From: a virus
Direction: 5' to 3' (one strand)
DNA: 27,737 bases
Virus record (IMG/VR): IMGVR_UViG_3300043418_000205
Location: 1 to 27,737 of that record
Shown: positions 1 through 27,737 of the stretch, piece after piece
How the letters are laid out: every line of letters starts with the position of its first letter
How positions within the stretch are numbered: position 1 is the first letter of the stretch
Made by a program: the position numbers and the translations under genes
The notes under the pieces: model-generated
Database searches by the model: none
Told to the model about the DNA's origin: nothing
What the model saw: only the letters and a program-made list of their open reading frames with translations

Positions 1-44
1 AGCCGAACACTTGCGCTATAGGGATTGAGCCGAACGACATAGGG
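1..44. repeat. Short direct repeat pair at left end
   Basis: The octamer AGCCGAAC occurs at 1-8 and 28-35, each followed by ATAGGG (18-23 and 39-44) at spacings of 9 and 3 bases. It lies in the gene-free stretch beyond the lysis genes. It could be a paired protein-binding site or chance; nothing in the window decides this. Confidence 0.35.
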
Positions 45-136
45 CCAGCCGCGCGCCCGCATGGAAAGGGCACGATCGCCGGGCTGGCGCGTTCAGCAAA
101 TTGATTGGAAAATGGCAGGAGTGGGGGAAATGCCCA

Positions 137-158
137 AAGCCATTATTTTCAATGGCTT
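137..158 (-). terminator. Hairpin after Rz, possible late-operon terminator
   Basis: AAGCCATT (137-144) and AATGGCTT (151-158) form a perfect 8-bp stem with a 6-base loop, 76 bases beyond the Rz stop codon. On the minus strand it is followed only by a short T run and then GGGC, so it is a weak intrinsic terminator at best. The position at the end of the lysis genes is the main support. Confidence 0.35.
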
Positions 159-233
159 GCGCTGGTTAACCTGCGAAAATATGCCAACGCATTTCCGCGC
201 TATCCCGAAGCACTTGGCTAACCTTTACGCGGC

Positions 234-812
234 TTATTCGGCCTGATTTTGCTGGTCGCTAGGCACGGCCGCGCCGGTGGCAATCAGGTCTAGCGCGTCC
301 GCGTGCATTTGGGCAGCGCGCCCGGCTGCGGCGACGATAAGATCGTCTTCGGCACGGGGACGGGAAACCATATCGGCAACGGCAGGGGATCGGTCATCGA
401 CCGGGGCAGCACGATCGGTTCCGGGCATATCGGCAGCGACGGGCGGACATGCTGGCCCGCGCACGCGGTGACTATCAGCAGCGCGCCGCACATCAGCATA
501 ATAGGCAGGGGCTTGGGCATCGGATTGCCTCGCAATTTCGGCACTCTTGCGCGCCGGTTCATGGTTGACGGTGGCTTGATCTTGACCGGCCTGGTGCTGG
601 ACCTTCGCCACGGCCGCCAACCGATCACGATACCGGTCGCCACGCTGCCACAGCAGCCAGTTGCCGGCAGCGGACACGGCCAACGCAATGGCAAGCGCAT
701 GAACGGCCGATGACGTTGCCCACTTCCAGCCGGCTTTGATCTCGCCTTCGGCCGTCAGCGCCCAGCGCGATAGCCAGCCTTGCAGCAGCCATGTGATGAT
801 GCTGGCCAGCAT
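234..812 (-). CDS. Rz-like inner-membrane spanin subunit
   Basis: This 192-residue protein is probably the inner-membrane spanin, which with Rz1 fuses inner and outer membranes in the last step of lysis. It has one hydrophobic segment at about residues 33-55 followed by a long hydrophilic, Ala/Arg/Asp-rich, probably helical periplasmic part. The frame opens earlier (to 923), but the ATG at 812 has GGGAGGG at good spacing and starts one base after the stop of the upstream membrane gene. A lipoprotein gene is embedded in the +1-type alternative frame at 290-520, the classic Rz/Rz1 layout. This nested partner and the endolysin next door are the main evidence, since spanin sequences are poorly conserved. 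Confidence 0.75.
   Translation of the reverse strand: MLASIITWLLQGWLSRWALTAEGEIKAGWKWATSSAVHALAIALAVSAAGNWLLWQRGDRYRDRLAAVAKVQHQAGQDQATVNHEPARKSAEIARQSDAQAPAYYADVRRAADSHRVRGPACPPVAADMPGTDRAAPVDDRSPAVADMVSRPRAEDDLIVAAAGRAAQMHADALDLIATGAAVPSDQQNQAE
290..520 (-). CDS. Rz1-like outer-membrane lipoprotein spanin, embedded in Rz
   Basis: This 76-residue protein is read in a different frame entirely inside the Rz gene. It begins MPKPLPIMLMCGALLIVTAC, a short signal peptide ending in a lipobox (V-T-A-C, Cys20). After cleavage the mature lipoprotein would be about 57 residues and rich in proline (for example the stretch PLPLPIWFPVPVPK), as is typical of Rz1 outer-membrane spanins. The frame is open upstream to 700, but the signal peptide fixes the ATG at 520. 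It would be lipidated, sorted to the outer membrane and paired with Rz across the periplasm. Confidence rests on the lipobox, the proline content and the nested position. Confidence 0.8.
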   Translation of the reverse strand: MPKPLPIMLMCGALLIVTACAGQHVRPSLPICPEPIVLPRSMTDPLPLPIWFPVPVPKTILSSPQPGALPKCTRTR

Positions 813-813
813 T

Positions 814-1176
814 CTATGTCCCTCCCGCACTTCGCCCGATTTGGTCTTGCGCCGCTTCAGCGGTGGCTTGTGCGGCTCCCGCCACAGGATCGTCCCCGCC
901 CTCCCAGTCCAGCGACCGATCACCCCACCGGCCGGAAAGCCGCCGGCGGTTGATGGCGAAGCCCAGCCCGGTCAGCACCAGCAGGATGCAGGCGGCCGAA
1001 ACCCATAGCACCCACCTGATCGTCGTCACCCGCGCGGCCTCGCTGTCGGCACTCCACCCTTCGCGCGGCAGCAGCATGGCAGACAGCGACCACAGCAGCA
1101 TCGTCAGCGCTACCGCCCCCAGCACTGAAAACAGCAGCGCAGCCAGCGCGCGCCAGTCCTTCGGCGGCCAGTTCAT
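814..1176 (-). CDS. Two-TM membrane protein, holin candidate
   Basis: This 120-residue protein has two clear hydrophobic segments, about residues 9-36 and 52-75, followed by a hydrophilic C-terminal tail ending in an Ala/Gln-rich stretch. Size, topology and position between endolysin and spanins fit a class II-type holin, which would make lesions in the inner membrane to release the endolysin. Its ATG overlaps the endolysin stop (ATGA), so the two are translationally coupled. The last 12 codons or so contain a 36-base segment (823-858) that is also found, in another reading frame, in the gp10-like gene at 14538-14573. The 113-residue membrane protein at 1828-2169 is a rival holin or could be the antiholin. 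Confidence 0.5.
   Translation of the reverse strand: MNWPPKDWRALAALLFSVLGAVALTMLLWSLSAMLLPREGWSADSEAARVTTIRWVLWVSAACILLVLTGLGFAINRRRLSGRWGDRSLDWEGGDDPVAGAAQATAEAAQDQIGRSAGGT
823..858. repeat. 36-base duplication, copy A
   Basis: This segment matches 14538-14573 at 35 of 36 positions, including 30 consecutive identical bases (829-858 against 14544-14573). Here it covers the 3' end of the two-TM membrane gene and the start of the Rz ribosome binding site. It is read in a different frame from the copy in the gp10-like gene. Confidence 0.85.
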
Positions 1177-1823
1177 CGCATCTTCCTCGCCAGCTTCAGG
1201 TGGTACTGATTCTCGGTGTAGGCCGCGCCGTTATAGGCGCGGGCGAACGCGCGGCAGTCGTTGGGATCAGGCGACAGCGCGCGCATTTCGTCCTGAAGGT
1301 TGTTCGCCTCGATAAAGCGGCACAGCATGTCATAGTGCGCCGCCTCTCCGGTCACGGCCGATGCCGCCATGGCGAAGGGGCTGGAATAGCGCAGCGCCTC
1401 CCAGTGCCCGCCCATCACCTGAAACTTGCCCCAGCTGGCCGAAGCGAAGGCCGCGTCGGGCGCCTTGGCACAGGCGGAAATCAGTTTGTCCCAGCTGTCG
1501 ATATCGTAGCCGCCGCGAAGCGGGTAACTGAAGGTCGCCGGGCTGAACCGGCCGTTTGTGATCCGGTGGAACCAGTGCCGTTCGAACAGGATCTTGGGCC
1601 GCCCCTTGGCATCGAAACCGGCGCCGCCGCTTTCCACATCGGCCACGGCCGCCAGCTGGCGCAGCGATACGCTTAACCGATCGGCAAACGCCTGCATCTG
1701 GCCCGGCGTGATCGATGGCGCGCCGCGGTTCGTGAACTTGTCCAGCAGGGCCGCGCGTGACGCAGGCCCCCACTTGCCATCGGCGTCGGTGCCGATGGCC
1801 CTTTGCAGGGCGGCGATATCCAT
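1173..1823 (-). CDS. Endolysin, N-acetylmuramidase (DUF3380 family)
   Basis: This 216-residue lysin probably cleaves the glycan backbone of peptidoglycan. The first 50 residues resemble a peptidoglycan-binding helical repeat (ALQRAIGTDADGKWGPASRA). The rest fits the N-acetylmuramidase domain (PF11860/DUF3380): a VADVESGGAGF segment at about residue 61 with the likely catalytic Glu, then a conserved ILFERHWFHR stretch, and ASWGKFQVMG near the middle. The ATG at 1823 has AAAGGA about 9 bases upstream and is preferred over the open frame to 1856, which would overlap the upstream gene. No signal peptide is seen, so export would depend on a holin. The stop overlaps the start of the holin candidate. 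Confidence 0.88.
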   Translation of the reverse strand: MDIAALQRAIGTDADGKWGPASRAALLDKFTNRGAPSITPGQMQAFADRLSVSLRQLAAVADVESGGAGFDAKGRPKILFERHWFHRITNGRFSPATFSYPLRGGYDIDSWDKLISACAKAPDAAFASASWGKFQVMGGHWEALRYSSPFAMAASAVTGEAAHYDMLCRFIEANNLQDEMRALSPDPNDCRAFARAYNGAAYTENQYHLKLARKMR

Positions 1824-1827
1824 GGAT

Positions 1828-2169
1828 TTAGTCCTTTCCGTCCAGCCGGCGGGCAAGGTCGAGAATTTCCGAAGGCACGTCTGGCATCAGCGGGAACGCC
1901 TTTTTCAGCGCCCGTTCCGCACGCAGGATCGCATCCGATGATCCGGAAACCACTAGCCGATGCTCGGCCAACAGCAGCGAAAGCGCCTCACCCAGGATCA
2001 TCGTCTTGGCCGCCTGTTCGCGCAGTTCGCGCTCGATCGATGCGATCCGCTTGCCCTGGCTGCCGGATAGCCATGTCACGATCCACCGGATCGTCGCGCC
2101 CATGCCCACAAGCGCGGCGCCTATCCAGCCTGCAATCTGGCCGGAATCAACCGCGCCCCCATGGTCCAT
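1828..2169 (-). CDS. Small one-TM membrane protein of the lysis region
   Basis: This 113-residue protein has one hydrophobic segment at about residues 11-35 followed by a charged helical stretch with coiled-coil character (KRIASIERELREQAAK) and a second amphipathic helix. The ATG at 2169 is chosen because upstream residues are of shadow type and the tail-fibre gene ends at 2231. It lies directly before the endolysin, so a holin, antiholin or other lysis-control role is plausible. I cannot assign a family. Confidence 0.65.
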   Translation of the reverse strand: MDHGGAVDSGQIAGWIGAALVGMGATIRWIVTWLSGSQGKRIASIERELREQAAKTMILGEALSLLLAEHRLVVSGSSDAILRAERALKKAFPLMPDVPSEILDLARRLDGKD

Positions 2170-2230
2170 ATTCAAAGCCCCTGCTGCCACTTTAGAAACC
2201 TCCCGCGAAAGATCGCGCCGCCTGTTCAGG

Positions 2231-3808
2231 TCAGCGGCGGTCAAAATAGCGGCTCTTGCGCACGCCTTCAGGCACGGTGCCGGTGGTGAACGGCTGCCAT
2301 GTGAAGAAATTCGACAGGTTCGTGGACGGCACCACAAATACCTTGCCGCTGGACAGCATCCGGCCGCCGATCACGTTCGAACCGGATGAACTGGATGCGC
2401 CGGTCAGGCCGGCCGTGCTGCCGATGTTAACACCGCCCGCCATGGTCGTGCCGCCCCACGTGGCATTTGCCGCCGATTTCGTGGTGGCGAGCGAATTGCC
2501 GGCCGTGCCCAGCGTAATGGCCGATGCGGTCAGCGTCGTGCCCGACGATGTTGCGGTGGCGTCGGCATTGGCGCTCATGGCCGCCGCATAGGCGGTGCCG
2601 GAACCGGCGCCCAGGCTGATAGCCGCCGCAAGGTTTGCCAGCGACGTCGCCGCATCCACGCCGATCTGCACATAGCCGTTGGTGTTCGTCAGCGTGGCCT
2701 TGAACGTGTAGGTCTTGCTGGCCACGGTCACCGTTTCGCCATCGGCGAAGTTGGCCGTCGCGGTCAGCGCCTGCGAAGCGGCAACCGTGCCCATCGTCGT
2801 CACGAACGACACAGGATCGATCTTGCCAAAGCCCAGGAACCCGTTGCCGATAAGGGCCACGGTTCCATCCTGCAACAGCGTGATGCCCGCCCACGGATTG
2901 GTGGCAAGGTTCGTGAAAATCGCAGCGTCGAGCAACGTGTTATCTGCCAGCCGGTATGCGCGGACCTTGTTCGAAAGGCTCTCGGCCAGAATCACATGCT
3001 TGGCATCGGGCGTCAGCACGCCGCCAACCATCGTGGCGCCGGTCGTGGTCGTGCTGGTGCGCGTGCAGTTGGTCACGGTGCCGGCGGTGGGGTTCACGCG
3101 CCACGGCGCGCCGATATCGACCGCGCGCCGCGTCAGGAACAACAGGTCGCCATTCGGCAGCGGCACCACCGGCCCGCCGTTTTCGGCCGACTGCCAATCC
3201 GTATTGTACGGCAGCGTCATGGCCGTCACCGCAAAGGCGGGCATGGTGTAGTCGTAGGTGGAAATCGCCTTGTCGGTGGGATGGCCCGGCGAAAGCCAGA
3301 CCTTGCCATCGCGGCCCACGGCGCCACTGGAAAACGCCGGGACCGATGCCGTGGACGTGCGGCCATGCGTCACCGTGGCGGCGATCGTATCGTTCCACGG
3401 GTCATATTCGGCGAACTGCGTATTCTGGAACGGGATCAGCAGGATCTTGCCGTTCGGCAGCGTCACCGCGCTGGAATACATGGAACTGCCCGAATAGTTC
3501 GGGATGGCCAGCGCGCTTGTGGTGATCGTGCCGGTGGCGGGATCAAGGAACTGAAGGTATCCCGAACCGCTTACGCGCGGCACCAGCAGCACCTGCCCCG
3601 CGCGCGGCGCGATGCGGGACAGTGCATCCGGCTCGGTCGTGATCTCAACCGCCTGCACATACCGTTGCGTGCCACCAGACGTCTGCGTGCCGGCAGTCAC
3701 GATGGCGTTGCTGGCGGTCAGCGTGCCGTTGTCCAGGATCATGCCGTCGATCTCGGCCTGCACGGCGGCAAAGCTGGCGCAGGCCGGCCCACTTGCGGAA
3801 AGGCGCAT
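2231..3808 (-). CDS. Beta-propeller tail fibre/receptor-binding protein with inserted YtF module
   Basis: The 525-residue product is probably exposed at the tail tip. Residues about 70-335 and 475-510 carry recurring blade-like units, for example LPNGKILLIPF (118-127), GRDGKVWLSPG (165-175), LPNGDLLFLT, TPDAKHVILAES and LSSGKVFVVP, each followed by a short aromatic strand, as in kelch or six-bladed propellers. Residues about 344-462 are a different module with TYTFKA, SLANLAAAI and GTAGNSLATT motifs, a domain seen in many phage structural proteins, placed between two blades. The ATG at 3808 has a strong AAGGAGAT site. It is the last tail gene before the lysis cassette. Precise function is not recognisable. 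Confidence 0.7.
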   Translation of the reverse strand: MRLSASGPACASFAAVQAEIDGMILDNGTLTASNAIVTAGTQTSGGTQRYVQAVEITTEPDALSRIAPRAGQVLLVPRVSGSGYLQFLDPATGTITTSALAIPNYSGSSMYSSAVTLPNGKILLIPFQNTQFAEYDPWNDTIAATVTHGRTSTASVPAFSSGAVGRDGKVWLSPGHPTDKAISTYDYTMPAFAVTAMTLPYNTDWQSAENGGPVVPLPNGDLLFLTRRAVDIGAPWRVNPTAGTVTNCTRTSTTTTGATMVGGVLTPDAKHVILAESLSNKVRAYRLADNTLLDAAIFTNLATNPWAGITLLQDGTVALIGNGFLGFGKIDPVSFVTTMGTVAASQALTATANFADGETVTVASKTYTFKATLTNTNGYVQIGVDAATSLANLAAAISLGAGSGTAYAAAMSANADATATSSGTTLTASAITLGTAGNSLATTKSAANATWGGTTMAGGVNIGSTAGLTGASSSSGSNVIGGRMLSSGKVFVVPSTNLSNFFTWQPFTTGTVPEGVRKSRYFDRR

Positions 3809-3825
3809 TGGTTATCTCCTTGTGA

Positions 3826-5685
3826 TTAGGGCGCGTAGGCAAGGGCGCTGACAAGCTCGCGCGCCGCCACGGATGCGGATGTCGTCACGGTGCCCGCGAT
3901 GATCTCGTCTTCGTAGAATTCGTGATACCAGATGTTGGCAGGCAGACCGGCGCCGGTGCCGCGGCCTTCGTCGTATACGATCGCCACCTTGGATCGGCCG
4001 CTGGTGACATCGATCCACGAAACCGCATCGGGATAGCTGGTGGGCCAGTTGGGCGATGTGCCGCTGGCGCTTTCGACCACCAGCAGGCTGCCAAAGGTCG
4101 CCGTCTCGTCCTGTGAAATCATGATTCCCATGGCTCGCCGGTTCGGGCTGGCCTGCGTGTTGCCCACGGTCAGGATGTTGCCCATCGCCGTGCGGATCAC
4201 CCGGCGGCGCACCGGCGCGGAATTGCCATTGAACTTGGCGGTGGCGTTAGCCAGCGCGGTCCAGCTGATCGTGCCATCATCCTGGTTCGTGCCATAGGTT
4301 TCGCGCACGCCCTGCAAGGATCGCGTGATCGCCCACCAGTCGGCGCTGGCCCCCAGCGCGCGCGACAGCTGCACGATCTGCGGTTCGGTATAGGTTTCCT
4401 GCGCCGGGTCGCTTTCCTTCGGCAGCACCGTCAGCGCCTCGATAAAGGGTACGTTCGGCGTGCCCTTCGTCACCAGCCGGGCCAGCCGCGCGCCCGGCGT
4501 GGCATAGCGCGAACCCCACGATGTATAGTCCGCGCTCCAGTAGCCCGATCCGGTCGTGTATCCGGTCCACGGGATATAGACCGGCAGCCAGAATTCGCCG
4601 TTCACGGGCAGGCCGGTGGCGGCAAGGCCATACGTCAGGAAGGCGGGCGTGGTGAAAACCAGCTTGCTGCCATCGGGCGCATCGGGGTTTTCCAGCCACG
4701 AAACATAGATGCCCTGCTTATAGCTTTCGGTGGTCTTGCCCATCGCCAGAAACGGGAAGAATATGCCGACACGGCCATCCACGATTTGCAGCATAGGGTC
4801 CGCGATGCGGCCATACGAGGCGCTGGCAACCACCTGCGCCACTTCCTGCCACGTTCCGCCGCCTACCGGGCGCCGCATGATCGAAACATAGCTGTCCGGT
4901 CCTTCAGCCTGCGAATAATCGCCGCCCAGCACCCGGCTTGCCGCGCTGAAGGATGCGTACATGTAGCGCCCGCTGCGCGTCATGGTGGGGCATTGCTGGT
5001 GCGTGCGCAGGTTCTTGGGTCGCATGGCCGTGCCCTGCACGATCATGGGCGCGATGCCGGCCGCCTGCCCGATCTGCTTGGCCCGCGTCGGCCGCGCAAA
5101 CCCCAGCACGCCCCCGCGCGACACGATCGAATTCGCCACGCTGGTTTCATCGGCCGCGCGCGCCAGCGACATGCGCAGCACGCCGTCCACGCTGTCGTAC
5201 CAGAATCCGGGGATGCCCCAGGCGAACCGCGTGGCACTCGGCGGGGCAAAGATCACCTGCCCGTCGAACACCTGCGAACGCTCGCTGGCCGTCTTGACCG
5301 AACGCACATGCACGCGGTCCAGCGCGGCAAGGTCGCGCACCGCCACCGGCTCCAGCAGCATCTGGCCCGTCAGCGTGTTTACGGTGAAATAGGTCGTGCC
5401 CTTGGTCCCATCCGCCGCAACGGAAAAGATCGCCAGCGCGCGCGATTTGCCCGATGCGATTTCCATCAACATCGGGCCGCCATCGGCGCCCAGCTGCGCG
5501 CCGCTGTTGCCCTGGCGCGGGCTACCCATCACGGCCGTGGCCACCGTTGCGCCGGCCGATGCGGCCAGCGCGGCGGCGGCGGCCTGCGCTGCCGCGGCGC
5601 GCTGCGCCGCATTCTCGGCCACGCTGTTCGCGCCAAAGCCAACGGCATATTCGCGCCCGCCGAAGGTGATGTTGATTTCCGCCAT
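3826..5685 (-). CDS. Sialidase-like beta-propeller tail fibre or tailspike
   Basis: The 619-residue protein starts with a short MAEINITFGGREYAVG segment and an Ala-rich helical linker (residues 22-50), which may attach it to the tail. Residues about 225-600 look like a sialidase/BNR-type propeller: a degenerate Asp-box (SQDETATF, 524-531) and a late YPDAVSWID...KVAIVYDEGR segment (551-575) resemble the corresponding parts of exo-sialidases. It may bind or trim a surface glycan, but I cannot identify a full set of catalytic arginines, so a binding-only role is possible. The ATG at 5685 overlaps the upstream stop (TAATG). Confidence 0.65.
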   Translation of the reverse strand: MAEINITFGGREYAVGFGANSVAENAAQRAAAAQAAAAALAASAGATVATAVMGSPRQGNSGAQLGADGGPMLMEIASGKSRALAIFSVAADGTKGTTYFTVNTLTGQMLLEPVAVRDLAALDRVHVRSVKTASERSQVFDGQVIFAPPSATRFAWGIPGFWYDSVDGVLRMSLARAADETSVANSIVSRGGVLGFARPTRAKQIGQAAGIAPMIVQGTAMRPKNLRTHQQCPTMTRSGRYMYASFSAASRVLGGDYSQAEGPDSYVSIMRRPVGGGTWQEVAQVVASASYGRIADPMLQIVDGRVGIFFPFLAMGKTTESYKQGIYVSWLENPDAPDGSKLVFTTPAFLTYGLAATGLPVNGEFWLPVYIPWTGYTTGSGYWSADYTSWGSRYATPGARLARLVTKGTPNVPFIEALTVLPKESDPAQETYTEPQIVQLSRALGASADWWAITRSLQGVRETYGTNQDDGTISWTALANATAKFNGNSAPVRRRVIRTAMGNILTVGNTQASPNRRAMGIMISQDETATFGSLLVVESASGTSPNWPTSYPDAVSWIDVTSGRSKVAIVYDEGRGTGAGLPANIWYHEFYEDEIIAGTVTTSASVAARELVSALAYAP

Positions 5686-6095
5686 TATACCAGCCCCATC
5701 AGGTTGACCGCACCGCCCCATAGCAGTTCCTGCGTGCCACCCGATGGCGTCAGGAACATCATATAGGCGAAGGTTTCGACGCCATTTCCGTCGGTATCGG
5801 TCGGCAGCGCGGCCGTCTGCGTGCCGGTCAGGCTGATCGACCACCGCGTTTCACCGATGCCGGATGTGCCGCCCGTGGGATCATACGTCAGCGCGCCCAC
5901 GGTAAAGCTGGCCAGCACCGCCCCGCTGGCATCCGGGCTGACACGGATCTGCCCGGTCAGTGTGGCCCCGGTCCAGTCGCCCGGCAGGTTGATGCCCGCC
6001 TGCCACGGCTTGCCCCGCACCATATCATCGATCGGCGCAGGGCCTTTCCCGGCTGCGGCAAGCTGCCGCAACCAGTCTTCGAATGTCGTATCCAT
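5685..6095 (-). CDS. Ig-like phage tail-fibre accessory protein
   Basis: This 136-residue protein has a short helical N-terminus (TTFEDWLRQLAAAGK) and then an all-beta domain with the layout of the small immunoglobulin-like domains common among phage fibre genes: WTGATLTGQIRVSP, a central SISLTGTQTAALP strand pair, and a final ELLWGGAVNL strand. It lies between the glycine-rich fibre and the sialidase-like protein and is coupled to the latter by TAATG. It may be a fibre adaptor or baseplate component. The ribosome binding site is weak. Confidence 0.55.
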   Translation of the reverse strand: MDTTFEDWLRQLAAAGKGPAPIDDMVRGKPWQAGINLPGDWTGATLTGQIRVSPDASGAVLASFTVGALTYDPTGGTSGIGETRWSISLTGTQTAALPTDTDGNGVETFAYMMFLTPSGGTQELLWGGAVNLMGLV

Positions 6096-6110
6096 GCCGT
6101 ACCTGCCCGT

Positions 6111-7289
6111 TCAGAAGTAGTTGAAAACCACCACGATGCCCGCCGCGCCGTTGCCGCCTCCGCCGCTGGTGCCCACGCTGTCCACCGATGCGCCGCCGCC
6201 GCCGCCACCGCCGCCATATGTCCCGCCGGCGCCGCCTGCGCTGGCCGCGCCGGCCGTGCTGGCCGCGCCACCGCCGCCGCCCGTGCCGCCGCTCGGCCGG
6301 TTTGCCGTGACCGACGTTCCCGCCGCGCCGGGCGATGCCCCGGTCACGTTGGCCGCGCCGATCGCGCCCGCGCCGGATCCGGCCGTCTGCGCCGCATCGC
6401 CCGTCGTGATCGATCCGCCGCCACCCCCGCCCGATGGCGCGAAGGTGGTCACGCTCACGGCCGCCGCCGCCGCCGTGGTGACGTTGGTGGTGCCGCCTGC
6501 GCCGCCGGTATCCACACCTGCGCCGCCGCTCGCAGCCGATAGCGCGGCTGCCGCCCCGCCCGATCCGCCGGTGCCGCCACGGGCATAAACATGCGTGCCA
6601 AAGCTCGATGTGGTGCCGTTGTTGCCGGCCGTCCCGTTTGTGCTGTTCGTCGCCTGTCCGGTTGCGCCAGTGCCACCCGTGCCCACGGTAACGGTTTCGG
6701 TTGATCCCAGCAGCGCCGCCTGAATTTCCATGTCGCTGCGCGCGCCGCCCGCACCGCCGCCGCCGCCGCTGCGCGCGGTGGTCGCCGCGCCCTTGCGCCC
6801 TGATCCGCCGCCGCCGCCGCCACCGATGCAAACTACCTTCACCGCCGTCAGGCCGCTGCGCTTCGTCCACGTGCCGCCACTGGTGAATACGTCCACCACC
6901 ACCGGCGATGCGTTCGCGCCACCCGGCGCCACGTAATCCGTGCCCGCTACCGCCGCGCTCAATGCGCTGCCGCTGCTCTTGATCAGGCCGGTCACCGCCG
7001 CCGCCACACCCGCCACCGCGCCCGATACCGTCGTGGGCGTGAACCCCAGCGCCCCGGTCACGTCCGAATAGGTCAGCGTGACCGCGCCCGTGCGGGTGTT
7101 GAACGATGTCACCCCGCCGCCCACGAAATAGGGCAGGCTGTTGTAATGCGTGACGCCGTCGCCAAACTTGAACTTGCCGGTATCGGTTTCCAGCACCAGT
7201 TCGGCCAGCAACGGGATTTCGTTGACGCTGGCCAGGTCGGCGGCCGTGCCGCGCCGGGCCTGCCACCGGATCGTGACTGTCGTGGTCAC
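6111..7289 (-). CDS. Glycine-rich tail fibre with Mtd-N-type N-terminus
   Basis: The 392-residue protein begins with a domain like the N-terminus of the Bordetella phage major tropism determinant and many fibres: RRGTAADLASVNEIPLLAEL then a GKFKFGDGVTHYNSLPYF motif. A linker with VAPGG and an SGGTWTKRSG strand follows. Residues about 150-385 are dominated by glycine runs (several of 5-8 Gly) with regular Ala/Thr spacing, as in adhesins that fold as polyglycine-II helices. The end, GIVVVFNYF, is typical of this class. The protein likely contacts the host receptor. The coding DNA is rich in GGC/GGN repeats. The ATG overlaps the upstream stop (ATGA). Confidence 0.78.
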   Translation of the reverse strand: MTTTVTIRWQARRGTAADLASVNEIPLLAELVLETDTGKFKFGDGVTHYNSLPYFVGGGVTSFNTRTGAVTLTYSDVTGALGFTPTTVSGAVAGVAAAVTGLIKSSGSALSAAVAGTDYVAPGGANASPVVVDVFTSGGTWTKRSGLTAVKVVCIGGGGGGGSGRKGAATTARSGGGGGAGGARSDMEIQAALLGSTETVTVGTGGTGATGQATNSTNGTAGNNGTTSSFGTHVYARGGTGGSGGAAAALSAASGGAGVDTGGAGGTTNVTTAAAAAVSVTTFAPSGGGGGGSITTGDAAQTAGSGAGAIGAANVTGASPGAAGTSVTANRPSGGTGGGGGAASTAGAASAGGAGGTYGGGGGGGGASVDSVGTSGGGGNGAAGIVVVFNYF

Positions 7290-8860
7290 GGTGCCACCAC
7301 CCCGCCGTCATAGACCACGCCCGTGGGCAGGGTCCAGTATCGGGCGATCGCATCGCGGTCGCTGGCCGTCATGCCGGTTGAACCGCTTGGCGGCACGCCC
7401 GTGGCCGCCAGCGCCGTCGTGTGCTTGCTCGCCGTTTCCATGCGAAACGTCAGTTCCACGCCAAAGGTTGCCGGGTCCAGCTTGCGCTCCATCACGATCG
7501 CATCCCCCGAAAGCCCCAGCGACGGGATATTCAGCGTGTAGCATTCGCCCGGCCGCGCCATCCGCCACTGCGGTTGCAGCGGCAGCACGATCGGCGCTTC
7601 CTCCCGGCTGTTCAGCACCTTGTAGGTCGCCAGCTGCGCCGCCTGGTTCACGTTCTTCACCAGATTGAACGGGTATTCCTGCCGGCGCTCCTCGCCATCC
7701 GCCGTCACAAGGCTGGACAGCACGATCGGTTCAGCCGCCATCAGTTCCCAGTTCGAACCGGGATCGATGTACTTCGGCACCACCGTGTTGAACCGCGCCG
7801 TATAGGGCTGCATTTTCGTGGTCGAAAGCTCGCCCTCGCCAAGGTCGGCTTCGGTGATCGTGCCCAGCGACACGCGCGGCGCGTCATAACGCACCGACAA
7901 CAGCCCGCCCGAAAAACACGGCTCGCCACCGCCCGCGATTGCAATGTCCTTAAGGTTGCTCCAGCGGTCGCCAGGTTCGAACACCCGGCCAAAGACCTTC
8001 CAGGCATTCGCATCGCAGACATTCGCCCATGCTGCGATCGTCGCCCAGTCGATGCCGTTGGCCGGAAAGCCGCACCCCATCACCTTTTTGCCGTTCTGAT
8101 ACCGGCCGAAAGCATAGGTGCCGAAATGCAGCGCCGGGTTTTCAGACCATGTATACGTGCTTTCGGTGCCCAGGCGGTGCGCGCCCGATCCGCCGGGGAA
8201 CGTGCTGTCCAGCCGCGGATCATAGACCTTAACCCACTTGCCATAGGCGCCCATCACCGGGATGCCGCTGGCAAAGCGCTTGCCATCCTTGTCAAACATC
8301 ACGTTCCAGCCGATCGCCGCGCAGCCCGACAGCTTGTAAGAGCTGGTCCAGCCGGGCGCCCCGGCCCAGTTCAGCGCCAGCGCGCTGGTTTCCGGGCACG
8401 CGCCCAGCTGCGAAGACGTATAGGCCCACCCGGAATAGTAGCTGCTGATCGCCGCGAAATCGAAATAGGGCGTGATCGATTCCACCGGCCCATGCCCCGA
8501 ATACACATCCACCAGCCACCGATATGGGTTCGGCACATCGCCCACCGTACCGCCATAGGCGCGGTCATAGCGGCGCACCCCGCCGATATAGCCTTCGCCC
8601 ATGGGATACGGGCGCGGCGGGTCAACCTGCACGATCACCTGGCTAACCGATCCGCGCGCAGGCGGTGGTTTTGCCAGCAATTGCGCCCCGATGCTGGCCA
8701 CGCTGGCGGCAATTCCGGCCCACGTGGCAATGGTGGTCAGGCTGGCCGTGATGCCCGTGGCCGAAGCAAACGCCGCGCCCAAACCAGCCGCTGCGCCCGC
8801 CGTGGCGATGATGGCCACCGCACCCGCGATAACGGCCACCACCTTCAGAACCTTGCTCAT
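7286..8860 (-). CDS. Large tail-tip protein (J/hub-like)
   Basis: This 524-residue protein probably forms the tail tip or central hub, playing the role of the lambda gpJ group. The N-terminus has a long hydrophobic, Ala-rich region (about residues 5-65) before VSQVIVQVDPPRPYPMGEGYIGG. The middle is rich in aromatic residues and cysteines; the C-terminal part (LGEGEL, QPQWRMARPGECYTLNIPSL, LDPATFGVELTFRMET) resembles phage tail-tip domains found directly upstream of fibre genes. The ATG at 8860 overlaps the previous stop (ATGA) and has GGGGG about 11 bases upstream; an ATG at 8869 would put that site too close. Fold assignment is by order and style, not by a diagnostic motif. Confidence 0.68.
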   Translation of the reverse strand: MSKVLKVVAVIAGAVAIIATAGAAAGLGAAFASATGITASLTTIATWAGIAASVASIGAQLLAKPPPARGSVSQVIVQVDPPRPYPMGEGYIGGVRRYDRAYGGTVGDVPNPYRWLVDVYSGHGPVESITPYFDFAAISSYYSGWAYTSSQLGACPETSALALNWAGAPGWTSSYKLSGCAAIGWNVMFDKDGKRFASGIPVMGAYGKWVKVYDPRLDSTFPGGSGAHRLGTESTYTWSENPALHFGTYAFGRYQNGKKVMGCGFPANGIDWATIAAWANVCDANAWKVFGRVFEPGDRWSNLKDIAIAGGGEPCFSGGLLSVRYDAPRVSLGTITEADLGEGELSTTKMQPYTARFNTVVPKYIDPGSNWELMAAEPIVLSSLVTADGEERRQEYPFNLVKNVNQAAQLATYKVLNSREEAPIVLPLQPQWRMARPGECYTLNIPSLGLSGDAIVMERKLDPATFGVELTFRMETASKHTTALAATGVPPSGSTGMTASDRDAIARYWTLPTGVVYDGGVVAP

Positions 8861-9282
8861 ACGCGCCATGCCCCCAGCACATGCGCCAGCGATGCTTCCA
8901 TCTCGACCATGCCGCCCGCCCATTCTTCATGCCAGCCCAGCATCTTGTGCCCGCCTTCACACACCACGATCGCGTCGAAACCCTGATCGGCCGGCAACAC
9001 CGCGATATCGCCCAGCAGCATCATCGCCGGGGCAATGCGCATCAGGCCCTGCTGCGCGTCCAGCATGTCCGCCACGCCTGCCCAGCCGCGTTCGTCCAGC
9101 GCGCGCCGCGCGCCGATGGCGCCGCGCATCCGAGGCAGTTCAGCCGGCTTGTGCCCCATCTGGCGCAGGTGAAACCGGGCCATGTGAACGCAGGTGATGC
9201 CCTTTTTCCAGTCAAAGGCCTGCCCGCGATACTTCGCCAACGTGGCCGCCGTGGCTTTTTGGCGCCGCAACAGGTCGTTCAT
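8857..9282 (-). CDS. Papain/NlpC-like tail-tip protein (DUF6950-like)
   Basis: This 141-residue protein matches the layout of the DUF6950/NlpC-like proteins encoded in tail-tip gene sets: FDWKKGITCVHMARFHLRQM with a candidate nucleophile Cys near the start of a helix, a GA..AL motif, MLLGDIAVLP before the core strands, and a His in CEGGHKMLGW. In related phages such proteins help tail-tip assembly and may cleave peptide cross-links on entry. The ATG at 9282 overlaps the upstream stop (ATGA); the frame opens further, to 9357, but that overlaps the upstream gene. Whether it is an active peptidase cannot be judged from sequence. Confidence 0.65.
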   Translation of the reverse strand: MNDLLRRQKATAATLAKYRGQAFDWKKGITCVHMARFHLRQMGHKPAELPRMRGAIGARRALDERGWAGVADMLDAQQGLMRIAPAMMLLGDIAVLPADQGFDAIVVCEGGHKMLGWHEEWAGGMVEMEASLAHVLGAWRV

Positions 9283-9872
9283 TTCGCCCTCCACGATGGC
9301 CCGCCGCTGGCGAAATAGGGCGTCTGCCCACCCGTCACCGGCGCTTCGGCGCCCCACGCCACGGGGATCGTCAGGCCCGTTGCCTGATCGTGGCCCAGTT
9401 CACCCGGCCAGACGCCATGGTGGAATGCCGGGGAAAGCGAATTGCCCTCGGCCCGGTTAAATAGCCGCTCGGCCGTGGAAACGATCGTCATCGACAGCCG
9501 CCGGGTATCACGCCCCACCGCCAGCTTAGTCTGGTCGATCTGCCCGTCGAATTGCAGGTCGGGCGTGCCCACCACCGCGCCAGTCGCCGTATTGAATTCG
9601 GCAATCCAGAACCGTACCCGCGCCGTCTGGAAACCCGGCTGCGAAAGATCGGACGGCACCGCGCTGTTGGTAGGGTTCAGCGCCATCTCCAGCGCTGGAA
9701 CCTCATCACCCACGCCCTCGCTCAACGCATCCAGCGATGCGATCGTGCCGAACGTCGCATCCTTGCTGGTGAATGTCTCGCTGGACCACCGGATCAAGCC
9801 ACCATCGCACAGGCGCACCGTGGCCGTGGGCAGCTCGATCTTAAGCAGCCCGGCCAGCGATACCGTGCGCAT
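9279..9872 (-). CDS. Tail hub/minor tail protein
   Basis: This 197-residue protein is the second gene after the tape measure. It contains RLCDGGLIRWSSETF, then an all-beta central part describing a generic hub domain, and a C-terminal STAERLFNRAEGNSLS...GELGHDQATGLTIPVAWG segment. Hub proteins of many proteobacterial siphophages end with a similar serine-Glu-Arg-Leu, Pro-Gly-(Asp/Glu) and Trp-Gly pattern. It occupies the place of lambda gpL. The start overlaps the previous stop by one base (TGATG). Confidence 0.62.
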   Translation of the reverse strand: MRTVSLAGLLKIELPTATVRLCDGGLIRWSSETFTSKDATFGTIASLDALSEGVGDEVPALEMALNPTNSAVPSDLSQPGFQTARVRFWIAEFNTATGAVVGTPDLQFDGQIDQTKLAVGRDTRRLSMTIVSTAERLFNRAEGNSLSPAFHHGVWPGELGHDQATGLTIPVAWGAEAPVTGGQTPYFASGGPSWRAK

Positions 9873-10465
9873 CAGCCTGCCTCCTCCACCGTAAAGCCCA
9901 GCCCACCGACAATGCCTTCGGACGGTAGTTTCCAGCCGATATCACTGGTCACCAGGCCTTCGATCATCGGCTTTGCCATCAGCACGGCCGCACCGTCAGC
10001 CAGCGCGCAGCGCAGCGGCACGCCCAGCGTTACCGTTGCCTTGCCATCGGTGCCCGCGCGCACGGCCGTGGCCACGTCATGCAGGTACAGCGCACCACCC
10101 GCGTCGGTCACCGTCAGCCAATAGCCCTCCTTGATCAGATACCCGGGCGTCAGCGCGCGCAGGTACAGCGTGGTGCCCGCGCTGGCCGCGGTATCCACCA
10201 CCGGCGAACCGGGCGAACCCTGTGAAGCGGCCAGCATCGGCACCGGCACGCGAATGCCTTCGCTTTTTGCCCGCGTCAGGCGCGCCTTGACGGTGCGCGC
10301 CTGATCCGCCTGCATCGCCGGCAGCGTGAATTCCATCACGTACCGGCTGCCACCCCGGTTGATGCGCAGTGCGGGCGCACCAGCCGCCGGGCGCACGATC
10401 ATGCCAAAATCCAGCAGGCTGAACGCCACATCGGACGGATAAGCAAAATTCGGCAGCGTGATCAT
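9872..10465 (-). CDS. Distal tail protein
   Basis: This 197-residue protein lies directly after the tape measure, the position of the distal tail protein (lambda gpM/gpL side). The first half has RINRGGSRYVMEFTLPAM followed by a helix rich in Gln/Ala/Arg and the PVP motif. The second half has GYLIKEGYWLTVTD and GKATVTLGVPLR, a domain layout I associate with phage distal tail proteins in which a small beta-barrel carries a ligand- or neighbour-binding insert. The ATG overlaps the tape-measure stop (ATGA). Confidence 0.62.
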   Translation of the reverse strand: MITLPNFAYPSDVAFSLLDFGMIVRPAAGAPALRINRGGSRYVMEFTLPAMQADQARTVKARLTRAKSEGIRVPVPMLAASQGSPGSPVVDTAASAGTTLYLRALTPGYLIKEGYWLTVTDAGGALYLHDVATAVRAGTDGKATVTLGVPLRCALADGAAVLMAKPMIEGLVTSDIGWKLPSEGIVGGLGFTVEEAG

Positions 10466-12666
10466 GCCAACCGCCTCGATCCGTACCGCTGAACCTTGCT
10501 GAACCCGATCTCACCGCCTGCTTGCGCCGCCATGGCGTGCCCGGCGTTGATCTGATTCCAGAATTCCGGCGTCATCAGGTTGCCCTTCAGGACATAGGTG
10601 TTTCCGCCACCCCCGCCCGGCCCGGTGCCGTTCGGCCACACGCGCGAACCACGCGGCAGATTGACGATTTCCGGCCCCTGTTCGCCCACCAGCGACCACC
10701 CGCCCGGCGCATAATCGGTGCCGTTGGCGTGCTTCGGAATGCTGTTGATCGTGGATGCAAAGCCTTTGCCAAACACCCCAATGCTGCCCAGCTGCAATCC
10801 CAGGTTAAGCACGGAAGAAAGGGCCGAAAGAAAATCGCCGCCCTTGATCGCGGATACCATCTGATTGATGGCGTTCAACGTTTCATCGGCCATGTCTTTG
10901 AAGGACTTGGCGATACGAACCGTTGAATCCTGCACGCTGTTGCGGGTACGGTTCAGGATATCTGGAAATTCATTGATGCTCTTGGCCGCTTCGGCAACGC
11001 GGGCCTTAAGATTATCGTTCGCCGCGATATCCTCGATAACACTCGTATCCTTGCGCCCCGCCATCGCCAGCCGCAACCGCATATCTGCCGCACGCTCGAC
11101 CGTAATAGTATGCTGCGCCAGCGCGATATCGATCAGCTTCAGGCTTTCCTGATAATCGCGCAGCGCCTTTTCTTCCGGCATCAGCTGGTCGGTCAGGCGC
11201 GTGAACTCGTCATTGAACAGCTTCTGCTGATCTTTTGTCAGCTGGACGGCGGGGGATAGCTTCCCAATCCCCGCCTCGGCTTCGCTGGCGCCGGCCGACA
11301 GCAAGCGCAACGCGGCTGCACTCTGCTCGATCGGCCCAGGTAAGTCCTTGATCGCCACCACAGCCTTCGCCGCCGCGCCAGCAATGCGCTTCAGGGAACC
11401 CGCTCCCTTGCCCCCACCACCATGATCGGAAAGGTCTAGTTCCGGCAGGTCCAGCCCGCTCGCACTACCGCCCGAAGCCGAACCGCTTCCCCCCATCGCC
11501 TGTTTCAACAGGCCCAGCTGCTTCAGCATTTCAGTGCGGGCGCCGGTTTCGGTCACGCCAGTGCCAGATTCTTTGCGGATCGAAAACAGCGAACCACCGC
11601 CATTTTTATTTTCAGCCTGCATCCTGCGGAACTGCGCGGTGGCAACCTTCAGCTTTTGCGTCCGAAAGCGAATATCCATATTTGAATCTTCAGCCGCCTG
11701 CGCGATCATTGAACCGCCGACATAGCCGCCCACAGTGCCAATGATGGCGCCGGGCAAACCGCCAATCCTGCCTCCCGCGATCGCGCCCCCCATGGCGCTC
11801 GTTGCCGCAGTGTATTTTGATGCGAACTGTGCTGCTCTGCCTGCACCTATTGCCAAAGCATTGGCCAATTGCAGAATCGCATTTGCATTATCTGCGACAG
11901 TGCTGGCAATGTGCGCGCTCAACGCCTGATTCAGCGCACTGATCTTGTCCGCTGTTGCATCGGCACGCTGGATCTGGTCTTCCGACAGAACAAGCCCCAG
12001 CTGGTGCGCAGCCTGCCGCAGGTCATTTACGCCGGCTGCACCATCAGCCAGCAATGGGGCAAGTTTCTGGCCACTCTTGCCGAACAGCTCCACCAGCACC
12101 GCGGCGCGCTCGGCCGGCGAATGTATGCGCTGCAATGCCTGCGCGACTTCAGGAATGACGTCGCCGGCATCGCGCACGTGGCCGTTGGCATCCCGGATGG
12201 AAATGCCTAGTTTTTCGAAAGCAGCCGCCTGCGACTTTCCGCCCATGGCCGCTTCGCCAATCGTCTTATTCAGCTTGGAAAGGCCGGCATCCATCTCGTC
12301 CTGGGAAACGCCCGCCTGCGAAGCGGCATAGCGATATTCCTGCATCGCCTTGGAACTAACGCCTAGCTGCTGCGACGTTTCACCAAGCGATGATGCATAT
12401 TCAAGGCCCTGCGCAACCGCGCTCTTCAGCCTGTTTGTCAGGTCGTTAAGCTGGAACGAAATAACGTTTCCGGCGATATGCCGAACCATTTTCCCGATCT
12501 TTTCGCCGGCATCATAGGCCTGATCTCCGGTCTTTCCCGCAGCTCTGCCCGTCTTTTCCATGGATTTGCGCAGGCGCTCGGATTCAACCTCCGCCAGCGC
12601 CATATTCTTCTGAAACGGCCCCGTTTCAAGCGATAGAACGGCGCGCAGGGATGCGACAAGGCCCAT
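10462..12666 (-). CDS. Tail tape measure protein
   Basis: The 734-residue protein sets tail length and is ejected into the cell on infection. It has the tape-measure signature: long helical N-terminal half (residues 1-280, e.g. MALAEVESERLRKSMEKTGR), a Gly/Ala-rich hydrophobic middle (about 285-335), a low-complexity Gly/Ser hinge near 410-440, further helices, and a C-terminal HANGTDYAPGGWSLVGEQGP with GPEIVNLPRGSRVWPNG that is shared by many tape measures. At about 1.5 Angstrom per residue (the usual rule) it predicts a tail of roughly 110 nm. It begins one base after the second chaperone ORF. Confidence 0.9.
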   Translation of the reverse strand: MGLVASLRAVLSLETGPFQKNMALAEVESERLRKSMEKTGRAAGKTGDQAYDAGEKIGKMVRHIAGNVISFQLNDLTNRLKSAVAQGLEYASSLGETSQQLGVSSKAMQEYRYAASQAGVSQDEMDAGLSKLNKTIGEAAMGGKSQAAAFEKLGISIRDANGHVRDAGDVIPEVAQALQRIHSPAERAAVLVELFGKSGQKLAPLLADGAAGVNDLRQAAHQLGLVLSEDQIQRADATADKISALNQALSAHIASTVADNANAILQLANALAIGAGRAAQFASKYTAATSAMGGAIAGGRIGGLPGAIIGTVGGYVGGSMIAQAAEDSNMDIRFRTQKLKVATAQFRRMQAENKNGGGSLFSIRKESGTGVTETGARTEMLKQLGLLKQAMGGSGSASGGSASGLDLPELDLSDHGGGGKGAGSLKRIAGAAAKAVVAIKDLPGPIEQSAAALRLLSAGASEAEAGIGKLSPAVQLTKDQQKLFNDEFTRLTDQLMPEEKALRDYQESLKLIDIALAQHTITVERAADMRLRLAMAGRKDTSVIEDIAANDNLKARVAEAAKSINEFPDILNRTRNSVQDSTVRIAKSFKDMADETLNAINQMVSAIKGGDFLSALSSVLNLGLQLGSIGVFGKGFASTINSIPKHANGTDYAPGGWSLVGEQGPEIVNLPRGSRVWPNGTGPGGGGGNTYVLKGNLMTPEFWNQINAGHAMAAQAGGEIGFSKVQRYGSRRLA

Positions 12667-12667
12667 G

Positions 12668-12901
12668 TCATTCTCCGCTTTCGTTGGTAGCGAGCGCGCC
12701 GCCGGTCACCACCACCCACGCGCGCATGGCAGAGCGCATTTCCTCGAATGACTGACGTGGTTCGGACTTTTCAGGCCCAAACCATCCCAGCACCTTGGGA
12801 AGGTCTGGCATTTCACGCTGGCGCTGCATTAGTGCGCCGATCCATCCGCCGATTATGGCGTTCGTCCTGTCCAGTTCTGCGCGCAATTGCAGGCCGTTCA
12901 T
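12668..12901 (-). CDS. Tail assembly chaperone, second domain (TAC_6-like)
   Basis: Annotated alone, this is a 77-residue ORF from an ATG at 12901, but that ATG has no ribosome binding site. The same frame reads upstream without a stop at least to 13051 and there encodes DWEGLIADWTAAGQPLSLFW and DITPREFVAVMNG, the hallmark of the phage tail assembly chaperone family PF09550 (TAC_6, formerly DUF2376). The real domain therefore starts upstream of the ATG and is most likely made as an extension of the gene at 12976-13413 by -1 frameshifting. It would recruit the tape measure to the tail tube, as lambda gpGT does. Independent translation from 12901 would cut through the conserved motif. Confidence 0.75.
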   Translation of the reverse strand: MNGLQLRAELDRTNAIIGGWIGALMQRQREMPDLPKVLGWFGPEKSEPRQSFEEMRSAMRAWVVVTGGALATNESGE

Positions 12902-12975
12902 AACCGCTACGAATTCGCGCGGGGTAATATCCCAGAACAGCGACAGCGGTTGCCCGGCCGCCGTCCAGTCTGCGA

Positions 12976-13413
12976 TCAGGCCTTCCCAGTCCGTCTGCGC
13001 GGACGGGTCGGCCGGGGGCTTTCCCCCTTTGCAGGATCCGCCACCGCCTCCTTTTTTACCGGGGATGCGGCAGACAGCGCTTGCCCGATCAGACTGGCAA
13101 CCTCGGCCAGCCCGATCTCCTGCACGATCTCGTCCACGGTTGCGTCATCCGGAGCCTCAACGATGCCACACCCGAACAGCATGGCGATTGATCCGGACAT
13201 CAGGTGGACCGGAGTCATCGCCTGCTCAACGGCAGCTTCATCGCCATCGGCGATCAGTTCAACCGTCAGCTGGGGAAAGGCGCGAAGCACGGCACCGCCA
13301 AAGCCGCAGCCGAATTCGCCTTCGACGCGGAATTTCTGGCGGTGCCCGTAACGGATTGTCCAGCCGCGACCAAGCGCGACGAATCCGATAGAACCGATCG
13401 GGGAGCCGGTCAT
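12976..13413 (-). CDS. Tail assembly chaperone, gpG-like short form (GTA gp10-like)
   Basis: This 145-residue protein sits between the major tail protein and the tape measure. Residues 1-110 (RGWTIRYGHRQKFRVEGEFG, DDATVDEIVQEIGLAEVASL) resemble the GTA gp10 / TAC_11 type (PF11836), which act as tail assembly chaperones. The residues after about 110 are low-complexity, Pro/Arg-rich and poorly structured, as expected for the 0-frame tail of a frameshifting gene. A slippery heptamer lies at codons 119-121. The ATG at 13413 is one base from the previous stop. This is the abundant product; the fusion is made at a lower rate. Confidence 0.8.
   Translation of the reverse strand: MTGSPIGSIGFVALGRGWTIRYGHRQKFRVEGEFGCGFGGAVLRAFPQLTVELIADGDEAAVEQAMTPVHLMSGSIAMLFGCGIVEAPDDATVDEIVQEIGLAEVASLIGQALSAASPVKKEAVADPAKGESPRPTRPRRRTGKA
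13051..13057 (-). promoter_or_regulatory. Programmed -1 ribosomal frameshift site, A AAA AAG
   Basis: In the frame of the 13413 gene the codons are GTA AAA AAG GAG, so positions 13057-13051 read A AAA AAG, the same heptamer that drives -1 frameshifting in E. coli dnaX. Slipping back one base enters the frame that runs open to 12668 and carries the TAC_6 domain. The predicted fusion spans 13413-12668 with 121 + 127 = 248 residues. A possible hairpin (GGGGG/CCCCC, minus strand 13027-13014) lies 23 bases downstream, farther than usual for a stimulator. No strong upstream Shine-Dalgarno is seen. Confidence 0.82.
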
Positions 13414-13414
13414 A

Positions 13415-13846
13415 TCAGATTGCCGTCTCGGTCACCGGGCCATCAGGCTTGCCGGTGAAGGTGTACGGCACAAGGCCTTCGGGCGTCACATCGCCCACTT
13501 CCATCGAAAGCGGGATGCAGGTTCCGGCATACTTGTAGGCACCGGTAGCCCCGCCGCTGGCACCCGGGATCGACATTTCGAACGCAGTGGATGCGCGCGC
13601 GGCAATGCGGCCGATCGCCAGCAGGTACGTTGCGTCACCCGCGTTACAGTTGCCCTTTACCACGATGTCCGAAACCTCGATCAGGCCCGGGATAAAGGTG
13701 CGCGTGCCACCCGTAATCCCGTGGTTCGTGGTTTCCACGGCCGAACCCTTGGGCACCGGCGGGGTCACGCCCGTCACTTCGCCGAAGGCGGTCAGGGTCG
13801 TGCCATTGTGGAGCTTGAAGGTCGCCCCCAGGCCCAGCTTTGCCAT
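13415..13846 (-). CDS. Major tail (tube) protein
   Basis: The 143-residue protein is probably the tail tube subunit, which stacks as rings around the tape measure. Typical features are the N-terminal KLGLGATFKLHNGTTLTAFG, a central EVSDIVVKGNC segment, and the end VPYTFTGKPDGPV, which follow the two-sheet tail-tube pattern with a short helix (YLLAIGRIAARAS). A strong AAGGAG site precedes the ATG. It lies between the tail terminator and the tail assembly chaperones, the canonical place. Confidence 0.82.
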   Translation of the reverse strand: MAKLGLGATFKLHNGTTLTAFGEVTGVTPPVPKGSAVETTNHGITGGTRTFIPGLIEVSDIVVKGNCNAGDATYLLAIGRIAARASTAFEMSIPGASGGATGAYKYAGTCIPLSMEVGDVTPEGLVPYTFTGKPDGPVTETAI

Positions 13847-13873
13847 TGCAGTTCTCCTTGAGAGGCTGGCCCG

Positions 13874-14266
13874 TCAGCGACGATACCAGACGAAAAAATC
13901 TATCATTCGGCGGTAGATCATCGCGCCGCCGCCTTCGTCTTCGGGCGCAAACGCGATCAGGCCAGCGGTAAATGCCGCCTCGATCGGTGCGGCCACGCCC
14001 GGCACCAGCGCCTCCATCCGCGTGCGCACAGCCCGCGCCACGGCTACTGCCGAACCGCTGGTCGTGCCCCAGCAGTCGATTTGCACCCGACAGGATTCAA
14101 GCGATGTCGGCCCGGTCATGGTTTGCGTCGGCATGGTGGAAACCAGCGTCAGCGATACGGCCGGCAGGCCTTCGGCTTGCGGGCGCGCATCCCAGTTGAT
14201 CCGGCTTGCCACCAGCGCGGCCAGCGGTGCATCGCCCAGCATCCAGGCGGTCAACGTCTCTTCCAT
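13874..14266 (-). CDS. Tail terminator/completion protein (DUF3168 family)
   Basis: This 130-residue protein fits DUF3168 (SPP1 gp17 / HK97 tail terminator-like), which caps the tail tube and joins it to the connector. The N-terminal helix ETLTAWMLGDAPLAALVASR, the motif RPQAEGLPAVSLTLVS, a central VQIDCWGTTSGSAVAVARAV and a C-terminal RRMIDFFVWYRR strand are all characteristic. It is separated from the HK97 gp10-like gene by a few bases. Confidence 0.83.
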   Translation of the reverse strand: MEETLTAWMLGDAPLAALVASRINWDARPQAEGLPAVSLTLVSTMPTQTMTGPTSLESCRVQIDCWGTTSGSAVAVARAVRTRMEALVPGVAAPIEAAFTAGLIAFAPEDEGGGAMIYRRMIDFFVWYRR

Positions 14267-14272
14267 CGCCGG

Positions 14273-14758
14273 TCACTTTGCCTTTTCGAACCGGGCGATG
14301 GCCTTTTTCAGCACTTCACCCATCTTTTCGACTGCACGATCAGCGTTGCCATCCCACGCCGGGCGAAAGAACGGCTTGGCACTCTGGTGGATGGTGCCAA
14401 GCTCACGAAACCGCAGCCAGAATGCATTTCCGGCCGTAACTGTGAACTGGAAAACCCCGTTTGCCTTGAACGTGGCGCGCACCCGGCGCGACTGCGCACG
14501 CACCTTGATATTGTCGCGGCCGTGGCCGTAATCGTATTCCCGAACTTCGCCCGATTTGGTCTTGCGCCGCTTCGGCTTGCCCGGTCCCAGCGGGGTCTTT
14601 TCCCTGATCGCATCGCGCAGCAGGTTCGCGGCCGATCGCGCAGCCATGTCGCCCGCTTTTTCGCCCATTTCCTGCGAAAGACCTTCCAATGCATCCTTCA
14701 GGTCGCCATGGCCGCTATATGTCAGCCAGCCATGGCGTCCGCCGTATCGATCGGTCAT
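14273..14758 (-). CDS. HK97 gp10-like head-tail completion protein
   Basis: This 161-residue protein resembles the HK97 gp10 family (PF04883), involved in joining head and tail. The N-terminal helix (DLKDALEGLSQEMGEKAGDM), TPLGPGKPKRRKTKSGEVRE, GNAFWLRFRELGTIHQ and PFFRPAWDGN motifs follow the family pattern, in which AxWLEFGT and PFLRPA are conserved. The KRRKTKSGEVRE segment is encoded by one copy of a 36-base duplication whose other copy lies at 823-858. Its ATG overlaps the stop of the 45-residue mini-gene (ATGA). Confidence 0.85.
   Translation of the reverse strand: MTDRYGGRHGWLTYSGHGDLKDALEGLSQEMGEKAGDMAARSAANLLRDAIREKTPLGPGKPKRRKTKSGEVREYDYGHGRDNIKVRAQSRRVRATFKANGVFQFTVTAGNAFWLRFRELGTIHQSAKPFFRPAWDGNADRAVEKMGEVLKKAIARFEKAK
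14538..14573. repeat. 36-base duplication, copy B
   Basis: This segment matches 823-858 with one mismatch. Here it is in frame as KRRKTKSGEVRE of the gp10-like protein, a conserved-looking basic segment, so this copy is probably the parent. Confidence 0.85.
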
Positions 14759-14892
14759 TCCACCAGCTCGACATCGCCCGTATCCACCAGAGCCGCCGCC
14801 TGATCATCGGGCAGGTCGTAGGTATCGCCCTCGGCCTTGTCGTAGCTTTCACCCCAGACGTTGCGGTGCGCGCGGATGGTTTTCACCTTCAT
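14755..14892 (-). CDS. 45-residue head-tail region mini-protein
   Basis: A 46-codon frame starts at an ATG (14892) with GAAGGAT about 9 bases upstream and ends exactly in an ATGA overlap with the gp10-like gene. The product begins MKVKTIRAHRNVWGESYDKA and ends in GDTYDLPDDQAAALVDTGDVE. The pattern (two short strands, Gly-Asp, then a helix with PxxxAxxLVxxG) is that of small phage proteins found between connector and tail genes. Its function is unknown. It resembles the C-terminal half of the 83-residue protein at 15955. Confidence 0.75.
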   Translation of the reverse strand: MKVKTIRAHRNVWGESYDKAEGDTYDLPDDQAAALVDTGDVELVE

Positions 14893-14903
14893 GGGGCAAT
14901 CCT

Positions 14904-15239
14904 TCAGGTTTGCGGAACGGAAATGCAGGTAATCGTCACCGTGCGCTTGCGATCGGGCTTCACGTCGCCGATCACTTCATAGGTGATGCCCTGCGCCACG
15001 ATCCGGTCGCGCGCACCGATCGATGCGGTGCGCGCGGAAAAGCGGCACATGAACACGGTTTCAAGCTGCGATGCGCTTTGCCCGGCCTTCCACGCCTCGA
15101 TCGGGCGCTGCGAAACCTGTTGTGCCCAGAACGGCAGGCCATCGGCCACATGCGAATATATCGGCTCGTTCAGCGCGCTGCGCCCAGTTGCGGTATAGCG
15201 CAGCAGCTGCACGCGCGTATCCATCCGCCCGATGCGCAT
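14904..15239 (-). CDS. Head-tail adaptor (phage head closure protein)
   Basis: This 111-residue protein fits the SPP1 gp16 / HK97 head closure family (PF05521). Typical are the N-terminal MRIGRMDTRVQLLR, LPFWAQQVSQRPIEAW, RFSARTASIGARDRIVAQGI and TYEVIGDVKPDRKRTVTITC, in which RF..R...I...DRI...G..Y.I.g is the family core. It would be added below the connector to close the DNA-filled head. The start at 15239 overlaps the upstream stop (TGATG); an internal ATG at 15224 is less likely because it lacks a usable ribosome binding site. Confidence 0.85.
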   Translation of the reverse strand: MRIGRMDTRVQLLRYTATGRSALNEPIYSHVADGLPFWAQQVSQRPIEAWKAGQSASQLETVFMCRFSARTASIGARDRIVAQGITYEVIGDVKPDRKRTVTITCISVPQT

Positions 15240-15880
15240 CAGCCAAAGCTCCGGATCCGGTAATCCTCGGTCAGTTCATCGAATGAAAGGCGCATCTGCG
15301 CCGACATCGTGCCCGGCTGAACCGCCTCGCGGTTTTCGTACCAGTGCGCCACCAGCAGCTGCACGGCCAGCAACAGGTCCGCCGGCACCGCGGCGGCATT
15401 GGCATAGCCGGCGGTGAAATCGATCGTTATCGCGCCATCCTGCCGCCGCGCGATCGGCCATGCCGTGGCCCATGCGGGCGAAAGGCGGGCGGGCGAAGGC
15501 GGCGCGCTCTTGTCCAGCACATAAGCATTGCTGGCCAGCGTCTGCACCGTGCCTGCCGCGTCCAGATAGGACAGCGCCGAAACTGCGGTAACCGGCCCAC
15601 GCATCAACAGGATGCGCCCACGCCACCCGCTGGCGCGCGCCGGGAACAGGTCCAGCGCCTGCCGCCAGGTGCAGCTGATCAGCGAAAGCCCGGTGCGCCG
15701 TTCCACCATCCGCTGCGCTGCCATGATCAGGCGCGTTATCAGCAGGTCTTCGGCGGTTTCATCCTGATCGACCTTCAGCCAGTCTTTCGCCTCAGCCAGC
15801 GAAACCGCCATCGTGGCGGCGCCGGTGGGCGCTACGGACCATGTGATTCCGGCTGCGCTGTCCAGATAGCTTTCGATCAT
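15239..15880 (-). CDS. Head-tail connector protein
   Basis: This 213-residue protein resembles the phage gp6-like head-tail connector family (phiE125 gp8 type). It has SLAEAKDWLKVDQDETAEDL and LITRLIMAAQRMVERRTGLS near the N-terminus, the YLDAAGTVQTL turn in the middle and DFTAGYANAAAVPADLLLAV near the end, all typical. A strong intrinsic terminator ends 14 bases before the ATG, and no clear Shine-Dalgarno lies between them, so expression of this and downstream genes is probably limited relative to the capsid. Confidence 0.85.
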   Translation of the reverse strand: MIESYLDSAAGITWSVAPTGAATMAVSLAEAKDWLKVDQDETAEDLLITRLIMAAQRMVERRTGLSLISCTWRQALDLFPARASGWRGRILLMRGPVTAVSALSYLDAAGTVQTLASNAYVLDKSAPPSPARLSPAWATAWPIARRQDGAITIDFTAGYANAAAVPADLLLAVQLLVAHWYENREAVQPGTMSAQMRLSFDELTEDYRIRSFG

Positions 15881-15894
15881 GGCAACAGGTCCGG

Positions 15895-15929
15895 AAAAAA
15901 CGGCCGGCGCAGGTCGAATTGCGCCGGCC
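15895..15929 (-). terminator. Intrinsic terminator between capsid and connector modules
   Basis: On the minus strand GGCCGGCGCA, an 8-base loop, and TGCGCCGGCC form a perfect 10-bp GC-rich stem (15929-15902), followed by one G and six T (15900-15895). This is a textbook rho-independent terminator pointing in the direction of transcription. It sits inside what is otherwise one co-directional structural operon. Confidence 0.85.
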
Positions 15930-15954
15930 AGTTGGGGAGGGAACTTTCAGGGAT

Positions 15955-16206
15955 TCAGGCGCTGGCCTGCGCGGCGGATTCTGCCTCGGCATACTTCACG
16001 GCCGCCGCATCATCGTCGGCCCAGCCTTCAGCCACGGCCGCCTTCGCGTCGGCGGGCGTCAGGGCGACCACCGAATTGCACGCATATTCGCCCTGATCGG
16101 ACAGAACGCGCACCTTCACGGTCTTGGTCTTGGCAACCTTTGCAGCCTCGGCAGCGGCAGCGGCAGCAGCTTCGGCTGCCAGTTCTTCAGCAGTCTTTTC
16201 GGCCAT
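15955..16206 (-). CDS. Small Ala-rich head-region protein
   Basis: This 83-residue protein has an Ala/Glu-rich N-terminal helix (residues 1-25), then TVKVRVLSDQGEYACNSVVA and a helix with TPADAKAAVAEGWA. The second part resembles a small domain seen in phage head-completion genes and in the 45-residue mini-protein at 14755. Its position just after the major capsid gene suggests a head decoration or minor head component, but this is inference. The ATG has AAAGGAT upstream. Confidence 0.65.
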   Translation of the reverse strand: MAEKTAEELAAEAAAAAAAEAAKVAKTKTVKVRVLSDQGEYACNSVVALTPADAKAAVAEGWADDDAAAVKYAEAESAAQASA

Positions 16207-16241
16207 CGGGCCATCCTTTCATCTTGGGGGGATGGTTCGGC

Positions 16242-16276
16242 AAAATGAAGGGCGGCCACCTTTCGATGAACCGCCC
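16242..16276 (-). terminator. Terminator-like hairpin after the major capsid gene
   Basis: On the minus strand GGGCGG (16276-16271) and CCGCCC (16255-16250) form a 6-bp GC stem with a 15-base loop, followed by TTCATTTT. It begins 32 bases after the capsid stop. The loop is long and the T-run is broken, so it may only attenuate or stabilise the capsid mRNA. Confidence 0.4.
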
Positions 16277-16307
16277 CTCACCCCCCGAACAGGGTTTCCG
16301 GCGTCCC

Positions 16308-17576
16308 TTAGGTCGCGGAATTCTGGTAATACTTGATCGGATTGGTGCCGGCGTCCAGCAGGCGCGCATCGGCGCGCATGAACATGCCGAAGCCAACCTG
16401 GCCAAGGTCGGCATAGCGCTCGACCAGACGGATCATCGTCACGTCGCGCACGATGCGGATCTTATACTTCTTGAATTCACCGAACAGGATCGACTTCGCG
16501 TTCGCCGCCATGACCGGCATTTCCTGATTCACCTTATAGGCATAGCCCAGCAGGGTATCAGGGATGTTCACGCCAACGCCGCTTTCATAGCCCGGCAGCC
16601 AGATGGGACGGCCCGAGCTGTCCTTGATCTTGCGAACCACCTTCACGCTGCTGTCGTGCATCATGAACAGGGCGCCGCGGCGATAGGCCGGATCGACCGC
16701 GTGAACCAGGTCCACAAGGTCGTCATAGATCACGCTAACCGTCTGGCCGGTGGTGCCCACCTTGCCCGAAACCGCGTCGGTGATCACGCCACGGGGCTGG
16801 CTGGTGCCGGTGCCGTTGGTAGCATGATCGTTCAGCGCCCAGGCGACCGAACGGCCCAGCGCATCGGCAATGAAGCCTTCGCCGAACGCGCTGTCTTGCA
16901 GGAATTCCCACGAAACCGGCAGCATCGGCGAACGGTAGGTATAGGCCCCCAGGTTCGCCACGCCGAAGGGCGTGCTGCTATCGGTGGTGAAGCTCGAACC
17001 TTCACCGATAATCGTGGCCTTGACCGCGGTATAGTTGAACGTCGGCATCGGCAGCGTGGCGCCGTTGTCGGTGTACATCACGTCGGCCACTTCGGTCATG
17101 CCGCCGAACTGCTTCAGCGCCACTTCCAGCTGGTTCAGGAACCCCTGCGGCACGGTGTAACCGCCGACGTTGCTGGTGCCGGCCGCAAAGGCGCGCTGCT
17201 CCTGGTTGGACAGCTGCGCGCGGTGCGCAACCATCAGCTGGCGCTCTTCGGCTTCCAGCCCGTCCAGCCCGTTGCGCAGGAAATTGCGGAACACCGAACC
17301 ATACCGGGCGGACGCATCATCGCGGCCTTCGATCTGGTCGTCGGCCGGGCGGCCACCGGCGCGCAGCTCGGTCGGTTCCGGACGGGTCAGCGTGGACAGC
17401 TTGTCCAGGCGGCGGATTTCGCTGTCGATACGATCGACCTCGGCTTCCATATTCGCCCAGTTCTGGGTTTCGTCAGCATTGAAGGCGCGTTCCTCCTTCG
17501 TTGCCAGGTCGTTCAGGTCGTGCATCTGCACGGCCACCTTCGCGCGCCGGGCGCGCAGTTCAGCCAGCTTATCCAT
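16308..17576 (-). CDS. Major capsid protein, HK97 gp5 fold
   Basis: This 422-residue protein is the HK97-type major capsid subunit (PF05065). The first 60-70 residues (DKLAELRARRAKVAVQMHDL, EAEVDRIDSEIRRLDKL) form the charged coiled-coil delta domain that serves as scaffold and is normally removed by the prohead protease. The rest has the family sequence AGTSNVGGYTVPQGF, LPVSWEFLQDS, FGEGFIADALGRSVAWALND, TGTSQPRGVI and the end FGMFMRADARLLDAGTNPIK. The ATG at 17576 is chosen over the frame opening at 17597 because AAAGGAG lies 7 bases upstream of it. It follows the protease and precedes a terminator-like hairpin. Confidence 0.95.
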   Translation of the reverse strand: MDKLAELRARRAKVAVQMHDLNDLATKEERAFNADETQNWANMEAEVDRIDSEIRRLDKLSTLTRPEPTELRAGGRPADDQIEGRDDASARYGSVFRNFLRNGLDGLEAEERQLMVAHRAQLSNQEQRAFAAGTSNVGGYTVPQGFLNQLEVALKQFGGMTEVADVMYTDNGATLPMPTFNYTAVKATIIGEGSSFTTDSSTPFGVANLGAYTYRSPMLPVSWEFLQDSAFGEGFIADALGRSVAWALNDHATNGTGTSQPRGVITDAVSGKVGTTGQTVSVIYDDLVDLVHAVDPAYRRGALFMMHDSSVKVVRKIKDSSGRPIWLPGYESGVGVNIPDTLLGYAYKVNQEMPVMAANAKSILFGEFKKYKIRIVRDVTMIRLVERYADLGQVGFGMFMRADARLLDAGTNPIKYYQNSAT

Positions 17577-17664
17577 AGTCTGCTCCTTTCCGGCCAAAAG
17601 CGCCCGGGTCGCGGTGCCGGATGGGCCGCGGCGGGTGTTCGAAACTGCTCGAATATGGGCGGGG

Positions 17665-18336
17665 TCAGGCCCCGATGATCTTCAGCTTGCGCGCGCGGGC
17701 ATCGGCATCGCGGCGCGCGCGGTGGCTGGACGTTTCGCGCTGGCGCAGGCCACGCTGTTCATCCACCCAGCGGCTGCGCATGTCGCACGTGGCATCGGGA
17801 TATGCCGGGTAGGTGACCGGCGAAACGTCGAACAGCTGGCTGATCTTGCGGATTTCGCGCAGCCAGGTGCCATCCTCGTTTTCAATCCATGCCGCTTCTT
17901 CCACGGTGAACGCAAAGCTGGATTGCGTCACATCGCCGCGGTCGATCGCGCAGGCCAGCGCCTCGGCCGTATCGGTATCGGGCAGGTCCACTTCGTAAAA
18001 CAGACCCACATCGTCCAGCGTCAGGCGCAGCGTGCCCGCGATCGAACGGCCCAGGATCAGGTTCGGATCGTGGTTGAACAGCGCGCGCACATCGTCTTCC
18101 AGACGGCCATCGAACGCACCCGGCAGGATCGTTTCGCGGAAATCCCACATCAGTTCGGACAGGACATTGTATTTCGCGGCATAGCCACGGATCGTCACCA
18201 CCTGTTCCACGCTGTCGGGCGCTTCGGCCGGCATTTGCCCTTCGGCAAGGCGGCGCTCGCGCGACCAGCGGCGCACCTCCATCCGGCCAAGGTCGAACGG
18301 ATTGGCACAGTCGAAACCGTTCAGCGTGCGGGGCAT
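17665..18336 (-). CDS. HK97-family prohead protease (S78)
   Basis: This 223-residue serine protease probably matures the prohead by removing the capsid delta domain and itself. It shows the S78 motifs: IRGYAAKYNVLSE, FRETILPGAF, the catalytic His in FNHDPNLILGRS, and the catalytic Ser in TQSSFAFTVEE, followed by FDVSPVTYPAYPD. The tail after about residue 190 is basic. The ATG at 18336 has GAAGGAT upstream and lies 4 bases after the portal stop; the frame opens to 18483 but those residues are a Pro/Arg-rich shadow of the portal gene. Confidence 0.93.
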   Translation of the reverse strand: MPRTLNGFDCANPFDLGRMEVRRWSRERRLAEGQMPAEAPDSVEQVVTIRGYAAKYNVLSELMWDFRETILPGAFDGRLEDDVRALFNHDPNLILGRSIAGTLRLTLDDVGLFYEVDLPDTDTAEALACAIDRGDVTQSSFAFTVEEAAWIENEDGTWLREIRKISQLFDVSPVTYPAYPDATCDMRSRWVDEQRGLRQRETSSHRARRDADARARKLKIIGA

Positions 18337-18340
18337 GGGA

Positions 18341-19654
18341 TTATCCTTCGCTTGCGGCCGGATCGGCCGGATCAGCCGGGTCGGTTGCAGCCGGGTCCGC
18401 CGCCGGATCCTGCGCGGCCGGTGCGGGCATGGTCGATGCGGGCGTGCCCAGCGGCACGAAATTGGATGGGCGAATGTATTCATCGCCGCCCGGCGCGGGG
18501 ATCGGGTCTTCGTCCAGCTTGGCGCGCACGTCGTCCACTGAATACCAACCGCCTTCGCGGCCGATTTTCAGATATTCCGCCTGCGCCTTCATGTCGCCGC
18601 GCAGCAGCGCCTTGACGTTATGCTTGAAGGTGTAACCCGCCGCGCGTTCCTCTTCGGTCAGCAGCTTCAGGTCCGCTTCCTGTTCCGACTGCACCAGCCA
18701 CGGCATCATGCAATCATTCACAAATTCGATCCCCTGGTGTTCGATGTTGGAAAAGGTCGCCTTGTCCAAATCACCCACCTTGTGCGGCGGCACGCCATAG
18801 ATGCGCGCGATGTCGGACACGCCGAACTTGCGCGTTTCGATATACTGCGCGTCTTCCATCGGCATGGTGAAGGGGTTGAACTTCATCCCCTCTTCCAGGA
18901 TCGCCACCTTGCCGGCGTTTGCCTTGCCCGCATACGTCTCGCTGAAGCTGGCGCGCAGCCGCGATGCCGCATCGGCCGAAACCTTGCCCGGATGCTCCAG
19001 CGCGCCCGCCAGCTTTGTGCCGTTGCGATAGAACTGTTCGCCATACGACAGCGCTTCCAGCGCCATGCCGATCGTCATGCGATGCTGGCGGATAGGCGAA
19101 AGGCCCGAAACGCCATCGAACCCCGGCGCCTGAAGGTGAAACACATCCTGATCGTCCAGAACCGCGCCGCGCACGCGATAGCTCTTGATTCCGCGGTCCA
19201 GCTTCACCGTCACATCGGTTGCCGCGATCGGGTAAAGGCCCAGCGGCCGGCCCGTGCGAACGTCACGCTGGATTTCAGAGAACCCGCCACCCCACAACAG
19301 CGCCTGCGCGCAGCTGGAAAGGCGATAGATATACGGCGTCTGATAGCTGTTCGGCCGCTGGTTCATGACGTTGAAAAGCGGGTGTTCGGTGGCAAGGCGC
19401 GTGCGCTTGCCCTGCTTTTGCACCAGATGGCACGGCAGCCATGCGTAAGTCTTGGCGATCAGGAAAACGCACGCATAGACGGCCGAAACGCCCAGCGCAT
19501 TGGCCGGCGTTACCACCGCCGGCGCACTGGACATGTAATCGCCGCCAATGCCAAGCGAACCAAGCCATGCCGGATCGTCCAGCGACACGGCCGGATTTTC
19601 CAGCGAACGCCGCTCGCCTCCCGGGCGCGAAATCTCGAAGCCGAAAATTTTCAT
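18341..19654 (-). CDS. Portal protein, HK97 gp3 family
   Basis: This 437-residue protein forms the dodecameric ring through which DNA enters and leaves the head (PF04860). Family features are GVSAVYACVFLIAKTYAWLP, YLSS-type helix then CAQALLWGGGF, VFHLQAPGFDGVSGLSPIR, EEGMKFNPFTMPMEDAQYIE, IARIYGVPPHKVGDLDKATF and SNIEHQGIEFVNDCMMPWL. The C-terminus ends in a low-complexity Pro/Ala/Asp tail that can vary in repeat number. The ATG overlaps the terminase stop (ATGA). Confidence 0.95.
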   Translation of the reverse strand: MKIFGFEISRPGGERRSLENPAVSLDDPAWLGSLGIGGDYMSSAPAVVTPANALGVSAVYACVFLIAKTYAWLPCHLVQKQGKRTRLATEHPLFNVMNQRPNSYQTPYIYRLSSCAQALLWGGGFSEIQRDVRTGRPLGLYPIAATDVTVKLDRGIKSYRVRGAVLDDQDVFHLQAPGFDGVSGLSPIRQHRMTIGMALEALSYGEQFYRNGTKLAGALEHPGKVSADAASRLRASFSETYAGKANAGKVAILEEGMKFNPFTMPMEDAQYIETRKFGVSDIARIYGVPPHKVGDLDKATFSNIEHQGIEFVNDCMMPWLVQSEQEADLKLLTEEERAAGYTFKHNVKALLRGDMKAQAEYLKIGREGGWYSVDDVRAKLDEDPIPAPGGDEYIRPSNFVPLGTPASTMPAPAAQDPAADPAATDPADPADPAASEG

Positions 19655-21444
19655 GCCACGATGATCCCGCGTTCTTCATAAACCGAAGGCCCGTTGCCTT
19701 CGACATCGACCATGATCAGCGGCGCAACTGCGTTGATCATGGCGTCTACCCCGTCGATCTTGGCCCGGCTGTCGCGGTTCGGCTTCTTGGGCAACAGCGA
19801 ACCGTTCACCCGCCGTTCCACCACCGCATTTCCCACCATCCAGTTCATCACCGGATTGTCATCATGGCGGATCAGCTGCGCCTTTGCGCGCACCCGCGCT
19901 TCGATTTCCTTTGCCGCGGGCGTGGCGTTGGTCGCGTTCTTCGGCATGGTGAAAGCGATCGGATCGTCCACCGTGGAAAGCTCGTTGTTTATCTCCGACA
20001 GGATCAGGGATGATCCCCACATGTCGCAGGTCGTCTTACGAACCCCCAGCGCCTTGATCGTCCGCACCAGCCTGCTTTTCACCCGCGCCTTGTCGATCAT
20101 GTCGCCCGGCGTCACGATCAGCGCCCCGGCATCGCGCCATTTCTTGTAAAGCGTGGCGTTTTCGCGGTCGGCCTGGCTATCCCGCTTCAGCGCCTCTTCG
20201 GGCACGAAATGCCAGGTCTTTACCAACAGGCAATTATCGGCGGTCATGGCAGACAAACAGATGCTGGTGATGTCGTCCTTATCCGAAAGGTCCACGCCCA
20301 GCGTACAATCCAGGCCCCTGAAATCGCGCAGCCGCAACGTGCGGTCGCCCCGCTCGCCCCAGCGTTTGGCATTCAACCAGGCACTTGCCGCGCCCAGCCA
20401 GATATTCATGCGCTTGGTCTTGAAATCGCCTTCGTGCCCGTTCTTCGCCTCGATCGCGGCTTTTGCAATTTCGGATCGCAGCGGCGCGCTATCGGGCGAT
20501 GCCAGCAGCGGGTTCGCTTTGATCCACACCGCCGGATCGTATGGATCGTCGTCCCTCTTTCGCGGCGGGTCGTAGTCTTCCTTGCGGTCCAGCGTGTAGA
20601 TGATCGCAAAAAAGTGATCGGCCTCGACCGCGCCTTCCAGAATTTTCACCGCCAGCGACCGCTGATCGTAGCAAACGCCGTGAACGTTGAATCCGGCCGT
20701 GGTGATTTGCCACAACATCGGGTTGCGCCGGGCGCCAAACGCCGATCGCATCACATCGTAAAGCCCGCGATCCTCATGCGCGTGCAGTTCGTCCATCGTC
20801 ACGCAATGCGGGTTGTGCCCATCCTGCGTTTTCGACTTCGCATGGATCGGCTGCATATAGCCGCCGTTCCCGCCGCACGTGATCGATTTCGCCCATGCGG
20901 CCAAAGCGAACGCATCCTGCAAATCTGGCGTTTTCTCGACCATCCGCTTGGCGGGATGGAAAACCTTCTTAGCCTGGTCGTAGGTCGTGGCCGCCGTCAG
21001 AACCTGCGGCCCCTCCTCACCCTCGCAGCACAGGCAATACAGCGAAACACCTGCCGTCTTGGTCGATTTGGCGTTCTTGCGGGCTAGCTCTTCATAGACC
21101 ACGCTGAACCGGCGAACGTCGATGTCGTCCTTTCGGCGCCATCCGAACACGGTCGTCAGAACGAATACCTGGAACGGCTCCAGCACGATCGTCGGGCAGG
21201 ACCAAACACCTTCGACGTGCGGCAATTTCTCGATGAAATCGCAAACGTCGTTGGCGTACCAGGCACTGAACCTGAACGGGTAATCCTTGCGGCGCGATTT
21301 TTTCAGGTCGTCCAGCTGGCGCTTCGCCGCAAGGCGCACCAGCCTGCAATGATCCTTTTGCCCCTTGTCGGCTACGGCCGCCCGCGCATACTCCAGCGCA
21401 ATGGCGGCATAGTCACGCGCGTGGCCGGTTTCCGTTGGCTGCAA
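19651..21444 (-). CDS. Terminase large subunit
   Basis: About 597 residues, the packaging motor (Terminase_1, PF03354). The ATPase has a variant Walker A (ELARKNAKST, about residue 120-127), Walker B (HCVTMDELHAHEDRG, Asp/Glu near 218-219), and a coupling motif MLWQITTAG. The nuclease domain carries LGVDLSDKDDITSI with a metal-binding Asp, and a late DGVDAMINAV Asp. The frame is open to 21519, where a TTG sits only 2 bases from GGAAGG and deep in the small-terminase gene. I prefer TTG at 21444: it has AAGGGG 7 bases upstream and overlaps the small terminase by only 32 bases. No ATG lies near, so the exact start is uncertain. Confidence 0.93.
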   Translation of the reverse strand: MQPTETGHARDYAAIALEYARAAVADKGQKDHCRLVRLAAKRQLDDLKKSRRKDYPFRFSAWYANDVCDFIEKLPHVEGVWSCPTIVLEPFQVFVLTTVFGWRRKDDIDVRRFSVVYEELARKNAKSTKTAGVSLYCLCCEGEEGPQVLTAATTYDQAKKVFHPAKRMVEKTPDLQDAFALAAWAKSITCGGNGGYMQPIHAKSKTQDGHNPHCVTMDELHAHEDRGLYDVMRSAFGARRNPMLWQITTAGFNVHGVCYDQRSLAVKILEGAVEADHFFAIIYTLDRKEDYDPPRKRDDDPYDPAVWIKANPLLASPDSAPLRSEIAKAAIEAKNGHEGDFKTKRMNIWLGAASAWLNAKRWGERGDRTLRLRDFRGLDCTLGVDLSDKDDITSICLSAMTADNCLLVKTWHFVPEEALKRDSQADRENATLYKKWRDAGALIVTPGDMIDKARVKSRLVRTIKALGVRKTTCDMWGSSLILSEINNELSTVDDPIAFTMPKNATNATPAAKEIEARVRAKAQLIRHDDNPVMNWMVGNAVVERRVNGSLLPKKPNRDSRAKIDGVDAMINAVAPLIMVDVEGNGPSVYEERGIIVA

Positions 21445-21859
21445 AGGCGTTCCCCTTCGCCTGCGCAGGCCCCCCGGCCCCCATCCGCGCAACACGGGAC
21501 TTGGCGCCCGCCATGCCAAGGCCTTCCAGCCTCACCCGCAATTCCACCGCCATCGTGATCGGCGGCGCGTCGATGCCCTCGGCGCCTTCCTGATACATTT
21601 TCGAACGCAGCTCATAGTCCGCGATCATCATCACCGTATGGTTCAGAAAAGCGCTGTCCTTGCGGTTTGCGCCGGCCGCGATGAAATGTTCGATTTCGCG
21701 GTCCCATACGTCGGCCGCTTCGGGTGAAAGTGAACTCCAACGGATCGGCACGTCTGCCGGATCACGGTCAAATTGCGCCAGAACGTCGGGCGTCGGCTTC
21801 ATGGTGCCGCGCGCGACCTTGGCCGCCGATGTGTCAGGCTTGCGCCCACGTTGTGCCAT
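21413..21859 (-). CDS. Terminase small subunit, P27-like
   Basis: The 148-residue product likely recognises packaging-start DNA and presents it to the large subunit. It resembles P27-type small terminases: MAQRGRKPDTSAAKVARGTM at the N-terminus, LSPEAADVWDREIEHFIAAG with the conserved Trp, a DSAFLNHTVMMIADYELRSK helix and a C-terminal LEGLGMAGAKSRVARMG segment. GGAGAG lies 5 bases before the ATG. It follows the non-coding gap that is the likely cos region. Confidence 0.82.
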   Translation of the reverse strand: MAQRGRKPDTSAAKVARGTMKPTPDVLAQFDRDPADVPIRWSSLSPEAADVWDREIEHFIAAGANRKDSAFLNHTVMMIADYELRSKMYQEGAEGIDAPPITMAVELRVRLEGLGMAGAKSRVARMGAGGPAQAKGNAFAANGNRPRA

Positions 21860-22043
21860 CGAACTCTCCTGTCCGCCGGCCCCGCACCCGCGCCATCAAC
21901 ATCCCAATGTGAGGGGAAATCCTAATCCACCCTCGAAATCTTAATTCAAACGCGCGAAAATTTGCTTGCGTGCGTGTCCTACGGCGCAAAGGGGCCTAGG
22001 GATTGACCCCACCCCCACCCTCTACATCACACCGCGATGTGAT
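21860..22043. other. Non-coding gap between HNH and small terminase, candidate cos region
   Basis: No gene is seen in these 184 bases. They contain a low-GC stretch (about 21910-21970), a G-rich run on the minus strand (GGGTGGGGGTGGGG, 22020-22007), and ATCACA (22026-22031) with TGTGAT (22038-22043) as a perfect 6-bp inverted repeat right after the HNH stop. In HK97 the HNH gene, cos and the terminase genes are adjacent in this order, so the cohesive-end site is most likely here. A weak minus-strand promoter-like pair (TTGAAT near 21949 and TAGGAT about 19 bases on) is not convincing. Confidence 0.4.
22026..22043. repeat. 6-bp inverted repeat after the HNH gene
   Basis: ATCACA and TGTGAT are separated by CCGCGA. 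It lies directly after the HNH stop codon. It has no U-tract on the transcript, so it may be a protein-binding site for packaging rather than a terminator. Confidence 0.45.
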
Positions 22044-22367
22044 CTAGCGCCGCCCTGCCGCTGCCGCCTTGGCCTCGGCCGATGTCTTCGCCCGGTGACA
22101 TGGGCCGCAAAGCGCTTGCAGGTTCCCATCATCCTCGCCGCCACCAAGGTGGCGCGGCCTGATATGATCCACGTCGGTCGCCATTGCCGCGATGCTACCG
22201 CGCCGGCACGCTTGGCACAAGTACTTGTCGCGCTTCAGGATCCGTGCCCGCAGCCTGTCCCACTCTGCACCGTAGCCGCGCGACTGTCGGGAACCGTCGC
22301 CAGCCTTGCCCCAGCTGCGCCGCTTGGCGCCGGGTAGCCTGCCTAATTGTGGTGGAGCCTTGGGCAT
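22044..22367 (-). CDS. HNH endonuclease next to terminase
   Basis: This 107-residue protein carries a full HNH motif: a zinc CxxC in KYLCQACRRG, DVDHIRPRHLGGG with the catalytic His, and NLQALCGPCHRAKT with the second CxxC and final His. Position next to the small terminase matches HK97 gp74 and relatives, where the HNH protein works with the terminase in cutting cos. A free-standing homing endonuclease is less likely given the conserved order. The ATG at 22367 fits the MPKAPPQLG start; the upstream frame to 22418 runs into the terminator hairpin. The ribosome binding site is weak. Confidence 0.9.
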   Translation of the reverse strand: MPKAPPQLGRLPGAKRRSWGKAGDGSRQSRGYGAEWDRLRARILKRDKYLCQACRRGSIAAMATDVDHIRPRHLGGGEDDGNLQALCGPCHRAKTSAEAKAAAAGRR

Positions 22368-22382
22368 CGGTGCTGCCCTCAA

Positions 22383-22413
22383 ATGAAAAGGTGCGCCTTC
22401 ACAAGACGCACCT
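22383..22413 (-). terminator. Terminator hairpin at early/late junction
   Basis: On the minus strand AGGTGCG pairs with CGCACCT (7 bp), then a 1x1 mismatch and CTT/AAG extend the stem to a 3-base loop; it is followed by TTTCATTT. It lies between the last early gene and the HNH gene, 21 bases before the HNH start, leaving no room for a promoter between them. It is a likely intrinsic terminator or antitermination target. Confidence 0.7.
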
Positions 22414-22451
22414 ATCAATCGTGATCAGGTCTAGCACGCGGTGGCCAAACG

Positions 22452-23048
22452 TCAACCCTCCGCAACGCGCAGCCCACGAATACCAAAGCGACCAGCCACG
22501 GCATCAACCAGACGCTTACTCGCTTTCAGGAACGCGCGCTGCTGATTACGGCGCTCGGTGCGAACGCTGGCTCGCACATGACGATGGGCACATGCGCGCC
22601 GGGCAATCTCCACGAACGTCAGTTCGTCTCGCATCACCGCGTCGAACACCTCGAACAGACCTTGCCCAATCTCTCCCGCCGCCCACTTCACGTCGAACCG
22701 CGCCTGCATTGCCGCATGGTCGATGGAGACGCTACCCGCTGCCCTGCGGTTGCCGACTTCGCCAGACAGCGCGCAGCCAAACATTCCACTTTCCGCCAAC
22801 GACAGCCGCGCCGCATACCAGTCCAGCACGTTGTAGGTCTGCCGGTCGATCGTGCCAGCGCGGTAAAGCGTCTGGTAGTGCGGCACCTTGCGCACCGCGC
22901 GATGCTGCTTCAGCGCCCCGTTTACGTAAACCTCGCCGTGCGGGTTCGGGACCGCTGCGATGTCGTATTCGCCCCGCGCCATCTGCGCCGCCGGGATATC
23001 TGCCTGCGCGATCATCGGATCGATGCGGCGCGCCGTTGCCTTGCCCAT
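22452..23048 (-). CDS. Putative DNA-binding regulator, last early gene
   Basis: This 198-residue protein is not firmly recognised. Its middle (PHYQTLYRAGTIDRQTYNVL and DWYAARLSLAESGMFGCALS) and C-terminal part (LFEVFDAVMRDELTFVEIAR, then a basic helix and RAFLKASKRLVDAVAGRFG) have the layout of DUF6456-type proteins of Alphaproteobacteria and of phage late regulators of the RinA/Q type: an old-cell-like mid-domain and a helix-turn-helix-like tail. It is the final gene before a terminator hairpin and the packaging genes, the position of lambda Q. Start at 23048 is supported by GGGAGGG 6-7 bases upstream. The regulatory role is inference. Confidence 0.5.
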   Translation of the reverse strand: MGKATARRIDPMIAQADIPAAQMARGEYDIAAVPNPHGEVYVNGALKQHRAVRKVPHYQTLYRAGTIDRQTYNVLDWYAARLSLAESGMFGCALSGEVGNRRAAGSVSIDHAAMQARFDVKWAAGEIGQGLFEVFDAVMRDELTFVEIARRACAHRHVRASVRTERRNQQRAFLKASKRLVDAVAGRFGIRGLRVAEG

Positions 23049-23068
23049 GTCTTGCCCTCCCGGTTGTC

Positions 23069-23557
23069 TTAATCCCGCCCGGCGCGAAGCCGGTCGGTCG
23101 CTTGTCGCTTGATCATTTCCAGTTCCTCCGCTGTCGGCTTCCACGCCTCGCGCTTTGGCTTCGCTTCGCCCGCTCGCTCCAGCAGTGCGAAACGCATCCG
23201 TTTGCGCGCTGCCCATCTCTCTTCGGCATGATCCATGATCGTCGGCACGATCGCGCCGTGGTGCCGGCACTTGCGACGGGCCATCGCGCAGCCTTCATCC
23301 AGCAGGTCGGCGGGCACGTGCTGCACCTCGTCGGTTGCCAGTGAAATCCACTCTTCGGCCGCTTCCTCGCTCATGCCGACAGGCCGCACCAGCGCTAGGC
23401 ACCCGGTCAGCATGGCGATAACCCACGCTTCCCGATGCGGGCGCAGCCCATTGTCCGGATCAGCCGGCGTTGGCAGCCGCACGCCGCTCGGCCACACGCT
23501 GCCCGATGGTGCGCAGCCCTGCCCCGCCCGTGCGGGCAGGTTGTTCGGATTGTCCAT
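23069..23557 (-). CDS. P-like helicase loader candidate
   Basis: This 162-residue protein follows the replication initiator and overlaps its 3' end by 98 bases. The core, AAEEWISLATDEVQHVPADLL plus a GCAMARRKCRHHGAIVPTIM helix pair, follows the pattern of small phage replication partners in which a Trp-containing helix, a Pro-(Ala)-Asp-Leu turn and a VP-I/T motif recur. The place matches lambda P, which loads DnaB. The N-terminal 40 residues are Pro/Arg-rich and fall in the overlap. A GGAG site is 7 bases before the ATG at 23557, so the overlap looks real; an internal ATG at 23413 is the alternative. Function by position and weak pattern. Confidence 0.5.
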   Translation of the reverse strand: MDNPNNLPARAGQGCAPSGSVWPSGVRLPTPADPDNGLRPHREAWVIAMLTGCLALVRPVGMSEEAAEEWISLATDEVQHVPADLLDEGCAMARRKCRHHGAIVPTIMDHAEERWAARKRMRFALLERAGEAKPKREAWKPTAEELEMIKRQATDRLRAGRD

Positions 23558-24329
23558 GTCGATCTCCAGCTGCGCGGCGCGCTTCGTGCTGAAGCGCCGC
23601 CGCTATCCATTCCACCGGCTCGGAAGGCTGCATCACCTGGCAGCGAGAAAGCACGGCAAGCACGATGCTGTCGGAATAGGTCTGTCGCCAGCGGCCGATG
23701 ATCGAACGGGCCTGTCGGTCATTCTTGCCGACTGCCGTGAGGATCGCCACCCCGCTGCCAAACACCATCCGCGTAAAGTCCGCCGCATCGGGTTGCGGAC
23801 CAGCCGGGAGGGAAGGTTCACAAACCCTTTCCGAAACCGGCGATTTGGCGCCCGTAGCTTTAGCTACGGTATCTTCTGTCTCTGACTCTGTATCTGGTGC
23901 GTCACGGTGACGTCGCGGTGACGCACCTGTGACGTCACATGGTGCCTTTTCCTTCGATTTTTTCCCTTCCCGCCATTTCGCGGTGCGGCCAGCCGATCGG
24001 TCGCTTTCGTATTGCCGGCGTTCCCATGCGGTCACGCGTCCGTCGCAGGTCAACCCGATGTCGGCGAACGCGCTCACCAGCGCTTCCATCGCCAAGAGGG
24101 GTTCGCCCAGCGCCACAGCCACAAGGCGGGGGGAGCAATCGAACCGGCCGCTATCCATCGCCACGGCCGCCTTTTCCAGGATCAGGTGCCAGGCGGCCAC
24201 GGCCACGCTGCGCGAACAGCCCGCCACCATCGCCGCTTCGGCCAGCTTGGGATCGGCAACCGTCCCTTCATAGGCGCGATACCACCGTGCCACGTCAGCT
24301 ATGCCCAGCCGGTGCCCAGCACTCGGCAC
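23460..24329 (-). CDS. Replication initiator, lambda O/DnaD-like
   Basis: The 289-residue protein resembles phage replisome organisers. Residues about 1-115 look like a winged-helix DNA-binding domain: VARWYRAYEGTVADPKLAEA, SRSVAVAAWHLILEKAAVAM and DGRVTAWERRQYESDRSAGR, matching the DUF1376/YdaU-like N-terminus. A charged, low-complexity linker (about 116-175) follows, then a C-terminal domain with SIIGRWRQTYSDSIVLAVLS and PVEWIAAALQHEARR, as in DnaD-like tails that recruit a loader. The DNA of the linker carries an iteron-like array, as in lambda O. The GTG at 24329 has AGGA 6 bases upstream; a GTG at 24293 is less likely. It ends overlapping the P-like gene by 98 bases. Confidence 0.7.
   Translation of the reverse strand: MPSAGHRLGIADVARWYRAYEGTVADPKLAEAAMVAGCSRSVAVAAWHLILEKAAVAMDSGRFDCSPRLVAVALGEPLLAMEALVSAFADIGLTCDGRVTAWERRQYESDRSAGRTAKWREGKKSKEKAPCDVTGASPRRHRDAPDTESETEDTVAKATGAKSPVSERVCEPSLPAGPQPDAADFTRMVFGSGVAILTAVGKNDRQARSIIGRWRQTYSDSIVLAVLSRCQVMQPSEPVEWIAAALQHEARRAAGDRHGQSEQPARTGGAGLRTIGQRVAERRAAANAG
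23852..23869. repeat. Perfect 7-bp hairpin in initiator linker
   Basis: CCGTAGC, TTTA, GCTACGG form a perfect 7-bp stem with a 4-base loop inside the linker of the initiator gene, 31 bases from the iteron-like array. It is in frame and open in the gene. Confidence 0.6.
23901..23944. repeat. Iteron-like 11-bp repeats, candidate replication origin
   Basis: Four adjacent 11-base units: GTCACGGTGAC (23901-23911), GTCGCGGTGAC (23912-23922), GCACCTGTGAC (23923-23933) and a partial GTCACATGGTG (23934-23944). The first unit is nearly palindromic. An asymmetric AT-richer tract (TTTTCCTTCGATTTTTTCCC, 23947-23966) follows directly. They lie in the linker of the O-like initiator gene, the same arrangement as ori-lambda, where four iterons and an AT-rich region sit inside the O gene. 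Confidence 0.65.
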
Positions 24330-24501
24330 TTGCCATCCTGATCACGTCGCCCAGCCGGGCGATATCATCAGTCTTGACCTTAAGAATCAGCGTGTCAGGG
24401 GTAGCGCCTGGAACCTCGGTGAAGGTATACCCCCCGCCATGGAGATATCGCCGGAACGTATCCAGCTTCCACTTGTCTAAAACGATGGCAACGGCCTTCA
24501 T
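24295..24501 (-). CDS. 68-residue protein of unknown function
   Basis: The product (MKAVAIVLDKWKLDTFRRYL then GGGYTFTEVPGATPDTLILK) looks like a small globular alpha/beta protein. Similar short proteins with a D-x-W-K-L start occur in phage early operons, but no function is known. The ATG overlaps the previous stop (ATGA) and the gene ends 35 bases into the initiator gene, so its translation is coupled to both neighbours. Confidence 0.65.
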   Translation of the reverse strand: MKAVAIVLDKWKLDTFRRYLHGGGYTFTEVPGATPDTLILKVKTDDIARLGDVIRMASAECWAPAGHS

Positions 24502-24680
24502 GGGCGCCCGCCTTTCTTCGCGCGCACATCGGCAGCGATCTTGGATACTTCCTCTTCCGATAAGCCCTTTCCGCCCGTCATCACGTCCGACAGCCACGAA
24601 AGCGCGCGGATGGCATTGTACGTACCATCAGGATTTATGGCAGCTTCGCCCAGCGTCTTTGCCTTGCGGGGATCGCTCAC
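24498..24680 (-). CDS. 60-residue small acidic protein
   Basis: The product starts (GTG) with SDPRKAKTLGEAAINPDGTY, has a short helix ALSWLSDVM, and ends SEEEVSKIAADVRAKKGGRP. GTGA overlap with the upstream gene and AAGGGGG 8 bases before the GTG support the start. No family is recognised. It is likely one of the accessory proteins of the early operon. Confidence 0.6.
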   Translation of the reverse strand: MSDPRKAKTLGEAAINPDGTYNAIRALSWLSDVMTGGKGLSEEEVSKIAADVRAKKGGRP

Positions 24681-25036
24681 AACCCATCCCCCTTACATGC
24701 GCTGATAGCTACTTGGGCTTCTTTCTCGCTGGAATGTTCGGTGAACACCACACGATCATCGGTTTCCAGCGCGTCCATTTCCTCTTCTGTGCGGACATGA
24801 ACGGCGCACCAGATCGACGGCAGAGATGTGGCGCAATCTACTACGAACACATGCCTGCCGGGCTTCGGGTCATACATCTCGTCAATGACCTCATCGGGCG
24901 AAAACCAGCATGTTTCAGGTTCGTCTGGATGATAGAACCATTGCGGGACCAGCATTTTCCGAAGGCGGGCGTTTTCCTTCAGCAGCGCATCAATCTGCGC
25001 CTGTAAGTCGAGGGATTGCTCGTTATGGTCTGTCAT
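24677..25036 (-). CDS. 119-residue early protein with N-terminal coiled coil
   Basis: After MTDHNEQSLDLQAQIDALLK, a short coiled coil (about residues 8-28), the rest (VPQWFYHPDEPETCWFSPDE, HVFVVDCATSLPSIWCAVHV) is rich in Trp, Cys and acidic residues. I recognise no family. The ATG at 25036 overlaps the upstream stop (ATGA); the frame is open to 25306 but reads an Arg/Gly-rich shadow there. Confidence 0.6.
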   Translation of the reverse strand: MTDHNEQSLDLQAQIDALLKENARLRKMLVPQWFYHPDEPETCWFSPDEVIDEMYDPKPGRHVFVVDCATSLPSIWCAVHVRTEEEMDALETDDRVVFTEHSSEKEAQVAISACKGDGL

Positions 25037-25245
25037 TCCCCTGCACTCCCATCCTTGCGTACCAGCACCGGCGGCACCGGGATGCCCATGTCGCGGCACA
25101 TCAGCCGCGTGCGTTCGCGCACCCGCTCGCGCGCCGAAAGGCACGCCATTTCGGCCAGCGCCCGCCCGGCCGCGCTGGGATCGATGGGCTGGTGGTCGAT
25201 TGCTGCCGCTTCCACGCGGCGGCCGAACGGAAATCCGATCTTCAT
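25033..25245 (-). CDS. 70-residue early protein of unknown function
   Basis: The product begins MKIGFPFGRRVEAAAIDHQP and has a basic helical second half with LSARERVRERTRLMCRDMGI. It is preceded by a strong GAAAGGA site, and its ATG overlaps the upstream stop (ATGA). No domain is recognised; a nucleic-acid-binding role is possible because of the Arg-rich helix. Confidence 0.6.
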   Translation of the reverse strand: MKIGFPFGRRVEAAAIDHQPIDPSAAGRALAEMACLSARERVRERTRLMCRDMGIPVPPVLVRKDGSAGE

Positions 25246-25748
25246 TGCCCCTTCCTTTCGCTTTGCACGGCCAGCCGGTCGCGGAACTGCGCCATGTCGC
25301 GCTCATGCTGGTCCAGGATGATCTGCTTCACTTCCTCCAGCGGCATATGGCCGTGGCGGCGCAGCCACTTGGCTTCCTCCCGCAGTTCCGGCGGGCACCA
25401 GCCCATGATCCGTTCGCTGTTGGCCCTGTTGCGCCGCGCCAGCCCTTCGGGTGTCAGTGCGGCTCGCCCCTTTGCGGCAAGGCCATTCCGTTGCGCCGCC
25501 TCGCGCAGGCGGGCCTTCACTTCGGGCTGGCTGAAATGGCGCACCAGTCCTTCGCGCTGCCGCAGTCTCATTCCCGGATCAGTGGCAAACCGCCGCCTGA
25601 TCGTGATGGACCGCTGCGCGTTCACCGCTGGATCGCGGTTGAACCGGATCGTCGCGTGCCGCTGGCAAAGCCCGCTGCGATTGCGCCGCCCCAGCACCTT
25701 GCCGCATTCGGCGCAGGTCATTGCCGCGCCGTTCATTGCGCTTGCCAT
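25242..25748 (-). CDS. Zinc-finger protein with basic helical body
   Basis: This 168-residue protein starts with a CxxC...CxxH zinc motif (TCAECGKVLGRRNRSGLCQR then H) in the first 35 residues, followed by a very basic helical region (ITIRRRFATDPGMRLRQREG). A final segment is more acidic and has GWCPPELREEAKWLRRHGHM. It probably binds DNA or RNA. The ATG at 25748 has GGAGG 5 bases upstream and overlaps the upstream gene by 16 bases; an ATG at 25736 would give an exact ATGA overlap and is a good alternative. Confidence 0.6.
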   Translation of the reverse strand: MASAMNGAAMTCAECGKVLGRRNRSGLCQRHATIRFNRDPAVNAQRSITIRRRFATDPGMRLRQREGLVRHFSQPEVKARLREAAQRNGLAAKGRAALTPEGLARRNRANSERIMGWCPPELREEAKWLRRHGHMPLEEVKQIILDQHERDMAQFRDRLAVQSERKGQ

Positions 25749-26188
25749 CCCAGCCTCCGCACGATTTCCGCCCACAGGTTCGCCGCGCGCGTGCCCGATA
25801 TGCGCAGGTGTTCGCGCGCCGCCTTCAGCGTGCCCAACTCGGCCACCGCTTCGGCCAGCCGGTCCAGCGCTTCAGGATGCGCTTCGTTCACCGCGCCACG
25901 CTTGCGCCGGGCCAGAAACTTCATTTCCACCGGCACCGTGTCCGCGGTCGAAAGCCCGCTTTCCACGATCGTCACCTGCCGCGATGCGCCGCCGCGCCGC
26001 ACGGTGATCTTGCCCGCGCGCTCCAGTCGGCCCACGATCAGGCTCGCCGTGCCGATCGATGCGCTATCCACCGCGCACGCGATCAGCGAATTCGCCGGGC
26101 AGGCATCGCCCCGACGTGCTGCGTTTTCCAGCATCGCCAGCACGATCGCATCCTGCTCTTGCGCGGTATGCGCCAGTTTCACGCTCAT
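25733..26188 (-). CDS. HTH regulator-type protein
   Basis: The 151-residue product has two helix-turn-helix-like parts. Residues about 10-80 look like a winged helix (QEQDAIVLAMLENAARRGDA, ASLIVGRLERAGKITVRRGG). Residues about 108-150 (LAEAVAELGTLKAAREHLRI, SGTRAANLWAEIVRRLGWQA) form a small HTH of the kind that ends in a Leu-Gly-Trp signature. It may act as an early-operon regulator or in replication. The ATG overlaps the upstream stop (ATGA). Confidence 0.6.
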   Translation of the reverse strand: MSVKLAHTAQEQDAIVLAMLENAARRGDACPANSLIACAVDSASIGTASLIVGRLERAGKITVRRGGASRQVTIVESGLSTADTVPVEMKFLARRKRGAVNEAHPEALDRLAEAVAELGTLKAAREHLRISGTRAANLWAEIVRRLGWQAQ

Positions 26189-26517
26189 GGCTGAACCTCC
26201 CACCAGTAACCGCCGGCGCGTCCGCGCTCGCTGCGGATCGGGCTGCACGGCCCCAGTTTCTTGCGAAGACGGCACACCATCACTTGCGCCACATTGCTGG
26301 TTTCGCGCGCGTTGCCGATCCGGTTGCTGATCGCCTCCGCACGGATCCGCCGCCCGCGCCCGGCCGCGATGGTGTACAGCGTGCCCGCCTCTCCGGGGGT
26401 CAGCGCCAGCCGGTCCTGGCCGAACCACGCTTCGCACGGCGTCACCCGCCACGGGCCGCTTTCGATCATGTCGTCCGGAATCAGATTGATTCCGCAATGG
26501 GGGCACATGTGCATCAT
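26185..26517 (-). CDS. Zinc-motif plus OmpR-type winged-helix protein
   Basis: The 110-residue product has MMHMCPHCGINLIPDD at its N-terminus (CxxC knuckle, though a second Cys pair is not evident; one more Cys at VTPCEAW) and then a full Trans_reg_C (OmpR/PhoB) DNA-binding domain: LALTPGEAGTLYTIAAGRGR, RAEAISNRIGNARETSNVAQ, VMVCRLRKKLGPC and RAGGYWWEVQP. No receiver domain is present. In standard response regulators this domain binds promoter DNA, so this is probably a phage transcription regulator or a DNA-binding partner of the methyltransferase, with which it is coupled (ATGA overlap). Confidence 0.75.
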   Translation of the reverse strand: MMHMCPHCGINLIPDDMIESGPWRVTPCEAWFGQDRLALTPGEAGTLYTIAAGRGRRIRAEAISNRIGNARETSNVAQVMVCRLRKKLGPCSPIRSERGRAGGYWWEVQP

Positions 26518-27731
26518 GCTGCCTGCACCCCTTCTTCCTGCGCCACCTTGTCGGCGGCGGCCGTGTCCAGCCCCATCAGGCCAAACAGCGTCGGCACCGC
26601 CGCCTTGCGCGCCGCTTCGGTCAGGTATCGCGTGGAATGCAGCCAATAGGTCGGGTTCAGTTCGCTGCCCCGGCCGCGCCGCCCCTTCAGCACCGCGCGC
26701 ATCGGCACCGTGCCCAGCCCGCAAAACGGATCGTAAACCAGTTCGCCCGGCATCGAATATCGCTCGATCAGGCGGTCCACGATGTCGAATTGCAGCGGGC
26801 AGACGTGCTTTTCGCGGCCCTTCTGCACCTGCTCGGCGTTCAGCGTGCGCATCCGCACCACGTCGTCCCACGTATTGCCATCGGTGGCACCCGGCGCCAG
26901 CGCCATGAACGTGCGGGGCAGGTGGCCACGGCTGTCGCTCTTTTCGCGCGCCTCGATCGTCTCACCCACCGCCACATGTGCGTCGAAATCATAGATCAGG
27001 GCGCGCGTGCCCTCCATGAACCGCTTCACCAGCTGGCCCACCGGCATATCGGCATACATCTCGGCCACCGCCGCCAGCTCGTCGGGCATTCCCAGCCGGT
27101 CGCCGCTGCTGCGCCAGAATGCGTGCGCATCCACCTGCCAGCGCGCCAGGCTATAATCGTCGGCCGCCTTGGCTACCGGCTTGTCGGCATAGCCGCGGTT
27201 ACGGTCGCTTTGCGGCTTCCGCATCAACAGCACGTATTCGGGCGAACCCACGCCCATCTTTGTGCCGTCCTTCAGCATCTCCGTATAGGACAGGCGATAG
27301 GTCTGGTTGTTCTCGCGCACCACGTCGGTGTTCACGTGGATCATGCCCATGAACTGGAAGCCGTGGCGCTGGTAATGGAACAGCGTCTTGGCGTGGAACG
27401 GGTTCACCGTGGGCACGCCCTCGCCCGTCACCGATCCGAACAGGATCCTGTCCTTCACATGGATGCAGGCCAGCCGGCCCGGAGCCAGCGCGCGAAACAG
27501 TTCCGGCGTCAGGAAGTCCATCTGCGCAAAGAAATGATCGTCACTGTCGGTATGGCCGAAATCGTTGTAGCTCGGCGTATATTCATAATGGTTCGAAAAC
27601 GGGATGCTGGGTACGATCAGGTCCAGACTATCCGTTTCGACCAGCCGGGCCTCTTCCACGCAATCATTCAGGGCAAGGGTCCATCCCTCGCCGGTTTCCA
27701 CCTTGCGTTCCACTCCGATGCTCCTTTGCAT
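26514..27731 (-). CDS. DNA adenine/cytosine-N4 methyltransferase, beta class
   Basis: At 405 residues, this is a site-specific DNA methyltransferase. The order is beta class: motif IV-like LIVPSIPFSNHYEY (residues 38-51) near the N-terminus and motif I-like VYDPFCGLGTVPMRAVLKG (332-350) near the C-terminus, with a target-recognition part between (140-310). The usual SPPF/DPPY is replaced by SIPF followed by SNHYEYTPSYNDFGHT. The SAM-binding FxGxG and a following GSELNP Glu are intact. It is probably used for protection of phage DNA or regulation. The window ends 6 bases upstream of the ATG at 27731 and no stop lies there, so a longer start cannot be excluded. Confidence 0.85.
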   Translation of the reverse strand: MQRSIGVERKVETGEGWTLALNDCVEEARLVETDSLDLIVPSIPFSNHYEYTPSYNDFGHTDSDDHFFAQMDFLTPELFRALAPGRLACIHVKDRILFGSVTGEGVPTVNPFHAKTLFHYQRHGFQFMGMIHVNTDVVRENNQTYRLSYTEMLKDGTKMGVGSPEYVLLMRKPQSDRNRGYADKPVAKAADDYSLARWQVDAHAFWRSSGDRLGMPDELAAVAEMYADMPVGQLVKRFMEGTRALIYDFDAHVAVGETIEAREKSDSRGHLPRTFMALAPGATDGNTWDDVVRMRTLNAEQVQKGREKHVCPLQFDIVDRLIERYSMPGELVYDPFCGLGTVPMRAVLKGRRGRGSELNPTYWLHSTRYLTEAARKAAVPTLFGLMGLDTAAADKVAQEEGVQAA

Positions 27732-27737
27732 GGCATC

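Follow-up and report, generated by a model that had tools for sequence, protein, structure and literature searches.

A lambda G/GT-like pair of tail-assembly chaperones with a predicted −1 frameshift in a viral genome, and candidate frameshift sites in alphaproteobacterial GTAs

Long-tailed dsDNA phages widely conserve the G–T frameshift of their tail-assembly chaperone genes (PMC5009743), and a frameshifted chaperone is annotated in 2,397 of 3,679 SEA-PHAGES genomes (PMC10885494). In lambda, G and T lie between the genes for the tail tube and the tape measure protein, the −1 slip occurs close to the end of the first frame, and the second domain has no start of its own. The Rhodobacter phages RcCronus and RcOceanus, which are alphaproteobacterial and have gene transfer agent (GTA)-like tail modules, carry an annotated joined chaperone at the equivalent place, and a paper on R. 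capsulatus phages calls the chaperone frameshift usual (PMC8601537). In RcGTA-type GTAs, the two domains are gp10 and gp10.1 (PF11836 and PF09550), and the Paracoccus GTA, like most GTAs that we sampled, gives gp10.1 an overlapping start of its own. GTA particles have very short tails, which are encoded by genes of the host itself. Outside tails, the heptamer A AAA AAG is that of E. coli dnaX, in which the frameshift product is the shorter one. A AAA AAG is highly slippery in E. coli (PMC5009743).

Here we describe a chaperone pair from a viral stretch of 27,737 nucleotides (the window; IMG/VR record IMGVR_UViG_3300043418_000205, positions 1 to 27,737) and follow its layout into related phages and GTAs. 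From its sequence, we interpret the two as tail-assembly chaperones of a siphophage, paired as in lambda G/GT, that would be expressed by −1 frameshifting, a reading to which we assign a probability of roughly 0.93.

The predicted slip site and the two chaperone frames

The genes of the window run in the order terminase–portal–protease–capsid–connector–tail, and the chaperone pair occupies the textbook position between the tail tube and tape measure genes (Table 1), as in lambda. Two further parts of the window hold long frames without PHROGs matches. A 599-aa open frame on the plus strand (15879–17678) lies opposite the major capsid gene (16308–17597, minus strand); rather than a gene, it is probably a shadow frame that GC-rich DNA produces. 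Two minus-strand frames after the tail fibre gene (3826–5844, 672 aa, and 6025–7353, 442 aa), which have no match at E 1e-5, are possibly tail tip or receptor-binding genes.

Table 1. Features of the chaperone locus in the window, and junctions of the GTA survey
Feature	Positions	Strand	Remarks
Tape measure protein, 734 aa	10462..12666	−	Directly downstream of the chaperone frames; top PHROGs matches are tape measure proteins of phages
−1 frame extension, 127 codons, TAC_6-like	12668..13051	−	Lambda T equivalent; predicted fusion of 248 aa
PF09550-matching stretch, extension residues 39–63, FWDITPREF motif	12863..12937	−	E 0.039, under the cut-off; motif columns also conserved across the relatives
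First ATG of the extension	12899..12901	−	Within the conserved motif; no ribosome binding site; implausible start
Candidate downstream stimulatory RNA structure	12950..13050	−	Weak: −49.3 kcal/mol, z −1.66
Gene A, zero-frame product, 145 aa	12976..13413	−	GTA gp10/TAC_11-like; lambda gpG equivalent; profile match to GTA gp10
Slippery heptamer A AAA AAG, in phase	13051..13057	−	Zero-frame codons read directly
Major tail (tube) protein	13415..13846	−	Directly upstream of gene A; weak match (E 1e-3) and position
C CCT TTY-type junctions, GTA survey			L022, L023, L025, L031, L035, L047, L048, L051, L144–L146, L168–L173

An earlier sequence-only reading had placed A AAA AAG in phase at 13057–13051, which is exact to the base, and had described a −1 frame open to 12668, with a fusion of 248 residues; the frames, read directly in the window, agree, and the −1 frame is open already from 13144 to the TGA at 12670–12668. 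AAAAAAG occurs once on gene A's strand across the whole window, and its in-phase occurrence in gene A is the sole one among the 6,793 codons of called genes. Elsewhere in the window, the −1 frames of other genes hold 11 open runs of at least 127 codons. Since GC-rich DNA gives so many of these runs, a long open −1 frame is weak evidence by itself, and the case for a frameshift therefore rests on the homology of the −1 frame. Downstream RNA structure at the window's heptamer is unremarkable and not convincing, and there is no Shine–Dalgarno-like motif upstream of the heptamer, a point on which the window differs from dnaX.

An alternative is that the two frames are separate genes, with the second initiated on its own or coupled translationally to the first, as in the Paracoccus GTA, in which an ATGA overlaps the gp10 stop. 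Such an arrangement is common: a start lies close to the gp10 stop, in many cases in exact overlap with it, in 107 of 149 alphaproteobacterial gp10/TAC_6 pairs. However, the −1 frame of the window has no ATG, GTG or TTG ahead of the ATG at 12901, and this codon falls inside a conserved motif and, as the earlier reading had also noted, lacks a ribosome binding site: no Shine–Dalgarno-like sequence stands 5′ of it (upstream letters GAATTCGTAGCGGTT). Seven relatives likewise have no start near the gene A stop, and those GTA and prophage loci that do bear a start mostly do without a heptamer (in phase in 15 of 107, versus 39 of the 42 without a start). We consider separate genes very unlikely for the window.

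In the preferred frameshift reading, most ribosomes would translate gene A to its stop at 12976, yielding the shorter chaperone, and a small share would shift by −1 on A AAA AAG, with tRNA-Lys re-pairing from AAA-AAG to AAA-AAA, to yield the A–B fusion. By analogy with lambda, A would coat the tape measure protein, the TAC_6-like B domain would recruit tail tube subunits, and both products would leave before the tail is completed. The practical point for phages is one of annotation: ordinary gene calling would cut the second chaperone domain at 12901. This was anticipated from the sequence and can be seen in relatives, as gp13 of phage Rivra and gp014 of W2 are annotated from internal ATGs, truncating their second domains.

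Homology and layout in related phages

In tblastn searches, most of the length of the −1 frame matches phages of Caulobacter, Agrobacterium and Paracoccus (E 3e-6 to 6e-3), and the Caulobacter and Agrobacterium matches begin at extension residue 12, well 5′ of the internal ATG. The Agrobacterium phage Rivra also has a match to the gene A protein at the equivalent place. At the sequence level, the proof that the −1 frame is real is this homology from well upstream of position 12901 together with the layout conserved in relatives. As had been claimed, the core of the TAC_6-like domain is encoded ahead of that ATG. The PF09550 alignment of the window's extension alone falls below the cut-off (14.8 versus 23.4 bits). 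The gene A protein alone gives no match to PF11836 (Phage_TAC_11).

Alignments with relatives add to these single-sequence searches. In profile–profile comparison, domain 1 aligned with its relatives matches real GTA gp10 at 98.1% (E 6.7e-14, 103 columns), and domain 2 matches real GTA gp10.1 at 91.6% (E 8e-7) over only 24 columns that cover the W-x-x-TP motif alone. PF11836 is matched by 6 of 11 aligned relatives at E up to 0.1 (best 9e-6), PF09550 by 6 of 11 aligned sequences at the same limit, and phrog_19318 by all 11 sequences of the second-domain alignment A3. A profile search for a solved structure related to domain 1 found none. The names TAC_11-like and TAC_6-like are reasonable, the second being less well supported, and the proposal that a frameshift layout joins a GTA gp10-like to a TAC_6-like domain gains support from the comparison, for domain 2 over those few columns.

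Because the chaperone sequences themselves found no relatives in viral contigs, the tape measure was used as the query instead, which brought up 12 viral-contig loci and one in Sphingopyxis flava; a tail fibre query against genome contigs had no match. In every one of the 13 loci compared, among them the window, the second frame overlaps the first at −1, although some of these are closely related (L006 and L011) and the independent number is perhaps ten. A heptamer of the form X XXY YYZ is in phase in 11 of the 13 (15 sites), as against 2 sites in 2 loci for each of the other phases, and is absent from the frame overlap of L003 and L015. No start codon lies near the gene A stop in L003, L004, L005, L007, L013, L015 or L016. 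The exact letters of the heptamer, whose conservation had been proposed as a check, are not kept, and what is kept is an in-phase slippery heptamer: A AAA AAG in the window and L010, G GGA AAC in L004, L006, L011, L013, L014 and L016, A AAG GGC in L007, G GGC CCT in L005 and C CCC CCG in L002.

These relatives also bear on two explanations that dispense with ribosomal slippage. First, the frames meet at a run of six As in a sequence taken from IMG/VR, and a base lost or gained there through sequencing or assembly error could split one continuous gene. The −1 layout recurs, however, in 12 other loci, complete phage genomes among them, which use different heptamers, mostly not long homopolymers. 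Because the letters of the heptamer change among relatives (G GGA AAC, A AAA AAG, C CCC CCG), we regard an error in the A-run as very unlikely. Second, A runs can cause RNA polymerase to slip in bacteria, and slippage on the run at the window junction would produce a mixed mRNA in place of a ribosomal shift. Six As are short for this, and G GGA AAC, the commonest heptamer in relatives, contains no long homopolymer, so that a ribosomal mechanism covers all loci; transcriptional slippage is less probable again than an independent start, if more credible than a sequencing error.

Locus L010 (2935–3506), like the two loci that lack a heptamer, speaks against the frameshift reading. Its tape measure is the closest to that of the window (61%) and it has A AAA AAG in phase, yet TAC_6-like similarity was not found in its −1 frame; its second domain may have been exchanged.

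Set against described systems, the chaperone pair is a genuine and unremarkable case of the lambda G/GT scheme. Unlike lambda, its domains are of TAC_11-like and TAC_6-like families and its heptamer is that of dnaX, not the lambda site. In RcCronus, unlike in the window, the in-phase heptamer close to the first frame's end is G GGA AAC (2515 in L178), and the protein sequences of RcCronus and RcOceanus differ from those of the window. The suggestion that the layout newly ties gp10/gp10.1 to the G/GT scheme does not stand, given that GTA-like Rhodobacter phages were already annotated with joined chaperones and that their frameshift had been called usual. With RcGTA-type GTAs the window shares the order of the two domains, of which the first is recognizable by profile comparison over 103 columns and the second over the W-x-x-TP motif. 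An RcGTA-type GTA would have a tape measure of about 200 aa within a GTA cluster, and the much longer protein of the window places it outside that type.

The gp10/gp10.1 junction in GTAs

For the GTA survey, PF09550 matches were collected in alphaproteobacterial genomes and the upstream gene was found with a gp10 profile, giving the 149 pairs introduced above, a mix of GTA clusters and prophages. The start codon close to the gp10 stop is often ATGA or GTGA, and the Paracoccus denitrificans GTA (order shared with Rhodobacter) is of this overlapping-start kind. The 42 pairs without a TAC_6 start codon look different: 41 have the second frame at −1, and 38 of the 39 with an in-phase heptamer are among these. 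Together, the start-less loci hold 58 heptamer sites in phase versus 10 and 11 in the other two phases, and their gene bodies show no phase bias (11, 9 and 12). The statement that the domains are separate genes in GTAs thus holds for Paracoccus and for most GTAs sampled, and a sizeable minority has the frameshift layout.

In 17 start-less loci, a C CCT TTY-type heptamer lies in phase just 5′ of the TAC_6 domain, ending in TTC in 15 loci, TTT in L022 and TTG in L048. On the gp10 tree, these loci are spread over separate parts. Most have a tape measure frame of 175–245 aa, the size found in GTAs (exceptions are L048, at 399 aa, and L169, which a contig end truncates), a size class judged by tape measure length and, for a subset, by gp12; family PF09343 of gp12 lies just downstream in G005, G010, G127, G141 and G144. 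The G010 cluster (L183) has the RcGTA gene set of portal, protease, capsid, gp8-type connector, TIGR02217, TIGR02218, TIGR02219 and GTA_megatron (1,843 bits), and the tape measure of this cluster stays under the RcGTA_tape cut-off. In L035, L051, L146 and L172, an in-frame stop one to three codons 5′ of the heptamer leaves no room for a start upstream.

The C CCT TTY sites resemble dnaX in having an upstream Shine–Dalgarno-like motif. A match of at least 5 nt, 7–18 nt upstream, occurs in 15 of the 17 loci, compared with 7.8% of control positions and with 3.3% at equal distance from the stop in start-codon loci, in a test that was devised after the first sequence had been seen and in which related loci do not count as independent. 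For −1 shifts, the Shine–Dalgarno distance described as working is 9–14 nt (PMC5009743), a range that part of these spacings fall outside. The Phe codon of the conserved GTA FPW motif was also considered as a test and rejected: TTT is used in all C CCT TTY loci with the motif, but also in 15 of 23 start-codon loci.

Taken with the tree, these sites suggest that a minority of alphaproteobacterial RcGTA-type GTAs probably still make gp10–gp10.1 through a programmed −1 slip at C CCU UUC/U that a Shine–Dalgarno-like motif further upstream stimulates, and that the layout has probably switched repeatedly between frameshift and overlapping start (ATGA/GTGA); on the weakly resolved gp10 tree, we count at least 14 changes of layout overall and 7 among GTA-size loci. 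No description of GTA gp10/gp10.1 frameshifting was found in open-access full text, and the possible GTA frameshift is a more interesting lead than the window pair itself. Comparing relatives that differ in layout makes it testable whether GTAs need a fixed low chaperone ratio or can do with separate genes.

Finally, two groups of loci show further variants. Within 43 bases 5′ of its TAC_6 domain, L030 carries G GGA AAG three times in phase, and its relatives L065 and L066 have one such heptamer each. In the clade of L067 and L069–L074, an in-phase A AAA AAA lies 60–87 nt ahead of the gp10 stop and several members also have an ATG overlapping that stop, so that frameshift and start-codon expression may coexist there.

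Follow-up and report, generated by a model that had tools for sequence, protein, structure and literature searches.

The initiator gene and its surroundings

The window analyzed here (the whole stretch of 27,737 bases) is a virus record that represents a fragment of a tailed phage. Terminase, portal, capsid, tape measure, and tail-fiber genes are recognizable on the same strand as a gene for a replisome-organizer-like initiator (23460–24329, minus strand; 289 amino acids, GTG start). The gene product has a weak match (E = 0.032) to phrog_3729, 'replication initiation protein'. Residues 15–105 (24015–24287, minus strand) are predicted to form a winged-helix domain, based on the AF2 model (pLDDT about 81–98 over residues 21–100) and structural matches, with a best Z of 7.5 across 66 residues among winged-helix structures. 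Searches of the PDB with the model (Foldseek and VIA) returned generic winged-helix matches only, and a sequence search of the PDB returned nothing credible. In a viral library, DUF1376/Lin1244-like phage proteins are among the best structural matches, and one relative (L037) weakly matches DUF1376; no described function or origin was found for these proteins in the open-licence literature. PF09681 (Phage_rep_org_N) is matched weakly by 9 of 27 family members, with an E of 0.0006 at best, and not by the window protein. A more distant relative, L038, passes this profile (24.0 bits vs. a cut-off of 23.3).

The winged-helix domain is followed by a basic helix (residues 112–127; 23949–23996, minus strand), modeled with low to middling confidence, and then by a linker that is disordered and acidic in the AF2 model. 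A C-terminal four-helix domain (residues 182–258; 23556–23786, minus strand; pLDDT mostly above 90) is common, by alignment, to the window initiator and seven relatives. The next gene downstream (23069–23557, minus strand) encodes 162 amino acids. Relatives of this gene detected by tblastn adjoin the initiator gene in two other loci (46% in L013 and 27% in L002), and its product has no match in Pfam and no credible match in PHROG. It is possibly a helicase-loader-type protein. Pseudomonas phage vB_PaeS-D14H, which has a related initiator, tract, and hairpin, carries a gene annotated as DnaB helicase immediately after that of the initiator. Elsewhere in the window, an HNH endonuclease gene (22044–22418, minus strand) lies near the large terminase gene, and the far end (26514–27731, minus strand) has a gene for an N6/N4 DNA methyltransferase (PF01555), for which the best PHROG label is DNA helicase. 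The GC skew of the window has no minimum at the array described below; the recognizable genes all run one way, so the skew is uninformative.

A protein search of IMG/VR found 25 relatives of the initiator with 30–57% identity, and this set was enlarged by an alignment search. A scan for the tract described below recovered numerous loci from other initiator-like families, and 132 cases remained once redundancy was removed. A scan of genome contigs found two bacterial loci only, one in Sphingomonas aerophila and the other in an Alsobacter MAG, and no relatives at the DNA level were present in INPHARED. In nearly all relatives, the coding strand of the linker has the same order of elements, namely an array of GNNACG/CGTNNC half-sites, CCCCAGA or a similar sequence, a run of GANACA, and often a hairpin. 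The variable bases NN are CA, TA, AA, TC, or TG, depending on the phage. No description of an initiator group with GNNACG arrays was found in the open-licence literature, outside which an older description might lie.

The 11-bp array and its correspondence with the initiator

The preliminary description reported four abutting 11-base units at 23901–23944, and these are present. On the plus strand they read GTCACGGTGAC (23901), GTCGCGGTGAC (23912), GCACCTGTGAC (23923), and GTCACATGGTG (23934); the first two match one another well, whereas the third retains GTGAC and the fourth GTCAC. Judging from the comparison among loci, the four units are the same half-site lattice that is seen in relatives. 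A half-site scan resolves the array (23900–23944) into five GTGACG/CGTCAC half-sites on an 11-bp lattice, at positions 23900, 23907, 23918, 23929, and 23933, including one perfect 10-bp palindrome, GTGACGTCAC, at 23929–23938. In the 27.7-kb window, this is the sole cluster with at least four copies per 55 bp of any GNNACG word. In a scan of the whole initiator gene, the five half-sites within 80 bp exceed the counts in all 300 synonymous-codon shuffles (mean 2.08, maximum 4, p = 0.0033). When the repeats were sought in relatives with the same initiator, as had been proposed earlier, 21 of 29 family sequences had an array beyond what synonymous shuffling yields (p < 0.01). Moreover, an 11-base period is out of step with codons of three bases, which rules out a repeated peptide as its source; the repeat is thus selected as DNA.

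The geometry of this lattice is shared across the 132 arrays. The most common spacing of same-strand half-sites is 11 bp (148 pairs), followed by 22, 21, and 33 bp, and the offsets of opposite-strand half-sites are mostly 4 modulo 11. The 10-bp palindrome GNNACGTNNC is present in 114 of these arrays, and exactly 10 bp is the commonest distance between the last forward half-site and the tract.

Directly after the winged-helix domain, the family has the motif (K/R)RQ(Y/F).SD.S..R-X-..-(H/Y/F/W)-R, which AlphaFold places at the start of the helix at residues 112–127. The identity of residue X corresponds closely to the variable bases of the half-sites, counting only those half-sites downstream of the motif. 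Specifically, Ser corresponds to CA (23/23), Thr to TG (13/14), and Val to AA or TA (49/50). The mutual information between X and the half-site class is 1.37 of 1.50 bits (z = 31.6), and the next best column, at +3, has a z of 10.1. Within the Val class, position −3 helps to split AA from TA. These rules were then fixed and applied to a held-out set of two further families, which were fetched by protein similarity alone and from which previously seen loci were dropped. In this set, Val predicted A at the second variable base in 58 of 59 loci and Thr predicted TG in all eight, for a combined 66 of 67. Among the held-out Val loci, Ala, Lys, Ser, Asn, or Arg at −3 was accompanied by TA in 34 of 34, and Thr at −3 was ambiguous (nine AA vs. 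eight TA). The held-out set contained no Ser case, such that the Ser rule rests on the initial set.

In the window, X is Thr116 (codon at 23982–23984, minus strand), and position −3 is Ala113 (codon at 23991–23993, minus strand), which in the held-out Val loci goes with T as the first variable base. Together they predict GTGACG, which is the half-site present. Since the identity of X tracks the half-sites of the array, the initiator almost certainly recognizes the DNA that encodes it. This covariation is strong evidence for the earlier suggestion of an initiator that binds its own coding sequence. X, the linker, and the array all fall within some 100 bp and might be inherited together as one unit; however, the sequence between X and the array has diverged and X has flipped repeatedly. 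On a tree of the N-terminal domain from which the motif was left out, X requires about 24 changes, and in independent pairs on supported branches (6, 7, and 5) the half-site never contradicts the rule for X. The bZIP helices read TGACGTCA, and a basic helix that would read G-NN-AC on either side of a central CG resembles this arrangement, although no kinship is claimed.

Two further observations concern specificity. The initiator of L024/L053 has an acidic stretch of exceptional length (ETET..., about 31 residues) together with the half-site GTCACG; its basic region does not fit the S/T/V motif and is possibly a further specificity class. In addition, five initiator-like genes (L042, L066, L075, L098, and L116) have the same GANACA tract with other upstream repeats (for example, GCTAGCA/TGCAAGCA or GATATCA), which are probably other array specificities that are read by other domains.

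The low-stability tract and the hairpin

The array and the hairpin lie in the low-complexity linker of the initiator gene, as previously noted. A (GANACA)n tract, which encodes DTESETED and is TCTGT-rich on the plus strand, is found between them at 23870–23896 (minus strand). Its codon usage is highly unusual. In the family found by protein similarity alone, Thr is encoded by ACA in 80 of 81 codons of the tract and acidic linker vs. 48 of 331 elsewhere in the genes, and GAC accounts for 0 of 111 codons in this region vs. 193 of 730 elsewhere. The best 24-bp stretch within 23870–23896 ranks in the weakest 0.13% of the contig for stability. These patterns of codon choice show that the tract is constrained, and it is a candidate unwinding and single-strand element. 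The preliminary description had placed a 24-base AT tract beside the array. Such a tract is real and, judging by its length and extent, probably that at 23945–23968 (CCTTTTCCTTCGATTTTTTCCCTT), which is T-rich, melts easily, and does no more than encode the lysine-rich tail of the basic helix. However, it is not conserved, being unseen at the matching place in relatives, and the conserved low-stability tract (23870–23896) is located on the other side of the array.

The perfect 7-bp hairpin that had been recognized 31 bases to the left of the array is also present (23852–23869), and reads CCGTAGC-TAAA-GCTACGG on the coding strand and CCGTAGC-TTTA-GCTACGG on the template strand. Defined as a stem of at least 6 bp with a four-base loop of T-N-N-C/A just after the tract, hairpins occur in 42 of the 132 loci, with many different stems. 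Because only about a third of the loci have one, the hairpin is not generally required. Nevertheless, 38 perfect hairpins were counted in the 132 loci, compared with 0.55 per synonymous-shuffle replicate, and C-G-closed hairpins of this loop class reach 1.97 per kb at the site, as opposed to 0.0123 per kb in the rest of these contigs. Such enrichment over shuffled sequences and other contig sequence shows that the hairpin is a genuine feature of these loci. The distance from the tract to the stem varies from roughly 0 to 31 nt between loci. The loops are TAAC (21), TAAA (8), TGAC (4), TGGC (3), TATC (3), and single others; read on the template strand, they are GNNA or TTTA and usually closed by C-G. 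None of the 42 hairpins has a G-U pair on the coding strand, and the two A-C mismatches correspond to G-T on the template strand. This pairing pattern leans toward a DNA structure of the template strand, as judged from small numbers. A check of three-base loops for a d(GNA) class found two template-strand GAA loops with C-G closing among 16, which are too few to weigh. In a neighboring gene about 1.2 kb from the array, near 22621 (minus strand), ACGAAC-TGAC-GTTCGT is another hairpin with a four-base loop of the T-N-N-C/A class.

The origin reading, its alternatives, and comparison with known systems

Based on the covariation between residue and half-site and on the conserved order of array, tract, and hairpin, the element is probably (about 0.84) a replication origin that lies within the gene of its own initiator, where the linker is encoded. 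According to this model, several initiator molecules would assemble into a nucleoprotein complex along one face of the 11-bp lattice, and the adjoining GANACA tract would open and expose single strands. The C-terminal domain of the initiator, together with neighboring replication proteins, would then load the host replicative helicase at the opened tract. Where present, the hairpin beside the opened tract would probably act as a structural signal once the DNA is single-stranded. Most phages that are known only by sequence have unmapped origins, and here the probable origin of a large phage group can be read straight from the initiator gene; judging by the few named members, this group is proteobacterial. 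The binding sites are predictable from one or two initiator residues. Such a code provides a way to study how initiators and origins change specificity jointly and what role the hairpin has, and it bears on why diverse initiator linkers have VTVTPPDTDTDTDTE-like sequences in common.

The array may alternatively be an operator, through which the initiator shuts off transcription of its own gene while the origin lies elsewhere. The same covariation would arise if the initiator bound its gene for this purpose, and a weak promoter-like match is found upstream at 24643–24615. However, the array lies some 400 bp into the gene and not at a promoter, and next to it, in a fixed order, come an easily melted tract whose codon bias is extreme and a hairpin. 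Furthermore, where arrays inside phage initiator genes are known from experiments, they are origins (PMC8965321, PMC6316719, and PMC7466680). An operator in place of an origin is therefore considered unlikely. It is hardly credible that the repeats simply reflect a linker of low complexity in the protein (VTVTPPDTDTDTE-like) and play no part as DNA. Although the region does encode a disordered acidic linker, the 11-bp period is out of frame with the codons, the array exceeds synonymous shuffles, Thr in the tract is encoded almost exclusively by ACA, and NN follows residue X.

For the hairpin, the alternatives to a part in the in-gene origin concern RNA. UNAC is an RNA loop class, and the TAAC, TGAC, and TTAC loops on the coding strand, which account for 26 of 52 four-base-loop hairpins, fit it; variable perfect stems are equally compatible with RNA. 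The hairpin could accordingly be an element of the initiator mRNA that controls translation or termination, outside the origin. This explanation is rather unlikely, given that 16 other loops (TAAA, TGGC, TATC, TACC, and TAGC) are not UNAC and yet fit GNNA or TTTA on the template strand, that the pairing pattern described above has no coding-strand G-U pairs and two A-C mismatches, that TTTT follows the stem on the coding strand in 0 of 42 cases, and that an Rfam search gave no match. A terminator scanner flags 23852–23869 followed by TATCTTCTGT on the plus strand, such that the hairpin and the T/C-rich plus strand of the tract may be an intrinsic terminator of antisense transcription into the origin. 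Such a tail must abut the stem, yet the gap between tract and stem is variable, and TTTT is found within 9 nt on the plus-strand side in only 5 of 42 hairpins, making this function very unlikely.

Within the origin model, GNNA and TTTA loops in DNA are compact, and DnaG prefers CTG as a start. The loop class and the CTG-containing pyrimidine strand weakly suggest that the template strand bears a mark for priming or for loading of the helicase. We tentatively propose, at less than even odds, that a strand-specific hairpin of the template strand, with a GNNA or TTTA (occasionally GAA) loop and CTG-spaced pyrimidines, marks the loading of helicase or primase after the tract opens, in addition to the specificity code between initiator and origin. 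If true, a single-strand initiation signal would be built into the coding sequence of the initiator, and the recognition code would let the initiator and the origin switch specificity together.

Origins within initiator genes are known from other phages. In lambda, as in Stx phages, the origin lies in the middle of the initiator gene O and combines several copies of the initiator site with an AT-rich tract next to them (PMC7466680). The replisome organizers of TP901-1 (ORF13) and Tuc2009 (ORF16) were experimentally found to bind repeats in their own genes, which are the origins (PMC8965321). The oriL of SPP1 has direct repeats and an AT-rich unwinding element within gene 38 and is bound by gp38 (PMC6316719). 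By analogy, the window system would work like those of lambda O, SPP1 gp38, and TP901-1 Rep. The locus had been proposed as a lambda-type origin, and the likeness holds in that repeats for initiator binding (here deduced from covariation) and an AT-rich tract are found inside the initiator gene. However, lambda has four 18-bp iterons (ATCCCTCAAAACGAGGGA-like, ATCCCTC...GAGGGA type, annotated in L191) spaced by 20–24 bp, whereas the window family has 10-bp GNNACGTNNC palindromes with GNNACG half-sites on an 11-bp lattice. Lambda O also lacks the GNNACG array, the basic-helix motif, and the GANACA tract, and a comparison of the initiator family with lambda O by hhalign showed no homology (probability 0.2%). 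In terms of iteron sequence, spacing, and protein, the window system is thus not lambda-type. The likeness to TP901-1 and Tuc2009 consists of the recognition of own-gene repeats (here from covariation only) and, in some members of the window family, weak matches to the N-terminal domain PF09681. In contrast, the TP901-1 rep gene has AT-rich repeats spaced by 15 bp and no GNNACG array, and hhalign found no similarity between the initiator family and TP901-1 Rep. The SPP1 system is similar by its description in having in-gene repeats and an unwinding element, and the excerpted description of oriL mentions no hairpin (PMC6316719). Taken together, the sequence comparisons point to a widespread initiator–origin pair with a readable specificity code, to which many members add a conserved hairpin.

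Domain insertions and exchanges are also found in these initiator genes. L018, L020, and L023 carry HNH endonuclease domains as insertions in the initiator or close to it, at the linker that follows the winged-helix domain; the insert in L020 lies between the basic helix and array remnants. In L188, from the Alsobacter MAG, a GIY-YIG/T5orf172-like domain (about 1800–2000) is, by eye, apparently inserted after the winged-helix domain. The L091 initiator differs in its N-terminal half, whereas its C-terminal domain is like that of the window protein and its CCGTAGC-TAAA-GCTACGG hairpin is identical, a mosaic that suggests exchange of modules within the initiator gene.
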